From NCBI RefSeq assembly GCF_017163705.1, contig NZ_JAFIWB010000017.1, forward strand, positions 1 through 64,000: a stretch of DNA of 64,000 nucleotides, written 5' to 3'. The notes below the pieces were generated by a model. The model was given only the letters and a program-made list of their open reading frames with translations, was not told where the DNA came from and ran no database searches. The first letter of the stretch is position 1. The number at the start of each line of letters is the position of its first letter. The DNA is from Xanthomonas bonasiae. Lineage in GTDB: Bacteria > Pseudomonadota > Gammaproteobacteria > Xanthomonadales > Xanthomonadaceae. Both the position numbers and the translations under genes were made by a program. Below are positions 1 through 64,000 of the stretch, one piece after another.

Positions 1-17
1 GATCGGGGCTCCGCTCG

Positions 18-108
18 TCGCGACTGAAGTCGCTCCTACAGTGGAGACGCGAGGACCAACCCGTCCGTAGCAAGCGGTGCTTCCTGTAGGAGCGACTTCA
101 GTCGCGAC
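18..108. repeat. Pair of inverted REP-like palindromes
   Basis: Two copies of the GTAGGAGCGACTTCAGTCG-type repeat face each other, at 18-41 (inverted) and 84-108 (direct). Each copy is itself an imperfect hairpin. The same motif recurs at seven or more intergenic places in the window and resembles the REP elements common in Xanthomonas, Stenotrophomonas and Pseudomonas. Nothing else is recognisable in the first 297 bases. Confidence 0.8.
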
Positions 109-297
109 GGCATCCGCAGCCGGGAAGACGAAGCTGCCGCAATCGATAGCGACCGTACCCGACATCGGCATCGGCAGCGGGCATCGCCGCCGTCTTCGTG
201 TCGACGTTTCACGATCGGTGATCAACGTGACCTGCTATGGCTCCTGCCGGAGTTGCCATGCGCAGGCAACCGCATGGCGATCCGCCCGATCGCCGTT

Positions 298-3042
298 TCA
301 CGTCCCCGGCAAGCGCTGCCGCAGCTTGTCCATCTCCTTCCACGGATGTTCGCGCAAACGCGCGGCGCGTTGCAGCGCCTTGGCCAGCGGGAACGCCTGC
401 GGCGAGGCGATCCGCGCCAGTTCCTCCCAGCGCAGCGGCACCGCCACCGTGGCGTGCGCGCGCGCGCGCAGCGACCACGAACACACGCTGGTGTTGCCAC
501 GGCCGTTGCGCAGCCAATCGACGAAGATCACCCCGGTGCGCTTGGCCTTGCTCATCGTGGCCACGTAGCGGTCGGGCGCGGACGCGGTCAGCGCCTGGGC
601 GAAGGCTTCGCAGAAATCGCGCGCCTGCTCCCAGTCCGCGCCGGGCACGATCGGCACTACCACGTGCAGGCCCTTGCCGCCGGACAGGCGCACGAAGCTT
701 TCCAGCCCGGTCTCGCGCAGGCGGGTGCGGATCTCGCGCGCGGCGGCCTTGATCTGCGCCCAGCTCACGCCCTCGCCCGGGTCCAGGTCGAACACCAGCC
801 GGTCGGGATGCTCGGGATCGTCCACGGTCGACCCCCAGGGATGCAACTCCAGGGTGTTCATCTGCACCAGCTCCAGCAGGCCGGCGAGATCGTCGATGTA
901 CAGGTAGTCCTCGGTGCCGCTCTTCTGCTTCAGTGCGATCGCGTGTACATGCTCGCCGAGTGCGCGGTTGTTGTGCTTCTGGAAAAAGCATTCGCCGCCG
1001 GCGCCATCGGGGCAGCGCAGCAACGACAGCGGACGCCCAGCGACTTCCTGCAGCAACCATGGCGCGATGGCACGGTAGTAATCGGCGACCTCGCCCTTGC
1101 TGATGCCGGCACCCGGGTACACCACGCGCTCGGGGTGGGTGATGACGACCGCCGCGGCATCGGCGTCAGCGCTGGCGGAGGAAGCGACCTTCCGCGCCGC
1201 GGTGCTTGCGCGCGGCGCGGACTTGGCAGTTGCCGCTTTGCGCTTGGCGGCGCCGTTTTTCGTAGCATCGCCTTTGGATGTGCTGCGTTTTGCCGGCGTG
1301 GCCGGCCCGCGCGCGGCCGGCGCGGTCTTCTTCGCCGATGCCGCAGCGCGAGCCGCCACGACATGGCTGCCTGGGGCTGCCGCCGGTGGCGGCGCACGAT
1401 CGCCGCCGAGATCCTGCAGCGGCTTGTCCTCGCGCAGGCGCTTGAATGCGGCCTGGCGCAACAACCCTTCCTTGGCCCAGCCACGGAAGGCGACTTCGGC
1501 CACCAGTTGCGGCCGCACCCAGTGCACGCTGCGCCGCGGGAACGGCGCATGCGCGGGAATGTCCACTACTGCCTGCTCGCTGTGCAGCGCCTGCAGCTGC
1601 GCAAGCAAGCGCCGCAGGCCCGATTCGTCGAAACCGGTGCCGACCCGGCCGACATAGCGCAAGCCGCCATCGCTGCGCTGCGCCAGCAGCAAGGAACCGA
1701 AGCCGCTGCGCGCGCCCTTGGGATCGGTATAGCCGACGATGACGAAATCGTCGCTGTTCTCGTGCTTGGTCTTGACCCAGTCGCCGCCGCGGCCGCCGTG
1801 ATAGCGCGCGTCCGCGCGCTTGCTGACTACGCCTTCGTAGCCCTTCGCCGCCGCCGCGGCGAACACCTCCGGGCCATGGCCGAGCACGTGATCGCTGTAG
1901 GCCAGCACGCCAGGCGTGTCGCCGAGCAGCGCGCGCAGCAGTTGCTTGCGCTGCAGCAGCGGGACCTCGCGCAGGTCCACGCCGGCCATGCCGAGCAGGT
2001 CGAACACCAGGTAGCGCAGCGGCTGCTTGGAACTTCCCTCGATGACCCGTTGCAAGGCGGAGAAATCGCTGCGGCCATCGGCATCGAGCACCACCAGTTC
2101 GCCATCCAGCCGCGCCTCGCTCACCGGCAACGCCTGCACCGCGTGCGCGACCTCGGGGAAGGTCTCGGTCCAGGCCTGATCGTTGCGCGAACGCAGCGTC
2201 GCCTGGCCGGCATCGAGATCGGCGAGCAGGCGATAGCCGTCCCACTTGATCTCGTGCAGCCATTGCGCACCGTCGGGGGCGCGGTCGCGCAGCAGCGTCA
2301 GCTGCGCGCGCTCGCCTGGCGGACACGGGCGATCGCGCGCACCGTCCAGCGCCAGTGCGCGCTTGCGCCAGGCCGCATCGCTGCGCCGCGGCCGCGCGGC
2401 CGACGGGGCCGCAGCGCCAGCGGCGGCAGGCTTGGCCGGGGCTGCATCGCGCGCACGCTTGGAGGCCTTGCCGGCCTTGGTGGGCTTGGCGGCCTTGGCC
2501 GCGCGCTTCGGCGCAGGCGCGGAGACCGGCTCCTGCAGCAGGTCGTCGGCATCGCGATCGGCGGCGAACGCGTCGTCGCGCTTGATCAGCAGCCACTGCG
2601 GCTGCTTGCCGCGCAACGCGGTGCGCACCAGTTTCCAGTTGCCGTTGAGGCGCTCGCCGTGCAGCACGAAATCCAGCTTGCCGGCGGCGATCGCGGCCAG
2701 CGGTTCGCCGTCGCACGACCATGTTCCGTGGTCGAACACGTCGACATGGCCTGCACCGTAATGGCCCTCGGGAATATCGCCGGCGAAGCCGGCATAGGAC
2801 AGCGGATGGTCTTCCACCTGCACCGCCAGGCGCTTTTCGCCGACCCGCAGCGACGGGCCCTTCGGCACTGCCCAACTCTTCAGCACGCCATCGGCTTCCA
2901 GGCGGAAATCGTAGTGGCGCGAACTGGCGTGGTGCAGCTGCACCACGAAGATCGGGCGCCGCGACGGCGTCGCGACGCTGTCGTCGGCCGGTTCCGGGGT
3001 CGCGCCGAAGCGGCGTTTGCGGGCGTACTCGCGCAGCGTCAT
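298..3042 (-). CDS. ligD: Multifunctional ATP-dependent DNA ligase LigD
   Basis: This is the end-processing and sealing enzyme of bacterial non-homologous end joining, 914 aa. Domains run in the Pseudomonas order. A 3'-phosphoesterase (about 30-160) has the H37/H38, H43, D45 cluster and H94. The adenylating ligase (about 235-545) carries the nucleotide-binding lysine in KWDG at 266-269. A low-complexity Ala/Lys linker covers about 560-625. An archaeo-eukaryotic primase-type polymerase (about 632-905) has the DLD metal pair D752/D754. The start lies 6 bases after the ku stop codon, so the two genes form an operon. It is slightly longer than P. aeruginosa LigD (840 aa) because of the linkers. 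Confidence 0.96.
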   Translation of the reverse strand: MTLREYARKRRFGATPEPADDSVATPSRRPIFVVQLHHASSRHYDFRLEADGVLKSWAVPKGPSLRVGEKRLAVQVEDHPLSYAGFAGDIPEGHYGAGHVDVFDHGTWSCDGEPLAAIAAGKLDFVLHGERLNGNWKLVRTALRGKQPQWLLIKRDDAFAADRDADDLLQEPVSAPAPKRAAKAAKPTKAGKASKRARDAAPAKPAAAGAAAPSAARPRRSDAAWRKRALALDGARDRPCPPGERAQLTLLRDRAPDGAQWLHEIKWDGYRLLADLDAGQATLRSRNDQAWTETFPEVAHAVQALPVSEARLDGELVVLDADGRSDFSALQRVIEGSSKQPLRYLVFDLLGMAGVDLREVPLLQRKQLLRALLGDTPGVLAYSDHVLGHGPEVFAAAAAKGYEGVVSKRADARYHGGRGGDWVKTKHENSDDFVIVGYTDPKGARSGFGSLLLAQRSDGGLRYVGRVGTGFDESGLRRLLAQLQALHSEQAVVDIPAHAPFPRRSVHWVRPQLVAEVAFRGWAKEGLLRQAAFKRLREDKPLQDLGGDRAPPPAAAPGSHVVAARAAASAKKTAPAARGPATPAKRSTSKGDATKNGAAKRKAATAKSAPRASTAARKVASSASADADAAAVVITHPERVVYPGAGISKGEVADYYRAIAPWLLQEVAGRPLSLLRCPDGAGGECFFQKHNNRALGEHVHAIALKQKSGTEDYLYIDDLAGLLELVQMNTLELHPWGSTVDDPEHPDRLVFDLDPGEGVSWAQIKAAAREIRTRLRETGLESFVRLSGGKGLHVVVPIVPGADWEQARDFCEAFAQALTASAPDRYVATMSKAKRTGVIFVDWLRNGRGNTSVCSWSLRARAHATVAVPLRWEELARIASPQAFPLAKALQRAARLREHPWKEMDKLRQRLPGT

Positions 3043-3048
3043 CGCGCC

Positions 3049-4026
3049 CTACCCCGCCTTGCGCCGCGCCGGCGCCTTGCTTGCGGCGGTCTTCTTCGCC
3101 GGCTTGGCCTTGGCCGCGGATTTCGCGGCGGGCTTGGCGGCCTTCTTCGCCGCTTTCCTGGCCGGCTTCTTCGCGGTCTTGCTGACCGGCAGCGCCGCCT
3201 CCGCCTTCTTCGCCGGAGTGCGGCGCTTGGCGTCCAGGCTCTTCTGCAGCAGCGACATGAAATCGACCACGTTGGTGGCGGCATCCTCGCGTTGCGGCGT
3301 GTCGGCTTCGTCGTCCACCTGCGCGGTGCCTTCCTGCGCCTTGATCCGTTTCTGGATCACCGCCTGCAGGCGCTCGCGGAATTCGTCGTGATAGGACGCC
3401 GGGTCCCACTTGCCGGACATCGAGTCGATCAGCTGTGCGGCCATCTCGGTTTCCTTGGCGCTGATCCGGTAGTCGGCGGCCTTGCCGCTGGGCAGCGTGT
3501 AGTCGTCCAGCGCGACCAGTTCCTGCGGATAGCGCAGCAGGATCAGCACCAGCGCGTCTTCCTGCGGCAGCACTGCCGACAGGTATTCGCGGGTGCGGAT
3601 CACCACCCGCGCGATGCCGACCTTGCCGGTGGCGCGCAGCGTCTCGCGCAGCAGCACATAGCCCTTCTCCGCCTTCTTGCCCGGCACCAGCACGTAGGGC
3701 TTCTCGAAATAGCGCAGGTCGATGTCGGCGGCGTCGACGAAGGCCTCGACCTCCACCGTCTCGTGGCTTTCCGGCGCGGCCGAGGCGATGTCCTTCTGCT
3801 CGACCACCACGTAGTTGCCCTTGCTGTATTCGAACGCCTTGACGATGTCCTTCCACGGCACCTCTTCGCCGGTGTCGGCGTTGACCCGCTCGAAGCGGAT
3901 CGGGCGCTTGTCGCGCGCATCGAGCATGCGGAAGTGCAGGTCGACGCGGCGTTCGCCGGACATCAGCGCCACCGGCACGTTGAGCAGGCCGAAAGACAGG
4001 GTGCCGGTCCAGATCGGACGCGCCAT
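3049..4026 (-). CDS. ku: Non-homologous end joining protein Ku
   Basis: A 325-residue bacterial Ku homodimer subunit that binds DNA double-strand ends and recruits LigD. The Ku core starts MARPIWTGTLSFGLLNVPVA and runs to about residue 265. A tail of about 55 residues rich in Lys and Ala follows (270-325), of the type thought to bind DNA and help Ku thread along it. The ATG at 4026 overlaps the stop of the upstream gene as ATGA, which fixes the start against much longer upstream readings of the same frame. ligD follows after 6 bases. Confidence 0.96.
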   Translation of the reverse strand: MARPIWTGTLSFGLLNVPVALMSGERRVDLHFRMLDARDKRPIRFERVNADTGEEVPWKDIVKAFEYSKGNYVVVEQKDIASAAPESHETVEVEAFVDAADIDLRYFEKPYVLVPGKKAEKGYVLLRETLRATGKVGIARVVIRTREYLSAVLPQEDALVLILLRYPQELVALDDYTLPSGKAADYRISAKETEMAAQLIDSMSGKWDPASYHDEFRERLQAVIQKRIKAQEGTAQVDDEADTPQREDAATNVVDFMSLLQKSLDAKRRTPAKKAEAALPVSKTAKKPARKAAKKAAKPAAKSAAKAKPAKKTAASKAPARRKAG

Positions 4027-4421
4027 CAGTGCGCCTCCAGGTGCAGTGCCGGCGCCGGCAGATGGTCCAGCGCCTGCCACGCATCCTCGATCACCGGCCG
4101 TGCCTGGCCCCAGTCCAGCTGCGATTCGCCGCGGACCTGCTCCCAATGCGCGGCCAGTTCGCCGTCGGTGTCGGCCATGGGCGCGCGTGGCCAGCCGCCG
4201 GCATGGGTGCGCAGCGCGAACGCATAGGCCGGGCACAGGTCGCGCCACGGGGTGCCGTGGCGGTCGCGGCGCTGGCGATAGTCGGCCAGGCTGTATTGGC
4301 GGTAGTCCGCGGCGTCGTGCGGACGCGGACCTGCAGCGTCGGGACCGTGCGGCAGCATGGCCGGCAACGGATCCAAGTGGGCATTGAACAACAGTGGATC
4401 GGGGCGGGCGCTGGGGCACAT
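4026..4421 (-). CDS. Unknown 131-aa protein coupled to ku
   Basis: I do not recognise the family. The product (MCPSARPDPLLFNAHLDPLP...) has no signal peptide or membrane segment. It is rich in Pro, His and Asp near the N-terminus and has a helical, acidic C-terminal half. The chosen ATG has a GGAG site 8 bases upstream; longer in-frame starts lack one. Its TGA overlaps the ku ATG (ATGA), so ku translation is probably coupled to it. It heads the ku-ligD operon, which suggests a link to end joining or DNA damage, but no motif proves this. Confidence 0.7.
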   Translation of the reverse strand: MCPSARPDPLLFNAHLDPLPAMLPHGPDAAGPRPHDAADYRQYSLADYRQRRDRHGTPWRDLCPAYAFALRTHAGGWPRAPMADTDGELAAHWEQVRGESQLDWGQARPVIEDAWQALDHLPAPALHLEAH

Positions 4422-4484
4422 GGCGGAAGCTCCGGGCGGCATCGGCGGCATGGGGATGGGCAGCAGTAGCGCCGGCGCCGTTAG

Positions 4485-4883
<399 letters not shown>

Positions 4884-4900
4884 GCCAGCGCCATCGCCCC

Positions 4901-4973
4901 TGTAGGAGCGGCTTCAGCCGCGACAGGCTGCATGAATCGACAGCTCCTGTCGCGGCTGAAGCCGCTCCTACAG
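4901..4973. repeat. Inverted REP-like pair, possible terminator
   Basis: A GTAGGAGCGGCTTCAGCCGCGAC copy at 4901-4926 faces its complement at 4947-4973, with a 20-base spacer. Together they can form a long hairpin about 18 bases after the small acidic protein gene. This is the GGC/GCC variant of the family repeated elsewhere in the window. Confidence 0.8.
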
Positions 4974-4997
4974 TCCTTCGGCAGCTCCCGCCGTCAA

Positions 4998-5020
4998 CGA
5001 ATCCCCAATCCCCAATCCCG
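4998..5020. repeat. CGAATCCCCAATCCC-type short repeat
   Basis: A short repeat with an internal duplication of CCCCAAT, placed just after the DUF779 gene stop. The same unit occurs as a perfect inverted pair at 23146-23167 and 23331-23352, so it is a second dispersed intergenic repeat family. Confidence 0.6.
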
Positions 5021-5025
5021 GCTTC

Positions 5026-5421
5026 TCACACCTTCCCCGCCGCCTGCAACGCCGCATACTCCGCGTCGCCGAACAGCCGCGAGCGCACCAGGAAGCGCAC
5101 GCCCTCGCCGTTCTCCAGCGAGAACATGCCGCCGCGCCCCGGCACCACGTCGATGATCAGCTGGGTGTGCTTCCAGTATTCGAACTGCGAGGCGCTGATG
5201 TAGAACGGCGCGCCGCCGATCTCGCCCAGTTGCACGTCGCGGTCGCCGACGATGAAATCGTCCTGCGGATAGCACATCGGCGAGGACCCGTCGCAACAGC
5301 CGCCGGACTGGTGGAACAGCAACGGGCCATGTCGCGCGCGCAGCGTGTCGATCAGCTGCAGCGCCGGCAACGTCGCCAGCACCTGCAGCGGCACGCCGGA
5401 GACGGGCGTGGCGGCGTCCAT
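5026..5421 (-). CDS. DUF779 family protein
   Basis: A 131-aa DUF779 protein, a family found beside acetaldehyde/alcohol dehydrogenases. It has the conserved cysteine cluster in the HQSGGCCDGSSPMCYP segment near residues 40-55, which suggests metal or thiol chemistry, but the biochemical role is not established. Its ATG overlaps the TGA of the alcohol dehydrogenase gene (ATGA), so the two are translated together. It is the last gene of the aldehyde module. Confidence 0.85.
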   Translation of the reverse strand: MDAATPVSGVPLQVLATLPALQLIDTLRARHGPLLFHQSGGCCDGSSPMCYPQDDFIVGDRDVQLGEIGGAPFYISASQFEYWKHTQLIIDVVPGRGGMFSLENGEGVRFLVRSRLFGDAEYAALQAAGKV

Positions 5422-6449
5422 CAGGCGGCCATGTCCAGCACGATGCGGCCTTCGATCTGGCCGGCGCGCATGCGGGCGAACACCTCGTTGATGTTCTCCA
5501 GCGTGGCGGTGGCCACGGTCGCGGCGACCTTGCCCTGCTCGGCGAAGTCCAGCGATTCCTGCAGGTCCAGGCGGGTGCCGACGATGGAGCCGCGCACGGT
5601 CACGCCATTGAGCACCATGCCGAAGATGTCCAGCGGGAACTGGCCCGGCGGCAGCCCGTTCAGCGACACCGTGCCGCCGCGGCGGACCATGCCGATCGCC
5701 TGCTCGAACGCCTTCGGCGACACCGCGGTGACCAGGGCGCCGTGCGCGCCGCCGATCTCCTTCTTCAGGTAGGCCACCGGGTCGGTGGTCAGCGCATTCA
5801 CCGTCACCGTGGCGCCCAGGCGCCTGGCCAGCGCCAGCTTGGCGTCGTCCACATCCACCGCGGCCACGTTCAGGCCCATCGCCTTGGCGTATTGCACGGC
5901 CATGTGGCCGAGCCCGCCGATGCCGGAGATCACCACCCAGTTGCCGGGCTTGGTGTCGGTGACCTTCAGGCCCTTGTACACGGTGACGCCGGCGCACAGG
6001 ATCGGCGCGACCTCGACGAAGCCGATGTTCTTCGGCAGATGGCCGACGTAGTCGGCGTTGGCCAGCGCGTACTCGGCGAAGCCGCCGTTGACCGAGTAGC
6101 CGGAATTCTGCTGCGCCTCGCACAGCGTCTCCCAGCCGCCCAGGCAATGCTCGCAATGCCCGCAGGCCGAATACAGCCACGGAATGCCGACCCGGTCGCC
6201 TTCCTTGACGTGGCCCACGCCGGCGCCCACCGCGACCACATGGCCCACGCCCTCGTGGCCGGGAATGAACGGCGGGTTCGGCTTCACCGGCCAGTCGCCC
6301 TCGGCCGCATGCAGGTCGGTATGGCACACGCCGCAGGCTTCGATCTTGACCAGGATGTCGCCGGCCTGCGGCCGCGGCACCTCCACTTCCTCGATCGTCA
6401 GCGGCTTGCCGAATTCGCGCACCACGGCGGCTTTCATCGTCTTGTTCAT
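5421..6449 (-). CDS. adhP: Zinc-dependent alcohol dehydrogenase
   Basis: A 342-aa medium-chain dehydrogenase of the AdhP/AdhA type that interconverts primary alcohols and aldehydes with NAD+. The catalytic zinc motif CGVCHTDLH is followed by GHEGVG. The structural zinc cysteines lie in [17 protein letters not shown]. The Rossmann glycines are GIGGLGH. An AGGAG site 6 bases upstream supports the ATG at 6449. DUF779 overlaps its stop, and the aldehyde dehydrogenase gene lies 268 bases upstream on the same strand. Substrate is inferred from the family: probably ethanol or a similar short alcohol. Confidence 0.92.
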
Positions 6450-6717
6450 GCAGCACTCCTTGGGAGAACGGGTGACAGCACCATCGCTGATCCGGCGATG
6501 GCGCGCTTTGATCCAAATCAGGAAGCGACGTCCGCTGCGGCGCCATGGCGCAACCACGGCAGGTCGAGCCGCACGCGCGCGCCGCGACCAGGGCGACAGG
6601 CAGACACACATGGCAATGGCGTGCGTCACCATGCGCCGGCAGCGCGACGTCCGGCGTGAGCACGGGCGACGCGCGGGGCCACCGCTGAGCGCGGCGGCCC
6701 CGGCGACGCGGCCGGAC

Positions 6718-8247
<1,530 letters not shown>

Positions 8248-8307
8248 CGGGGTCTCCTGCGGCGGTGGGAAAGGAAGGGGCACAGGCCCATCCAGGTAGG
8301 CGGTAAC

Positions 8308-8323
8308 CGCAAGAGCGATGCCA
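8308..8323 (-). promoter_or_regulatory. Sigma-54 (-24/-12) promoter for aldehyde dehydrogenase
   Basis: Read on the minus strand the sequence is TGGCATCGCTCTTGCG. It matches the TGGCA (-24) and TTGC (-12) boxes, with exactly 10 bases between the GG and GC dinucleotides. Transcription would start near 8297, leaving a leader of about 50 bases before the ATG at 8247. The divergent gene encodes an activator with the sigma-54-contacting GAFTGA loop. Confidence 0.8.
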
Positions 8324-8448
8324 GGTTTTCGCTGTTGCGCCGCGTCATGGCCGCGCGCCGCGGCCAATCGACACGGCGGCGCCATTCCTGTTGCAGCGCG
8401 TCACGCGTGCCGATTGCGCGCAGGCGGCGGATGTGGTGTTTATCGAAA

Positions 8449-8482
8449 CACCTGTCCCAACACCTGTCGCAATTTGCGACAG
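8449..8482. promoter_or_regulatory. Candidate activator binding site (UAS)
   Basis: A perfect 9-bp inverted repeat with one central base, CTGTCGCAATTTGCGACAG, spans 8464-8482. It is preceded by two tandem 12-base units CACCTGTC(C/G)CAA at 8449-8460 and 8461-8472. It lies about 140 bases upstream of the sigma-54 promoter, a normal enhancer distance. It ends 10 bases before the regulator's ATG, so it may also control the regulator itself. That the AcoR-type protein binds here is an inference. Confidence 0.65.
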
Positions 8483-8492
8483 CGGAGCCGTC

Positions 8493-10433
8493 ATGGCGCA
8501 ACAGCAATCGCAGCACCAGCTTGGCCACGCCCGCCGGATCTTCTTCGAGCGCGGCGGCGCCCCGGTCGGCCAGGTACCGGACACCATCCTGCAGTCGTGG
8601 CAGCGCTGCCAGCGTCTGGGCCTGCCCGCGCAGGGCACGCCGCCGATCGAGCCGGTCAGCGCGCCGCGCCTGCGCGAATTGCGCGAAGCGCACGAGCGCC
8701 TGTGGCGGCTGGCCCGCGCCGAACTGGAAGGCCTGGCCGGCGATGCCGCCGCCACCGGCAGCATCGTGCTGCTGACCGACGAGGCCGGCTGGATCCTCGA
8801 CGCCGAAGGCAGCCCGGGCTTCCTCGACAAGGCCGGGCGCGTGGCGCTGATGCCGGGCGCGTGCTGGAGCGAGACCCAGGTCGGCACCAACGCGATCGGC
8901 ACCGCCATCGTCGAGAGCCGCTCGGTGGAAGTGCGCGGCGGCGAGCATTACTTCGCGCCGCACCAGATCCTCAGCTGCGCCGCAGTGCCGATCTTCGATC
9001 CCTACGGCCAGCTGGCCGGCGTGCTGGACATTTCCGGCGACGCCAGCGTGCAGCACATGCACGCGCTGGGACTGGCGCGGATGGCGGTGGCCAGCATCGA
9101 ACACCGCTATTTCGACGACGGCATCGCCGATTGCGAACTGCTGCGCGTGCACCACGATGCGGCGCTGCTCGGCACGGCGCGCGAAGGCCTGCTCGCGTTC
9201 CGCAACGGCAAGCTGGTCGCGGCCAACCAGGCCGGCTTGCGCCTGTTCGGACTGGAGCGGCACGACCTGGGCCGCGCGCCCTATGCGGCCTTGTTCGAAG
9301 AACCGCTGTCGCGGCTGCGCCAGCAGGGCAGCGTGTTCGACCTGCAGGGCCGCGCCCTGCACGGGCGCGTCGACAGCATCGGCGACGTGCGGCCGCGGCG
9401 GCGTTCGCAGCAGCCGCCGATCACCGTGTCCGCGGCCACGCGCGCGCAGCACGGCGCCGATGCGCCGCTGTTCGATGCCGCGCAGGAGCTGGCGCTGGAA
9501 CGCGCGCGGCGCGTGCTCGATGCGCAGTTGCCGGTGCTGGTGCAGGGCGAGACCGGCACCGGCAAGGAAGTGTTCGCGCGCGAACTGCATCGGCGCAGCG
9601 CGCGCGCCGGCAAGCCGTTCGTCGCGGTCAATTGCGCGGCGCTGCCGGAAGGCTTGATCGAAGCCGAACTGTTCGGCTACGAGGACGGCGCCTTCACCGG
9701 CGCGCGCAAGCACGGCAGCCCCGGCCTGCTGCGCCAGGCCGACGGCGGCGTGCTGTTCCTGGACGAGATCGGCGACATGCCGCCGGCGCTACAGCCGCGC
9801 CTGCTGCGCGTGCTGCAGGAACGCGAACTGTTGCCGCTGGGCGGCGGCAAGCCGGTGAAGCTGGATTTCGCGCTGATCTGCGCTACCCACCGCGACCTGG
9901 ACGAGGCGATGGCCGAGCGGCGTTTCCGCCCCGACCTGTATTACCGCATCGCCCATCACAGCGTGCAGATTCCGGCGCTGAGCGTGCATCCGGATCGGCG
10001 CGGCTTGGTGCAGGAACTGTGGGCGCGGGTGGGGCAGGGCCGGCGCCTGACCGATGCAGCACTGGCCACGCTGAGCGCCTATCCGTGGCCCGGCAACCTG
10101 CGCCAGCTGGTGGCCTGCCTGCGGACCTTGGTGGCACTGAGCGACGCCGGTGCCGTGGTGGACGTCGACGCGTTGCCGGCCTACCTGCCCGGCGCGGCGC
10201 GCGGCATGCGCGCGGCCGGCGGCGATGCGGTGCCAGGGCAGGGCGGATCGCCCGGCGAACTGCCGGCGATGCCTGCGAGCGCCTCACCGCACGCGACCGA
10301 TCTGGACAGCCTCGCCCTGGCGGCGATGCGCCAGGCGCTCGACGCCTGCGGCGGCAACGTCGCCCGCGCCGCGCGCCAGCTCGGCGTCAGCCGCAGCACG
10401 CTGTACCGCCGGCTCGGACTCGGCGCGGGTTGA
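8493..10433 (+). CDS. acoR: Sigma-54-dependent transcriptional activator, AcoR type
   Basis: A 646-aa enhancer-binding protein. The N-terminal half (about 70-200) looks like the GAF sensor of AcoR (ETQVGTNAIGTAI segment). A PAS-like segment follows. The central AAA+ domain has Walker A GETGTGKE, the sigma-54 loop GAFTGA and LFLDEIGDMP. The C-terminus ends in a Fis-type helix-turn-helix (NVARAARQLGVSRSTLYRR). The start at 8493 has GGAG 5 bases upstream. It is divergent from the aldehyde dehydrogenase gene and most likely activates it in response to an alcohol or aldehyde; the ligand cannot be told. Confidence 0.92.
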   Translation: MAQQQSQHQLGHARRIFFERGGAPVGQVPDTILQSWQRCQRLGLPAQGTPPIEPVSAPRLRELREAHERLWRLARAELEGLAGDAAATGSIVLLTDEAGWILDAEGSPGFLDKAGRVALMPGACWSETQVGTNAIGTAIVESRSVEVRGGEHYFAPHQILSCAAVPIFDPYGQLAGVLDISGDASVQHMHALGLARMAVASIEHRYFDDGIADCELLRVHHDAALLGTAREGLLAFRNGKLVAANQAGLRLFGLERHDLGRAPYAALFEEPLSRLRQQGSVFDLQGRALHGRVDSIGDVRPRRRSQQPPITVSAATRAQHGADAPLFDAAQELALERARRVLDAQLPVLVQGETGTGKEVFARELHRRSARAGKPFVAVNCAALPEGLIEAELFGYEDGAFTGARKHGSPGLLRQADGGVLFLDEIGDMPPALQPRLLRVLQERELLPLGGGKPVKLDFALICATHRDLDEAMAERRFRPDLYYRIAHHSVQIPALSVHPDRRGLVQELWARVGQGRRLTDAALATLSAYPWPGNLRQLVACLRTLVALSDAGAVVDVDALPAYLPGAARGMRAAGGDAVPGQGGSPGELPAMPASASPHATDLDSLALAAMRQALDACGGNVARAARQLGVSRSTLYRRLGLGAG

Positions 10434-10510
10434 GCGATCGCGCGTGCAGGCACTGCCGTTGTCCCTGCATCGCTGCGGCACTGGCGCATTCCGATGCGTA
10501 GAAATGCCCC

Positions 10511-10580
10511 GTGTAGAAGCGACTTCCGTGGCGACAGGAATTCCCGGTAGAGCCTGTCGCGACTGACGTCGCTCCTACAT
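10511..10580. repeat. Inverted REP-like pair
   Basis: A degenerate copy (GTAGAAGCGACTTCC...) at 10511-10538 faces a better copy at 10553-10580. The pair lies between the convergent ends of the activator gene and the next leftward gene, where it could act as a bidirectional transcription barrier. Confidence 0.65.
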
Positions 10581-10703
10581 GAAGATCTCCTGCGCGCCGC
10601 ATGCGCCACGCCGTGCCAGAGGCGTGCCGACGCCCGCGCTTGCCGGACGCGACGCGGCATCGGCAGCGCGTCGCCTGCGAGGGCGACGCGCTGCCGGCTG
10701 CGC

Positions 10704-11093
10704 TCAGTCGTAGGCGTTGTTGAGGCACGGCGAGCTCTTCGGCGTGATCACGCTGAAGCTGTCGTCGTACAGGGCGATGACGCAGGTGTTCGGCGCATCT
10801 TCGGTCTCGTAATTGCATTGCTTGCTGCTGCGGCTGCGCGAGACGTTGCCCATCTGGAACGACAGGCTCCAGTAGTCGTTGGAACCGGTCTGCGCTTCCA
10901 GTTTCACCGGCGGGGCCGACTCGCCCGGCGCCAGCGACACGGCAACCGATGTGTTGACGAAATTTCCGCAGGTGTGTTTGACGCTGACGTTGGTGATGGT
11001 CTGCCCGGTGCCGTTGTTGACGACGAACGTGCCCTGATAGAGCGTCGCGCTGACGCCCTCGGCCAGGACGGCCTTGTCGGCTTTCTCTGCCAT
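10704..11093 (-). CDS. Unknown 129-aa beta-rich protein
   Basis: I do not recognise the family. The product (MAEKADKAVLAEGVSATLYQ...) has no signal peptide. It alternates hydrophobic and polar residues (TFVVNNGTGQTITNVSVKH, YWSLSFQMGNV), as expected for a small beta sandwich. It has four cysteines (42, 93, 104, 123) that could pair. A GGAG site about 7 bases upstream of the ATG at 11093 supports this start over an earlier Met. It stands alone, convergent with the sigma-54 activator gene. Confidence 0.7.
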   Translation of the reverse strand: MAEKADKAVLAEGVSATLYQGTFVVNNGTGQTITNVSVKHTCGNFVNTSVAVSLAPGESAPPVKLEAQTGSNDYWSLSFQMGNVSRSRSSKQCNYETEDAPNTCVIALYDDSFSVITPKSSPCLNNAYD

Positions 11094-11431
11094 GTGCTCT
11101 CTCCGGCGATGCATCGATTGAGGTGTGGATGGGTCCTTCGAAACGCGGCTTTAAACTAATCCCGCCGGCGCCGCAGCCGCCAGCGAACCAGCCGTGGCCG
11201 GTAGACACCTCAACCGTGTTTTGTAGACGGAACGAGGGGGATTTTCTGATTTTCGTCACGGCACTTCGCCTATCGCGGCTGTGTCGTGTCTCCCGGCCCG
11301 CGCATCGGATCGCGGCACCTGCCTGACGTGATTCGCTGCGGGCGGCCACGGCATTCCGATTCGATCGCGGCGCTCGCGCACGATGGCCATCGCTCCGCAT
11401 CGGATGCACGGGCGCAATGCACCCTCGCGCA
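11094..11431. other. Intergenic stretch without a recognised gene
   Basis: 338 bases between two leftward unknown genes. Part of it (about 11145-11275) is less GC-rich than its surroundings and probably holds the promoter of the 129-aa protein gene. I could not name convincing -35/-10 boxes, repeats or an RNA gene here. Confidence 0.4.
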
Positions 11432-12091
11432 TCAACGCGGCCGCGCAGGCGGGAGCGACGGCGACGCGGCGGCCGGCGAGGGCAGCGTTGGCGCGTTCGC
11501 TGCCGGTGCCCCGTTCCCGTTGTCGCGCTGGATCTGTTGCCGGGTGGCCTCGGCCTGGGTCTTGATCGACGGCGACGCGGCGGGGTTGGCCGCCACGAAC
11601 GTGGCCAGCTGCAGCGCCAGGCCCGGATCCATCAGCCGCAGCAGGCCCAGCGCATTGCCCTGCCGCTCGGGATCGCCCGAGGTGATGTCGGCATAGAACA
11701 GTTCGACGTACTTGCTCTGCAGCGTGCGTGCGAATTCGTTCTGCTTGGCCTGCACGCCGAGCCTGGCCAGCGCCAGCTGGCCAGCGGAGATCTTGTCGGC
11801 GGCGGTGTTGCCGCAGAACGCCAGCACCGCGATCGCCAGCGGCGCCAGCGTCTTCTCCATGACCCAGAAAATGCGCTCGGCCACGGTCTTGTCCGCCTCC
11901 AGCTTCTGCTTGAGGTGCGCGATGTCGGCCAGCAAGCGATCGAGTTTTTCTTCCACGGCAACGTCTCGCGAGGTCGGCGCCTGCACGGACCATCCATGCG
12001 GCGGCACCTGTCGCGCGGCATGCGGCGTGGCACGCGAGCTGACGCATGCCTCGGTGCGCAGGTCGGACCGCCGTTCGATCGGTGCTCCCAC
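11432..12091 (-). CDS. Unknown membrane protein with coiled coil
   Basis: Not recognised. An N-terminal segment (EEKLDRLLADIAHLKQKLEADKT) is a likely coiled coil. It is followed by one hydrophobic segment (LAPLAIAVLAFCG), an alpha-helical domain and a low-complexity Pro/Ala tail. The ATG at 12091 gives 219 aa, but the first 45 residues look non-native. A GTG at 11956, just before the coiled coil, would give 174 aa and may be the true start; neither has a strong ribosome site. Probably an inner-membrane protein of unknown role. Confidence 0.5.
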   Translation of the reverse strand: MGAPIERRSDLRTEACVSSRATPHAARQVPPHGWSVQAPTSRDVAVEEKLDRLLADIAHLKQKLEADKTVAERIFWVMEKTLAPLAIAVLAFCGNTAADKISAGQLALARLGVQAKQNEFARTLQSKYVELFYADITSGDPERQGNALGLLRLMDPGLALQLATFVAANPAASPSIKTQAEATRQQIQRDNGNGAPAANAPTLPSPAAASPSLPPARPR

Positions 12092-12233
12092 CTAAGCGTC
12101 GCTAGCGGCCGTTTGTGAAAAGCGCATATGTCATGCGCTGCGTGCGGCATGGCTTGCGCTTACGCGCAGACGCACCACGGCTGCACTTCGCGCCACCGAC
12201 GTCCGCGAGAAGCCGCGTCGTGCGAACACGGCC

Positions 12234-12569
12234 TCACGGAACGATGCGCACGCTTTTCACGAACAGCAGCCGGTCGTCCGGACCCGGGCCGGCGATCCGG
12301 TCGCCGTTGGCTTCGGTCGCGTAGTCCAGCGCGACCCGCTTGCCCTTGAATGCCTTGTTGAGCGCGAACACGTCGCTCTCCGGCTCGGCGACGAACCAGT
12401 CGCCGCAGCGGGTCGCGCAATACGCTTCGACTTCCCGGCCATCGGCCGCGCGCACGACGATGGTCATGTCGTCGACGCCGCCTCCGCCGACCAGCGTGCC
12501 GGTGACGGAAGCGGCCAGCGCGGTGGCCGGTGCGAGGACGGCGAGCGCCAGCAGCAATGCGGTTTTCAT
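12234..12569 (-). CDS. Small secreted protein of unknown function
   Basis: A 111-aa protein with a clear signal peptide (MKTALLLALAVLAPATALAA, cleavage after about residue 20). A beta-rich mature part follows, including a close cysteine pair (CATRC) likely to form a disulfide in the periplasm. GGAG 6 bases before the ATG at 12569 favours this start over an ATG four codons upstream. Family unknown. It lies just upstream of the TonB-dependent receptor's 3' end on the same strand, but they are not clearly an operon. Confidence 0.7.
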   Translation of the reverse strand: MKTALLLALAVLAPATALAASVTGTLVGGGGVDDMTIVVRAADGREVEAYCATRCGDWFVAEPESDVFALNKAFKGKRVALDYATEANGDRIAGPGPDDRLLFVKSVRIVP

Positions 12570-12713
12570 CAGCGTCTCCAAAGCGGGGCGGGGATGGCCG
12601 TGAGGGCAGGGGACAGGTACGCGCTGAACGCCTGCGACGTTCGCCCGTCCCTGCCGGGCACCTTCCGAACAGGATCATGGTGCCGAGGGGAGGGCGTTAC
12701 TTCGAAAGCCGCC

Positions 12714-14840
12714 TCAATGCGCGAAATCCCACTGCAACCCGACCGTATAGCCGCGATCCGGTCCCGGCTCGTAGTAGCGGCCATTGCTGTCGTTGACGAT
12801 GACCGAGCCGATGTAGGCGTGGTCGAGCGCGTTGTCGATGCGCGCGAAGGTGCGCAGCGCGCCATGCGCCGTGCTCCAGCGGCGCGAGGCCTCCAGGTTC
12901 AGCAGCGCGTAGCCGGGGGCGGTCTCGGTGGCCAGGTCGTTGGCCACGGTGTCGCCGGCGGCCACCGCTTCGACCGCGAACTGCCACGCGCGCGGCTGCC
13001 ACTGCCAGCGCGCGAAGAACTGCTGGCGCGGCACCCCGGGCAGGCGCGAACCGGCCGCCACCCGCGCGGTGGGCGTGGCGCAGCCGCTGCTGGCGCAGGT
13101 CAGGTAGGCCTGGCGCACGGTCGCCTGCAGCCAGGTGTAGGACAGCTGCAGCTGCGCGGTGTCGCCCAGCGGCAGCAGGTAGCTGGCCTCGGCGCCCTGG
13201 CGGCGGGTGCGGCCGATGTTGCGGTAGGTGCTGCGGCCGTTGGTGTTGCTGGCCACCGCCAGTTCGTCGTCGGTATTGGCGCGGAACAGCGCCGCTTCCC
13301 AGGCCGCGCCGGCCTGGTCGCGCCATTTCGCGCCCAGTTCCAGGTTCTCGCTCCTGGCCGCGGACAGGTCCAGCGCCAGGCCGGCCCCGCCGTCGTTGCG
13401 ATAGCCCAGCTCGTTGAAGGTCGGCGTCTCGAAGCCGCGGCCGGCCGAGGCGTAGAAGCGCAGGTCGTCAGTGGCGCGGAACACCACCCCGGCCACCGGC
13501 GTGGTCGCCGAATAATCGGTGCTGCCGCTGTCGTCCGGATTGCGGCCGACGATGTAGGCGTCGTCGGACCGGAACCGCACCTGGCTGTGGCGCAGCCCGG
13601 CCAGCAGCGACCAGCGCTCGCTGAACTGCCACCAGGCCTGGGCGAACTGGTCCACGTTCTGCACCTGGTCCTCCTGGTCGCGGCGCAGCCGGCCCTTCAC
13701 CCCCAGCGTGCTGCCGACGAAGTTCTCGTAGCCGGTGCGGTGCTGCTTCTGGCGGTCGGCATTGGCGCCGACGGTGAGCTGGAACGGTCGCCCGCCGAGT
13801 TCGCCCTGCCAGGCCCAGCGCGCGTCCACGCCGCCGTAGTCGCCGTCCAGGTCGATCAGCCCGCCGGCATGCAGCGGATTGGCCTGCACCGCCACCGGCA
13901 CCGCCAGGTACTGCTGCACGTCGCGGCGCCCGGCGTAGCCCATCAGCCGCCAGGTCTGCTGGTCCACCTGCTGGGTGAAGATCGCCCCGGCCTGCGCCTG
14001 GCGCGTGGACTTGCGCGTATCGAACTGGGTCGCCACGGCGGTGGCCTGCTGCGGATCGGCATGGAACTGGGCGCGGGTCAGGCCCAGCGGATCCTGCGCC
14101 CACGGCGCGTCCAGGTAGTTCAGCACCAGGTCCAGGCGCCGGCCGGGGGCCAGGTCGAAGCCGAACTTGGCGTTGACCGATTCGCGCCGCGCCTGGCTGT
14201 GGTCGCGGTAGCCGTCGGTGCGGAAGTGGGTGGCGGCCACGTTGTAGTGCACGTCGCCTTGCTGGCCCTGCAGCTGCGCCCCGGCGCTATACGTGCCGTT
14301 GCTGCCGACGGTGCTGCGCAGCCGCCACGGGTCGTCGGGCGCGCCGTCGGCGCTCCACAGCTGCACCACGCCGCCGGAGGAGTTGCCGTACAGCGCCGAG
14401 AAAGGGCCGCGCAGCACCTCGATGCGCTCGGCACCCAACATGTTGAAGTGCGACAGCTGGCCCTGGCCGTCCGGCATCGTCGCCGGGATGCCGTCCAGCA
14501 GCAGGCGCACGCCGCGCACGCCGAACGCCGAACGCGCGCCGAAGCCGCGGATCGACAGCTGCGTGTCCTGCGCATAGTTCTGGCGGTCGCGGGCCAGCAG
14601 CCCGGGCACGCCGGCCAAGGCCTCGGCGACCTGCACGCCGGTGCGGTTGCTGTCGCCGACGGTGATCGCGGTCAGCGAGGCCGGCAGGTCGAAATCGTCC
14701 ACCCCGCTGACCCGTGCGGCCTGCACCTGCACGACCGGCAGGGTGGCGGGATCGGCATCGGCCGCAGCGGCGCAGACGACGGGCGACAGCCCCGCGGCGC
14801 AGAGGCCGCAGAGCAGGGCAAGGGGATGGCGATTGGGCAT
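12714..14840 (-). CDS. TonB-dependent outer membrane receptor
   Basis: A 708-aa outer-membrane active transporter. A signal peptide (about 1-25) precedes a TonB-box-like segment (LPVVQVQA). The plug domain follows (LSIRGFGARSAFGVRGVRLLLDG, then ERIEVLRGPFSALYGN). A 22-strand type barrel ends in the aromatic-rich strand GYTVGLQWDF. The substrate is not evident; no haem or siderophore biosynthesis gene is adjacent. Energy would come from the TonB-ExbB-ExbD complex encoded at 27.7-30.9 kb. The ATG at 14840 was chosen because the signal peptide starts there. Confidence 0.9.
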   Translation of the reverse strand: MPNRHPLALLCGLCAAGLSPVVCAAAADADPATLPVVQVQAARVSGVDDFDLPASLTAITVGDSNRTGVQVAEALAGVPGLLARDRQNYAQDTQLSIRGFGARSAFGVRGVRLLLDGIPATMPDGQGQLSHFNMLGAERIEVLRGPFSALYGNSSGGVVQLWSADGAPDDPWRLRSTVGSNGTYSAGAQLQGQQGDVHYNVAATHFRTDGYRDHSQARRESVNAKFGFDLAPGRRLDLVLNYLDAPWAQDPLGLTRAQFHADPQQATAVATQFDTRKSTRQAQAGAIFTQQVDQQTWRLMGYAGRRDVQQYLAVPVAVQANPLHAGGLIDLDGDYGGVDARWAWQGELGGRPFQLTVGANADRQKQHRTGYENFVGSTLGVKGRLRRDQEDQVQNVDQFAQAWWQFSERWSLLAGLRHSQVRFRSDDAYIVGRNPDDSGSTDYSATTPVAGVVFRATDDLRFYASAGRGFETPTFNELGYRNDGGAGLALDLSAARSENLELGAKWRDQAGAAWEAALFRANTDDELAVASNTNGRSTYRNIGRTRRQGAEASYLLPLGDTAQLQLSYTWLQATVRQAYLTCASSGCATPTARVAAGSRLPGVPRQQFFARWQWQPRAWQFAVEAVAAGDTVANDLATETAPGYALLNLEASRRWSTAHGALRTFARIDNALDHAYIGSVIVNDSNGRYYEPGPDRGYTVGLQWDFAH

Positions 14841-15179
14841 GCGTGCATCATCGCCCAAGCGCCGCCCGGTCGCACGCCGCCCAGGGCGTGTCATCGATTC
14901 CCAAGTAGGCCGCGTTGGGTCTGTCAGGCCCAACCCGCAGGGCCGCGCGTGTGCGTCCTCAGCGCTACGTCATCGCCCGGGTGGAACCATCCTCCACCAC
15001 GCCTTCTGCTGCTTGCCTCGTGCACGCACACGAGTGGCGCGATCTGCTTGGGGATTGAGGACGCGCCCTAGCGCAAAGCCCCGCCACGCAAGGACCTGCG
15101 TTTGCTAGGATGGGGCGTTTGACCGCGCCGGCTCCGGTCCCTCCCGGCCCCCACCTTTCGCCACCAAACGAGTACCGCC
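14841..15179. other. Divergent intergenic region upstream of tyrB
   Basis: 339 bases between the receptor gene and the aminotransferase gene must hold both promoters. A short hairpin (GTTGGG at 14914-14919 with CCCAAC at 14929-14934) is visible. I looked for riboswitch-like conserved boxes on the receptor strand and found none convincing, and no clear Fur box. Confidence 0.4.
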
Positions 15180-16382
15180 GTGTCCTTCTTTGCAAACGTG
15201 GAACAGGTCCCAGGCGACCCGATCCTGGGCCTGACCGAGGCCTACAACGCCGATTCCCGCCCGACCAAGGTCAACCTGGGCGTGGGCATCTATTACGACG
15301 AGAGCGGCCGCATTCCGCTGCTGCGCGCCGTCCAGCAGATCGAACGGCAGCTGGCGCAGGACGCCAAACCGCGCGGCTACCTGCCGATCGACGGCCTGCC
15401 GGCGTACGACCTGGCCACGCAGAAGCTGCTGTTCGGCGCCGAGTCGCCGCTGCTGGCCGCCGGCCGCGTCGCCACCTCGCAGACCATCGGCGGCAGCGGC
15501 GCGCTGCGCGTGGGCGCGGACCTGCTGAAGAAGCTGCTGTCCACCTCGACCATCGCCATCAGCAACCCGAGCTGGGAGAACCACCGCGCGGTGTTCTCGG
15601 CCGCCGGCTTCGACGTGGTCGACTACACCTATTTCGATGCGGCCACGCACGGCCTGAACTTCGACGGCATGCTCGCCGACCTGAACAAGCTCGCGCCGGG
15701 CACCGTGGTGCTGCTGCACGCCTGCTGCCACAACCCGACCGGCGCCGACCTGACCCAGGAGCAATGGCGCACGGTCGCCGCGCTGCTGAAGGAACGCAAC
15801 CTGTTCCCGTTCGTCGACATCGCCTACCAGGGCTTCGACAAGGGCATCGACGAGGACGCCTACGCGGTGCGCCTGCTGGCCGAAGCCGGCGTGGACAGCT
15901 ACGTGGTCGCCAGTTCGTACTCCAAGTCGTTCTCGCTGTACGGCGAGCGCGTCGGCGCGCTGTCGGTGGTCTCGGCCACCGCGGCCGAGAGCAAGGCGGT
16001 GCAGTCGCAGGTCAAGCGCATCATCCGCACCATCTACTCCAGCCCGTCCACGCACGGCGCCGCGCTGGTGGCCGGCGTGCTCACCAGCCCCGAACTGCGC
16101 GCGATGTGGGAGCAGGAGCTGACCGAAATGCGCGAGCGCATCCACGCGCTGCGTGCCGGCATGGTGCAGAAGCTGGCCGCCCTCGGCGCGCCGGAGTTCG
16201 GCTTCATCCAGCAGCAGGCCGGTATGTTCTCGTACTCGGGCCTGAGCAAGGCGCAGGTGGACCGGCTGCGCGAAGAGTTCGGCATCTATGCCGTCGGCAC
16301 CGGCCGCATCTGCGTGGCCGCGCTGAGCCAGGCCAACCTGGACTACGTGACCCAGGCCGTGGCCACCGTGCACAAGGGCTGA
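15180..16382 (+). CDS. tyrB: Aromatic amino acid aminotransferase
   Basis: A 400-aa class I (fold type I) PLP-dependent aminotransferase of the aspartate/tyrosine group. It interconverts aromatic amino acids or aspartate with their keto acids. The PLP lysine is K249 in SYSKSFSLYGERVGAL. The cofactor-binding NPTG motif is in HNPTGADLT, and the substrate-binding arginine region is near GTGRICVAALS. Length matches the family (about 397-400). Translation starts at GTG. It could equally be annotated aspC; the sequence alone does not separate the specificities. Confidence 0.92.
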   Translation: MSFFANVEQVPGDPILGLTEAYNADSRPTKVNLGVGIYYDESGRIPLLRAVQQIERQLAQDAKPRGYLPIDGLPAYDLATQKLLFGAESPLLAAGRVATSQTIGGSGALRVGADLLKKLLSTSTIAISNPSWENHRAVFSAAGFDVVDYTYFDAATHGLNFDGMLADLNKLAPGTVVLLHACCHNPTGADLTQEQWRTVAALLKERNLFPFVDIAYQGFDKGIDEDAYAVRLLAEAGVDSYVVASSYSKSFSLYGERVGALSVVSATAAESKAVQSQVKRIIRTIYSSPSTHGAALVAGVLTSPELRAMWEQELTEMRERIHALRAGMVQKLAALGAPEFGFIQQQAGMFSYSGLSKAQVDRLREEFGIYAVGTGRICVAALSQANLDYVTQAVATVHKG

Positions 16383-16403
16383 TCCGCACGGCGGCGCTGC
16401 ACT

Positions 16404-16433
16404 CGCCAGGACCTGCATCTGCCGGTCCTGGCG
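16404..16433 (+). terminator. Terminator-like hairpin after tyrB
   Basis: A perfect 10-bp stem, CGCCAGGACC with GGTCCTGGCG, and a 10-base loop starts about 20 bases after the tyrB stop. It is followed only by TTCC rather than a full T tract, so it may be a weak terminator or an mRNA 3' stabiliser. Confidence 0.5.
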
Positions 16434-16512
16434 TTCCGCGGCGTTCCGCCGCCAGGCGTGGCGGAGAGTAAGAACATTGAAGCGGCAGCATGGGCATCTG
16501 TCGCGCGCACCG

Positions 16513-17748
16513 TCAGCGCAGCAGCAGCGGGCACGCTGCTGCCAGCAGCGCCGCCAGCAGACCGGCGGTCACGCGCAGGCCATACGCCTGCCCACCGCTG
16601 ACCCACGCAATCACCGATTTGGTTCCCAGGCTGGCCGCCAGCAGCCCCAGCAGCCACGGCCGCGCACTGTCCGCGGCGATCTCGCCGGTTCCGGCCAACG
16701 TGGCCATCGTGGCCACCGCCGCGTGCAGTTCGGCGCACGCCGAGACGACCGAAGCGGCGATCGCGCCAGCGGGTCCGATCCAGCCTGCCAGCAGCGCCGA
16801 TCCCCAGGTCAACCCCGCCAGTACCGCTGCAAAACCCAACGCCTGGCCGAAGCGGAACATGCGCCCCTGTGCGGTCGCCAGTGGCGGTTCGTTGCCGTCG
16901 CCGGCGCGCAACCCCAGCACCCCACCGACCAGCAGCGTGGTCCCGGCCGCGGCCAGTTCCGGCCACAACAGCTGCAGCAGCGAGGGCGAGATCGTCAGCA
17001 GGATCGGCACACACAGACTCAGCGAGGCCAGGTTGGCGAACAACGCCGCCGCCACACCCGGCCGCAGCAGCGTCGGATCCGCGCGCACCTTGCGGCCGAA
17101 ATCCAGCACCGCCGCGGTGGACGACACGAAGCCGGCCAACAGGCCGGCGATCGCCAGCCCCCAGCGATTGCCGACCACGCGTAGCGCGACGTGGCCGAGC
17201 GCACCGACCACCATCACCAACACCACCAGCCGCCACACCTTGGCCGGATTGATCGCACCCAGCGGGCCGTAGCCGCGATCGGGCAGCAGCGGCAGCACCA
17301 CCAGCGCGGCGGCGAGCAACAGCAAGCCATCGGCCACCTCGCGTTGGCTGAGCACCGTGCGACTGAAGCGGTGCAACGGCGCCTTGGCGTACAGCAACAG
17401 CGCCACCACGATCCCCAGGGCCGTGGCCACCGCCGGCATCCGCGTCGCCAGGCCACCGAGCAGCCCGGTCAGCAGCAGCGTCACCTCGCCGGTGAGACCC
17501 GCATCGCGCGCGCGCGTGTTGCGATACGCCAGCGCGGAGAACACGCCGATGGTCGCGATCACCACCACGAAGCTCGCCTCGCCCAGGCCAAGCGCCACCG
17601 CCCCCGCCACCGCGGCCAGCGCATGCGTGCGCAATCCCGCGACACGGTGCGCGGCACCGCCGCGCTCGCGCACCAGCCCGATCAGCAAACCCAGTCCGAG
17701 CGCCGCTGCCAGCGTGCGCACCAGTGCAGGTTCCAACTCCAGCGCCAT
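16513..17748 (-). CDS. MgtC/SapB-DUF4010 membrane protein
   Basis: A 411-aa polytopic inner-membrane protein. The N-terminal part (about 1-135) resembles MgtC/SapB ([26 protein letters not shown]). The remainder matches the DUF4010 architecture with many hydrophobic helices. MgtC-type proteins are linked to magnesium limitation and membrane energetics, but the two-domain members are not characterised. A GGGGAG site precedes the ATG at 17748. It is divergent from fbp, with 97 bases between the starts. Confidence 0.85.
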
Positions 17749-17845
17749 GATCGCTCCCCGTTGCGCCCAGCATAGCCGCGCTTGGCAGTGTGGGCCGCAA
17801 TCCCGACAATGGTGGTCAATCCCCCACGAAAGGCTGCCTGCGCCC

Positions 17846-18862
17846 ATGTCGCGAACCTCGCTGACCCGCTTCCTGATCGAAGAACAGCACGCCGGCCGCA
17901 TCGGCCCGGAACTGCGCCAGCTCATCACCATCGTGACCCGCGCCTGCAAGCGCATCTCCATCGCGGTCAGCAAGGGCGCCCTGGGTGGCGTGCTCGGCGA
18001 CGCCGGCACCGGCAACGTGCAGGGCGAGGCGCAGAAGAAACTGGACGTGCTCAGCAACGACATCCTGCTCGAAGCCAACGCCTGGGGCGGCCACCTGGCC
18101 GCCTGCGCGTCGGAGGAGATGGACCACAGCCAGCCGGTGCCCGACAAATATCCCAGCGGCGACTTCCTGCTGCTGTTCGATCCGCTGGACGGCAGCTCCA
18201 ACATCGACGTCAACGTCTCCGTCGGCACCATCTTCTCGGTGCTGCGCGCGCCGCCAGGCACCGACAAGCCCGGCGACGAACACTTCCTGCAACCGGGCAC
18301 CGCCCAGGTCGCCGCCGGCTACTGCATCTACGGCCCCAGCACGATGCTGGTGCTGACCCTGGGCCACGGCACCCATGCCTTCACCCTGGAACGCGAGGAA
18401 GGCAGCTTCCTGCTGACCCAGGCCGACATGCGCATCCCCGAGGACACCGCCGAGTTCGCGATCAACATGTCCAACCAGCGCCACTGGGAAGCGCCGATGC
18501 AGCATTACGTGGCCGACCTGCTCGCCGGCAGCGAAGGCGCGCGCGGCAAGAACTTCAACATGCGCTGGATCGCCAGCATGGTGGCCGACGTGCACCGCAT
18601 CCTGACCCGCGGCGGCATCTTCATCTACCCGTGGGACAAGAAGGACCCGGGCAAGGCCGGCAAGCTACGCCTGATGTACGAAGCCAACCCGATGGGCCTG
18701 CTGGTCGAACAGGCCGGCGGCGCCGCCAGCACCGGCCGCGAGCGTATCCTCGGCCTGCAACCGGAGCAGCTGCACCAGCGCGTGCCGGTGTTCCTGGGCT
18801 CGAAGAACGAGGTGGCCGAGGCGGTGCGGTATCACGTGGAGCACGACCAGGCGCAAGGCTGA
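17846..18862 (+). CDS. fbp: Class I fructose-1,6-bisphosphatase
   Basis: A 338-aa gluconeogenic phosphatase that removes the 1-phosphate of fructose 1,6-bisphosphate in the cytosol. Metal and substrate motifs are intact: [14 protein letters not shown] near residues 115-128 and the [21 protein letters not shown] block near 270-290. Length and ends match the family. The ATG at 17846 opens the conserved N-terminus, and the longer in-frame upstream reading overlaps the divergent membrane protein gene. A strong terminator follows. Confidence 0.97.
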
Positions 18863-18898
18863 GCGCGGCTTCACGCTGTCCGGCACGCCGGTTGCGAC

Positions 18899-18934
18899 CG
18901 ACGACACCCGCTTGCGCGCGGGTGTCGTCGTTTT
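18899..18934 (+). terminator. Rho-independent terminator of fbp
   Basis: A perfect 13-bp stem (18899-18911 with 18918-18930, core ACGACACCCGC/GCGGGTGTCGT) has a 6-base loop and is followed by TTTT. It begins 37 bases after the fbp stop. Confidence 0.85.
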
Positions 18935-19042
18935 ACCTGCGGCTATGTCGCCGGCGGGTTCTGGATTGACGCGCCGACTGCCGCGAGGCGACGATGGGGC
19001 AGGCCGCATTGACGCGGTCCAACGCGTATTTGGCACGCAAGT

Positions 19043-19909
19043 ATGTCGACGACTCGCATCTACGCCGATTTCAATGGCCTCGTTCGCGGCGTCAGGAATC
19101 CGCAAAGAACCGCCGTCGTGCTGGACACATTCGGCTCGCTGCGCGACCTGGCGAATGCCGGCCTGGTGCTTGAAGAAGGCATGCCGCTCATTGCCGTGGA
19201 TGCGTCGGATGACGACGAAGATCTCGAAGGCCACGGAACCGCCCAATACGATCACGATCGGAATTGGTGGGTCGTGGAGTTCGATGATCACGGCGTGCGC
19301 TATGTTCGCGCTGGCGACAGGAACCCGGACAGCGAATTCCTGTGCGTGCATTGCAGGGCACCGCTGCCGGTGGCGTCCCCGGAAGCTGTTTTCATGCCGG
19401 AAGCCGCCTGTCATTCTTGTGGAACGAGCGTGTTGGCGCCGTTCGCTCCGCCCCGGACCGCGACCACGCCGAACCCGGCGTGCAGACCGATGCAACGTTG
19501 GACCAAGGGACACCACATGCTCGAAAGATTGCGTACGCGCCTGTTCGGAAAACCCGTTGCGGCTTCGCCTGCCGACACTGTCCAGTGGCAGCAAGGCGGC
19601 CTCTACGTGACCGAGCGGGAGAACGGCGGGTTCGTGCCGCTCAAGATCCTCAAGCTGGACGCGCATGGCGTCCATGTTCGTGTCTACAGCAATGTGTACC
19701 CGGAACCTCCCGCGCGCATCGACGAAACCACGCTGTACATGGCCGGCGTGGACCGGCCGGACGACGTCCCGATGGGCATGGGCCACCTGCCTATCTCCAC
19801 TGCCTCCTTTTCCGGTTGGGAAGCGCGATTCGTGCAGCCGTCCTCGGTGACCGCGGAAGAGCTGGACGGTTACGACATCTGGCGCGATGCCGAGGGCGGT
19901 TATTTCTAG
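19043..19909 (+). CDS. Unknown protein with CxxC pairs, two-part
   Basis: A 288-aa protein I do not recognise. The N-terminal half (1-130) has an acidic stretch and two cysteine pairs (CVHC and CHSC, 18 residues apart) that could form a zinc ribbon. A proline-rich linker leads to a second half beginning MLERLRTRLFGK near residue 159. That half looks like a separate beta-rich protein (YVTERENGGFVPLKILKL...). No good ribosome site precedes the ATG at 19043. The two halves may be a fusion, or the second may also start internally. It is soluble, with no signal peptide. Confidence 0.6.
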   Translation: MSTTRIYADFNGLVRGVRNPQRTAVVLDTFGSLRDLANAGLVLEEGMPLIAVDASDDDEDLEGHGTAQYDHDRNWWVVEFDDHGVRYVRAGDRNPDSEFLCVHCRAPLPVASPEAVFMPEAACHSCGTSVLAPFAPPRTATTPNPACRPMQRWTKGHHMLERLRTRLFGKPVAASPADTVQWQQGGLYVTERENGGFVPLKILKLDAHGVHVRVYSNVYPEPPARIDETTLYMAGVDRPDDVPMGMGHLPISTASFSGWEARFVQPSSVTAEELDGYDIWRDAEGGYF

Positions 19910-20108
19910 CGTCGCCGCCTGCACACCGGTTCGACCGCCGCCGCTTCGCCGTCGCCGTCGCCGTCGCCGTGCGCAGGCCTGACAGCGGCATTCGCCGCTT
20001 GGAAACCGCGCGGCGCTACGTGAGTGCGCGGGCGACGGCGTTCCTCGCATGGCATGCTTGCCGCGCCGTTGCTACGATGCGATGTCACTTCCCGCGAGCC
20101 GCTGCGCC

Positions 20109-20741
20109 ATGAGCCTGCATGTCTGGTGGATGTTCTTGCTGACGGTGTTCGTGTTGTCGGGCACGCCGGGGCCGAACATGCTGCACGTAATGACGCGCAG
20201 CGTGCGTTTCGGCGTACGCCGCAGCCTGCTGGCGATGGCCGGCTGCCTGCTGGCGGTGGTGCTGGTGCTGCTGGCGTCGGCGGCAGGCCTGGGCGCGGTG
20301 CTGGACGCGTCGCCGCGCGTGTTCGAGGTGCTGCGCTACGCCGGCGTCGGCTATCTGCTGTGGCTGGGAATCGCCGCCTGGCGTAGCGGGGAGGCGCCGT
20401 TGGACCCGCAAGGCGCACCGCCCCTGACTGCGTCGCTGTCGCCGCTGCAGTTGTTCCGTGGCGGGCTGGCGATCGGATTGAGCAATCCCAAACTGCTGTT
20501 GTTCGCCGCCGCGTTCCTGCCGCAGTTCGTCGACAAGACCCAGCCGCAGTGGCCGCAATTCGCGATCCTGGTGGCCACCTTCGCCGCGTGCGAGCTGTTC
20601 TGGTACGCGGTCTACGGCATCGGCGGGCACGGCATCCGCCGCTACCTGTCCCGGCCCGGCTTGCGTCGGCTGTTCGACCGCGTCGTCGGCACCATCTTCA
20701 TCGGGTTCGGCATCGTGCTGTTGCGCTTCCGGCCGCAGTAG
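20109..20741 (+). CDS. LysE/RhtB family amino acid exporter
   Basis: A 210-aa inner-membrane exporter with about six hydrophobic segments. The LysE signature near the N-terminus (FVLSGTPGPNMLHVMTRSVRFG) and the IGLSNPKLLLFAAAFLPQFV block of helix 4 are both present. The family expels amino acids or homoserine lactones; the substrate is not predictable here. The ATG at 20109 is chosen because it opens the first membrane helix; an earlier in-frame Met adds a non-hydrophobic leader. Confidence 0.9.
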   Translation: MSLHVWWMFLLTVFVLSGTPGPNMLHVMTRSVRFGVRRSLLAMAGCLLAVVLVLLASAAGLGAVLDASPRVFEVLRYAGVGYLLWLGIAAWRSGEAPLDPQGAPPLTASLSPLQLFRGGLAIGLSNPKLLLFAAAFLPQFVDKTQPQWPQFAILVATFAACELFWYAVYGIGGHGIRRYLSRPGLRRLFDRVVGTIFIGFGIVLLRFRPQ

Positions 20742-20883
20742 CGGCAGGACCGCGGCGGCGGACAGGGATGCCGCGGCCCGCCGTCGATTGCCGTCCGCGC
20801 GATGATTGCGCTGCGGAGCATCCCTTCACTCCGGTCAGGCCGCTTCGGCGCACGGTTTGGCCACAGCATCAGGCGATCCACGC

Positions 20884-21324
20884 ATGACATGGCCCTTCGC
20901 ATACCAAAACGCATCGCTGGAGTTCGAACGCTTCATGGTCGATGCGCGCGACGCGTCGGATCTGGCGACGACCAACATGGCCTGGAACATGGTGGTCGGC
21001 GTGCTGCACACCTTCCGGCGTCGCCTCACTGTCCAGGAAGGCCTCCGTTTTGCCGACATCCTGCCGCCGGTGCTGCGTGCGCTGTTCGTCGAAGGCTGGG
21101 ACAGCGAAGCGCCGATCCTGGCGTTCGGCCCGGATGAGGAGCTGTTGGCGGAAGTCCGTTCGGTTCGCGCGGCGCACAATTTCGCCCCGCCCAACGCGGT
21201 GCAGGCCGTCGCCCAGGCATTGCGCAGGAACGTCGACAACGTCGAGCTGGACCGGGTATTGGCGACATTGCCTGTCGGTGCCGCCGCGTTCTGGTCCGTC
21301 GCACCGTCCGTTCGCGTCGCCTGA
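20884..21324 (+). CDS. DUF2267-like protein
   Basis: A 146-aa soluble, helical protein. The pattern ATTNMAWNMVVGVLHTFRRRLTVQEGLRFADILPPVLRALFVEGW repeats weakly in the second half (NAVQAVAQALRRNVDNVELDRVLATLP). This duplicated-helix layout is typical of DUF2267, whose function is unknown. The ATG at 20884 opens the conserved region. It stands between a LysE exporter and a small membrane protein, all on the same strand. Confidence 0.7.
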   Translation: MTWPFAYQNASLEFERFMVDARDASDLATTNMAWNMVVGVLHTFRRRLTVQEGLRFADILPPVLRALFVEGWDSEAPILAFGPDEELLAEVRSVRAAHNFAPPNAVQAVAQALRRNVDNVELDRVLATLPVGAAAFWSVAPSVRVA

Positions 21325-21394
21325 GCCTGCCCAAGAAGGTACCTTTCAAGTTGAAACGCCCCATCTTGGGAGGGCGGCAGGGAACAGGATTGCG

Positions 21395-21661
21395 ATGAAC
21401 CAGACGGTCTTCCTCATGTTCTTCTTCGCCACAGCGCCGGTCGCGCTGATGCCTAGCGTCATTTCCTGGCTCACCCGGCACCGTTCGCGCCGGCCGATCG
21501 TGATCGCCAACCTGGCGCTGTGGGTGCTCATCTTCTTTGCGGCGAGGAGCTTCACCCTCGGCACGTCGAGCAACTTCCAGTTGCCGACGCTGCTGGCCCT
21601 GATCGCGTGGCTGGTATTGCTCGGCTATTCGATTCGTGGCAGTTCTTCGAAAGGAAGCTGA
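21395..21661 (+). CDS. Small two-helix membrane protein
   Basis: An 88-aa inner-membrane protein with hydrophobic segments at about 4-24, 37-50 and 64-80. Between the first two is a basic loop, SWLTRHRSRRP, followed by IVIANLALWVLIFF. This P-x-basic-loop-IxxxNLxLW layout recalls the family named after the T4 superinfection immunity protein (Imm), though similarity is weak and a role in phage exclusion is speculative. The start has a GGAA-like site 6 bases upstream (GGAACAGG). Confidence 0.6.
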   Translation: MNQTVFLMFFFATAPVALMPSVISWLTRHRSRRPIVIANLALWVLIFFAARSFTLGTSSNFQLPTLLALIAWLVLLGYSIRGSSSKGS

Positions 21662-21813
21662 GCTCCCAGGAGATCAACATTCCTTCGTAGCGATACCGGT
21701 AGTGGTTGCGCCTGGTCCAACCGGTCGAGTCTGCGGTCACGATTTCTATGGTTGGTTGACGCGAACGGCGCGCGCGACCGGTCCTTATGCCGCTTCGCTC
21801 AGCGCGCCTGTAC

Positions 21814-22335
21814 CTATCCCTCCACGCCCAGATCCTCCCGCAACCGCGCCAACGCGCGCCGCGCGTCGCCGACCACCAGCGGCGCCGGGACCGCCAGCAT
21901 CAGGTTGAGCGGCAGGCCGAATTCCTCGAAGTGCCAGCCGTGGGTGTCGACGCGGCCGTCGGCGCCGATCGCGCCGGGATGGCGGGCGCGGATGCGCTGG
22001 GCGAAGCTGCCGTCGTCGGGGATGTAGCCGTACACCGGCTTGCCCAGGGCGACGGCGTAGCCGACCTCGAAGCAGGTGCCGCTGTCCGGCTCCGGGCCGC
22101 GGAAGAAATCCAGGTTGGCCAGCACCGCATCGGCCTGCGCGATCAGGCCGATGTTGGCCTCATAGATCCAGCGCGCCTGCGCGGCGGGGTCGGCGATGTG
22201 CGCCGGCACCGCCTGGTCCAGCGGGAACAGGCCATCGAATCCGAATTCGCGGCACAGCGCCTTCAAGGCGTCGCCGCGCGCGGCGGCATCGGGGCGGAAC
22301 ACGTCGGGGCCGGCGAGGTACAGCGTGCGGATCAT
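21814..22335 (-). CDS. Nucleoside 2-deoxyribosyltransferase family protein
   Basis: A 173-aa cytosolic protein of the NDT/DUF4406-like fold. It has the N-terminal LYLAGPDVFRPDA and the catalytic-type block SGTCFEVGYAVALGKPVYGY, with the Asp-Ser-Gly and Glu expected for glycosyl transfer or N-glycoside hydrolysis. ADAVLANLDFFRGPEPDSGT matches family members. It probably acts in nucleotide salvage or clean-up of odd nucleotides. The ATG at 22335 opens the first beta strand. It is divergent from the oxygenase gene at 22439. Confidence 0.88.
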   Translation of the reverse strand: MIRTLYLAGPDVFRPDAAARGDALKALCREFGFDGLFPLDQAVPAHIADPAAQARWIYEANIGLIAQADAVLANLDFFRGPEPDSGTCFEVGYAVALGKPVYGYIPDDGSFAQRIRARHPGAIGADGRVDTHGWHFEEFGLPLNLMLAVPAPLVVGDARRALARLREDLGVEG

Positions 22336-22438
22336 CGGCGAGGGCAGGTGGGCAGCGGGGCGCTCATTGTCGGCGCGCACATGGAGGGATGCCAACGACA
22401 CAGCTGCGATGCCGCGGGATCGCTGGTAAGGTCGCGCG

Positions 22439-23146
22439 ATGTCCGATTCCACTCCCGATTTCATCGAGGTCTTCGACGGCGCCATGTCCCGCGAGGACTG
22501 CGCCGCGATCATGCGCCGTCTCCGCGCCAGTTCGCAGTTGCAGCCGGGCGAGGTCGGCAGCGGCGTATTCCCCGAGCTCAAGCATAGCCGCGACCTGCGC
22601 ATCAGCGGCCTGGAGCCGTGGCGCGACGTGGAACAGCGGCTGCAGCAGGCGGTGTTCGCCGGCCTGCTCGGCTACCTGCGCAAGTACCCGCAGGCACTGA
22701 TCTCGCCGCTGATGCTGCAGGTGCCCGGCGCCGACGGCCAGCCGCACCGGCTCGGTGCCGACGATTTCGCGCTGCTCGACGACGCGGCGCTGTCCAACCT
22801 GGCCCGCACCTGCCTGCGTCCGGGCGCGATCAACCTGCAGTGGTACGCCGCGGGCGAAGGCGGCTATCCGTACTGGCATTGCGAGCTGTACCCGCGCGAT
22901 CCCGGCGCCGAAACCCTGCACCGGCATCTGCTGTGGACGCTGTACCTCAACGACGACTTTCAGGACGGCGAAACCGAGTTCCTGTTCCAGCAGCGCAAGA
23001 TCGCGCCGCGCGCCGGCAGCCTGCTGATCGCCCCGACCGCGTTCACCCACACCCACCGTGGCAACCGCCCGCAGGGCGGCGACAAGTTCATCGCCACCAG
23101 CTGGATCCTGTTCCAGTCGGCGCAGGCGCTTTACGGCCGGGAGTAG
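22439..23146 (+). CDS. 2-oxoglutarate/Fe(II) oxygenase-like protein
   Basis: A 235-aa protein resembling prolyl 4-hydroxylase-type oxygenases. The jelly-roll core shows YPYWHCELYPRD (first His and an acidic ligand, HxE form), then LLWTLYLNDDFQDGETEF. The distal His and the 2-oxoglutarate-binding Arg appear in FTHTHRGNRP. The substrate is unknown. Its stop codon overlaps the first base of an inverted repeat shared with the convergent radical SAM gene. Confidence 0.8.
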   Translation: MSDSTPDFIEVFDGAMSREDCAAIMRRLRASSQLQPGEVGSGVFPELKHSRDLRISGLEPWRDVEQRLQQAVFAGLLGYLRKYPQALISPLMLQVPGADGQPHRLGADDFALLDDAALSNLARTCLRPGAINLQWYAAGEGGYPYWHCELYPRDPGAETLHRHLLWTLYLNDDFQDGETEFLFQQRKIAPRAGSLLIAPTAFTHTHRGNRPQGGDKFIATSWILFQSAQALYGRE

Positions 23147-23352
23147 GGAGTCGGGATTGGGGATTCGCAACAGCGGGATGCGGCGGCTGTTGGCCTGCCG
23201 GCTTTCGTTTGGCCACTGACTGGCGCACGTTCTCGTCGCCAGCCGGATCTATCCCGGTCACTGCGGCCGCGTTCCGGCGAAACTAGGGACGAAGTCAGCG
23301 GCTACCGCAGCACGCCTTTGCGCGCTCTTACGAATCCCCAATCCCGACTCCC
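23146..23352. repeat. Perfect 22-bp inverted repeat between convergent genes
   Basis: 23146-23167 (GGGAGTCGGGATTGGGGATTCG reversed in the second copy) and 23331-23352 are exact inverted copies, 163 bases apart. The unit is the same GGGATTGGGGATTCG family as at 4998-5020. The pair brackets the whole gap between two convergent genes and could fold into a long stem in either transcript. Confidence 0.75.
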
Positions 23353-23356
23353 CGCC

Positions 23357-24442
23357 TCAAAACAGCACGCCCTGCGGCGACGGCGCGCGCGGCGGCAGCG
23401 GCCTGACGAAGCGGCCGCAATCCAGCGGCCGGCGCGTGCGTTCCGCGTAGCCCAGCCGCTTGTGCGCCAGCGCGAAACGCCGCGCCAGCAGGTCGGCATA
23501 GACGCCTTCGCCGCGCATGCGCTTACCGAAGGTGGCGTCGTAGTCCTTGCCGCCGCGCAGCTGCTGCACCGTGCTCATCACGTGCGCGGCGCGGTCGGGA
23601 TGGTGCGCCTGCAGCCAGTCGCGGAACAGCGGCGCGACCTCGTGCGGCAGCCGCAGCAGCACGTAGCCGGCCGAGTCGGCGCCGGCGGCGTGCGCCGCTT
23701 CCAGCACCGCTTCCAGTTCGTGATCGTTGATCCACGGGATCACCGGCGCCACCATCACCCCCACCGGCACCCCCGCCTCGTGCAGGGTGCGCATCGCGCG
23801 CAGCCGCGCGTGCGGCGCCGAGGCGCGCGGCTCCAGCCGCGCCGACAGGCGCGGGTCCAGCGAAGTGACCGAGAAGTGCACGCTGACCAGGTTCTCGCGC
23901 GCCAACGGCACCAGCAGGTCCAGGTCGCGCTCGACCAGCGCGTTCTTGGTGATCAGCGAGAACGGATGGCGGGTTTCCCACAGCACCTCGATCAGCCGCC
24001 GGGTCAGCTGCAGCTTGCGCTCGATCGGCTGGTAGGCGTCGGTGTTGATGCCCAGCGCGATCGGGCTGGGCACGTAGCCGGGCTTGGCCAGTTCGCGGCG
24101 CAGCAGTTCCGGCGCGCTGGTCTTGGCGAACAGGCGGGTCTCGAAGTCCAGCCCCGGCGACAGGTTCAGATAGGCGTGGCTGGGACGCGCGAAGCAGTAG
24201 CTGCAGCCATGCTCGCAGCCGCGGTACGGATTGACCGACTGCGAAAAGCCCACGTCCGGCGACTGGTTGCGGCTGATGATGCTGCGCGCGGTCTCCTCGC
24301 GCACCTCGGTGCGCAGCCGCGGCGCGGCGAATTCCTCGCTGTCGTCGGGATGCCAGCCGTCGTCCTCGGCCTGGCTGATGGTGCGTTCGAAGCGGCCGGG
24401 CAGGTGGCTGCCGGCGCCGCGTCCCTTGATGGCCGTGCTCAT
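23357..24442 (-). CDS. Radical SAM protein of the PA0069 family
   Basis: A 361-aa radical SAM enzyme. The [4Fe-4S]-binding cysteines are in the CEHGCSYC motif. Downstream blocks (SLITKNALVERDLDLL, SVTSLDPRLSARLEPRA, VMVAPVIPWINDHE) are typical of the SplB-like/PA0069 group, annotated as spore-photoproduct-lyase-like although the true substrate is unknown. The ATG at 24442 is used; an alternative Met is two codons upstream. Confidence 0.88.
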   Translation of the reverse strand: MSTAIKGRGAGSHLPGRFERTISQAEDDGWHPDDSEEFAAPRLRTEVREETARSIISRNQSPDVGFSQSVNPYRGCEHGCSYCFARPSHAYLNLSPGLDFETRLFAKTSAPELLRRELAKPGYVPSPIALGINTDAYQPIERKLQLTRRLIEVLWETRHPFSLITKNALVERDLDLLVPLARENLVSVHFSVTSLDPRLSARLEPRASAPHARLRAMRTLHEAGVPVGVMVAPVIPWINDHELEAVLEAAHAAGADSAGYVLLRLPHEVAPLFRDWLQAHHPDRAAHVMSTVQQLRGGKDYDATFGKRMRGEGVYADLLARRFALAHKRLGYAERTRRPLDCGRFVRPLPPRAPSPQGVLF

Positions 24443-24550
24443 CCGCACAGGCTACGCCGCCACGGTCTCAGCCACTGCGACGGCACGCGGGCAACGCTGA
24501 ATCTTTCAGCGCCACGCGCAGGAGCCGCGCCGGCCCCGTAGAATCCGCCG

Positions 24551-26023
24551 ATGTTCGTATTCGCGACCCTGCAGAACACCTGGGACTGGCTGACCGGCAT
24601 TCCCCATTTCGGCGCCTACCTCACCGCCGCCTATCTGCTGTACATCCTGTGGCTGAGCGGCTGGATCGTGCTGCAGAAGCGCGAGCCGGCGGCGACGCTG
24701 AGCTGGGTGCTGTCGCTGGCGGCGCTGCCGTACCTCGGCTTCGTCATCTACTACCTGCTCGGCCCGCAGAAGGTGAAGCGGCAACGCCTGCGTCGCGGTC
24801 GCTCGCGTTCGGGCATGGAGCACTACAGCAGCGTCTGCCCGCCCGACGCCGATTGCACCGAGCTGGCCAAGATCGCCCAGGCCACCACCGGCCTGGCGCC
24901 GAGTTCGGCGACCACCGCGCAATGGCTGGTCGACGGCGCCGCCACCTACGAGGCGATCGTGCGCGACATCGCCGCCGCGCAGCACCACGTGCACCTGGAG
25001 TACTACATCTTCAATCCCGACCGCAGCGGCACGCGCATCCGCGATGCGCTGGTCGAGCGCGCCCGCGCCGGGGTCAAGGTACGCCTGCTGCTGGATGCGG
25101 TGGGCTCCTCGCAGGTGCGCAAGCGCTTCCTGCAGCCGCTGCTGGACGCCGGCGGCGAGGCGGCCTGGTTCCATCCCACCCAGCTGCTGCGCCCGTTCAA
25201 GTTCAAGCGGCCGTGGGTGAACCTGCGCACCCACCGCAAGATCGTGGTGATCGACGGGCGCATCGGCTTCACCGGCGGCATCAACGTCACCGACGAGGAG
25301 AACGAGGCGCTGCGCCCCGACGCCTACCGCGACCTGCACGTGCGCTGCGAGGGCCACGTGGTGCGCAGCCTGCAGCTGGTGTTCGTCGAGGACTGGCTGT
25401 ACGCCACCCGCCAGGGCCGCGACGCCTTCGACATGGCGAAGATCTGGCCGCACGACATGCCCGGCCGCGACGACGGCGCGATCCAGGCGCAGGTGCTGGT
25501 GTCCGGTCCGGATTCGTCGTGGGAGAGCATCCACCGCATGCAGGTGGCGGCGATCTACGAGGCGCAGCGCAGGGTGTGGCTGGTGACGCCGTATTTCGTG
25601 CCGGGCGAGGCCGCGCGCATGGCGCTGACCTCGGCCGCGCTGGGCGGGCTCGACGTGCGCCTGCTGGTGCCCAAGCGCAGTGATTCGCGGCTGGTGACGC
25701 TGGCGGCGCGCTCGTATTTCGACGAATTGCTGCAGGCCGGGGTCAAGATCTACGAGTACGGCCCGCGCATGCTGCACAGCAAGGCGCTGATCGTCGACGA
25801 GGAACTGTGCATCGTCGGCAGCGCCAATTTCGACAACCGCAGTTTCCGGCTCAATTTCGAAGTCTCGGCGATGTTCCGCGACCGGCAGATGACCCAGGAG
25901 CTGGCCACGCTGATCGGCCGCGAGATCGCCGATGCAGTGCAGGTGCGCGACGACCGCAAGCGTTCGCTGTGGCGCTACCGGTTGCCCGAAGCGATGGCGC
26001 GGCTGACCTCGCCGCTGCTGTAG
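24551..26023 (+). CDS. cls: Cardiolipin synthase
   Basis: A 490-aa phospholipase D superfamily enzyme that joins two phosphatidylglycerols into cardiolipin at the inner membrane. Two N-terminal membrane segments (about 15-35 and 45-70) precede two HKD motifs: H228/K230/D235 in HRKIVVIDG and H409/K411/D416 in HSKALIVDE. Length and the C-terminal WRYRLPEAMARLTSPLL end match ClsA-type enzymes. Confidence 0.94.
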   Translation: MFVFATLQNTWDWLTGIPHFGAYLTAAYLLYILWLSGWIVLQKREPAATLSWVLSLAALPYLGFVIYYLLGPQKVKRQRLRRGRSRSGMEHYSSVCPPDADCTELAKIAQATTGLAPSSATTAQWLVDGAATYEAIVRDIAAAQHHVHLEYYIFNPDRSGTRIRDALVERARAGVKVRLLLDAVGSSQVRKRFLQPLLDAGGEAAWFHPTQLLRPFKFKRPWVNLRTHRKIVVIDGRIGFTGGINVTDEENEALRPDAYRDLHVRCEGHVVRSLQLVFVEDWLYATRQGRDAFDMAKIWPHDMPGRDDGAIQAQVLVSGPDSSWESIHRMQVAAIYEAQRRVWLVTPYFVPGEAARMALTSAALGGLDVRLLVPKRSDSRLVTLAARSYFDELLQAGVKIYEYGPRMLHSKALIVDEELCIVGSANFDNRSFRLNFEVSAMFRDRQMTQELATLIGREIADAVQVRDDRKRSLWRYRLPEAMARLTSPLL

Positions 26024-26203
26024 GCGCGTCGTCGATCCCCGGACAGGTCGCGCCTTGCTTGCGCGTGCCAGGGAGCGGGGACGTATGCGAGCGAGACCCT
26101 GCGGGCTCGGCTTGAATGGCGGCACGACGCCCGTTCCGACGGTTCGCCGTGGAACCGGTCGCCCGGGCGGCGCTACACTGCGCCCATCCTTGGGGAGATC
26201 GTC

Positions 26204-26473
26204 ATGTACTGGCTTTTTCTGCTGCTCGCGCTCGCTGCCTTCGTCCTGGCGTTCTCCACGCCGCACATGTCGTTGCTGGTGCTGGCCTTGTTGGCGGCGC
26301 TGGGATTCCTGCTTGCCTGGGCGCGCGGCTGGTACGTGGCCAAGATCGGCGACGCCAGCCAACGCGACGCGGCACCGATGATCGATCCGGCCGAGCTGCG
26401 CCGGCTGCGCGAACAGGCCGAGGCGCGCCGCGCGGCGGCCGCCGCGGCCAGCGACGACGCGATCTCCTCGTAG
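26204..26473 (+). CDS. Small inner-membrane protein upstream of pdxJ
   Basis: An 89-aa protein with two membrane helices (about 2-22 and 24-43) and a soluble helical tail rich in Ala and Arg ([18 protein letters not shown]). A GGGGAG site 6 bases before the ATG is clear. It ends 13 bases before pdxJ, so it is probably co-transcribed with it. Function unknown. Confidence 0.75.
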
Positions 26474-26486
26474 GCGCCGCCCGCCG

Positions 26487-27239
26487 ATGACCCGACTCAG
26501 CGTCAACGTCAACAAGATCGCGGTGCTGCGCAATTCGCGCGGCGGCGAACTGCCGAGCGTGCTCGAGGCGGCGCGCGCCTGCCTGGACGCCGGCGCGCAC
26601 GGCATCACCGTGCACCCGCGCCCGGACCGGCGCCACATCCATGCCGAGGACGTGCTGGCGCTGGCCGAGCTGACCCGCGCGCGCGGCGTGGAATTCAACA
26701 TCGAAGGCAATCCGTTCGCGCCGCCGCGGCCGGGCTATCCGGGGCTGATTCCGCTGTGCGCGCAGGTGCGTCCGGCGCAGGCCACCCTGGTGCCGGACGG
26801 CGACGGCCAACTGACCTCCGACCATGGCTTCGACTTCGCTCGCGACAGCGAACGGCTGCGTCCGCTGGTCGCCGAGCTGAAGGCCCTGGGCTGCCGGGTC
26901 AGCCTGTTCGTGGATGCCGACAACCCGGACCTGGCACGCGCCGCCGAACTCGGCGCCGACCGCGTCGAGCTGTACACCGGGCCGTATGCGGAAGCGTTCG
27001 ACCGCGGCGACGCCGCAGCGCCGGCCGCCTTCGCCGCGGCCGCGCGCCGCGCGCAGGCCGCCGGGCTGGGCGTCAATGCCGGCCACGACCTGGCCCAGGC
27101 CAACCTCGGCGCGTTCCTGACCGCGGTGCCGCAGGTGCTGGAGGTGTCGATCGGGCACGCGCTGATCGGCGAAGCGCTGTACGCCGGACTCGATGCCACG
27201 GTGAAGGCGTATCTCCAGATCCTGGCTGCTGCGCGGTAG
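26487..27239 (+). CDS. pdxJ: Pyridoxine 5'-phosphate synthase
   Basis: A 250-aa TIM-barrel enzyme that makes pyridoxine 5'-phosphate from 1-deoxyxylulose 5-phosphate and 3-amino-2-oxopropyl phosphate, the last ring-forming step of the DXP-dependent vitamin B6 route. Conserved blocks are present: [16 protein letters not shown] at the start, [39 protein letters not shown] and the C-terminal [11 protein letters not shown]. It is preceded closely by a small membrane protein gene. Confidence 0.96.
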
Positions 27240-27388
27240 CCCATCTGCGTTTCGAGCAGAGACGGGAGCTTGTGCGGGAGTCTCTGGGGGAGAGCAGGCC
27301 ATCGGCAACGGCCGAGCCTGCCGACCTGAGGCCGTCGGAACCAATGGCCTGGGCCGCCCCGTTGCGAATCGTCATGCCAATTGCGACC

Positions 27389-27455
27389 TGTGGGAGCGAC
27401 TTCAGTCGCGACGGGCCTTATCGATAGAGTTCGTCGCGACTGAAGTCGCTCCCAC
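27389..27455. repeat. Inverted REP-like pair
   Basis: Two nearly perfect copies face each other at 27389-27412 and 27432-27455, in the gap between pdxJ and the convergent exbD gene. The rest of this 488-base gap (27240-27727) holds a small inverted repeat (ATCCAT/ATGGAT at 27527-27543) and a terminator near 27.67 kb, but no recognisable gene. Confidence 0.8.
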
Positions 27456-27655
27456 GATGGGCATTGTCAGCCGGCGCTAGTGCCGCGCTGGACGGTAAAA
27501 GCGGAGCGCGCGCGTTCGGGAGCCAATCCATTTCATATGGATCGGGCGTGCGCTGCACCGTGGCGATGGGAAGCTCGCTCTTCTCGAGAAGCTATATCGG
27601 CACAAACGACGCCACAACAAAACCGACGGCGGCACTTTTGTTTTCGCTCCATCGC

Positions 27656-27688
27656 CAAACAAAAGAACGCCACCGTTGCCGGTGGCGT
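27656..27688 (-). terminator. Terminator after the third exbD
   Basis: A 9-bp stem ACGCCACCG/CGGTGGCGT (27667-27675 with 27680-27688) with loop TTGC. Read leftwards it is followed by TCTTTTGTTTG. The stem and loop are identical to the terminator behind exbD2 at 28499-28520. Confidence 0.75.
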
Positions 27689-27727
27689 TTGCAGTCCGTC
27701 ATGACGGAGCTGTTGCGCTAGAACGTA

Positions 27728-28135
27728 TCACTGCACGAAGCCGATGCGGTCCACCTGCGCGTTCTTGGCCGCGGCCAACACCTTGGCCATCACCTCGTAT
27801 TCGGCATCGGGGTTGGCCTCGATGCGCAGCTCCGGGGTGTTGCCGGCGGCCTGCGCCATCGCCTCCTGCAGCCGCGGCTGCAGCTCGGCCAGGGGCAGGG
27901 GACTGGCGTTCCAGAACAGCTGGCCGCTGGCGTCCAGGCGCAACTGGATCGGCGGCGGCGGCTCGAGCGGCCGCTGCGGCGTGTCGACACGCTGCGGCAG
28001 GTTCATGGTGATCGGCCGCGTCACCAGCGGCACGGTCACGATGAAGATGATCAACAGCACCAACATGACATCGACCAGCGGCGTGACATTGATTTCCGAC
28101 AACGGTCCCCGGTTCCCTGCGGTACTGAAAGCCAT
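27728..28135 (-). CDS. Third ExbD-type biopolymer transport protein
   Basis: A 135-aa inner-membrane protein with one N-terminal transmembrane helix. The helix contains the proton-path aspartate ([19 protein letters not shown]), and a periplasmic domain follows. It resembles ExbD2 at 28557 along its whole length (both carry LPQRV, PPPI.LR.DAS.QLFWN and [17 protein letters not shown]). It carries a matching terminator, so it looks like a tandem copy that has since diverged. It sits outside the exbD2 terminator and 421 bases further on, so it likely has its own promoter or depends on read-through. Confidence 0.9.
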
Positions 28136-28384
28136 GGCCTGCCTCCTGTCCTGTGGTTGTGGTGTCGCATCTCCAGCCTACACCTGGGACAGGGCGCCGC
28201 GCGAGGGGCCAGGCGCAGGACGCTGGAGATGCCGTGGGGCGTGATTGGCGGTGCGGCACCGCGGAGCATCGCGCAGCCGTCTGCCAACGCGGTTTTCCGC
28301 TTATGGGCCAGGAGGAGGAAAGCATCGGCTTTCGGCGCAAACGGTCGTCGGTTGCCGACAGGCGTTGCATCGAGGGTGCAGCCG

Positions 28385-28409
28385 GTCGGGACTGAAGTCG
28401 CCTCCCACA
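28385..28409. repeat. Degenerate single REP-like copy
   Basis: GTCGGGACTGAAGTCGCCTCCCACA is a decayed, unpaired copy of the repeat family. It lies in the 421-base gap between the third exbD and exbD2. That gap also holds the exbD2 terminator; I see no gene in it. Confidence 0.6.
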
Positions 28410-28490
28410 ATGGGTCCGACGGCGCGTTGCCGAACCTGCGAGCAGTCGCATGCCGGCGTCGATCTCCTGCCGGTTTGCACGACGCCGCCC

Positions 28491-28520
28491 AAAAAAAAAC
28501 GCCACCGTTGCCGGTGGCGT
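28491..28520 (-). terminator. Strong terminator of the tonB-exbB-exbD operon
   Basis: A 9-bp stem ACGCCACCG/CGGTGGCGT with a TTGC loop (28499-28520). Read leftwards it is followed by nine uninterrupted T (the A run at 28491-28499). It lies 37 bases beyond the exbD2 stop. Confidence 0.92.
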
Positions 28521-28556
28521 TGCAGTCGCGTCATGACTGAGGTGTTGCGGTAGAGC

Positions 28557-28970
28557 TTATTGCTGCACGAAGCCGATCTTTTTCATGTCCGAATTCTTGG
28601 CGGCGGCCAGCACCTTGGCCATCACTTCGTATTCGGAATCCGGATTGGCATCGATGCGCAGTTCCGGCTGGTTGGTCGGATCGCGCTGTACTTCGTTTTC
28701 CATCATCTGCGGAAGCGCCGTCACAGCCACCGGGCTGTTGTTCCAGAAGAGCTGGTTCGACGCATCGATACGCAGATCGATCGGCGGCGGCGGATCGCGC
28801 AACTGCGGCGGCGGGTTGATCACTCGCTGCGGCAGGTCCACGTCGATCGGGTAGGTCATGATCGGCGCGGTCACGATGAAGATGATCAACAGCACCAGCA
28901 TCACGTCGACCAGCGGCGTGACGTTGATGTCGGCCATGGGACCACGGCCGCTTCCTGAGCTGAACGCCAT
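28557..28970 (-). CDS. exbD2: ExbD2, proton-channel subunit
   Basis: A 137-aa ExbD family protein. The single N-terminal helix has the conserved Asp ([14 protein letters not shown]), and the periplasmic domain ends GFVQQ. It couples the proton gradient to TonB. In Xanthomonas campestris a second exbD in this operon is known and was reported to matter for plant interaction rather than iron uptake. It starts 3 bases after the exbD1 stop and is followed by the operon terminator. Confidence 0.93.
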
Positions 28971-28973
28971 GGC

Positions 28974-29399
28974 TCAGTTCCCCTTCTCTTTGGTCGCAAC
29001 GAAGCCGACGTCCAGCATGCCCTGACCCTGCGCGATCTTGGTGATCTCGTTGATCGTACGCATCTTGGTCGTGCGGTCGCCACGCAGGTTGAGCGGCGGC
29101 TGCGGGGTCTGCTGGGCAGCGGTGGAGAAGCGCGATTCCAGGGCTTCCTTGGAAATCGGCTCGTCGTTCCAGTACAGCGACCCGTCTTCCTTGACCGCCA
29201 GCGTGATCGGATTGGAACGTTTTTCGTCCTTGTCCGGATCCTGCTTCAGGTTGGCTTGGGGCAGCTCCACCTTGACCTTGTGGGACATCAGCGGTGCCGT
29301 GATGATGAAGATGATCAGCAGCACCAGCATCACGTCCACGAGGGGCGTGACGTTGATGTCGGCCATGGGGCCGCCGCTGTTACCACTACTGAAAGCCAT
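28974..29399 (-). CDS. exbD1: ExbD1, proton-channel subunit
   Basis: A 141-aa ExbD protein with the same helix and Asp ([22 protein letters not shown]) but a clearly different periplasmic domain from ExbD2, including NLRGDRTTKMRTINEITKIAQ. It forms the ExbB-ExbD motor with the gene upstream. 42 bases separate it from exbB and 3 from exbD2. Confidence 0.95.
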   Translation of the reverse strand: MAFSSGNSGGPMADINVTPLVDVMLVLLIIFIITAPLMSHKVKVELPQANLKQDPDKDEKRSNPITLAVKEDGSLYWNDEPISKEALESRFSTAAQQTPQPPLNLRGDRTTKMRTINEITKIAQGQGMLDVGFVATKEKGN

Positions 29400-29441
29400 A
29401 ACGGGCTCCGTTAATCGTTGCGTGGACTACTCGACCGCGGA

Positions 29442-30206
29442 TCAGCGAACGCGCGAACCAGTGGCGAAGAAGTCATGCAGGTCGTGGGCGAACGTATCGA
29501 ACTTGGCGATCGTCGAGCTGTTGACCTTGCTGAAGAAGTTGAACGCGAACACGGCCGGGATCGCGACGAACAGACCGATCGCGGTCATGATCAGCGCTTC
29601 ACCCACCGGGCCGGCAACGGCGTCGATCGAGGCGGAGCCGGTGGCACCGATCTTGATCAGCGCGCCGTAGATGCCCCACACCGTACCCAGCAGACCGACG
29701 AACGGCGCGGTCGCACCGACGGTGGCCAGCAGGGTCATGCCCGACTGCAGCTTGGTGCTTTCGCGGGTCACGGCCTGACGCAGGGCGCGGTCGACGAACT
29801 CCGAACGGCTCAGGGTCTCGCCCAGGCCGGTGCCGGCACCGGCTTCGGCGCGCTGGTGGTGCGCAGCGGCCTGAGCGGCGTCGAGCGCGATCTTCGAGAA
29901 CGGCTCGCTGGCCGGCTGCTCTTCCATCGCACGGATGGCGTCCTGCGCATTCGGGGTGTCCCAGAACAGGCTGGTGACGCGATCGGCCTGGCCCTTCAGA
30001 CGGGTGGCGCGGAAGATGTTGATGACGGTCCAGTACCAGGACGACGCCGACATGATGATAAGGGTGATGAGCACCACCCAGGAGACGGCGAAGTCACCCG
30101 GCTTGGAGGTCATCTCGGTGATCAGGTGCTCGAAGCCCATCTGCGACAGGGCGTTCGATGCGTTGTTGCCCCCCGCAGCAGCGGCGATGAAAATTTCCTG
30201 CAGCAT
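29442..30206 (-). CDS. exbB: ExbB, motor protein of the TonB system
   Basis: A 254-aa inner-membrane protein of the MotA/TolQ/ExbB family, with three membrane segments at about 40-60, 155-180 and 195-220. The family block LLATVGATAPFVGLLGTVWGIYGAL and the third helix EALIMTAIGLFVAIPAVFAFNFF are intact. Five ExbB subunits surround ExbD and form the proton channel that powers TonB. It lies 93 bases after tonB. Confidence 0.96.
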   Translation of the reverse strand: MLQEIFIAAAAGGNNASNALSQMGFEHLITEMTSKPGDFAVSWVVLITLIIMSASSWYWTVINIFRATRLKGQADRVTSLFWDTPNAQDAIRAMEEQPASEPFSKIALDAAQAAAHHQRAEAGAGTGLGETLSRSEFVDRALRQAVTRESTKLQSGMTLLATVGATAPFVGLLGTVWGIYGALIKIGATGSASIDAVAGPVGEALIMTAIGLFVAIPAVFAFNFFSKVNSSTIAKFDTFAHDLHDFFATGSRVR

Positions 30207-30299
30207 GACGCTTACCTTTGTTGTGTGTGGTGATGAGGGTGGTGCAAAGAGTAGACAGGGCCTGCAGACCGGCGGGTGCGCCGGCCTGCTGCCTTTGTA

Positions 30300-30923
30300 T
30301 CAGTTCAGCGCGAAGTTGACCGGTACGCGGACGCGGCCGGCGGTCTTCTGTCCATTGACGACAGCGGAATTGAACCGCCACTTGCGCGCTGCTTCCATGG
30401 CGGCGCGGTCCAGATCGCGATTGCGGCTGGATTTCTCGACGGAAACGTTGGTGACGTTACCGTTTGCATCGACATCGATGATCAGGATCACCTCGCCTTC
30501 CGCGCCCGACCGGAATGCGGACGGCGGGTACTTCGGCGGGTTCATGTTCTTCGACGAGATATCGACGCTGGCGCCGATGTCGGTCGCGGCAGCAGGCGGC
30601 GACGGCGGCGACGGCGGCGTGGCGATGTCGCTCGGGCGCGGCTCCGGCACATCGATCACCGGGGCTTCCGGCGGCGGCGGCAACGGGGTCGGCTTCGGCG
30701 GCGCCAGGTTCTTGACCGGCGGCGGCGGGGCGTCGACCAGGGTGACGACGATGTTGCGTTCCTTCTCCGCTGCCGCCTTCGGCGCAACGGCTGGAATCAG
30801 CAACAACATCAGCGCTGCCAGATGCAGCGCGATTACGAAGGCAATACCGATGATGCGCGGCCAGCTGAGGCCGGAAGCTTCATCTCTGTCGTAATGCCGA
30901 TTGATGACCAATTGTTCCGTCAT
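30300..30923 (-). CDS. tonB: Energy transducer TonB
   Basis: A 207-aa protein. An N-terminal anchor helix is at about 23-45, and a Pro-rich periplasm-spanning segment (APPPPVKNLAPPKPTPLPPPPE) follows. The C-terminal TonB domain starts near residue 125 (NPPKYPPSAFRSGAEGEVILIIDV...) and ends ARKWRFNSAVVNGQ...VPVNFAL. It contacts TonB boxes of outer-membrane receptors such as the one at 12714. It is the first gene of the exbB-exbD1-exbD2 operon. Confidence 0.96.
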   Translation of the reverse strand: MTEQLVINRHYDRDEASGLSWPRIIGIAFVIALHLAALMLLLIPAVAPKAAAEKERNIVVTLVDAPPPPVKNLAPPKPTPLPPPPEAPVIDVPEPRPSDIATPPSPPSPPAAATDIGASVDISSKNMNPPKYPPSAFRSGAEGEVILIIDVDANGNVTNVSVEKSSRNRDLDRAAMEAARKWRFNSAVVNGQKTAGRVRVPVNFALN

Positions 30924-31074
30924 GCGCCAATGACTCGATTTAGGGGGGCCGGGATTCGCGACGAATCTGAATCCCAGTTCAGGCGGCTTGACACCGCAGG
31001 AACCTCCAAGCTTATACCAATCCCTGTGACCTGCACTACTTTAAGCACTGGTTTTCGGGGGCTTTTTTTGCTTT

Positions 31075-32268
31075 TTACTTCAGATTGATGATCTTCTTGG
31101 CGTCTTCCGGCTTCTTGACGCCCTTGGCGAGCGCCTGCTGCGCGGCCTGCTTGGCTTCCGGGATGCGGCCTTCCTGGTGCAGCACCTTGGCCAGGTTCAG
31201 ATAGGTTTCGCCGTCCTTGGACAACGGCGCGGCCTTCTGCCAGTTCTCGATCGCCTGCGGCACCTGGTCGGTGTAGTAGTACGACTGCGCCAGCGCCAGA
31301 TAGGTCTGGTAGTCAGGCTTGAGGATGCCCTTCTGCAGGCCTTCGTTGATGACCGAGATGACGTCCTTTTCCTTCTTGTCGGTGTTGGCGTAGATCGAGT
31401 ACAGCTGCTTGTACTCCTTCTCGTCGGTCAACTGCCCGGCGGCACGCAGCTTGTCCATCACCGCGGCGGCCTTGTCCATCTGGTCGGCCTGCATGTACAT
31501 GCTGGCCAGGTTGAGCTGGGCCTTCTTGTCGTTCGGCGTCTTCGCCGCCAGCGCTTCGGCGGCCTTGACCGCTTCGCCGGTCTGGCCGGCGGCGGCGTAG
31601 GACGCCATCAGCAGCTGGTTCCAGCTGTCCTTGGGCTGGGGCGACGCGGCGATGGCCTGCTGCAGCACCGGGATCGCCTCCTGGTAGCGCTCGGTCTGGT
31701 ACAGCGCCTGGCCCTTGAGGATCAGGTCTTCCGGGCGGGTCGACTTGGATTCGGCCAGGAACTTGTCCAGCGAGGCCAGGCCGGCGGCGGTCTCGTCGTC
31801 CTGCAGCTGCAGCTGCGCCAGCATCAGCATCGACTGGAAGTGGCCGTTGTTGTCCAGGCCGTTGAACTGGATCGCCTGCTGCAGGTACTGCTTGGCGGCC
31901 TTGCTGTCGTCCAGGTTGTAGGCGGCCTGCGCGGCCAGCTGCGCGGCGATCGACTTGTCGTATTCGTTGGCCGCGCTATTGGCCAGGATCTCGTCGGCCT
32001 GGGTGCGCACGCCGGCGTAGTCCTCGCCCTTGTTATAGGTGTCGATCAGCTTCTGCAGCTTGCTGCCGAGCTTGGCCGACGGCTTGCCGGTCGGCTCCTG
32101 GCGGGTGGCGTTGGGGAACATCACCGCGGCCTTTTCGTTCTTGGACTTGCGCGAGGAGCGCTGCTCGGAACGATCGGACTGCGCGACAGCGTCGGTCACC
32201 ACCGCGCCGCCGAGGGCAGCAGTGATCACCAGGGACAACAGCGCTTGCTTGCGGATACTGAATTTCAT
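31075..32268 (-). CDS. Secreted TPR-repeat protein near tonB
   Basis: A 397-aa periplasmic protein. A signal peptide (about 1-30, ending VTDAVAQ) is followed by helical tetratricopeptide-like repeats across about 70-390, for example KGQALYQTERYQEAIPVLQQAIAASPQ and YLALAQSYYYTDQVPQAIENWQKAAPL. It is co-directional with tonB, with 151 bases between. Such TPR proteins upstream of tonB in gammaproteobacteria are thought to assist the TonB system, which is inference here. Confidence 0.88.
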   Translation of the reverse strand: MKFSIRKQALLSLVITAALGGAVVTDAVAQSDRSEQRSSRKSKNEKAAVMFPNATRQEPTGKPSAKLGSKLQKLIDTYNKGEDYAGVRTQADEILANSAANEYDKSIAAQLAAQAAYNLDDSKAAKQYLQQAIQFNGLDNNGHFQSMLMLAQLQLQDDETAAGLASLDKFLAESKSTRPEDLILKGQALYQTERYQEAIPVLQQAIAASPQPKDSWNQLLMASYAAAGQTGEAVKAAEALAAKTPNDKKAQLNLASMYMQADQMDKAAAVMDKLRAAGQLTDEKEYKQLYSIYANTDKKEKDVISVINEGLQKGILKPDYQTYLALAQSYYYTDQVPQAIENWQKAAPLSKDGETYLNLAKVLHQEGRIPEAKQAAQQALAKGVKKPEDAKKIINLK

Positions 32269-32425
32269 GGATCACCTCGGTGGAACCGCCCTGAGCGGCA
32301 CGGAAGACGGAGCGGCCATCCAGGGCCGAGCCAGCAAAACTAACAGAAACCTGTACGTGGTGAAAACGTTTTTAGGACGCATTGCCATGCACGGCGCGCG
32401 CCCATGCGCGGCGGCGCCGATGCGC

Positions 32426-33232
32426 TCAACCGCACTTCGGCGTCCGCCCGGCGCTGCGCGCCTGCGCATACACGGGCTCAAGCGTAGCGACATCGCGTTG
32501 CAGTTCGCCGATGCGGGCACTGGGATCGGGGTGGGTGGACAGCCATTGCGGCGGGCGCTGGCCGCCGGCGGCCATCATGTTCTTCCACAGATCCACCGCC
32601 TGCGCCGGGTCGAACCCGGCCTGCGCCATCAGCCGCTGGCCGACCACGTCGGCCTCGCTTTCCTGGGTGCGCGAACCCGGCAGCAGGAACGCGGCCTGCG
32701 CGGTCATGCCGCCGACCTGGCCCACCGTGTCGGCCGCGGCGCTGCCGTAGCGCGCACCGGCCAGCGCGCCGAGCAGGCTGAGGCCGGTCTGGGTGCCCAT
32801 CTGGCGGGTGATGCGTTCTTCGTGGTGACGCGAGATCACGTGGCCAATCTCGTGGCCGAGCACCGCCGCCAGCTGATCCTGATTCTTGGCCACGGTAAAG
32901 ATGCCGCTGTTGACACCGACCTTGCCGCCGGGCAACGCGAACGCGTTGGGTTCCTTGTCGTCGAACAGGGCGGTTTCCCATGCGGTGCCGCGCCACTGCG
33001 GCGGCAACTGCGCGACCAGGGCGTTGACCACGCAGCGCACGTAGGCATTGCGCTTCGGATCGGAGTCGATCGGCTCCTTGGCCTTGGTCTCGGCAAAGGC
33101 CTTCAGGCCGAGTTGATCGAGTTCCTGCTGCGACACGCCACCCACGACCTGGGTACGCCCGGTCGGCGAGGTAGTGGTCGCGCACGCTGCCAGCAGCACC
33201 GCGATCGATGCCCCCAGTACAACCTTCTTCAT
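32426..33232 (-). CDS. M48 family metalloprotease lipoprotein
   Basis: A 268-aa lipoprotein with lipobox LLAAC near residue 18. The zinc motif HEIGH is in AAVLGHEIGHVISRHHEER, with a downstream third ligand region SRTQESEADVVGQRLM. This is the LoiP/YcaL-like group of periplasmic or outer-membrane quality-control peptidases. The C-terminal STHPDPSARI block is typical. A GGGGGA site precedes the ATG at 33232; the longer frame lacks the lipobox at its start. Confidence 0.92.
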   Translation of the reverse strand: MKKVVLGASIAVLLAACATTTSPTGRTQVVGGVSQQELDQLGLKAFAETKAKEPIDSDPKRNAYVRCVVNALVAQLPPQWRGTAWETALFDDKEPNAFALPGGKVGVNSGIFTVAKNQDQLAAVLGHEIGHVISRHHEERITRQMGTQTGLSLLGALAGARYGSAAADTVGQVGGMTAQAAFLLPGSRTQESEADVVGQRLMAQAGFDPAQAVDLWKNMMAAGGQRPPQWLSTHPDPSARIGELQRDVATLEPVYAQARSAGRTPKCG

Positions 33233-33299
33233 ACGGGTCCCCCTATGACACGCATCGCAGTGTGGTGGCACACGTCTTAACTTTTCGTCAAACAAATCT

Positions 33300-34151
33300 T
33301 CAAGTTGTGCCAAACCAGTACAACGCCGCGACAGCGACGGCATTGTTCAGCCCGTGCGCGGCGATCGGCGCCCACAACGTGCCGGTGCGCTTGTACAGCC
33401 ATGCGAACGCGGCGCCCATGCTGCCGTAGACCAGCCACAGCTGCAGGGTTTCGGCCACGCCATTGCCGGTGGTGCCGGGCAATTCGTGCACCAGCGCGAA
33501 TGCGGCGCCGCTGAGCACCATGCCCAACCGCGGCCGGCCGGCATCCCACAGGCGCCCGAACAGCACGCGGCGGAACAGCAGTTCCTCGTAGGCCGGGGCG
33601 ATCAGCACCGCGAACACGACCAGGAACAACGGCATCTGCGTCATCGCTTCGCGCATCAGCGGCAGGTTGGTCGGCACCGGCTTGATCCCCAGCTGCGCGC
33701 CGAGGTTGGACAGCACGCTGCTGCCCACGAACACCGCCACCGCGACCAGCAGCACCCAACCCCAGGTTGCCGGCACGCGCGCGGCCTGCCAGGAGGCGCG
33801 GCGTTCGGCCGCGCTGGCCGGGCGGCGCAGGAAATACAGCAGCAAGGCCGCGGACAGGGTGCTGACCAGGGCGATCAGCAGCTGCGCCAGCGCCCCGGGC
33901 TGGCCGAGCTGGGAGGCCACGGCCGAGGCCAGCCGATCGGCGGCAATGCCCTGCGCCCGCAGTTCCATGGTGACCTGGAAGCCGCGCACCACGCCCCAGA
34001 CCAGGCCGGACAGCACGCTGACGGCCAACAGCACGACCGCGGCAAGCAGCACGTCGAGGACGAAACCGAGCACCGGCTTGCCCCAGCCGGACGGCGGCGC
34101 GGCCTGGGTGAGCGGGGGCGTGGCGGGCGTAGGCGACGGCAGCGAGGTCAT
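33300..34151 (-). CDS. CPBP intramembrane metalloprotease
   Basis: A 283-aa polytopic membrane protein of the CAAX protease/bacteriocin-processing (Abi) family. The three active-site motifs are intact: EELLFRR (EExxxR), FALVH (FxxxH) and HGLNN (HxxxN). The first 25 residues are Pro-rich. No bacteriocin or prenylation partner is nearby, so its substrate is unknown. It follows gyrB after a GC hairpin. Confidence 0.9.
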   Translation of the reverse strand: MTSLPSPTPATPPLTQAAPPSGWGKPVLGFVLDVLLAAVVLLAVSVLSGLVWGVVRGFQVTMELRAQGIAADRLASAVASQLGQPGALAQLLIALVSTLSAALLLYFLRRPASAAERRASWQAARVPATWGWVLLVAVAVFVGSSVLSNLGAQLGIKPVPTNLPLMREAMTQMPLFLVVFAVLIAPAYEELLFRRVLFGRLWDAGRPRLGMVLSGAAFALVHELPGTTGNGVAETLQLWLVYGSMGAAFAWLYKRTGTLWAPIAAHGLNNAVAVAALYWFGTT

Positions 34152-34195
34152 CGCGATCCTGGGCGAGAGCAGGCTAGGGGAGCGGAACGATGCCG

Positions 34196-34217
34196 GCCCC
34201 CGGCACGAGCCGGGGGC
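34196..34217 (-). terminator. GC hairpin after gyrB
   Basis: A perfect 9-bp stem GCCCCCGGC/GCCGGGGGC with a 4-base loop lies 16 bases after the gyrB stop. It has no T tract, so it may end transcription poorly or only stabilise the mRNA end. Confidence 0.45.
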
Positions 34218-34232
34218 GGCGGCGATGCCGCG

Positions 34233-37909
<3,677 letters not shown>

Positions 37910-38136
37910 ACGCGGAATCGGGGCGAGGCGCTCGCACCGGGCGCACGCGGGTCGGCTCATCAGGGTAGGGCGGCAGCATACCCAAAGCTGTCGCGAACGT
38001 CCTGTCGCGGGCGACGCCTGGCGATCGGGGTTTGGGTCGATGCGGTCGGCGAGCCTGGGAAATGGCTGGTCCTGCGAGGCCATTCGCGCCCAAAGGCGTG
38101 TTCCTGGAGACATCGATCGGCAGCGGTAAGTCCCCC

Positions 38137-38162
38137 CGTCGCGACTGAAGTCGCTCCCACAG
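38137..38162. repeat. Single REP-like copy between recF and dnaN
   Basis: One inverted GTAGGAGCGACTTCAGTCG-type copy in the 362-base gap between dnaN and recF. The same gap also holds the dnaN terminator and a parS-like site; recF must have its own promoter here, which I could not place. Confidence 0.7.
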
Positions 38163-38204
38163 GGAGCAAGTCGGGGCGTCAAGAGCGCCGGCTCACCCGG
38201 GCAA

Positions 38205-38231
38205 AAGAAAACCCGGCACGAGGCCGGGTTT
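38205..38231 (-). terminator. Terminator after dnaN
   Basis: A 9-bp stem AAACCCGGC/GCCGGGTTT with a 5-base loop. Read leftwards it is followed by TCTTTTGC. It lies about 40 bases past the dnaN stop and separates dnaN from recF. Confidence 0.8.
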
Positions 38232-38238
38232 CTTGTTG

Positions 38239-38254
38239 TGTTCCACGTGGAACA
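38239..38254. promoter_or_regulatory. parS: parS-like site 3, perfect 16-mer
   Basis: TGTTCCACGTGGAACA is a perfect 16-bp palindrome in the dnaN-recF gap. It is the best of three such sites within 1.4 kb next to the origin, as expected for ParABS chromosome segregation. The parA and parB genes are not in this window. Confidence 0.82.
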
Positions 38255-38271
38255 CTAACTCCCTGCGCAGG

Positions 38272-39372
38272 TCAGAGGCGCAGCGGCATCACCACGTGGC
38301 GCGAGCGGGCGCTGCTGGCCTCGCGGACCAGGGCCGAGGAGTTGGCGTCGCGCAGCTGGATCACGATGAACTCCTCGCGCAGCGCCGACAGCGCGTCGAG
38401 CAGGTAGTTCACGTTGAAGCCGATCGCCAGGTCGCTGACCTTGGTGTCGGCCTCGATCTCTTCCTGCGCTTCTTCCTGCTCGGGGTTGTGCGCGCTGATC
38501 TTCAGCTGGCCCGGCGAGACTTCCACGCGCACGCCGCGGTACTTCTCGTTGGACAGGATCGCCGCACGTTGCAGCGCGGCGCGCAGCGCCTCGCGATCCA
38601 GCTTGACCTCGCGGTCGGCGCCGATCGGGATCACCGCTTCGTAATCGGGGAAACGGCCGTCGATCAGCTTGGAGGTGAAAGTGACATCGTCGCGCTTGAC
38701 CCGCACGTGGCTACGGCCCACTTCCAGCTCGACCTCGCGATCGCCGCCTTCCAGCAGGCGTTGCAGCTCAGTCACGCCCTTGCGCGGCACGATGATCTGG
38801 CGCTTGGCGCCGCCGGCGTTCTCCAGCTCGGTCTCGCACAGCGCCAGGCGATGGCCATCGGTGGCCACGCAGCGCAGGGTCTGGTCGCGCAGGTCGAACA
38901 GCAGGCCGTTGAGGTAGTAGCGCACGTCCTGCTGCGCCATCGCGAACGCGGTGCGCTCGATCAGTTCCTTCAGCGCCGCTTCCGGCACCAGCACCCGCTC
39001 GGTGGCTTCCACTTCGTCGACCGAGGGGAAATCGTTGGCCGGCAGCGTGGCCAGGGTGAAGCGGCTGCGTCCGGCCTGCACGGTGATCTTGTCGCCGGTC
39101 TGCGAGACGGTGATCTTGCTGCCGTCGGGCAGCGCCCGAATGATCTCGAACAGCTTGCGTGCCGGAATCGTGGTTTCGCCGTCCTGGGCGTCGTCGACCG
39201 CGATACGCGACACCATTTCCACTTCCAGGTCGGTACCGGTCAGCGACAGTTGCCCGTCGTGCACCTGCACCAGGAAGTTGGCCAGAACCGGCAAGGTCTG
39301 GCGGCGTTCGACCACATTGACGACTTGCGCCAATGGCTTGAGGAAGGCTTCGCGCTGCAGTGTGAAACGCAT
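38272..39372 (-). CDS. dnaN: DNA polymerase III beta sliding clamp
   Basis: A 366-aa ring-clamp subunit that tethers the replicase to DNA. Three repeated clamp domains are recognisable. The start MRFTLQREAFLKPLAQVVNVVERRQTLPVLANFLV is canonical, and the hydrophobic-pocket C-terminus ends RHVVMPLRL. Length equals the family norm. It follows dnaA across the origin-candidate region. Confidence 0.98.
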   Translation of the reverse strand: MRFTLQREAFLKPLAQVVNVVERRQTLPVLANFLVQVHDGQLSLTGTDLEVEMVSRIAVDDAQDGETTIPARKLFEIIRALPDGSKITVSQTGDKITVQAGRSRFTLATLPANDFPSVDEVEATERVLVPEAALKELIERTAFAMAQQDVRYYLNGLLFDLRDQTLRCVATDGHRLALCETELENAGGAKRQIIVPRKGVTELQRLLEGGDREVELEVGRSHVRVKRDDVTFTSKLIDGRFPDYEAVIPIGADREVKLDREALRAALQRAAILSNEKYRGVRVEVSPGQLKISAHNPEQEEAQEEIEADTKVSDLAIGFNVNYLLDALSALREEFIVIQLRDANSSALVREASSARSRHVVMPLRL

Positions 39373-39697
39373 GTGGTTCCGTGCCCCTATGCTTTAAAAA
39401 GATATGGAATAAATCAAAAGCTTGGTGGTGATGGTAGAGCGATTTTCGGTGCAAAGGTAGCTTAACTATCTGGAATGCAAGGGTTTTTCGCCCTCTCAAT
39501 CCCGGGTATTACTGCCCCTGAAGGGGTGGGGAAACCTGTGGATAGTTTTGCCGGCGCCGCCGCGCTGCACTTTATCCACAGTTTCTACCGGATTTGTCGC
39601 GAAGTCATGCACCGATTTATCCGGCGCTTCCGACCATGCCGCACCGGAGCGTTCGCAAGGGTGCGGATCCGCGCCTCTCCGGCGCAGTGCCGGCCCG
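39373..39697. other. oriC: Candidate replication origin oriC
   Basis: The 325-base dnaA-dnaN gap contains one perfect DnaA box (TTATCCACA at 39572-39580) and one single-mismatch box on the other strand (CTATCCACA, 39537-39545). A weak TTATCCGGC is at 39617. An AT-rich tract near 39388-39430 (CTTTAAAAAGATATGGAATAAATC) could unwind. Gene strand bias switches near here: leftward genes from dnaA, rightward from rpmH. The rpmH-dnaA gap (41039-41296), with a poorer box (CCATCCACA, 41179-41187), is an alternative or additional part. Confidence 0.6.
39537..39580. promoter_or_regulatory. Facing pair of DnaA boxes
   Basis: TGTGGATAG at 39537-39545 and TTATCCACA at 39572-39580 are two oppositely oriented DnaA boxes 26 bases apart. 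They may load DnaA at the origin and may also control dnaN. Confidence 0.7.
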
Positions 39698-41038
39698 CTA
39701 CTCGCTCAGCTTGCGGATCAGCTTGTCCCAGTCCTCGCGCAGCTTGCCGTCGGTCTCCATCAGGTGCTTGATCTGCCGGCAGGCGTGCAGCACGGTGGTG
39801 TGGTCGCGGCCGGCGAACGCATCGCCGATCTCCGGCAGGCTGTGTTCGGTCAGTTCCTTGGTCAACGCCATCGCCACCTGCCGCGGCCGCGCCAGCGAGC
39901 GGGTGCGGCGCTTGGACAGCAGGTCCTTGATCTGCAGGCCGTAGTAGTCGGCCACGGTCTTCTGGATGTTGGGGATGCCGATCGCCTGCTGTTGCGCGCG
40001 CAGCAGATCGCGCAGCGTCTCCTGGGCAAACTCGGTGGTGATCGCGCGGCCGGTGAAGTTGGCGCGGGCCGCCAGCGTGTTGAGCGCGCCTTCCAGGTCG
40101 CGTACGTTGGAGCGCATCTTCTTGGCGATCAGGAACGCCACGTCGTCGGGGATCTCGGCGCCGCGTTCGCGCGCCTTGGCCAGCACGATCGCTGCACGGG
40201 TCTCGAAGTCGGGCGGGTCGATCGCCACCGACAGGCCCCAGGCCAGGCGCGACTTCAGCCGCGGCTCCAGGCCTTCGACCTCGCGCGGGTAGCGGTCGCA
40301 GGTCAGGATGATCTGCTGGCGGCCGTCGAACAGCGCGTTGAAGGTGTGGAAGAACTCTTCCTGGGTGCGGTCCTTGCCGGCGAAGAACTGGATGTCGTCG
40401 ATCAGCAGCGCGTCCACCTGCTGGAACTGGCGCTTGAACTGGTCCATGGTCTTGTCCTGCAGCGCGCGGATCATCGCGCTGAAGAACTGTTCCGAGCGCA
40501 GGTACATGACCCGCGCGTTGGGGTTCTGCTCGCGCATCGCGTTGCCGGCGGCGAACATCAGGTGGGTCTTGCCCAGGCCGGTGCTGCCGTACAGCAGCAG
40601 CGGGTTGTGCGCGCGGTCGCCGGGTTTCTGCGCCGCCTGCGTGGCCGCGGCCAGGCCGAGCTGGTTGCTGCGGCCTTCGACGAAGTTGGCGAAGGTGTAG
40701 TGCGAGTCGAGGTTGCCGGCGAACGGTTCCAGCAACGGCGCCGGCGGCGTGCGCGCGGCGGCCGCATCGCTGGCGACCGGGGCCACCGGCTCCGGCGCGC
40801 GCGGACGCGAGCCGACCTGCAACGCCACTTCGCCGCTGCCGGCGAAATAGGTCATCAGTTCGCGGATCCGCGCCAGGTAGCGCTCGCGCACCTGTTCGAC
40901 GATGAAGGCGTTCGGGGCGTACAGGACCATGCTGTTGTCATGGCGCTGTTCGGCTTGCAGCGGTTTCAACCAGGTGTGAACGTCCTCGGCTGGAAATTCA
41001 GCTTCCAGACGTTCCAGGCAACGGGGCCAAGCATCCAT
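39698..41038 (-). CDS. dnaA: Chromosomal replication initiator DnaA
   Basis: A 446-aa AAA+ initiator that binds DnaA boxes and melts oriC. Domain I opens [16 protein letters not shown]. The variable linker is Ala/Pro-rich around 90-110. The AAA+ domain has Walker A in [19 protein letters not shown] and Walker B in [11 protein letters not shown]. The C-terminal DNA-binding domain has the signature [19 protein letters not shown]. The start at 41038 fits known Xanthomonas DnaA; the frame is open for 48 codons upstream but that part is not DnaA-like. Confidence 0.98.
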
Positions 41039-41228
41039 CAGATGTAATTCATTGAGAGACCAGGCGTGAGGCGCGAACGATCGCGGCGCACTCGGCCGGT
41101 GAAAAGAGGAAAGCGGATGGGTCAGACTACCATCGGCACGCAGGGTCTGGAATGGTTTTCCCGCATCTATGCACAGATCCATCCACAGGCCGCACGCAGC
41201 GCCCGTCTTGGCGCCGGATAAAGAGCAG

Positions 41229-41256
41229 TTGACCGCACCCCGGTTGGTTCTATAGA
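41229..41256 (+). promoter_or_regulatory. Sigma-70 promoter of rpmH-rnpA
   Basis: TTGACC (41229-41234), a 16-base spacer and TATAGA (41251-41256) make a strong housekeeping promoter about 41 bases before the rpmH start, in the dnaA-rpmH divergent gap. Confidence 0.75.
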
Positions 41257-41296
41257 ATTTCCGGTTCTTTCCGCCTCATTCAGACAGAGCGCCCCG

Positions 41297-41437
41297 ATGG
41301 CCACCAAGCGCACATTCCAGCCCAGCAACCTCAAGCGCAAGCGCGACCATGGCTTCCGTGCCCGTATGGCGACCGCCGACGGCCGCAAGATCCTGGCCCG
41401 CCGCCGCGCCAAGGGCCGCAAGCGCCTTAGCGCTTGA
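41297..41437 (+). CDS. rpmH: 50S ribosomal protein L34
   Basis: A 46-aa basic ribosomal protein: [19 protein letters not shown] at the start and [13 protein letters not shown] at the end, matching L34 over its full length. It is first in the conserved rpmH-rnpA-yidC order. Confidence 0.98.
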
Positions 41438-41475
41438 TTGCTTCGCCGCCCCAGGCGGCGCCTGCAATCCGGACC

Positions 41476-41913
41476 GTGAATCATCCCGACCCGCGTAGGC
41501 GATTTCCTCGCTCTGCGCGGGTTCGCACGTCTGCGGAATACCGCATCGTGTTCGATGCCGCACGCCGCTGCTCCGAACCGCTGATGAGCCTGCACTGGCG
41601 CAGCGCCGATCACCCTGCGCGGCTCGGCCTTGCCGTGTCGCGCAAGGTCGACAAGCGCGCGGTGGTTCGCAATCGCATCAAACGCGTCCTGCGCGACGCC
41701 ACGCGGCATCTGCTGCCGTGGCTGGCGCCGGGCGACTATGTGGTGGTGGCGCGCAGCGCCGCCGCCCAGGCCAGCGGCGAACAGCTGCGCCAGGCCTATC
41801 TGCGCCTGCTGCGTCGCGCTGGCGCATTGCCGGCCCCGGCTGCGGACGGCACAATGCCGCCGCCCCTCTCTCCTTCTTCCCCCACTTCCAAGTCAGAACC
41901 CGTTTCTGGCTGA
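41476..41913 (+). CDS. rnpA: Ribonuclease P protein component
   Basis: A 145-aa protein cofactor of the tRNA 5'-processing ribozyme. The RNase P signature [13 protein letters not shown] follows [14 protein letters not shown]-terminal extension of about 30 residues rich in Pro and Ser ([18 protein letters not shown]) is not part of the core fold. GTG at 41476 is preferred; a TTG at 41434 overlapping the rpmH stop would add 14 residues. Only 18 bases separate it from yidC. Confidence 0.95.
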
Positions 41914-41931
41914 GCCGAGCTTGCCTGTCCG

Positions 41932-43671
41932 ATGAACCAGACCCGCCTTTTCCTGATCTTTGCCTGGCTGATGGTCGCGGCCCTGTTGTGGATGGAGTGG
42001 AACAAGGAGCACGCCGCGCCTGCGGCCGATGCGACCGCCATTGCGGCCGCGACCACGGTGCCGCCCGCGCAGGACGCCGATGCCGGCGCCAGCGGCGCAC
42101 CGGCGGTGCCGCGTGCCACCCAATCCGGCGCTGCAGCCGTGCCCGGCGCCGCCAGCGAGACCGCCGCGCCGGTCGCCGCCGGTGCCGCGCCGCGGGTCAC
42201 CATCACCACCGACGTGCTGCACCTGACCCTGGACGGGCGCAGCGTGTTCGACGCGGACCTGCTGCTGTTCCCGCAGACCAAGCAGCCCGGCAGCCCGCCG
42301 GTGGCGCTGCTGACCGAGGATCCGGTGCATCCGTATACCGCCACCAGCGGCTGGGTCGGCGAAAACAACGCGCCGTCGCCGGGTCCGGGCGGTTTCCGTC
42401 CGGAACAGCCGGGCAAGGACTACGTGCTGGCCAAGGGCCAGGACGCGCTGCAGGTGCCGTTCGTGTGGAACGGCCCGGACGGCATCAGCATCCGCCGCGT
42501 CTACACCGTGCAGCGCGGCCACTACGCGGTGCAGATCAAGGACGAGATCATCAACCAGGGCAGCAAGCCCTGGCAGGGCTACGTGTTCCGCAAGCTGAGC
42601 CGGGTGCCGACCATTGTCAGCCGTGGCATGACCAACCCGGATTCCTTCAGCTTCAACGGCGCCACCTGGTTCAGCGCGCAGGATGGCTACCAGCGCCGTG
42701 CGTTCAAGGATTTCCTGGAAGACGGCCCGGTCAACCAGACCATCAAGGGCGGCTGGATCGCGCTGCTGCAGCACCACTTCTTCACCGGCTGGATCCCGCA
42801 GGCCGACCAGGAGGCGGTGTACGTGCTGTCCAACGACGGCCCGCGCCACGTGATCGAGGCGCGCGGCCCGGGCTTCACCGTCGCCCCCGGCGCGCGCGCC
42901 AGCAGCGAGGCGCGGCTGTGGGTCGGCCCGAAGCTGGTCAACCAGATCGCCAAGGAAAACGTGCGCGGCCTGGACCGCGTGGTCGACTACAGCCGGTTCT
43001 CGCTGATGGCGATCCTGGGCCAGGGCCTGTTCTGGGTGCTCAGCCACCTGCACACCCTGCTCGGCAACTGGGGCTGGTCGATCGTCGGCCTGGTGATCCT
43101 GCTCAAGCTGGTGCTGTATCCGCTGTCGGCCGCGCAGTACAAGAGCATGGCCAAGATGCGCAAGTTCCAGCCGCGCATCCAGCAGCTCAAGGAGCGCTAC
43201 GGCGACGACAAGCAGAAGTTCCAGACGGCGATGATGGAGCTGTACAAGAAGGAGAAGATCAATCCGATGGGCGGCTGCCTGCCGGTGCTGGTGCAGATGC
43301 CGATCTTCTTCGCGCTGTACTGGGTGCTGGTGGAATCGGTGGAGCTGCGCCAGGCGCCGTGGTTCGCCTGGATCCAGGACCTGACCGCACGCGATCCGTA
43401 CTTCATCCTGCCGGTGATCAACGTGGCGGTGATGTGGCTGACGCAGAAGCTGACGCCGTCGCCGGGCATGGACCCGATGCAGGCGCGGATGATGCAGTTC
43501 ATGCCGCTGGTGTTCGGCGTGATGATGGCCTTCGTGCCGTCGGGCCTGGTGCTGTACTGGGTCACCAACGGTTCGCTGGGCCTGCTGCAGCAGTGGTGGA
43601 TGACCAAGCGCCACGGCGAGCCGGCCACGGCCGGTGCCGGCGCCAAACCACCGGCCAAGACGAAGAAGTAA
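41932..43671 (+). CDS. yidC: Membrane protein insertase YidC
   Basis: A 579-aa inner-membrane insertase of the Oxa1/Alb3 family. The first helix ([20 protein letters not shown]) is followed by an Ala/Pro-rich linker, then the large periplasmic beta domain of Gram-negative YidC (about 85-355). The five conserved helices follow from 365, with the [28 protein letters not shown] hairpin and the [24 protein letters not shown] block. A basic C-terminus (PAKTKK) could contact ribosomes. Confidence 0.97.
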
Positions 43672-43678
43672 ATCCGAC

Positions 43679-43702
43679 AACGCCCGCCGCCAGGCGGGCG
43701 TT
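43679..43702 (+). terminator. Hairpin after yidC
   Basis: A perfect 10-bp stem AACGCCCGCC/GGCGGGCGTT with a GCCA loop starts 7 bases after the yidC stop. No T tract follows, so it may attenuate rather than stop transcription into the next gene. Confidence 0.5.
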
Positions 43703-43765
43703 GCGTATGCGGCCGCGGCACTGCGCGCCCGCCTGTCCTGCCACCGTCCTTGCGAGTCCCGGGCC

Positions 43766-46510
43766 ATGCTCGACCGCCGTTCCGTCTCCCTGCTGTCCAC
43801 CGCGCTGTGCCTGCTCGCGCTTGCGCTGCCGGGCTGCCAGCGCAGCACGTCGTCCACGGCCACCGCCGCGGGCGCCGCGCCGTCCGCGCACGCGGCGGAC
43901 ACCGACGCCACGCCGTTGCCGGGTTCGCCCGCGCTGCAGGCGCAGGCCGCGGCGATCCGCACGCAGCTGCAGGAACAGCTGGCGGCGCAGCGCAAGATCA
44001 TCGTGCTGCTGGCCGACGAGGCCAAGCAGTCGCCGGCCGAGCGGCAGACCTCCAGCGGCGTCGGCCAGCAGCTGTTCCACGAAGGCCTGGAGCGGCGCGA
44101 CGCGTTGGCCAAGCAGTTCGATGCGTTGCTGGCGCAGCCGGACGCGCAGCGTTTCGCCGCGGTCGGCGCGCTACTGGACTACGTCGAATCGGCGCCGGAC
44201 CTGTACGACGCCGACCGCCTGGCGTTCCGCGAGATCCTGGCCGACTGGCAGACGCGCATCGGCAAGGATTCCTCGCTGCCGGCGATCAAGCTGCACCAGC
44301 GCATCGGCGAGGATCTGGAAGCGCTGGACGAGATCGAGCGCAGCTACAACCGCGAGATCACCGCGATCTTCAGCCGTTTCGACCGCACCCGCGCGATCGT
44401 GCAGAAGCGCGAGAAGTGGGAGGACTACGTCGCGCATCTGGGCACGCTGTACACGCGCGAACGCATCCTGCGCGACTACGGGGTGATCACCCCGTATCCA
44501 ATGTCGATGAAAGACAGCGACCGCGAGGTGTTCGGCCGCGACCTGCCGCCGAAGACGGTGGTACTGAGCTTCGACGACGGCCCGCATCGCGAGTACACCG
44601 ACGAGATCGTCGCCATCCTCAAGCGCTACGACGTGCCGGCCACGTTCTTCGAGGTCGGCCGCAACCTGGGCAAGCTCGATGCCGACGGCAAGGTCGAACT
44701 GGCGCCGCTGGCCAGCGTCAGCCGCGAGCTGATGGAGCAGGGCTATACGGTCGGCAACCACAGCCTGACCCACGCGCAGCTGTCCAAGGAAACCGGCGCC
44801 GCGCTGCGCAGCCAGATCCTGGACACCGACCGCATGCTGCGCGCGGTCGATGCCAAGCGCGCGCCGCTGTTCCGCTTCCCGTACGGCGCGCGCAACGCCG
44901 AAGGCATGCAGATCCTCGGCGAAGCCGGGCTGAAGTCGGTGATGTGGAACGTGGACTCGCTGGACTGGGCCGATCCGGTGCCCGAATCGATCGTGCAGCG
45001 CGTGCTCGAGCAGGTCGGCCGCGAGCAGCGCGGCATCCTGCTGTTCCACGACATCCACGCACGCACGGTCAAGGCGCTGCCGCAGATCCTGGACCGGCTC
45101 AGCGCCGACGGCTACCAGTTCGCCGCCTGGAACGGGCGCGACTTCAGCGTGGCGCGCGCGGCGGCCAACGCCGCGGCGCCGGCGGTGACCAGCGGCTACG
45201 ACAAGTCGTGGGCGATCGTGATCGGCATCGACGACTACGCGCACTGGCCCAAGCTGCAGTACGCGGCCAACGACGCGCAGGCGATCGCGCAGACGCTGAC
45301 CGGCAGCTTCGGTTTCCCGTCGTCGCAGGTGATCGTGCTGAAGAACCAGGAGGCCACCCGCAACAACATCCTGGCCGCGTTCCACGACCGCCTGGCGCAC
45401 GGCGGGGTGGGCAAGAACGACCGCGTGTTCGTGTTCTTCGCCGGGCATGGCGCCACCCGCAAGCTCGCCTCCGGGCGCGACCTGGGCTACATCGTGCCGG
45501 CCGACTCGGACCCGGCGCAGTTCGCCACCGACGCGATCCCGATGACCGAGATCCAGGACATCGCCGAGAGCCTGGAAGCCAAGCACGTGCTGTTCGTGAT
45601 GGACGCCTGCTACAGCGGCCTGGGCCTGACCCGCGGCGGCGGCGGCACCGGCGCCTATCTGCGCGAGAACGCGCGGCGCGTGGCGCGGCAGATGCTCACC
45701 GCCGGCGGCGCCGACCAGCAGGTCGCCGACAGCGGCCCCAACGGCCATTCGGTGTTCACCTGGGTGCTGCTGCAGGCGCTGTCGGGCAAGGGCGACCTCA
45801 ACGGCGACGGCCTGATCACCGGCACCGAACTGGCCGCGTACGTGGCGCCGGCGGTGTCGAGCATCTCGCCGCAGACGCCGGCGTTCGGCAGCCTGCCCGG
45901 CTCGCAGGGCGGCGAGTTCGTGCTGCAGGTGCCGGACGGCGACGAGTTCCTGACCGCCAACACCCAGCAGCTATCCTCGGCGGCGATCGCGATGAACGAC
46001 CGGGTCGCGGCGGCGGTGCCGGCGGTGGCCACGCCCGCCACGGCGACGGCTGCATCGGCCGCGGCACCGGCGGCCAAGCCTACCGTGGTCAAGGACCTGC
46101 AGGGCGGCGAGCGGCCGCTGGCGGTGCCGGCCGCCGCCGGGCCGCTGTCCGATCGCCAGCAGGCGCAGCGCGCCAACGACCGCGGCCTGCAGCTGTACAA
46201 GGAAAAGCGCTACGACGAGGCCGAGGCGCAGTTCACCGAAGCGCTGAAGCTGCGACCGGACTTCGCGCTGGCGGCCAACAATCTCGGCTTCATCTACTAC
46301 CGCCAGGGCAAGTACGCACAGGCCGCGCGCTGGCTGGAGAACACGCTGAAGATCGATCCCTCGCGCGCGGTGGCCTACATCAATCTCGGCGATGCGTACC
46401 GGCAGATGGGCGATGCGGCCAAGGCCAAACACGCGTTCCAGACCTATCTGGAACTGCAGCCGAGCGGCGCCTCGGCGGCCTACGCGCGCACCCAGCTGCA
46501 GACGTTGTAG
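43766..46510 (+). CDS. Lipoprotein fusing NodB deacetylase, caspase-like protease, EF-hand loop and TPRs
   Basis: A 914-aa envelope protein. The lipobox LALPGC places the lipidated Cys at 24. A helical region (about 55-240) is followed by a NodB polysaccharide deacetylase domain (about 262-455), with SFDDGP (D270, D271), the metal pair NHSLTH (H332, H336) and RFPYGARN. Next is a caspase-like (C14) domain from about 485. It has His561 in FFAGHG and Cys615 in MDACYSG, 54 residues apart. A canonical EF-hand loop [12 protein letters not shown] sits at 677-688. The C-terminal 110 residues are TPRs. It probably acts on cell-wall or exopolysaccharide glycans and on proteins outside the inner membrane; substrates are unknown. 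mnmE follows after 29 bases. Confidence 0.88.
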
Positions 46511-46539
46511 CCTGCAGCGCCGCCGGAACGTTCTTCGCC

Positions 46540-47880
46540 ATGCCGCACGCCGCCGACACCATCGCCGCCATCGCCACCGCCCCGGGTGCGGGCGGGGTCG
46601 GCGTGGTGCGCGTGTCCGGGCGCCTGGCCGCGGCGATCGGCGCCGGTCTCGGCCTGGGTACCTTGCCCGCACGCACGGCGCGCTATGCGCGCTTTCGCGA
46701 TGCGCAGGGAGAGACGCTCGACGACGGCATCGCGCTGTGGTTCCCGGCGCCGCGCAGCTTCACCGGCGAGGACGTGCTGGAGCTGCAGGCGCACGGCAGC
46801 CCGGTGCTGTTGCGGCAACTGGTTGCGCGCTGCTGCGAACTCGGCGCGCGGCCGGCGCGGCCGGGCGAGTTCAGCGAGCGCGCCTTCCTCAACCGCAAGC
46901 TGGACCTGGCCCAGGCCGAGGCGATCGCCGACCTGATCGCCGCCGGCGACCTGCGCGCGGCGCGCGCGGCGCGCCGGTCGCTGGACGGCGTGTTCTCGCG
47001 CCGCGTCGAAGCCCTGGCCGAGCATCTGGTCCGGCTGCGCATCCACACCGAGGCGGCGATCGATTTCGCCGACGAATCGCTGGACACGCTGGGCGGCGAA
47101 CAGGTCCGCGCCGGCCTGGAACAGGCACGTGCGGACCTCGTGCAACTGCTGCTGGACGCCGAGCGCGGCCGGCGTCTGCGCGACGGCCTGCACGCGGTGC
47201 TGGTGGGGCCGCCGAACGCCGGCAAGAGTTCGCTGCTCAACGCGCTGGCCGGCAGCGAGCGCGCGATCGTCACCGACATCGCTGGCACCACCCGCGACAC
47301 CTTGCGCGAGACGGTGCGCCTGGATGGCGTGGAACTGACCCTGGTGGACACCGCCGGCCTGCGCGACGGCGGCGATGCGATCGAGCGCGAAGGCATGCGC
47401 CGCGCGCGGCTGGAACTGCAGCGCGCCGACCTGGCGCTGATCGTGCTCGATGCGCGCGCTGCGGACGCCGGCCGCGCCGCCATCGCCGAAGCCATCGCCG
47501 ACGTGCCGCAGCGGCTGTGGATCCACAACAAGAGCGACCTGCTCGAGGCGATACCCCAGGCGACAGCCGACAGCGTGTACGTTTCCGCCGCCACGGGCAG
47601 CGGCCTGGCGCAACTGCATGCACACCTGCGTGCGATCGCCGGGCATGCCGCCGGCGACGGCAGCGACGGCGAATTCTCCGCGCGTGCACGCCATGTGGAG
47701 GCGCTGCAGCGCGCCGCGGAGCACGCCGCGGCCGCAGCCGCCGAACTGGGCTACGAGCGGCTGGAACTGGCCGCCGAGGAACTGCGCCTGGCGCACGCCG
47801 CGCTCGGCGAGATCGTCGGCCATCTCAGTGCCGACGATTTGCTGGGACGGATCTTCTCCAGCTTCTGCATCGGCAAGTAG
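46540..47880 (+). CDS. mnmE: tRNA modification GTPase MnmE
   Basis: A 446-aa GTPase that, with MnmG, adds carboxymethylaminomethyl groups at wobble uridine 34. An N-terminal tetrahydrofolate-binding domain ([21 protein letters not shown]) precedes a helical domain. The inserted G domain has Walker [10 protein letters not shown], switch [14 protein letters not shown] and NKSD. The C-terminal FCIGK cysteine motif is intact. The ATG at 46540 opens the conserved start; the frame runs far upstream through the preceding gene but is non-coding there. Confidence 0.98.
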
Positions 47881-47907
47881 GGCACGCTCCCCCCTTGCCC
47901 GCGGCGC

Positions 47908-48816
47908 TCAGGGCGCCAGCGCGGCGAGCTGCGCGCGGTTGGCCTGCAGCCACTGTTCGAACGGCTGCGGCGCCTGCCCGGTCAGCGCCTGGTAGTCGCC
48001 GGTGACGGTGGCCACGCGGCCGGCGGCGGTGTTGCTGTCGAACGAGGCCAGCACGCGCGCCAGCGGCTCCGGCAGCCCGGCGCCGACCATGCCCTGGACC
48101 AGGCCTTCGACCGGGACCGGCACGACCTGGATCGGCCTGCCGAGCGTCTGCGCGACCAACGCGGCGATCTCGGCGGTGCTGTAGGCGCGCGCGCCGCTGA
48201 GGGTCAGCGTGCGCCTGGCCTCGCCGCCGCCGGCCAGCGCGACCGCGGCAGCGCGCGCCAGGTCGTCGCGGGCGATATGCGCGATGCGGCCGTCGCCGGC
48301 GGCGCTGTACCAATGGCCCGAGGCCAGCACCGACGGCAGGCTCATGAACAGGTTCTCGAAGTACCAGTGGTTGCGCAGCACGGTCCAGCCGGGCAGGGCG
48401 CTGGCGGCCAACGCGTCCTCGGTGCCGGCGTGGTCGGCGGCGATCAGCAGCGGCGAATCCTGCGGTTCGGGGCAGGAGGTGTAGACCACATGGCGCACGC
48501 CGGCGCGTGCGGCCGCGGCGATCGCCGCCTGGTGTTGGGCGAGGCGATGGCCGGGGCGGTCGATCGCGTCGGTGCTGATCAGCAGCAGGCGTCCCGCGCC
48601 CGCAAACGCGGTGTCGAGCGATGCGGGTGCGTCGAAGTCGCCGTGGCGGACCTCGACGCCGCGCGCCGCCCAGGCGCTCAGGGTCTCGGGACGGCGGGTC
48701 AGGGCCACGATGCGCGCCGGCGGCAGCTGCAGCGTGTCCAGCAGGTGGGCCAGCACGCGCTGGCCGAACTGGCCGCCGGCGCCGGTGACGAGCAGGGAGT
48801 CGGGATGAGTGGACAT
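47908..48816 (-). CDS. NAD(P)H-binding quinone reductase-like SDR
   Basis: A 302-aa atypical short-chain reductase of the NmrA/QorB type. The N-terminal Rossmann motif VTGAGGQFGQRV, then RLLLISTD and RHVVYTSCPEPQDSP, match quinone oxidoreductase 2 (QorB). It probably reduces quinones or senses redox state with NADPH. AAGGAA precedes the ATG. It is divergent from an HxlR regulator whose operator-like palindrome lies in the 161-base gap, so it is likely that regulator's target. Confidence 0.88.
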   Translation of the reverse strand: MSTHPDSLLVTGAGGQFGQRVLAHLLDTLQLPPARIVALTRRPETLSAWAARGVEVRHGDFDAPASLDTAFAGAGRLLLISTDAIDRPGHRLAQHQAAIAAAARAGVRHVVYTSCPEPQDSPLLIAADHAGTEDALAASALPGWTVLRNHWYFENLFMSLPSVLASGHWYSAAGDGRIAHIARDDLARAAAVALAGGGEARRTLTLSGARAYSTAEIAALVAQTLGRPIQVVPVPVEGLVQGMVGAGLPEPLARVLASFDSNTAAGRVATVTGDYQALTGQAPQPFEQWLQANRAQLAALAP

Positions 48817-48958
48817 GGGTTTCCTTGGGGAGTGGCCGGTGCCGGAGCTCGCCAAGCGGCGCTGCCGTGCAACCCGACCGTGGTGGTCTGGAAAAGGAAC
48901 CAGGTGCATAGTAGGGATCGCCGCAGGGCTGTAAAGACGGCACTTTTCCCGCCCCTGA

Positions 48959-48972
48959 TTACCTCGAGGTAA
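48959..48972. promoter_or_regulatory. Palindromic operator upstream of the HxlR gene
   Basis: TTACCTCGAGGTAA is a perfect 14-bp palindrome ending 5 bases before the HxlR start codon, in the ribosome-binding position. It suits autorepression and possibly control of the divergent SDR gene. HxlR/QorR-type regulators bind short palindromes like this; the assignment is by position. Confidence 0.65.
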
Positions 48973-48977
48973 CCGCC

Positions 48978-49439
48978 ATGTCCGCCTCCGCGCCGTTTGC
49001 CGCCGTGTCGGCCGCGCCACCGCTGAGCCAGAAGCTGCGCGACTACCGCGGCGAGGGCATGCCGATCGACCGATGCCCGGTGCGCGACGTGCTGGCGCAG
49101 ATCGGCGACAAGTGGAGCACCCTGTTCCTGTTGCTGCTGGCCGAGCGCCCGCACCGCTTCGGCGAACTGCGCCGCGCGGTGCCGGACATTTCCCAGCGCA
49201 TGCTGACCCAGACCCTGCGCGACCTGCAGCGCGAAGGCCTGGTCGCGCGCGCGGTGCTGCCGCTGGTGCCGCCGGGCGTGGAATACCGGCTGACCATGCT
49301 GGGGCAGTCGCTGGCCGCGCCGCTGGCGCAGCTGGTGCAGTGGGCCGAGGCCAATCACGCCGCGGTGCGCGCGGCGCGCGCCGCGTTCGAAAGCGCACTG
49401 GCGGATGCCACGGCCAGCGACAGCCGCCGCCGCGCGTAG
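48978..49439 (+). CDS. HxlR family transcriptional regulator
   Basis: A 153-aa winged-helix repressor. The HxlR core is [37 protein letters not shown]...[15 protein letters not shown], with the wing at PGVEYRLT. Cys33 is the only cysteine and sits where YodB/QorR sensors carry their reactive thiol, so it probably responds to quinones or other electrophiles. It is divergent from the SDR gene, and a perfect palindrome lies just before the ATG. Confidence 0.92.
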
Positions 49440-49591
49440 CCGGCGCCGCGCCGCGCACGGCGGCGCAAGACCGCGCCAATTTCCAATACCTCCGCCGCGC
49501 GCTCGCGCAGCATGCCGTTGCCGGCGCATCGCGTGCCGGTTGCCAGCGCCGTTGCCGCGGCGCCGGCCTTCGTGCAGCCGAGGAAGTCCGT

Positions 49592-50515
49592 ATGCGTTCG
49601 AAAATCGCCGCCGCCCTGCTGTCGTCGAGCCTGCTGTCGCTCGGCGCGTTCGCCGCGATGGCCGCGCACTCGCCGTCGGCGGCCGTGCGCTCCGCCGCCA
49701 CGCCGCCGGTCGCGGTCGCCCCGCAGTACGACACCACCCACGTCTACGTCGCGCCGGCCGATGTGGACCGCTTCGTCGCCAGCTTCCTGGCCACCTTCGG
49801 TGGCACCAGCACGCGCCAGGTGGTGGCGACGGTGACGCCGACGCCGAGCAGCACCACCTCGCAGCTGCTGCAGACCCCGGTCGGCACGGTCTCGCTGTTC
49901 GGCTTCACCACGCCGGTCCCGCATCCGTTCGGCGCCGAGCGCAACGGCCTGCTGGTGCGCGACCTGGACCAGGCGGTGGCCGCGGCGCGCGCCGCCGGTG
50001 CCGACGTGCTGGTCGCGCCGTTCCCCGACCCGATCGGCCGCGATGCGGTGGTGCAATGGCCGGGTGGGGTCAACACACAGCTGTACTGGCATACCACCGC
50101 GCCGTCGTACGCGGCGTTCCGCACGCTGCCGGAGAACCGTGTGTATCTGTCGCCGGACCGCGCCGACGCCTTCGTGCGCAGCTTCCTCGCCTTCTCCCAC
50201 GGCAAGCTCGTGGACGATGCGCGGCAGGCGCCGGGACAGGAGATCGGCCGCCCCGGCGAACACTACCGGCGCATCCGCCTGCTCTCGGATTTCGGCAAGA
50301 CCACGGTGGCGGTCAGCGACGGTCACCTGCCGTATCCGTACGGCCGCGACACCACCGGTTACGAAGTCGAGGACCTGCAGCAGACCCTGGACAAGGCCAA
50401 GGCGGCCGGCGTGCGGGTGCTGGTGGCGCCGTTCGCCGCGCAGGACCGGCGCAGCGCGGTGGTGGAATTCCCGGGCGGTTACGTCGCCGAGATCCATAGC
50501 CCGCTGGCGCATTGA
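49592..50515 (+). CDS. Secreted VOC (glyoxalase-like) family protein
   Basis: A 307-aa protein with a signal peptide (about 1-25, ending GAFAAMAAH) and two vicinal-oxygen-chelate-like halves. The first (about 45-165) has YDTTHVYVAPADVDRFVASFLATFGG. The second (about 175-305) has NRVYLSPDRADAFVRSFLAF and ends VVEFPGGYVAEIHSPLA. The metal-ligand His/Glu pattern is incomplete to my eye, so the catalytic role is open. Export to the periplasm is unusual for this family. It starts a run of seven rightward genes to 57037. Confidence 0.8.
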   Translation: MRSKIAAALLSSSLLSLGAFAAMAAHSPSAAVRSAATPPVAVAPQYDTTHVYVAPADVDRFVASFLATFGGTSTRQVVATVTPTPSSTTSQLLQTPVGTVSLFGFTTPVPHPFGAERNGLLVRDLDQAVAAARAAGADVLVAPFPDPIGRDAVVQWPGGVNTQLYWHTTAPSYAAFRTLPENRVYLSPDRADAFVRSFLAFSHGKLVDDARQAPGQEIGRPGEHYRRIRLLSDFGKTTVAVSDGHLPYPYGRDTTGYEVEDLQQTLDKAKAAGVRVLVAPFAAQDRRSAVVEFPGGYVAEIHSPLAH

Positions 50516-50541
50516 GCGGGGACGTGCACGGCGCCCGGCGC

Positions 50542-51948
50542 ATGCGGCACGGTGCGTTGCTGGCGCTGGCCGGCACGATCGCGATCGCGGCGCCGGTGCG
50601 CGCCGAGGAACAAGCGCCGCAGCCGGACGCGCCGGCGACGCGGCCGCGGCCGAGTACCAACCGCTGGCAGGAAGACTGGTTGGCGCTGGCCGATCCGGCC
50701 CTGCGGCAAACGCCGCTGGACCGCTTGAAGTACCTGCCGTTGGCTGCCGACGACACGCAACGCTACCTGTCGCTGGGCGCCAACCTGCGCGAGCGTTTCG
50801 AGTCGAACGACGCGCCCGGCCTGGGCACCGGCGACGCGGCCGATGCCTACCTGCTGCAGCGGCTGCAGCTGCACGCCGATCTGCGCCTGGGCAGCGACTG
50901 GCAGGCGTTCGCGCAACTCGAGGACGTACGCGCCTATGCCAAGCGCGTGCATTCCGGCGCGGACCAGAACCGGCTCGACCTGCGCCTGGCCTTCGTCGCC
51001 TACCAGCATGCCTTCGCCGCCGGTACCTTCAAGGCGCGCGTGGGGCGGCAGGATTTCGCCTTCGACCTGCAACGCTTCGTGTCTTCGCGCGATGGCCCCA
51101 ACGTGCGGCAGTCGTTCGATGCGGTGTGGGCCGACTGGGAAACCGCGCGCTGGCGCGTGCTCGGGTTCGTCAGCCAGCCGGTGCAGTACGCCGATGCGCG
51201 CGCCTTCGACGACAGCTCCAGCCGCCGCGTGCGCTTCGGCACGCTGCGCGCCGAGCGCAAAGTGCTCGGCGACAACGAACTGTCCGTCTACTACGCGCTG
51301 TACTCGCGCGATCAGGCGCACTACCTGGATGGCAGCGGCCGCGAGCGCCGCCATGTGCTCGACCTGCGTTTCGCCGGCGCCGCCAGCGGCGCGGACTGGG
51401 ACCTGGAAACGATGGCGCAGCGCGGCAGCGTCGGCCAGCAAGCGATCCGTGCCTGGGCGGTCGGCGCGCGTGCCGGCTACACGTGGCAGCGGCCCGCCAC
51501 GCAGCCACGCCTGGGTCTGCAACTGGATGCCGCCTCCGGCGACGCGCACGCCGGCGACGGCCGCGTGGGCACGTTCAATCCGCTGTTCCCGAACGGCTAC
51601 TACTTCGCGCTCGCCGGCTACACCGGCTACAGCAATCTGCTGCACTTCAAGCCGTCGCTGCAGTGGCAGGCCGCGCCGGCGCTGACCGCGACCCTGGGCG
51701 TGGGCCTGCTGTGGCGGCAGAGCACCGCCGATGCCGTGTACCTGCAGCCCACTGTGCCGGTGGCCGGCAGCGCCGGCCATGGCGGACGCTGGACCGGCCG
51801 CTACACCCAGCTGCGGCTGCAGCGTCCGTTGTCGCCGCAACTCACCGCAGCGCTGGAAGCGGTGCGCTACGACGTCGGCCGCGCGCTGCGCCAGGCCGGC
51901 GCGCGCGACAGCGACTATGTCGGCGTGGAACTGCGCTGGGCCTGGTAG
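50542..51948 (+). CDS. Alginate-export-type outer membrane porin
   Basis: A 468-aa protein with a signal peptide (MRHGALLALAGTIAIAAPVRA) and a long beta barrel rich in alternating aromatic strands. It ends in an outer-membrane-like strand, DYVGVELRWAW. Segments such as LGANLRERFESNDAPGLG and FKARVGRQDFAFD match the Alginate_exp porin family. It probably admits an acidic or aromatic substrate used by its neighbours. ATG at 50542 is preferred; TTG or GTG codons 10 and 6 codons upstream are possible. Confidence 0.82.
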   Translation: MRHGALLALAGTIAIAAPVRAEEQAPQPDAPATRPRPSTNRWQEDWLALADPALRQTPLDRLKYLPLAADDTQRYLSLGANLRERFESNDAPGLGTGDAADAYLLQRLQLHADLRLGSDWQAFAQLEDVRAYAKRVHSGADQNRLDLRLAFVAYQHAFAAGTFKARVGRQDFAFDLQRFVSSRDGPNVRQSFDAVWADWETARWRVLGFVSQPVQYADARAFDDSSSRRVRFGTLRAERKVLGDNELSVYYALYSRDQAHYLDGSGRERRHVLDLRFAGAASGADWDLETMAQRGSVGQQAIRAWAVGARAGYTWQRPATQPRLGLQLDAASGDAHAGDGRVGTFNPLFPNGYYFALAGYTGYSNLLHFKPSLQWQAAPALTATLGVGLLWRQSTADAVYLQPTVPVAGSAGHGGRWTGRYTQLRLQRPLSPQLTAALEAVRYDVGRALRQAGARDSDYVGVELRWAW

Positions 51949-52063
51949 GCGTCCGCTGGACGCCGCCGCCCTGCACTTGGCGCACAACGCGACACGAATC
52001 TCCAAGACGCCGCCGCCATCGCGCGCCAGCATCGCGCTTTCCCCCGCATACCAGGATGTCGCC

Positions 52064-52717
52064 ATGCCGCTCGCCGCTCTGCCCGTTCCGGGCGCCACGT
52101 TGCTCACGCCGGGCGACCACACCCTGATCATGATCGACTTCCAGTCGCAGATGGCCTTCGCCACGCACTCGATCGACGCAGGCGCGCTGCGCACCAACGC
52201 CGCCTTGGTGGCCAACGCCGCGGCCAGCTTCGGCGTGCCGACGATCCTGACCACGGTGGCGGAAAAGAGCTTCTCCGGGCCGATGTTCGACGAAGTGGTC
52301 GCGCCGTTCCCGGGCCAGGCGCTGCTCGACCGCACGTCGATGAACACCTGGGAAGACGCGGCGGTGATCCAGCGGGTCAACGAGATCGGCAAGCCGCGAA
52401 TCGTGCTGGCGGGGTTGTGGACCAGTGTGTGCATCGTCGGCCCGGCGCTGTCGGCGCTGGATCAGGGCTTCGAGGTTTACGTGATCGCCGATGCCTGCGG
52501 CGACGTCTCGGCCGAGGCGCACAACCGCGCCATCGAGCGCATCGTGCAGGCCGGCGGCCGGCCGATGACCGCGCTGCAATACCTGCTGGAACTGCAGCGC
52601 GACTGGGCGCGCACCGACACCTACGCCACCACCACCGAGGTGGCGCGCAAGTACGGCGGCGCCTACGGCCTGGGCATCGTCTATGCCCGGACCATGTTCG
52701 GTGCCCACGAAGGCTGA
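52064..52717 (+). CDS. Isochorismatase-family cysteine hydrolase (YcaC-like)
   Basis: A 217-aa cytosolic hydrolase. The family triad is visible: Asp in LIMIDFQSQM, Lys in VAEKSFSGPMF and Cys in GLWTSVCIVGPAL. The YcaC-like subgroup cleaves small amides or related compounds; the substrate is unknown. AGGA precedes the ATG. 13 bases separate it from the XapX gene, so it belongs to the same operon. Confidence 0.9.
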   Translation: MPLAALPVPGATLLTPGDHTLIMIDFQSQMAFATHSIDAGALRTNAALVANAAASFGVPTILTTVAEKSFSGPMFDEVVAPFPGQALLDRTSMNTWEDAAVIQRVNEIGKPRIVLAGLWTSVCIVGPALSALDQGFEVYVIADACGDVSAEAHNRAIERIVQAGGRPMTALQYLLELQRDWARTDTYATTTEVARKYGGAYGLGIVYARTMFGAHEG

Positions 52718-52730
52718 GCGGAGCGCGCCG

Positions 52731-53012
52731 ATGAAGACCTATCTGGTATCGCTGGGCCTGGGCCTGCTGGTCGGCGTGATCTACGCGCTGTTCAAGGTGC
52801 GTTCGCCGGCGCCGCCGGTGATCGCGCTGGTCGGCCTGCTCGGCATCCTGCTGGGCGAGCAGTTGCCGCCGCTGGTGCAGCGGCTGCTGCGCAGCGACGC
52901 CCACCCGACCTCGTGGTTCCACCACCAGGTCAAGCCGCACGTGTTCGGCGAACTGCCGCAGCGCACGCAAGCGCCGGCGCAACCGGAACGGGGAGAGCAC
53001 GACAATGGCTGA
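52731..53012 (+). CDS. XapX (DUF1427) small membrane protein
   Basis: A 93-aa inner-membrane protein with two hydrophobic segments (about 4-20 and 28-46) matching the XapX domain: LVGVIYALFKVRSPAPPVIALVGLLGILLGEQ. A hydrophilic His-rich tail follows. XapX genes often accompany amidohydrolases or xanthosine uptake genes, but the role is not known. Its last 8 bases overlap the amidohydrolase start. Confidence 0.88.
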   Translation: MKTYLVSLGLGLLVGVIYALFKVRSPAPPVIALVGLLGILLGEQLPPLVQRLLRSDAHPTSWFHHQVKPHVFGELPQRTQAPAQPERGEHDNG

Positions 53013-54897
53013 GCCGCATGCGACCGACGCCGCGCCGGACCTGATCTTGTACCGCGGCCGCTTCACCACCCTGGACCGCGCGCGTCCCAGTGCCACGGCG
53101 GTGGCGATCCAGGACGGCCGCTTCCTGCAGGTCGGCAGCGACGAGGAGATCCTGCCGTTGGCCGGCACGCACACCCGGCGCATCGACCTGCAGGGCCGCT
53201 GCGTGCTGCCGGGCCTGATCGACAACCACCTGCACCTGATCCGCGGCGGCCTCAACTACAACCTGGAACTGCGCTGGGACGGCGTGCGCAGCCTCGCCGA
53301 CGCGATGGACATGCTGCGCCGGCAGGTGGCGATCACCCCGGCGCCGCAGTGGGTGCGCGTGGTCGGTGGCTTCAGCGAGCACCAGTTCGCCGAGAAGCGC
53401 TTGCCGACCATCGCCGAACTCAATGCGGTGGCGCCGGACACGCCGGTGTTCCTGCTGCACCTGTACGACCGCGCGCTGCTCAACGGTGCCGCGCTGCGCG
53501 CGGTGGGCTACGGCAAGGACACGCCGGCGCCGCCGGGCGGGGAGATCGTGCGCGACGCCGAGGGCAACCCGAGCGGACTGCTGCTGGCCAAGCCGAACGC
53601 GTCGATCCTGTACGCGACGCTGGCCAAGGGCCCGAAGCTGCCCTACGACTACCAGGTCAATTCGACCCGGCAATTCATGCGCGAACTGAACCGGCTCGGC
53701 GTCACCGGCGCGATCGATGCCGGCGGCGGTTTCCAGAACTACCCGGACGACTACAAGGTGATCCAGGAACTGGCCGACGCCGGCCAGCTCACCATCCGCC
53801 TGGCCTACAACCTGTTCACCCAGAAGCCGCAGCAGGAGAAGGAAGACTTCCTCCACTGGACCGCCAGCTCGCGCTACCAGCAGGGCGACGACTACTTCCG
53901 CCACAACGGCGCCGGCGAGATGCTGGTGTTCTCCGCCGCCGACTTCGAGGACTTCCGCCAGCCGCGGCCGGACATGCCGCCGCAGATGGAGACCGAGCTG
54001 GAAGACGTGGTGCGGATCCTGGCGCAGAACCGCTGGCCGTGGCGCCTGCATGCGACCTACGACGAGACCATCAGCCGCGCGCTGGACGTGTTCGAACGCG
54101 TGGACCGCGAGATCCCGCTGCAGGGGCTGCACTGGTTCTTCGACCATGCCGAAACCATTTCCGAAAAATCCATCGACCGCATCGCCGCGCTCGGCGGCGG
54201 CATCGCCGTGCAGCACCGCATGGCCTACCAGGGCGAGTATTTCGTCGAGCGCTACGGCATCGGCGCGGCGCAGGCCACGCCGCCGGTCAAGCGCATGCTG
54301 GAGAAAGGGGTCAAGGTCTCGGCCGGCACCGACGCCACCCGCGTGGCCTCCTACAACCCGTGGGTGTCGCTGGCGTGGCTGGTGACCGGGCGCACCGTCG
54401 GCGGCCTGCGCCTGTATCCGCAGCGCAATTGCGTGGACCGCGAGACCGCGTTGCGGATGTGGACCGAACACGTCACCTGGTTCAGCAACGAGGAAGGCAA
54501 GAAGGGCCGCATCCAGGCCGGCCAGTTCGCCGATCTGGTGGTGCCGGACCGCGACTTCTTCGGCTGCGCGGAAAGCGACATCGCCGATACCACCGCGCTA
54601 CTGACCATGGTCGGCGGCAAGGTAGTGTGGGCCAGCGGCGCGTTCGCCGAACACGACGAAGCGCCGCCGCCGCCGGCGCTGCCGGACTGGTCGCCGGCGC
54701 GCAGCTTCCGCGGCTACGGCGCCTGGGGCGAGGCGCCGCCGGCGGCACTGTCGCAACGGATCGCGGCCAGTTGCGGCTGCGCCCACGACTGCACGATCCA
54801 TGGGCACCAGCACGCCACCGCGTGGAGCAGCCAGTTGCCGATCGCCGACCTGAAGAGCTTCTGGGGCGCGCTGGGCTGCGCGTGCTGGGCGGTATGA
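53005..54897 (+). CDS. YtcJ-like amidohydrolase with Cys-rich tail
   Basis: A 630-aa metal-dependent amidohydrolase (amidohydrolase 3). The first metal motif is HLH in PGLIDNHLHLIRGG. Further ligands are likely the His in WFFDHAE and the catalytic Asp in SAGTDATRVASYNPW. The C-terminal composite domain includes QFADLVVPDRDFF. The extreme C-terminus adds an unusual Cys/His-rich stretch (SCGCAHDCTIHGHQH and GCACW) that may bind another metal. Substrate unknown; it shares an operon with XapX and the isochorismatase-like hydrolase. Confidence 0.9.
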   Translation: MAEPHATDAAPDLILYRGRFTTLDRARPSATAVAIQDGRFLQVGSDEEILPLAGTHTRRIDLQGRCVLPGLIDNHLHLIRGGLNYNLELRWDGVRSLADAMDMLRRQVAITPAPQWVRVVGGFSEHQFAEKRLPTIAELNAVAPDTPVFLLHLYDRALLNGAALRAVGYGKDTPAPPGGEIVRDAEGNPSGLLLAKPNASILYATLAKGPKLPYDYQVNSTRQFMRELNRLGVTGAIDAGGGFQNYPDDYKVIQELADAGQLTIRLAYNLFTQKPQQEKEDFLHWTASSRYQQGDDYFRHNGAGEMLVFSAADFEDFRQPRPDMPPQMETELEDVVRILAQNRWPWRLHATYDETISRALDVFERVDREIPLQGLHWFFDHAETISEKSIDRIAALGGGIAVQHRMAYQGEYFVERYGIGAAQATPPVKRMLEKGVKVSAGTDATRVASYNPWVSLAWLVTGRTVGGLRLYPQRNCVDRETALRMWTEHVTWFSNEEGKKGRIQAGQFADLVVPDRDFFGCAESDIADTTALLTMVGGKVVWASGAFAEHDEAPPPPALPDWSPARSFRGYGAWGEAPPAALSQRIAASCGCAHDCTIHGHQHATAWSSQLPIADLKSFWGALGCACWAV

Positions 54898-54990
54898 GCC
54901 GGATGCGTACGACGCGCGCGATCTGCACGCAGGCCGGCAGCGGTGCGCTTGGCGTGCCGCGCGCCGCCGGCATCGCGCGGAGCGTGCGCC

Positions 54991-55410
54991 ATGCGTGAGG
55001 CGACCCGCTCGGTCGGCACGCGCCTCACCCCGGCATGGCTGCGCTGGCTGGCGCTGCTCGGCCTGTGCGCGGCCTATCTGCAGGGCGGGCTGGTCAAGGC
55101 CTTCGCCTTCGACGGCGCAGTGGCGGAAATGGTGCACTTCGGCATGGCGCCGGCCGCGCCGCTGGCGGCGGCGGTGATCGTGCTGGAACTGGGCGCGTCG
55201 CTGCTGATCCTGAGCGGCGCGTATCGTTGGCTGGGCGCCATGGCGCTGGCCGGCTTCACCCTGGTGGCCGCGTGCGTGGCCAACCGCTACTGGGAGATGA
55301 GCGGCATGCAACGCTTTGCGGCGATGAACGCGTTCTACGAACACCTGGGCCTGGTCGGCGGCTTCGTGCTGGTGGCCTGGCACGACCTGCGCGAGCGCGC
55401 GCATGGCTGA
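54991..55410 (+). CDS. DoxX-family membrane protein
   Basis: A 139-aa inner-membrane protein with four hydrophobic helices: LRWLALLGLCAAYLQGG, the AAAVIVLELGASLLIL region, LGAMALAGFTLVAACVANRYWEM and HLGLVGGFVLVAWHD. This matches DoxX. Family members are linked to quinone/thiosulfate chemistry or oxidative stress. GGAG 9 bases before the ATG supports this start. It overlaps the MFS gene by 8 bases. Confidence 0.85.
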   Translation: MREATRSVGTRLTPAWLRWLALLGLCAAYLQGGLVKAFAFDGAVAEMVHFGMAPAAPLAAAVIVLELGASLLILSGAYRWLGAMALAGFTLVAACVANRYWEMSGMQRFAAMNAFYEHLGLVGGFVLVAWHDLRERAHG

Positions 55411-57037
55411 GTCCACCGCACCCGCGCCGGCGACCGGCAGCTTCGCCCCGCTGCGGCATCGCGTGTTCGCGGTGCTGTGGGCGGCCACCGTGCTCGGCAA
55501 CGTCGGCAGCTTCATGCGCGACGTCGCCAGTTCCTGGCTGGTCACCGACCTGTCCGACAATCCTGCCGCGGTGGCGCTGATGCAGACCGCGGCGACGCTG
55601 CCGGTGTTCCTGCTGGCGATCCCGGCCGGCGTGTTGTCGGACATCCTCGACCGGCGCCGCTTCCTGATCTGCGTGCAGCTGCTGCTGGCCAGCGTCAGCG
55701 CCAGCCTGCTGCTGCTGTCCAAGACCGGCGCGCTCACGGTCGAATACCTGGTCGCGCTGACTTTCGTCGGCGGCATCGGCAGCGCGCTGATGGGGCCGAC
55801 CTGGCAGGCGATCGTGCCGGAGCTGGTGCCGCGCGCCGACCTGAAGAACGCGGTGGCGCTGAACTCGCTGGGCATCAACATCGCGCGCGCGCTGGGCCCG
55901 GCCGGCGGCGGCCTGCTGCTGGCCAGCCTGGGCGCGGCCGCCGCCTACGCCAGCGACGTGCTCAGCTACGTGTTCGTGGTCGCTGCGCTGCTGTGGTGGC
56001 CGCGCGCCAAGGTCGCCGACAGCGGCCTGTCCGAGCAGTTCTTCGGCGCCTTTCGTGCCGGCCTGCGCTATGCCCGCGCCAGCCGCGAGTTGCACGTGGT
56101 GCTGCTGCGCGCGGCGGTGTTCTTCGTGTTCGCCAGTTCGGTGTGGGCGCTGCTGCCGCTGGTGGCGCGGCGCATGCTCGGCGGCAGCGCCGGGTTCTAC
56201 GGCGTGCTGCTCGGTGCGGTCGGGGTCGGCGCGATCCTCGGCGCGATCGTGCTGCCGCAGTTGCGCAAGCGCCTGGACGCCGATGGCCTGGTGCTGCTGG
56301 CCGCGGTGCTGACCGCGGCGGTGATGGCGGCGCTGGCGGCCACGCCGTCGCAGACGGTCGCCGTGCTGTTGTTGCTGGTGCTCGGCGTCGGCTGGATCGT
56401 GGCGCTGACCACGCTGAACGGCGTGGCGCAGGCGGTGCTGCCGAACTGGGTGCGCGGCCGCGGCCTGGCGGTGTACCTGACCGTGTTCAACGGCGCCATG
56501 GCCGGCGGCAGCCTGGGCTGGGGGTTGATCGCCGCGCAGCTCGGCATCGCCGCCACGCTGCTGCTCGGCGCCGGCGCGCTGCTGCTGGTCGCGCTGGTGT
56601 TCCATCGCCTGCGCCTGCCCAAGGGCGAGGCCGACCTGCAGCCATCCAACCACTGGCCCGAGCCCTTGCTCAACGCACCGGTGGCGCACGACCGCGGCCC
56701 GGTGATGGTGCAGATCGAATACCGCGTGCGTGCTTCCGACCGGCCGCCGTTCCTGCATGCCTTGCGCGAGCTGTCGCAGGAGCGGCGCCGCGACGGCGCC
56801 TACGCCTGGGGCATCACCGAGCACAGCAACGAGCCGGAGCGGGTGATGGAATGGTTCCTGGTCGAATCCTGGGCCGAGCATCTGCGCCAGCATCAGCGCG
56901 TCTCGCATGCCGACGCCGACCTGCAGGACGCCGCGCTGCGCTACCACATCGGCCCGGAGCGGCCGGTGGTGCACCATTTTTTGGCGCTGGATCTGCACCA
57001 GGCGCCGCCGCCGCCTGCCGATGGGCGTGGCGGCTAG
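55403..57037 (+). CDS. MFS exporter with C-terminal extra domain
   Basis: A 544-aa protein. Residues 1-410 form a 12-helix MFS_3 (EntS-like) transporter, with the loop AGVLSDILDRRRF between helices 2 and 3. From about 430 to 530 there is a soluble alpha/beta extension (MVQIEYRVRASDRPPFLHALRELSQERRR...GAYAWGITEHSNEPERVMEWFLVESW) that resembles an antibiotic-biosynthesis-monooxygenase-type dimeric barrel. This layout exists in some MFS_3 proteins; what it senses or transforms is unknown. It ends the run that starts at 49592. Confidence 0.88.
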   Translation: MAESTAPAPATGSFAPLRHRVFAVLWAATVLGNVGSFMRDVASSWLVTDLSDNPAAVALMQTAATLPVFLLAIPAGVLSDILDRRRFLICVQLLLASVSASLLLLSKTGALTVEYLVALTFVGGIGSALMGPTWQAIVPELVPRADLKNAVALNSLGINIARALGPAGGGLLLASLGAAAAYASDVLSYVFVVAALLWWPRAKVADSGLSEQFFGAFRAGLRYARASRELHVVLLRAAVFFVFASSVWALLPLVARRMLGGSAGFYGVLLGAVGVGAILGAIVLPQLRKRLDADGLVLLAAVLTAAVMAALAATPSQTVAVLLLLVLGVGWIVALTTLNGVAQAVLPNWVRGRGLAVYLTVFNGAMAGGSLGWGLIAAQLGIAATLLLGAGALLLVALVFHRLRLPKGEADLQPSNHWPEPLLNAPVAHDRGPVMVQIEYRVRASDRPPFLHALRELSQERRRDGAYAWGITEHSNEPERVMEWFLVESWAEHLRQHQRVSHADADLQDAALRYHIGPERPVVHHFLALDLHQAPPPPADGRGG

Positions 57038-57132
57038 CGTGTTTTCAGCGCGGGGTTCCACGCTTGGCGAAGTGGAAGGAGCAGACGTGGCGGGGAGGAA
57101 GGGCTTCAGTTGCGATGGCGTGTCGGTACCGC

Positions 57133-57285
57133 CCGTCGCGACTGAAGTCGCTCCCACAGGTGTTGTCCGCGATACGACCGGATGCGCAGACAAACAGACC
57201 CGCTGCTTCAGCATGCCCGTGCGTTAGCCGATGCAGCAACGCCATAACGCCATAGCGCCACCGTAGGAGCGACTTCAGTCGCGAC
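57133..57285. repeat. Two REP-like copies, facing
   Basis: An inverted copy at 57133-57159 and a direct copy at 57261-57285 lie in the 383-base gap between the convergent MFS and ABC ATPase genes. Nothing else is recognisable in that gap. Confidence 0.75.
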
Positions 57286-57420
57286 GAACGAAGTCATCGG
57301 CACGGCTGTCGAGTGGACGCATCGGCGCCGATGTCGCGGCGGCATATCCAGCGCTCACATCGCTGGTCATGAAAGACCAGCGTCGACGGCAGTGCGTAGA
57401 CCAGAAGCCCGCACCGTCGC

Positions 57421-58263
57421 CTACTCCACCTCGGCCACGCTCGCGCTATAGGTCGCGCCATCGCGGCGCACCCGCACCGCGCCGCCGAACACCGCCGACA
57501 ACGGCGCATCGGCCAACAGTTCCTCGCGCGTGCCGTCGGCATACACATGGCCGCCGCGCAGCAGGATCACCCGCTCGATCTCCGGCACGATCTCCTCGAT
57601 GTGGTGGGTCACCAGCACCAGGGTGATGCCCTGGCGGGCGAGGTCGCGCATCGTCGCCAGCAGGTGCTGGCGCGCGATCAGGTCCAGCCCGGTGCTGGGT
57701 TCGTCCAGCAGCAGCGCCTGCGGCCGGTTGACCAGCGCCCGCGCGATCAGCACGCGCCGGGTCTCGCCGGCCGACAGTTCCGCATACGGCCGCTGCAGCA
57801 GCGGCAACGCATGCGCCAGCTGCAGCGCCTCGCGCGCGCGATCGCGCATGGTCTGGGTCACTTCGCGATGCGGCGGCACCACGTAGCTGGCGAAGAAGCC
57901 CGACAGCACTGCGCTCTCCACGTCCAGCCCGGGCATGTCGGCGAGATTGACGCTGAGGTCGCCGGTGACGATGCCCAGCTGGCTGCGCAGCCGGTCCACC
58001 TGCCAGCGGCTCTGTCCCAGCACCCGTACCGGCGCGGCTTCGCCGGCGCGCGCCAGCGGATACAGCTCGCGCGTGATCAGCTTGATGAACGAGGACTTGC
58101 CGCAGCCGTTCGGGCCGAGCAGCGCGGTGTGCTGGCCGAGCTCGATGCGCAGGCTCAGCTCGTGCAGCACGCGCACCTGGCCGCGCACCACGCTGGCGCG
58201 GTCCAGTTCGATCAGCGGCGCGGCGGCCGGCATGGGAGTTGCATCGGGGAGGGGGGCGGACAT
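57421..58263 (-). CDS. Stand-alone ABC transporter ATPase
   Basis: A 280-aa ATPase with Walker A GPNGCGKSS near residue 50, signature LSAGETRRVLIARAL, Walker B ALLLDEPSTGLD and the switch His in LVTHHIEEIVPE. No permease gene is adjacent, so it either pairs with a distant one or acts on its own, like ModF/YlmA-type proteins, which it resembles most. It is divergent from the desaturase gene. Confidence 0.9.
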   Translation of the reverse strand: MSAPLPDATPMPAAAPLIELDRASVVRGQVRVLHELSLRIELGQHTALLGPNGCGKSSFIKLITRELYPLARAGEAAPVRVLGQSRWQVDRLRSQLGIVTGDLSVNLADMPGLDVESAVLSGFFASYVVPPHREVTQTMRDRAREALQLAHALPLLQRPYAELSAGETRRVLIARALVNRPQALLLDEPSTGLDLIARQHLLATMRDLARQGITLVLVTHHIEEIVPEIERVILLRGGHVYADGTREELLADAPLSAVFGGAVRVRRDGATYSASVAEVE

Positions 58264-58404
58264 GGAAGTGAAACCGTTCTGTGATCAAGAGCGCGCAGCG
58301 GCTGAATACCGTACGCAGGCGATGGGTGAAGTTTGCCGCCACTGGCCCCATCATGTCTCCTATACCAACCTGGCGCACGCCTTCACCGGCCTGGAGTTCT
58401 GGCA

Positions 58405-59601
58405 ATGTCCGACGCGATCCTCGATTTCCTCAGCACCGGCCTGCTCGACGTCGGCTGGTGGGGCATGCTGGCGGTGCTGCTGGTGTTCACCCAGCTGACC
58501 ATCTTCGCGGTGACCCTGTACCTGCACCGCAGCCAGGCGCACCGCGGCGTCGATTTCCATCCGCTGCTGTCGCACTTCTTCCGCTTCTGGACCTGGTTCA
58601 CCACCTCGATGATCACCAAGGAGTGGGTGGCGATCCATCGCAAGCACCACGCCAAGGTGGAAACCGACGAGGATCCGCACAGCCCGCAGACCAAGGGCAT
58701 CGGCCGCGTGTTCTGGCGCGGCGTGGAGCTGTACCGCGAAGCGCGCGCCATGCGCGGCGACATCGAGCAGTACGGCAAGGGCGCCCCGGACGACTGGATC
58801 GAGCGCCGCCTGTACACCGCGCACGCGAACTGGGGGCCCATCGCCCTGTTCGCCTTCAACTTCCTGCTGTTCGGCCTGCCCGGCATCGCCCTGTGGGCGT
58901 TGCAGATGGCCTGGATCCCGTTCTGGGCGGCCGGCGTGGTCAACGGCCTCGGCCACTGGTGGGGCTACCGCAACTTCGAATCGGCCGACACCTCGACCAA
59001 CCTGACCCCGTGGGCGCTGTGGATCGGCGGCGAAGAACTGCACAACAACCACCACGCGTTCCCGAGTTCGGCGCGCTTCTCGATGCGGCGCTGGGAACTG
59101 GACATCGGCTGGGTCGCGATCCGCGCGCTGGCCGCATTGCGCCTGGCCAAGATCCTGCGCGTGGCGCCGACCCTGGACGTGCGCCCGAACATCGCCGTGC
59201 CCGATGCCGACACCCTGCGCGCGCTGCTTTCGCACCGTTTCCAGGCGATGACCGACTACCAGCGCAACGTCTTCACCCCGGCGCTGAAGGAAGAGGCCGC
59301 GCAGGCCGGCGCCAAGCTGCGCCAACTGCTGCCGCGGCGCCTGCGCAAGGGTTTGGTCGACGACGGCCGCTGGCTCAAGCCGGACGCGCGCGAACAGCTG
59401 CAGCACTGGGTCGCGCAGCGCCCGCGCATGCGCACCCTGGTCGAGCACCGCGCACGCCTGGCCGCCCTGCTGGAAGCGCGCAGCCACGACGCCAGCGAAC
59501 GCCTGAAGCAACTGCAGGCCTGGTGCCACGACGCCGAGGCCAGCGGCATCGCCGCGTTGCAGGCGTATGCGGCGCGGTTGAAGGGCTACGCGTTGGCATG
59601 A
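58405..59601 (+). CDS. Acyl-CoA/fatty acid desaturase (DesA-like)
   Basis: A 398-aa membrane di-iron desaturase. It has the three histidine boxes HRSQAHR, HRKHH and HNNHH near residues 40, 80 and 215, with hydrophobic helices between. A soluble helical tail of about 130 residues (from about 270) is typical of proteobacterial DesA (about 394 aa). It introduces double bonds into membrane acyl chains. GGAG lies 9 bases before the ATG. Its TGA overlaps the next gene's ATG. Confidence 0.92.
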   Translation: MSDAILDFLSTGLLDVGWWGMLAVLLVFTQLTIFAVTLYLHRSQAHRGVDFHPLLSHFFRFWTWFTTSMITKEWVAIHRKHHAKVETDEDPHSPQTKGIGRVFWRGVELYREARAMRGDIEQYGKGAPDDWIERRLYTAHANWGPIALFAFNFLLFGLPGIALWALQMAWIPFWAAGVVNGLGHWWGYRNFESADTSTNLTPWALWIGGEELHNNHHAFPSSARFSMRRWELDIGWVAIRALAALRLAKILRVAPTLDVRPNIAVPDADTLRALLSHRFQAMTDYQRNVFTPALKEEAAQAGAKLRQLLPRRLRKGLVDDGRWLKPDAREQLQHWVAQRPRMRTLVEHRARLAALLEARSHDASERLKQLQAWCHDAEASGIAALQAYAARLKGYALA

Positions 59602-59993
59602 GGCGCGGTGTCCCGCAGCCGTTTCGCGAACGCCGCCTCGTGCGGCGTTCGTCGTTCATGGCAGCGCTCGTGGCATTGGCCGTGCTTGGCGGCGCCGTCG
59701 GCGCCGCCAGCGCGCAGGTGGTCGATACCACCGGAAGCTACCTGCAGCGTATGGACCGCGACGGCGACGGCCGCGTCAGCCTGGACGAATACCTGGCCTG
59801 GATGAGCTACGCCTTCGACGCCCGCGACCTCGACCACGACGGCGTGCTCAGCCCCGCCGAACTCCCCGGCGGCCGCGGCAAGCCGATCAGTCGCGCTCAG
59901 CACCAGGCGACCTTGACGGCCCGCTTTCGCAAGCAGGACAGCAATGGCGATGGTTATCTTAGTGCCAGGGAGCTGGCGGCGCCGCCGCAGTAA
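59598..59993 (+). CDS. Secreted EF-hand protein coupled to desaturase
   Basis: A 131-aa exported calcium-binding protein. A basic n-region and hydrophobic helix ([20 protein letters not shown]) form a long signal peptide. Three EF-hand loops follow: [24 protein letters not shown] and [12 protein letters not shown]. The start at 59598 overlaps the desaturase stop as ATGA, implying coupled translation; Met21 (59658) is an alternative. Function is unknown. Confidence 0.82.
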
Positions 59994-60130
59994 GAACCGC
60001 AAAACCAATACCGACCAAGCGGGGCCGTTATTGCCCACATCCGATCTACGAGGGCGCGCTGCGTTTTGACGACAGCGGCAGATTTCCGGCGGCTAAGCTT
60101 GTCAATCGAACACCACCGAACCAATCCCCC

Positions 60131-60943
60131 ATGCCCGAACTCCCCGAAGTAGAAACCACCCGGCGCGGCCTGGAGCCGCATCTGCTGGGGCGGCGCATCC
60201 ATGGCGTGATCCTGCGCCGGCCGGACCTGCGTTGGCCGATCCCGCCGGAGGTGGCGCAGCTGCTGCCGGGGCAGCGCATCGACGGCATCCGCCGCCGCGC
60301 GAAGTATCTGCTGCTGGATACCGCCGCCGGCAGCGCGCTGCTGCACCTGGGCATGTCCGGCAGCCTGCGCGTGCTGCCGGGGGACACGCCGCCGCGGGCG
60401 CACGACCATGTCGACATCAGCCTGGAAGACGGGCGCGTGCTGCGCTTCAACGATCCGCGCCGGTTCGGTTGCCTGCTGTGGCAGGCGCCGGGCCAGACTC
60501 ACCCATTGCTCGAGGAGCTGGGGCCGGAGCCGCTGTCGGTCGAATTCGACGGGGATTACCTGTTCCGGCGCAGCCGTGGCCGCAGTGCGCCGGTAAAGAC
60601 GTTCTTGATGGACCAACGCATCGTGGTCGGAGTCGGGAACATCTATGCCGCCGAAAGCCTGTTCCAGGCAGGAATCAGTCCGCTGCGCGAGGCCGGGGAG
60701 GTCTCGCGGGCACGCTATGCGCGCCTGGCCGAGGCGGCCAAGGCGATCCTCGGCTACGCCATCGCCCGCGGCGGCACCACCTTGCGCGACTTCATCAGCC
60801 CGGACGGCGCGCCCGGCTATTTCGAGCAGGAACTGGCGGTCTACGGCCGCGAGGGCGAGGCCTGCAAGCGCTGCGGGCGGCCGCTGCGCCACGCCAGCAT
60901 CGGCCAGCGCGCCAGCGTCTGGTGCGGGAGCTGCCAGCGCTGA
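60131..60943 (+). CDS. mutM: Formamidopyrimidine-DNA glycosylase
   Basis: A 270-aa base-excision repair enzyme that removes 8-oxoguanine and formamidopyrimidines and nicks the strand. The catalytic N-terminus after Met removal is PELPEVE (Pro1, Glu2). The helix-two-turn-helix region has [13 protein letters not shown]. The C-terminal zinc finger [22 protein letters not shown] is intact. Length matches the family. Confidence 0.97.
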
Positions 60944-61012
60944 CGGGCGGCCGCCGCTGGCCGCCGGCGCGCGCTATAGTCCGCGCGACTCCCGGCCGGA
61001 GGAGAGACCGCC

Positions 61013-61579
61013 GTGGTAGAGACTGCACCCGAGATCACCGTGTGGCTGGACGCCGCGCGCGGCGGCGACCGCGAGGCGCTGGACCGCGTGCTCAGCACGC
61101 TCTACCAGGAACTGCACAGCATGGCCCGGCGCCAGCTGGCCGGGCAGCAGGCGCAGACCCTGGACGCGACCTCGCTGGTCCACGAGTCCTACCTGAAGCT
61201 GCTCGGCGCGCACGGCATGGCCCGTTTCGACGGCCGCGCGCACTTCTTCGCCTACGCCGCCTCGGCGATGCGCAGCGTGGTGGTGGATTACGCGCGCAAC
61301 CGCCTGACCCGCAAGCGCGGCGGCGATCTCAAACGCGTCGCCGAGATTCCCGAGGACAGCGGCGGGGTGCGCCTGGACGAGGATCTGCTGGCGCTGGACG
61401 TGGCGCTGGACCGGCTGCAGGCGATCGACGAGCGCCTGGCCAAGGTGGTGGAGCTGCGCTATTTCGCCGGCCTGTCCGAACAGGAGATCGCCGAGCTGAT
61501 GCAGCGCTCCGAACGCAGCATCCGCCGCGACTGGCAGAAGGCGCGCATCTTCCTGCTGGCGGCGATGCAGGATCACTAG
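61013..61579 (+). CDS. ECF-type sigma factor (TIGR02999/ECF43-like)
   Basis: A 188-aa sigma factor of the kinase-linked ECF group. Region 2 has LDATSLVHESYLKL and FFAYAASAMRSVVVDYARNR. Region 4 has LAKVVELRYFAGLSEQEIAELMQRSERSIRRDWQKARIFL. It starts at GTG after GGAGGAG. No anti-sigma gene follows; a Ser/Thr kinase gene begins 18 bases later. In Xanthomonas citri a comparable ECF-kinase pair (EcfK-PknS) is switched on by phosphorylation and controls the type VI secretion system, so this pair may work alike. It could be a paralogue with other targets. Confidence 0.92.
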   Translation: MVETAPEITVWLDAARGGDREALDRVLSTLYQELHSMARRQLAGQQAQTLDATSLVHESYLKLLGAHGMARFDGRAHFFAYAASAMRSVVVDYARNRLTRKRGGDLKRVAEIPEDSGGVRLDEDLLALDVALDRLQAIDERLAKVVELRYFAGLSEQEIAELMQRSERSIRRDWQKARIFLLAAMQDH

Positions 61580-61597
61580 GACCGACCGGAGCACCGC

Positions 61598-64000
<2,403 letters not shown>

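Follow-up and report, generated by a model that had tools for sequence, protein, structure and literature searches.

Organization of the locus

The window, a 64,000-nucleotide stretch of Xanthomonas bonasiae DNA (contig NZ_JAFIWB010000017.1, positions 1 to 64,000), contains between yidC and mnmE a single 914-codon frame that starts with an ATG and encodes a 98.7 kDa protein, the features of which are collected in Table 1. Family models place DnaA at 39698–41182 on the minus strand, YidC at 41932–43671, and MnmE from 46540. Three parts of the protein are recognized by Pfam: Polysacc_deac_1 at residues 259–391 (E 2e-27), Peptidase_C14 at residues 481–676 (E 5.7e-22), and several TPR models from about residue 800 to 912, all of them far beyond chance. 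The motifs of these parts are intact, with DDGPH at 270–274, NHSLTH at 331–336 (H332 and H336), GHG containing H561, DACYSG containing C615, DLNGDG beginning at residue 677, and LPGC ending at C24. The original prediction had proposed a NodB Asp pair at 270–271 together with H332 and H336, a caspase-type H561/C615 pair, a calcium loop at 677–688, TPRs and a lipobox on one chain, and all of these are found at those residues, the two enzymes with strong Pfam matches and the other elements by motif or Pfam. In the window's genome this gene is the only PF00656 match at E up to 1e-8, and it is one of five deacetylase-domain matches in all.

Table 1. Features of the gene and of the region directly upstream; positions are those of the window.
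Feature	Position	Strand	Details and basis
Hairpin after yidC	43678..43703	+	GC-rich; 11 bp stem, 4 nt loop, no T run
Coding sequence	43766..46510	+	914 aa: lipoprotein signal - N-domain - NodB/CE4 deacetylase - C14 caspase - linker - TPRs
Signal peptide, lipobox LPGC, lipidated Cys24	43766..43837	+	Predicted, from motif only
N-terminal domain, residues 55-258	43928..44539	+	No Pfam or PDB relative in the searches run
NodB/CE4 deacetylase domain, residues 259-455	44540..45130	+	Pfam, solved-structure matches, alignment
CE4 motif residues			D270 D271 H332 H336 R370 P372 Y373 D397 D400 W401 L426 H428
C14 caspase/metacaspase domain, residues 478-722	45197..45931	+	Pfam, NF047832, metacaspase structure alignments
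Catalytic His561 codon	45446..45448	+	Motif, alignment, yeast metacaspase-1 pairing
Catalytic Cys615 codon	45608..45610	+	Motif, alignment, yeast metacaspase-1 pairing; invariant D613 two residues earlier
EF-hand-type calcium loop motif (12 residues), residues 677-688	45794..45829	+	C-terminal part of the caspase domain
Tetratricopeptide repeats, residues about 800-905	46163..46480	+	Pfam, structure matches

The joining of a deacetylase to a protease had been put forward as new, and here the literature has precedence: the fusion was described as the 'Xanthomonas-type metacaspase', with trmE/mnmE as its neighbor (Asplund-Samuelsson et al. 2012, PMC3501461), and in the available sections of that paper it forms a two-gene operon with trmE/mnmE in Xanthomonas and Stenotrophomonas. 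With both the combination and the operon published by 2012, a finding of this kind is already known. The window protein has the same PF01522–metacaspase–TPR order, the conserved Cys-His dyad and the mnmE neighbor, and its size compares with 97–100 kDa for the described type (PMC3501461). In contrast to the present analysis, the available sections of PMC3501461 make no mention of a lipobox, a calcium loop or an N-terminal domain, and they give the range as Xanthomonas, Xylella, Stenotrophomonas and two Acidobacteria, to which a betaproteobacterial range is added here. Among the titles and beginnings of abstracts listed by further literature searches, no other paper on the deacetylase-caspase fusion was found.

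Conservation and distribution

Matches to the protein at E up to 1e-30 occur in 25 of 198 Lysobacteraceae genomes (the window's included), representing eight of 54 genera, and in 23 of the 25 (again with the window's) the match is unbroken and co-linear from residue 40 or earlier to residue 911 or later. Among named genomes, 167 relatives were confirmed and 80 of them examined in detail; each of the 80 has one frame with both enzymes, matching from residue 82 or earlier to 911 or later, and the protein family extends through the betaproteobacteria as seen from the named loci and their alignment. In wider samples the protein is rare: at E up to 1e-80 there are matches in 3 of 369 class genomes and 7 of 398 phylum genomes (the window's included), one of the seven being a split relative in genome G619. 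Plasmid records yielded no whole-protein match at E 1e-50.

The alignment used below has 104 rows, comprising the window, 22 from Lysobacteraceae genomes, the 80 named loci, and L115; outside it are the broken copies of G092 and G192 (L029–L034) and the split relative of G619 (L116, L150). The CE4 motif residues, H561, C615, D503 and D613 are identical in all 104 intact homologues, with the proviso that the script gathering the rows demanded DDGP, GHG and D[AS]C[YFH]S, so that those letters could not vary among the 104; no locus given to the script failed. The loop residues D677, N679, D681 and E688 are likewise identical throughout, and G682 is present in 97 rows. Among five regions of the protein, mean column identity is highest in the caspase part (0.84, versus 0.81 for the TPRs and 0.79 for the deacetylase), which also has the lowest Ka in all three pairs compared, although its Ka/Ks is the lowest in only one of the three. 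Ka/Ks lies at 0.07–0.39 in each of the five regions (three pairs). A sequencing-error fusion of two separate genes, which the original prediction had named as an outcome that would undo it, is ruled out by the unbroken frames in the relatives and the low Ka/Ks throughout, and the frame is one real gene.

Genome G619 (L191 54–2547) has a distant relative in which the deacetylase half and the caspase half are in separate frames. The N-terminal domain and deacetylase form an intact 441-residue frame, which begins like a signal peptide and in which no lipobox is seen. A downstream frame of 364 residues has the two dyad residues of the caspase together with a loop of the calcium type and an end resembling TPRs; the initial caspase segment falls in a stretch containing stops. 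Two of the 25 Lysobacteraceae genomes with matches, G092 and G192, have broken copies of the gene (L029–L034) that adjoin mnmE, which fits the idea of a dispensable gene. Because the G619 frame is interrupted between the enzymes, two copies are broken, and other genomes show clean absences, the fusion is dispensable.

Genomic context

Within the Lysobacteraceae, yidC is upstream of the gene in all 22 loci whose flank reaches far enough (the other three of the 25 lack such a flank), and at all 25 mnmE lies downstream. Outside this family neither gene is found beside it at any of 55 loci (flank 0.2–6 kb a side). The fixed place between yidC and mnmE near the origin that had been proposed was found in Lysobacteraceae loci only, and because the place is not shared outside the family, the high gene dosage that it was said to imply fails as a general argument. 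In four Lysobacteraceae genomes that lack the gene, one of them in the same genus, alignments show that yidC adjoins mnmE with 92–350 bp between them, so at this place the gene was either gained by insertion or removed by a clean loss, and it is dispensable.

The hairpin after yidC has a z-score of -3.5 in the window, with one of 200 shuffles equally good, and a fully paired stem no shorter than 7 bp follows yidC in 19 of 19 relatives examined out of the 22 with yidC upstream (L044, L050 and L051 are outside the comparison). The stem sequences differ between genera. A scan for consensus promoters and terminators gave neither on the gene's strand and did not list the hairpin, which may nonetheless end yidC transcription. 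The gap between the gene and mnmE is 29 bp, and since the hairpin is conserved and this gap is short, the gene is probably read apart from yidC and together with mnmE. We also considered whether a role could be read from the neighbors outside the Lysobacteraceae, and rejected this, as the top neighbor clusters (5, 6 and 7), which derive from rough ORF calling by codon-position GC, are found in 14 loci of one Oxalobacteraceae group.

Predicted membrane anchor and N-terminal domain

The lipobox cysteine, which follows a basic and then hydrophobic leader, predicts that the protein is a bacterial lipoprotein. There are 48 Lysobacteraceae rows in the alignment, 46 of which have a readable N-terminus (L050 and L052 do not), and a lipobox is present in all 46 by a loose pattern. 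Four of these are weak, those of L013 and L036 (both LATC), L044 (TVAC), and L053 (via an inner Cys), and all four fail a stricter pattern that was scored without 13 opposite-strand loci. A lipobox is also present in L115 and in four rows from metagenome bins, labelled Betaproteobacteria or Azonexus. None of the other 51 rows has one, and all have an N-terminal hydrophobic stretch instead, with no Cys in 49 of them and a Cys outside any box in two; these 51 are betaproteobacterial by record title, except for L098, an 'uncultured proteobacterium'. All 102 rows with a readable N-terminus therefore have either a lipobox or a hydrophobic N-terminal stretch. Membrane retention by either type of anchor looks like the constraint, and the exchange of lipobox for hydrophobic N-terminus suggests that selection keeps the membrane position and not the exact anchor. 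It is from these motifs, with 4 of the 46 lipoboxes weak, that we infer an envelope location.

In a tree from a quick search (SH-aLRT support only) the Lysobacteraceae and the four bin rows form one group with support of 100, and the bin rows nest within the Lysobacteraceae at two places, which suggests either transfer out of this family or misplaced contigs. The four (L048, L054, L056 and L059) are Lysobacteraceae-type copies with a lipobox and have neither yidC nor mnmE in the flank. We take these bins to be of termite-gut origin, going by the isolate names.

The region between the anchor and the deacetylase, residues 55–258, is well kept, with a mean column identity of 63% in a 29-row alignment. 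A search for solved relatives gave none (best E 0.35), and Pfam gave nothing better than E 0.0058 in any of the 29 members. A profile of the domain found it in 4 of 299 phylum genomes, each of which also has the fusion or its split form, although the search scored up to 10 first-look candidates a genome and standalone copies are possible. As far as these searches go, the domain is undescribed and private to the fusion.

Deacetylase domain

Carbohydrate esterases of family CE4 share a set of five motifs: Asp-Asp, H-x3-H, R-x-P-Y, D-x2-D-W and L-x-H. The full set is present in all 104 aligned rows, the window's among them. Of the solved structures closest to this part, most are CE4 (NodB) enzymes that deacetylate peptidoglycan or chitin (e.g. 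PDB 7fbw and 2c1g). They match residues of about 260–453, and the catalytic motif residues are shared; unlike the window protein, these are deacetylases alone, and neither the caspase nor the TPR part is matched in those chains.

Another envelope lipoprotein with a NodB domain is PgaB, the lipid-anchored PNAG deacetylase. With the PgaB model TIGR03938 the window protein scores 26.6 bits against a cut-off of 321.9, far under the family threshold. The PNAG synthase PgaC was also sought: at E up to 1e-30 it was found in none of nine same-genus genomes, eight of which have the gene, and above cut-off it is present in 13 of the 23 gene-carrying genomes versus 5 of 18 without the gene, the latter being those that happened to be listed in the family scan. 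A PNAG-linked role is not supported by these counts, and because PgaC is absent from all nine same-genus genomes PNAG is not a general substrate.

Caspase domain and calcium-type loop

All seven solved-structure matches of the caspase part, obtained with the family profile at E up to 0.1, are metacaspases, the matches lying mainly over the first half of the domain. In a single-sequence alignment to yeast metacaspase-1, H561 pairs with the histidine of GHG and C615 with the cysteine of DSCHSG, while D503 and D613 fall opposite the acidic residues in the 'ND' and 'DSC' motifs of metacaspases. We take the equivalent acids to form the metacaspase S1 pocket for Arg or Lys. Because D503 and D613 are invariant and match these pocket acids, cleavage after Arg or Lys, not after Asp as in caspase-3, is predicted. 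Such specificity accords with published work on caspase homologues of this kind, which cut after basic residues (PMC6426788), specifically Arg or Lys (PMC7475262). The domain is thus like metacaspases and orthocaspases (e.g. PDB 4f6o, 6w8s and 9n3d) in C14 sequence, H/C dyad and the two acids, and unlike them in having an anchor and a deacetylase on the same chain. Metacaspases and orthocaspases are told apart by whether they have a p10 subdomain (PMC6426788), and the Pfam Peptidase_C14 match spans profile positions 2–195 of 233. In the phylum sample PF00656 matches best at L117–L141, where 9 of the 10 loci listed have a DACR-type cysteine motif, a caspase type other than that of the window with its DACYSG.

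The EF-hand loop consensus has 12 residues, with D-x-N-x-D-G and a Glu at position 12, and residues 677–688 fit it. EF-hand proteins bind calcium with helix-loop-helix units in pairs; here one such loop is seen, and Pfam reports no EF-hand model at E up to 1. The loop is included where the NCBIfam caspase model NF047832 aligns, at residues 481–696, although this match is under the model's cut-off. Among 27 caspases outside the intact family, seven (one of them the split relative L150) have D-x-[DNS]-x-[DNS]-G 59–74 residues after the catalytic Cys, compared with 62 here; the other 20 have no loop, and most of these have a shorter stretch at that place. L176, scored as loop-less, has a similar acidic stretch one residue longer that is outside the pattern. 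In a wider caspase set the dyad pattern fitted 4 of 30 loci, and none of the four has the loop. The NF047832 alignment and the 27 caspases indicate that the loop belongs to the caspase domain, being present in some bacterial caspases and missing from others, and that it is not a separate EF-hand domain. Its place is, we presume, unlike the calcium sites of plant metacaspases. EF-hand motifs have been reported in seven archaeal orthocaspases (PMC6426788). Because its key residues never vary in the family, the loop is probably important here, with calcium binding putative; one EF-type loop on its own does not always bind calcium, and the description of the protease as calcium-gated is a guess.

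Proposed function

We favor, at a probability of roughly 0.55, a reading in which the Xanthomonas-type metacaspases are membrane-tethered, periplasm-facing bifunctional proteins that combine an anchored CE4 enzyme with a metacaspase-type protease, a calcium loop and TPRs. The N-terminal lipid, or the hydrophobic N-terminal stretch in betaproteobacteria, would fix the protein in the envelope, where the CE4 domain would most likely deacetylate an N-acetylated glycan, either peptidoglycan or a polysaccharide of the cell surface. For the C14 domain the likeliest role is that of a metacaspase-type protease cutting after Arg or Lys; the calcium loop within it may stabilize or switch the protease, and the TPRs could bring a substrate or regulator. 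Domain order, intact motifs, invariance, anchor-type N-termini and distribution are seen directly in the sequences, and from these we infer the activity of each domain, the basic P1, the part played by calcium, the substrates and any coupling of the two enzymes. A more ambitious version, in which the caspase of the Xanthomonas cell-death literature is no cytoplasmic executioner but an anchored envelope sentinel whose Arg/Lys metacaspase is switched by periplasmic calcium through the loop within its protease domain and couples proteolysis of a partner to glycan deacetylation through the private N-terminal domain, is offered tentatively, and we hold it doubtful.

The protein has also been tied to Xanthomonas programmed cell death, in which it would act as an executioner, a caspase-3-like protease on cytoplasmic targets. 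PMC3501461, which links the family to cell death, traces the connection to an antibody study (Raju et al. 2007) where caspase and PARP antibodies cross-reacted with the deacetylase-caspase of X. campestris pv. glycines (GI 88792532). DEVD-cleaving activity has been measured in dying Xanthomonas cells (PMC4006831). However, in the available text of PMC4006831 the terms 'caspase gene', 'metacaspase' and 'deacetylase' occur 0 times and no gene is named for that activity, and DEVD substrates are described as not to be used for such caspase homologues (PMC7475262). The executioner role is moreover at odds with the protein itself: an N-terminus that looks like a lipoprotein or membrane anchor should put the chain outside the cytoplasm, and the invariant D503 and D613 predict Arg or Lys at P1, not Asp. 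We regard this role as very unlikely.

Two further readings concern the relationship between the enzymes. One is that the caspase domain cuts its own chain and so frees the deacetylase, as raised in the original prediction, or the TPR part. The orthocaspase MaOC1 becomes active once it has cut itself after an Arg (PMC7475262). In all 104 rows four positions after C615 (R623, R637, R638 and R641) are basic, as is R746 in the stretch from caspase to TPRs. Self-cleavage inside the caspase domain, or at R746, is possible. Release of the deacetylase gains nothing from the sequence, however, as the linker at residues 456–480 has no basic residue kept in at least 90% of rows (the best, R464, is basic in 78 of 104), which for a predicted Arg/Lys cutter means that such release is not a conserved design; a protease-released deacetylase is accordingly improbable as an account of the family. 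In the other, the work is done by the deacetylase, and the caspase domain serves for regulation or binding, as might be read from G619, where the 441-residue deacetylase-half frame with its signal-peptide-like start is intact and the start of the caspase is interrupted. G619 is a single genome, however, and a non-enzymatic module would be expected to lose its dyad somewhere, whereas H561 and C615 are invariant and the caspase part has the highest column identity and, in every pair, the lowest Ka; we think this reading unlikely too.

What the present comparison adds to the described family is its betaproteobacterial range, the exchange of one anchor for another, the invariance and shared position of the calcium loop, the N-terminal domain without relatives, and the clean presence or absence of the gene at the yidC–mnmE junction. 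If the predictions of a membrane anchor and of a basic pocket are right, this protein is an unlikely source of the DEVD-cleaving activity reported for Xanthomonas cell death, and the long-standing question of the role of bacterial caspase homologues could be put to the test with a protein whose other enzyme directs attention to the cell envelope.
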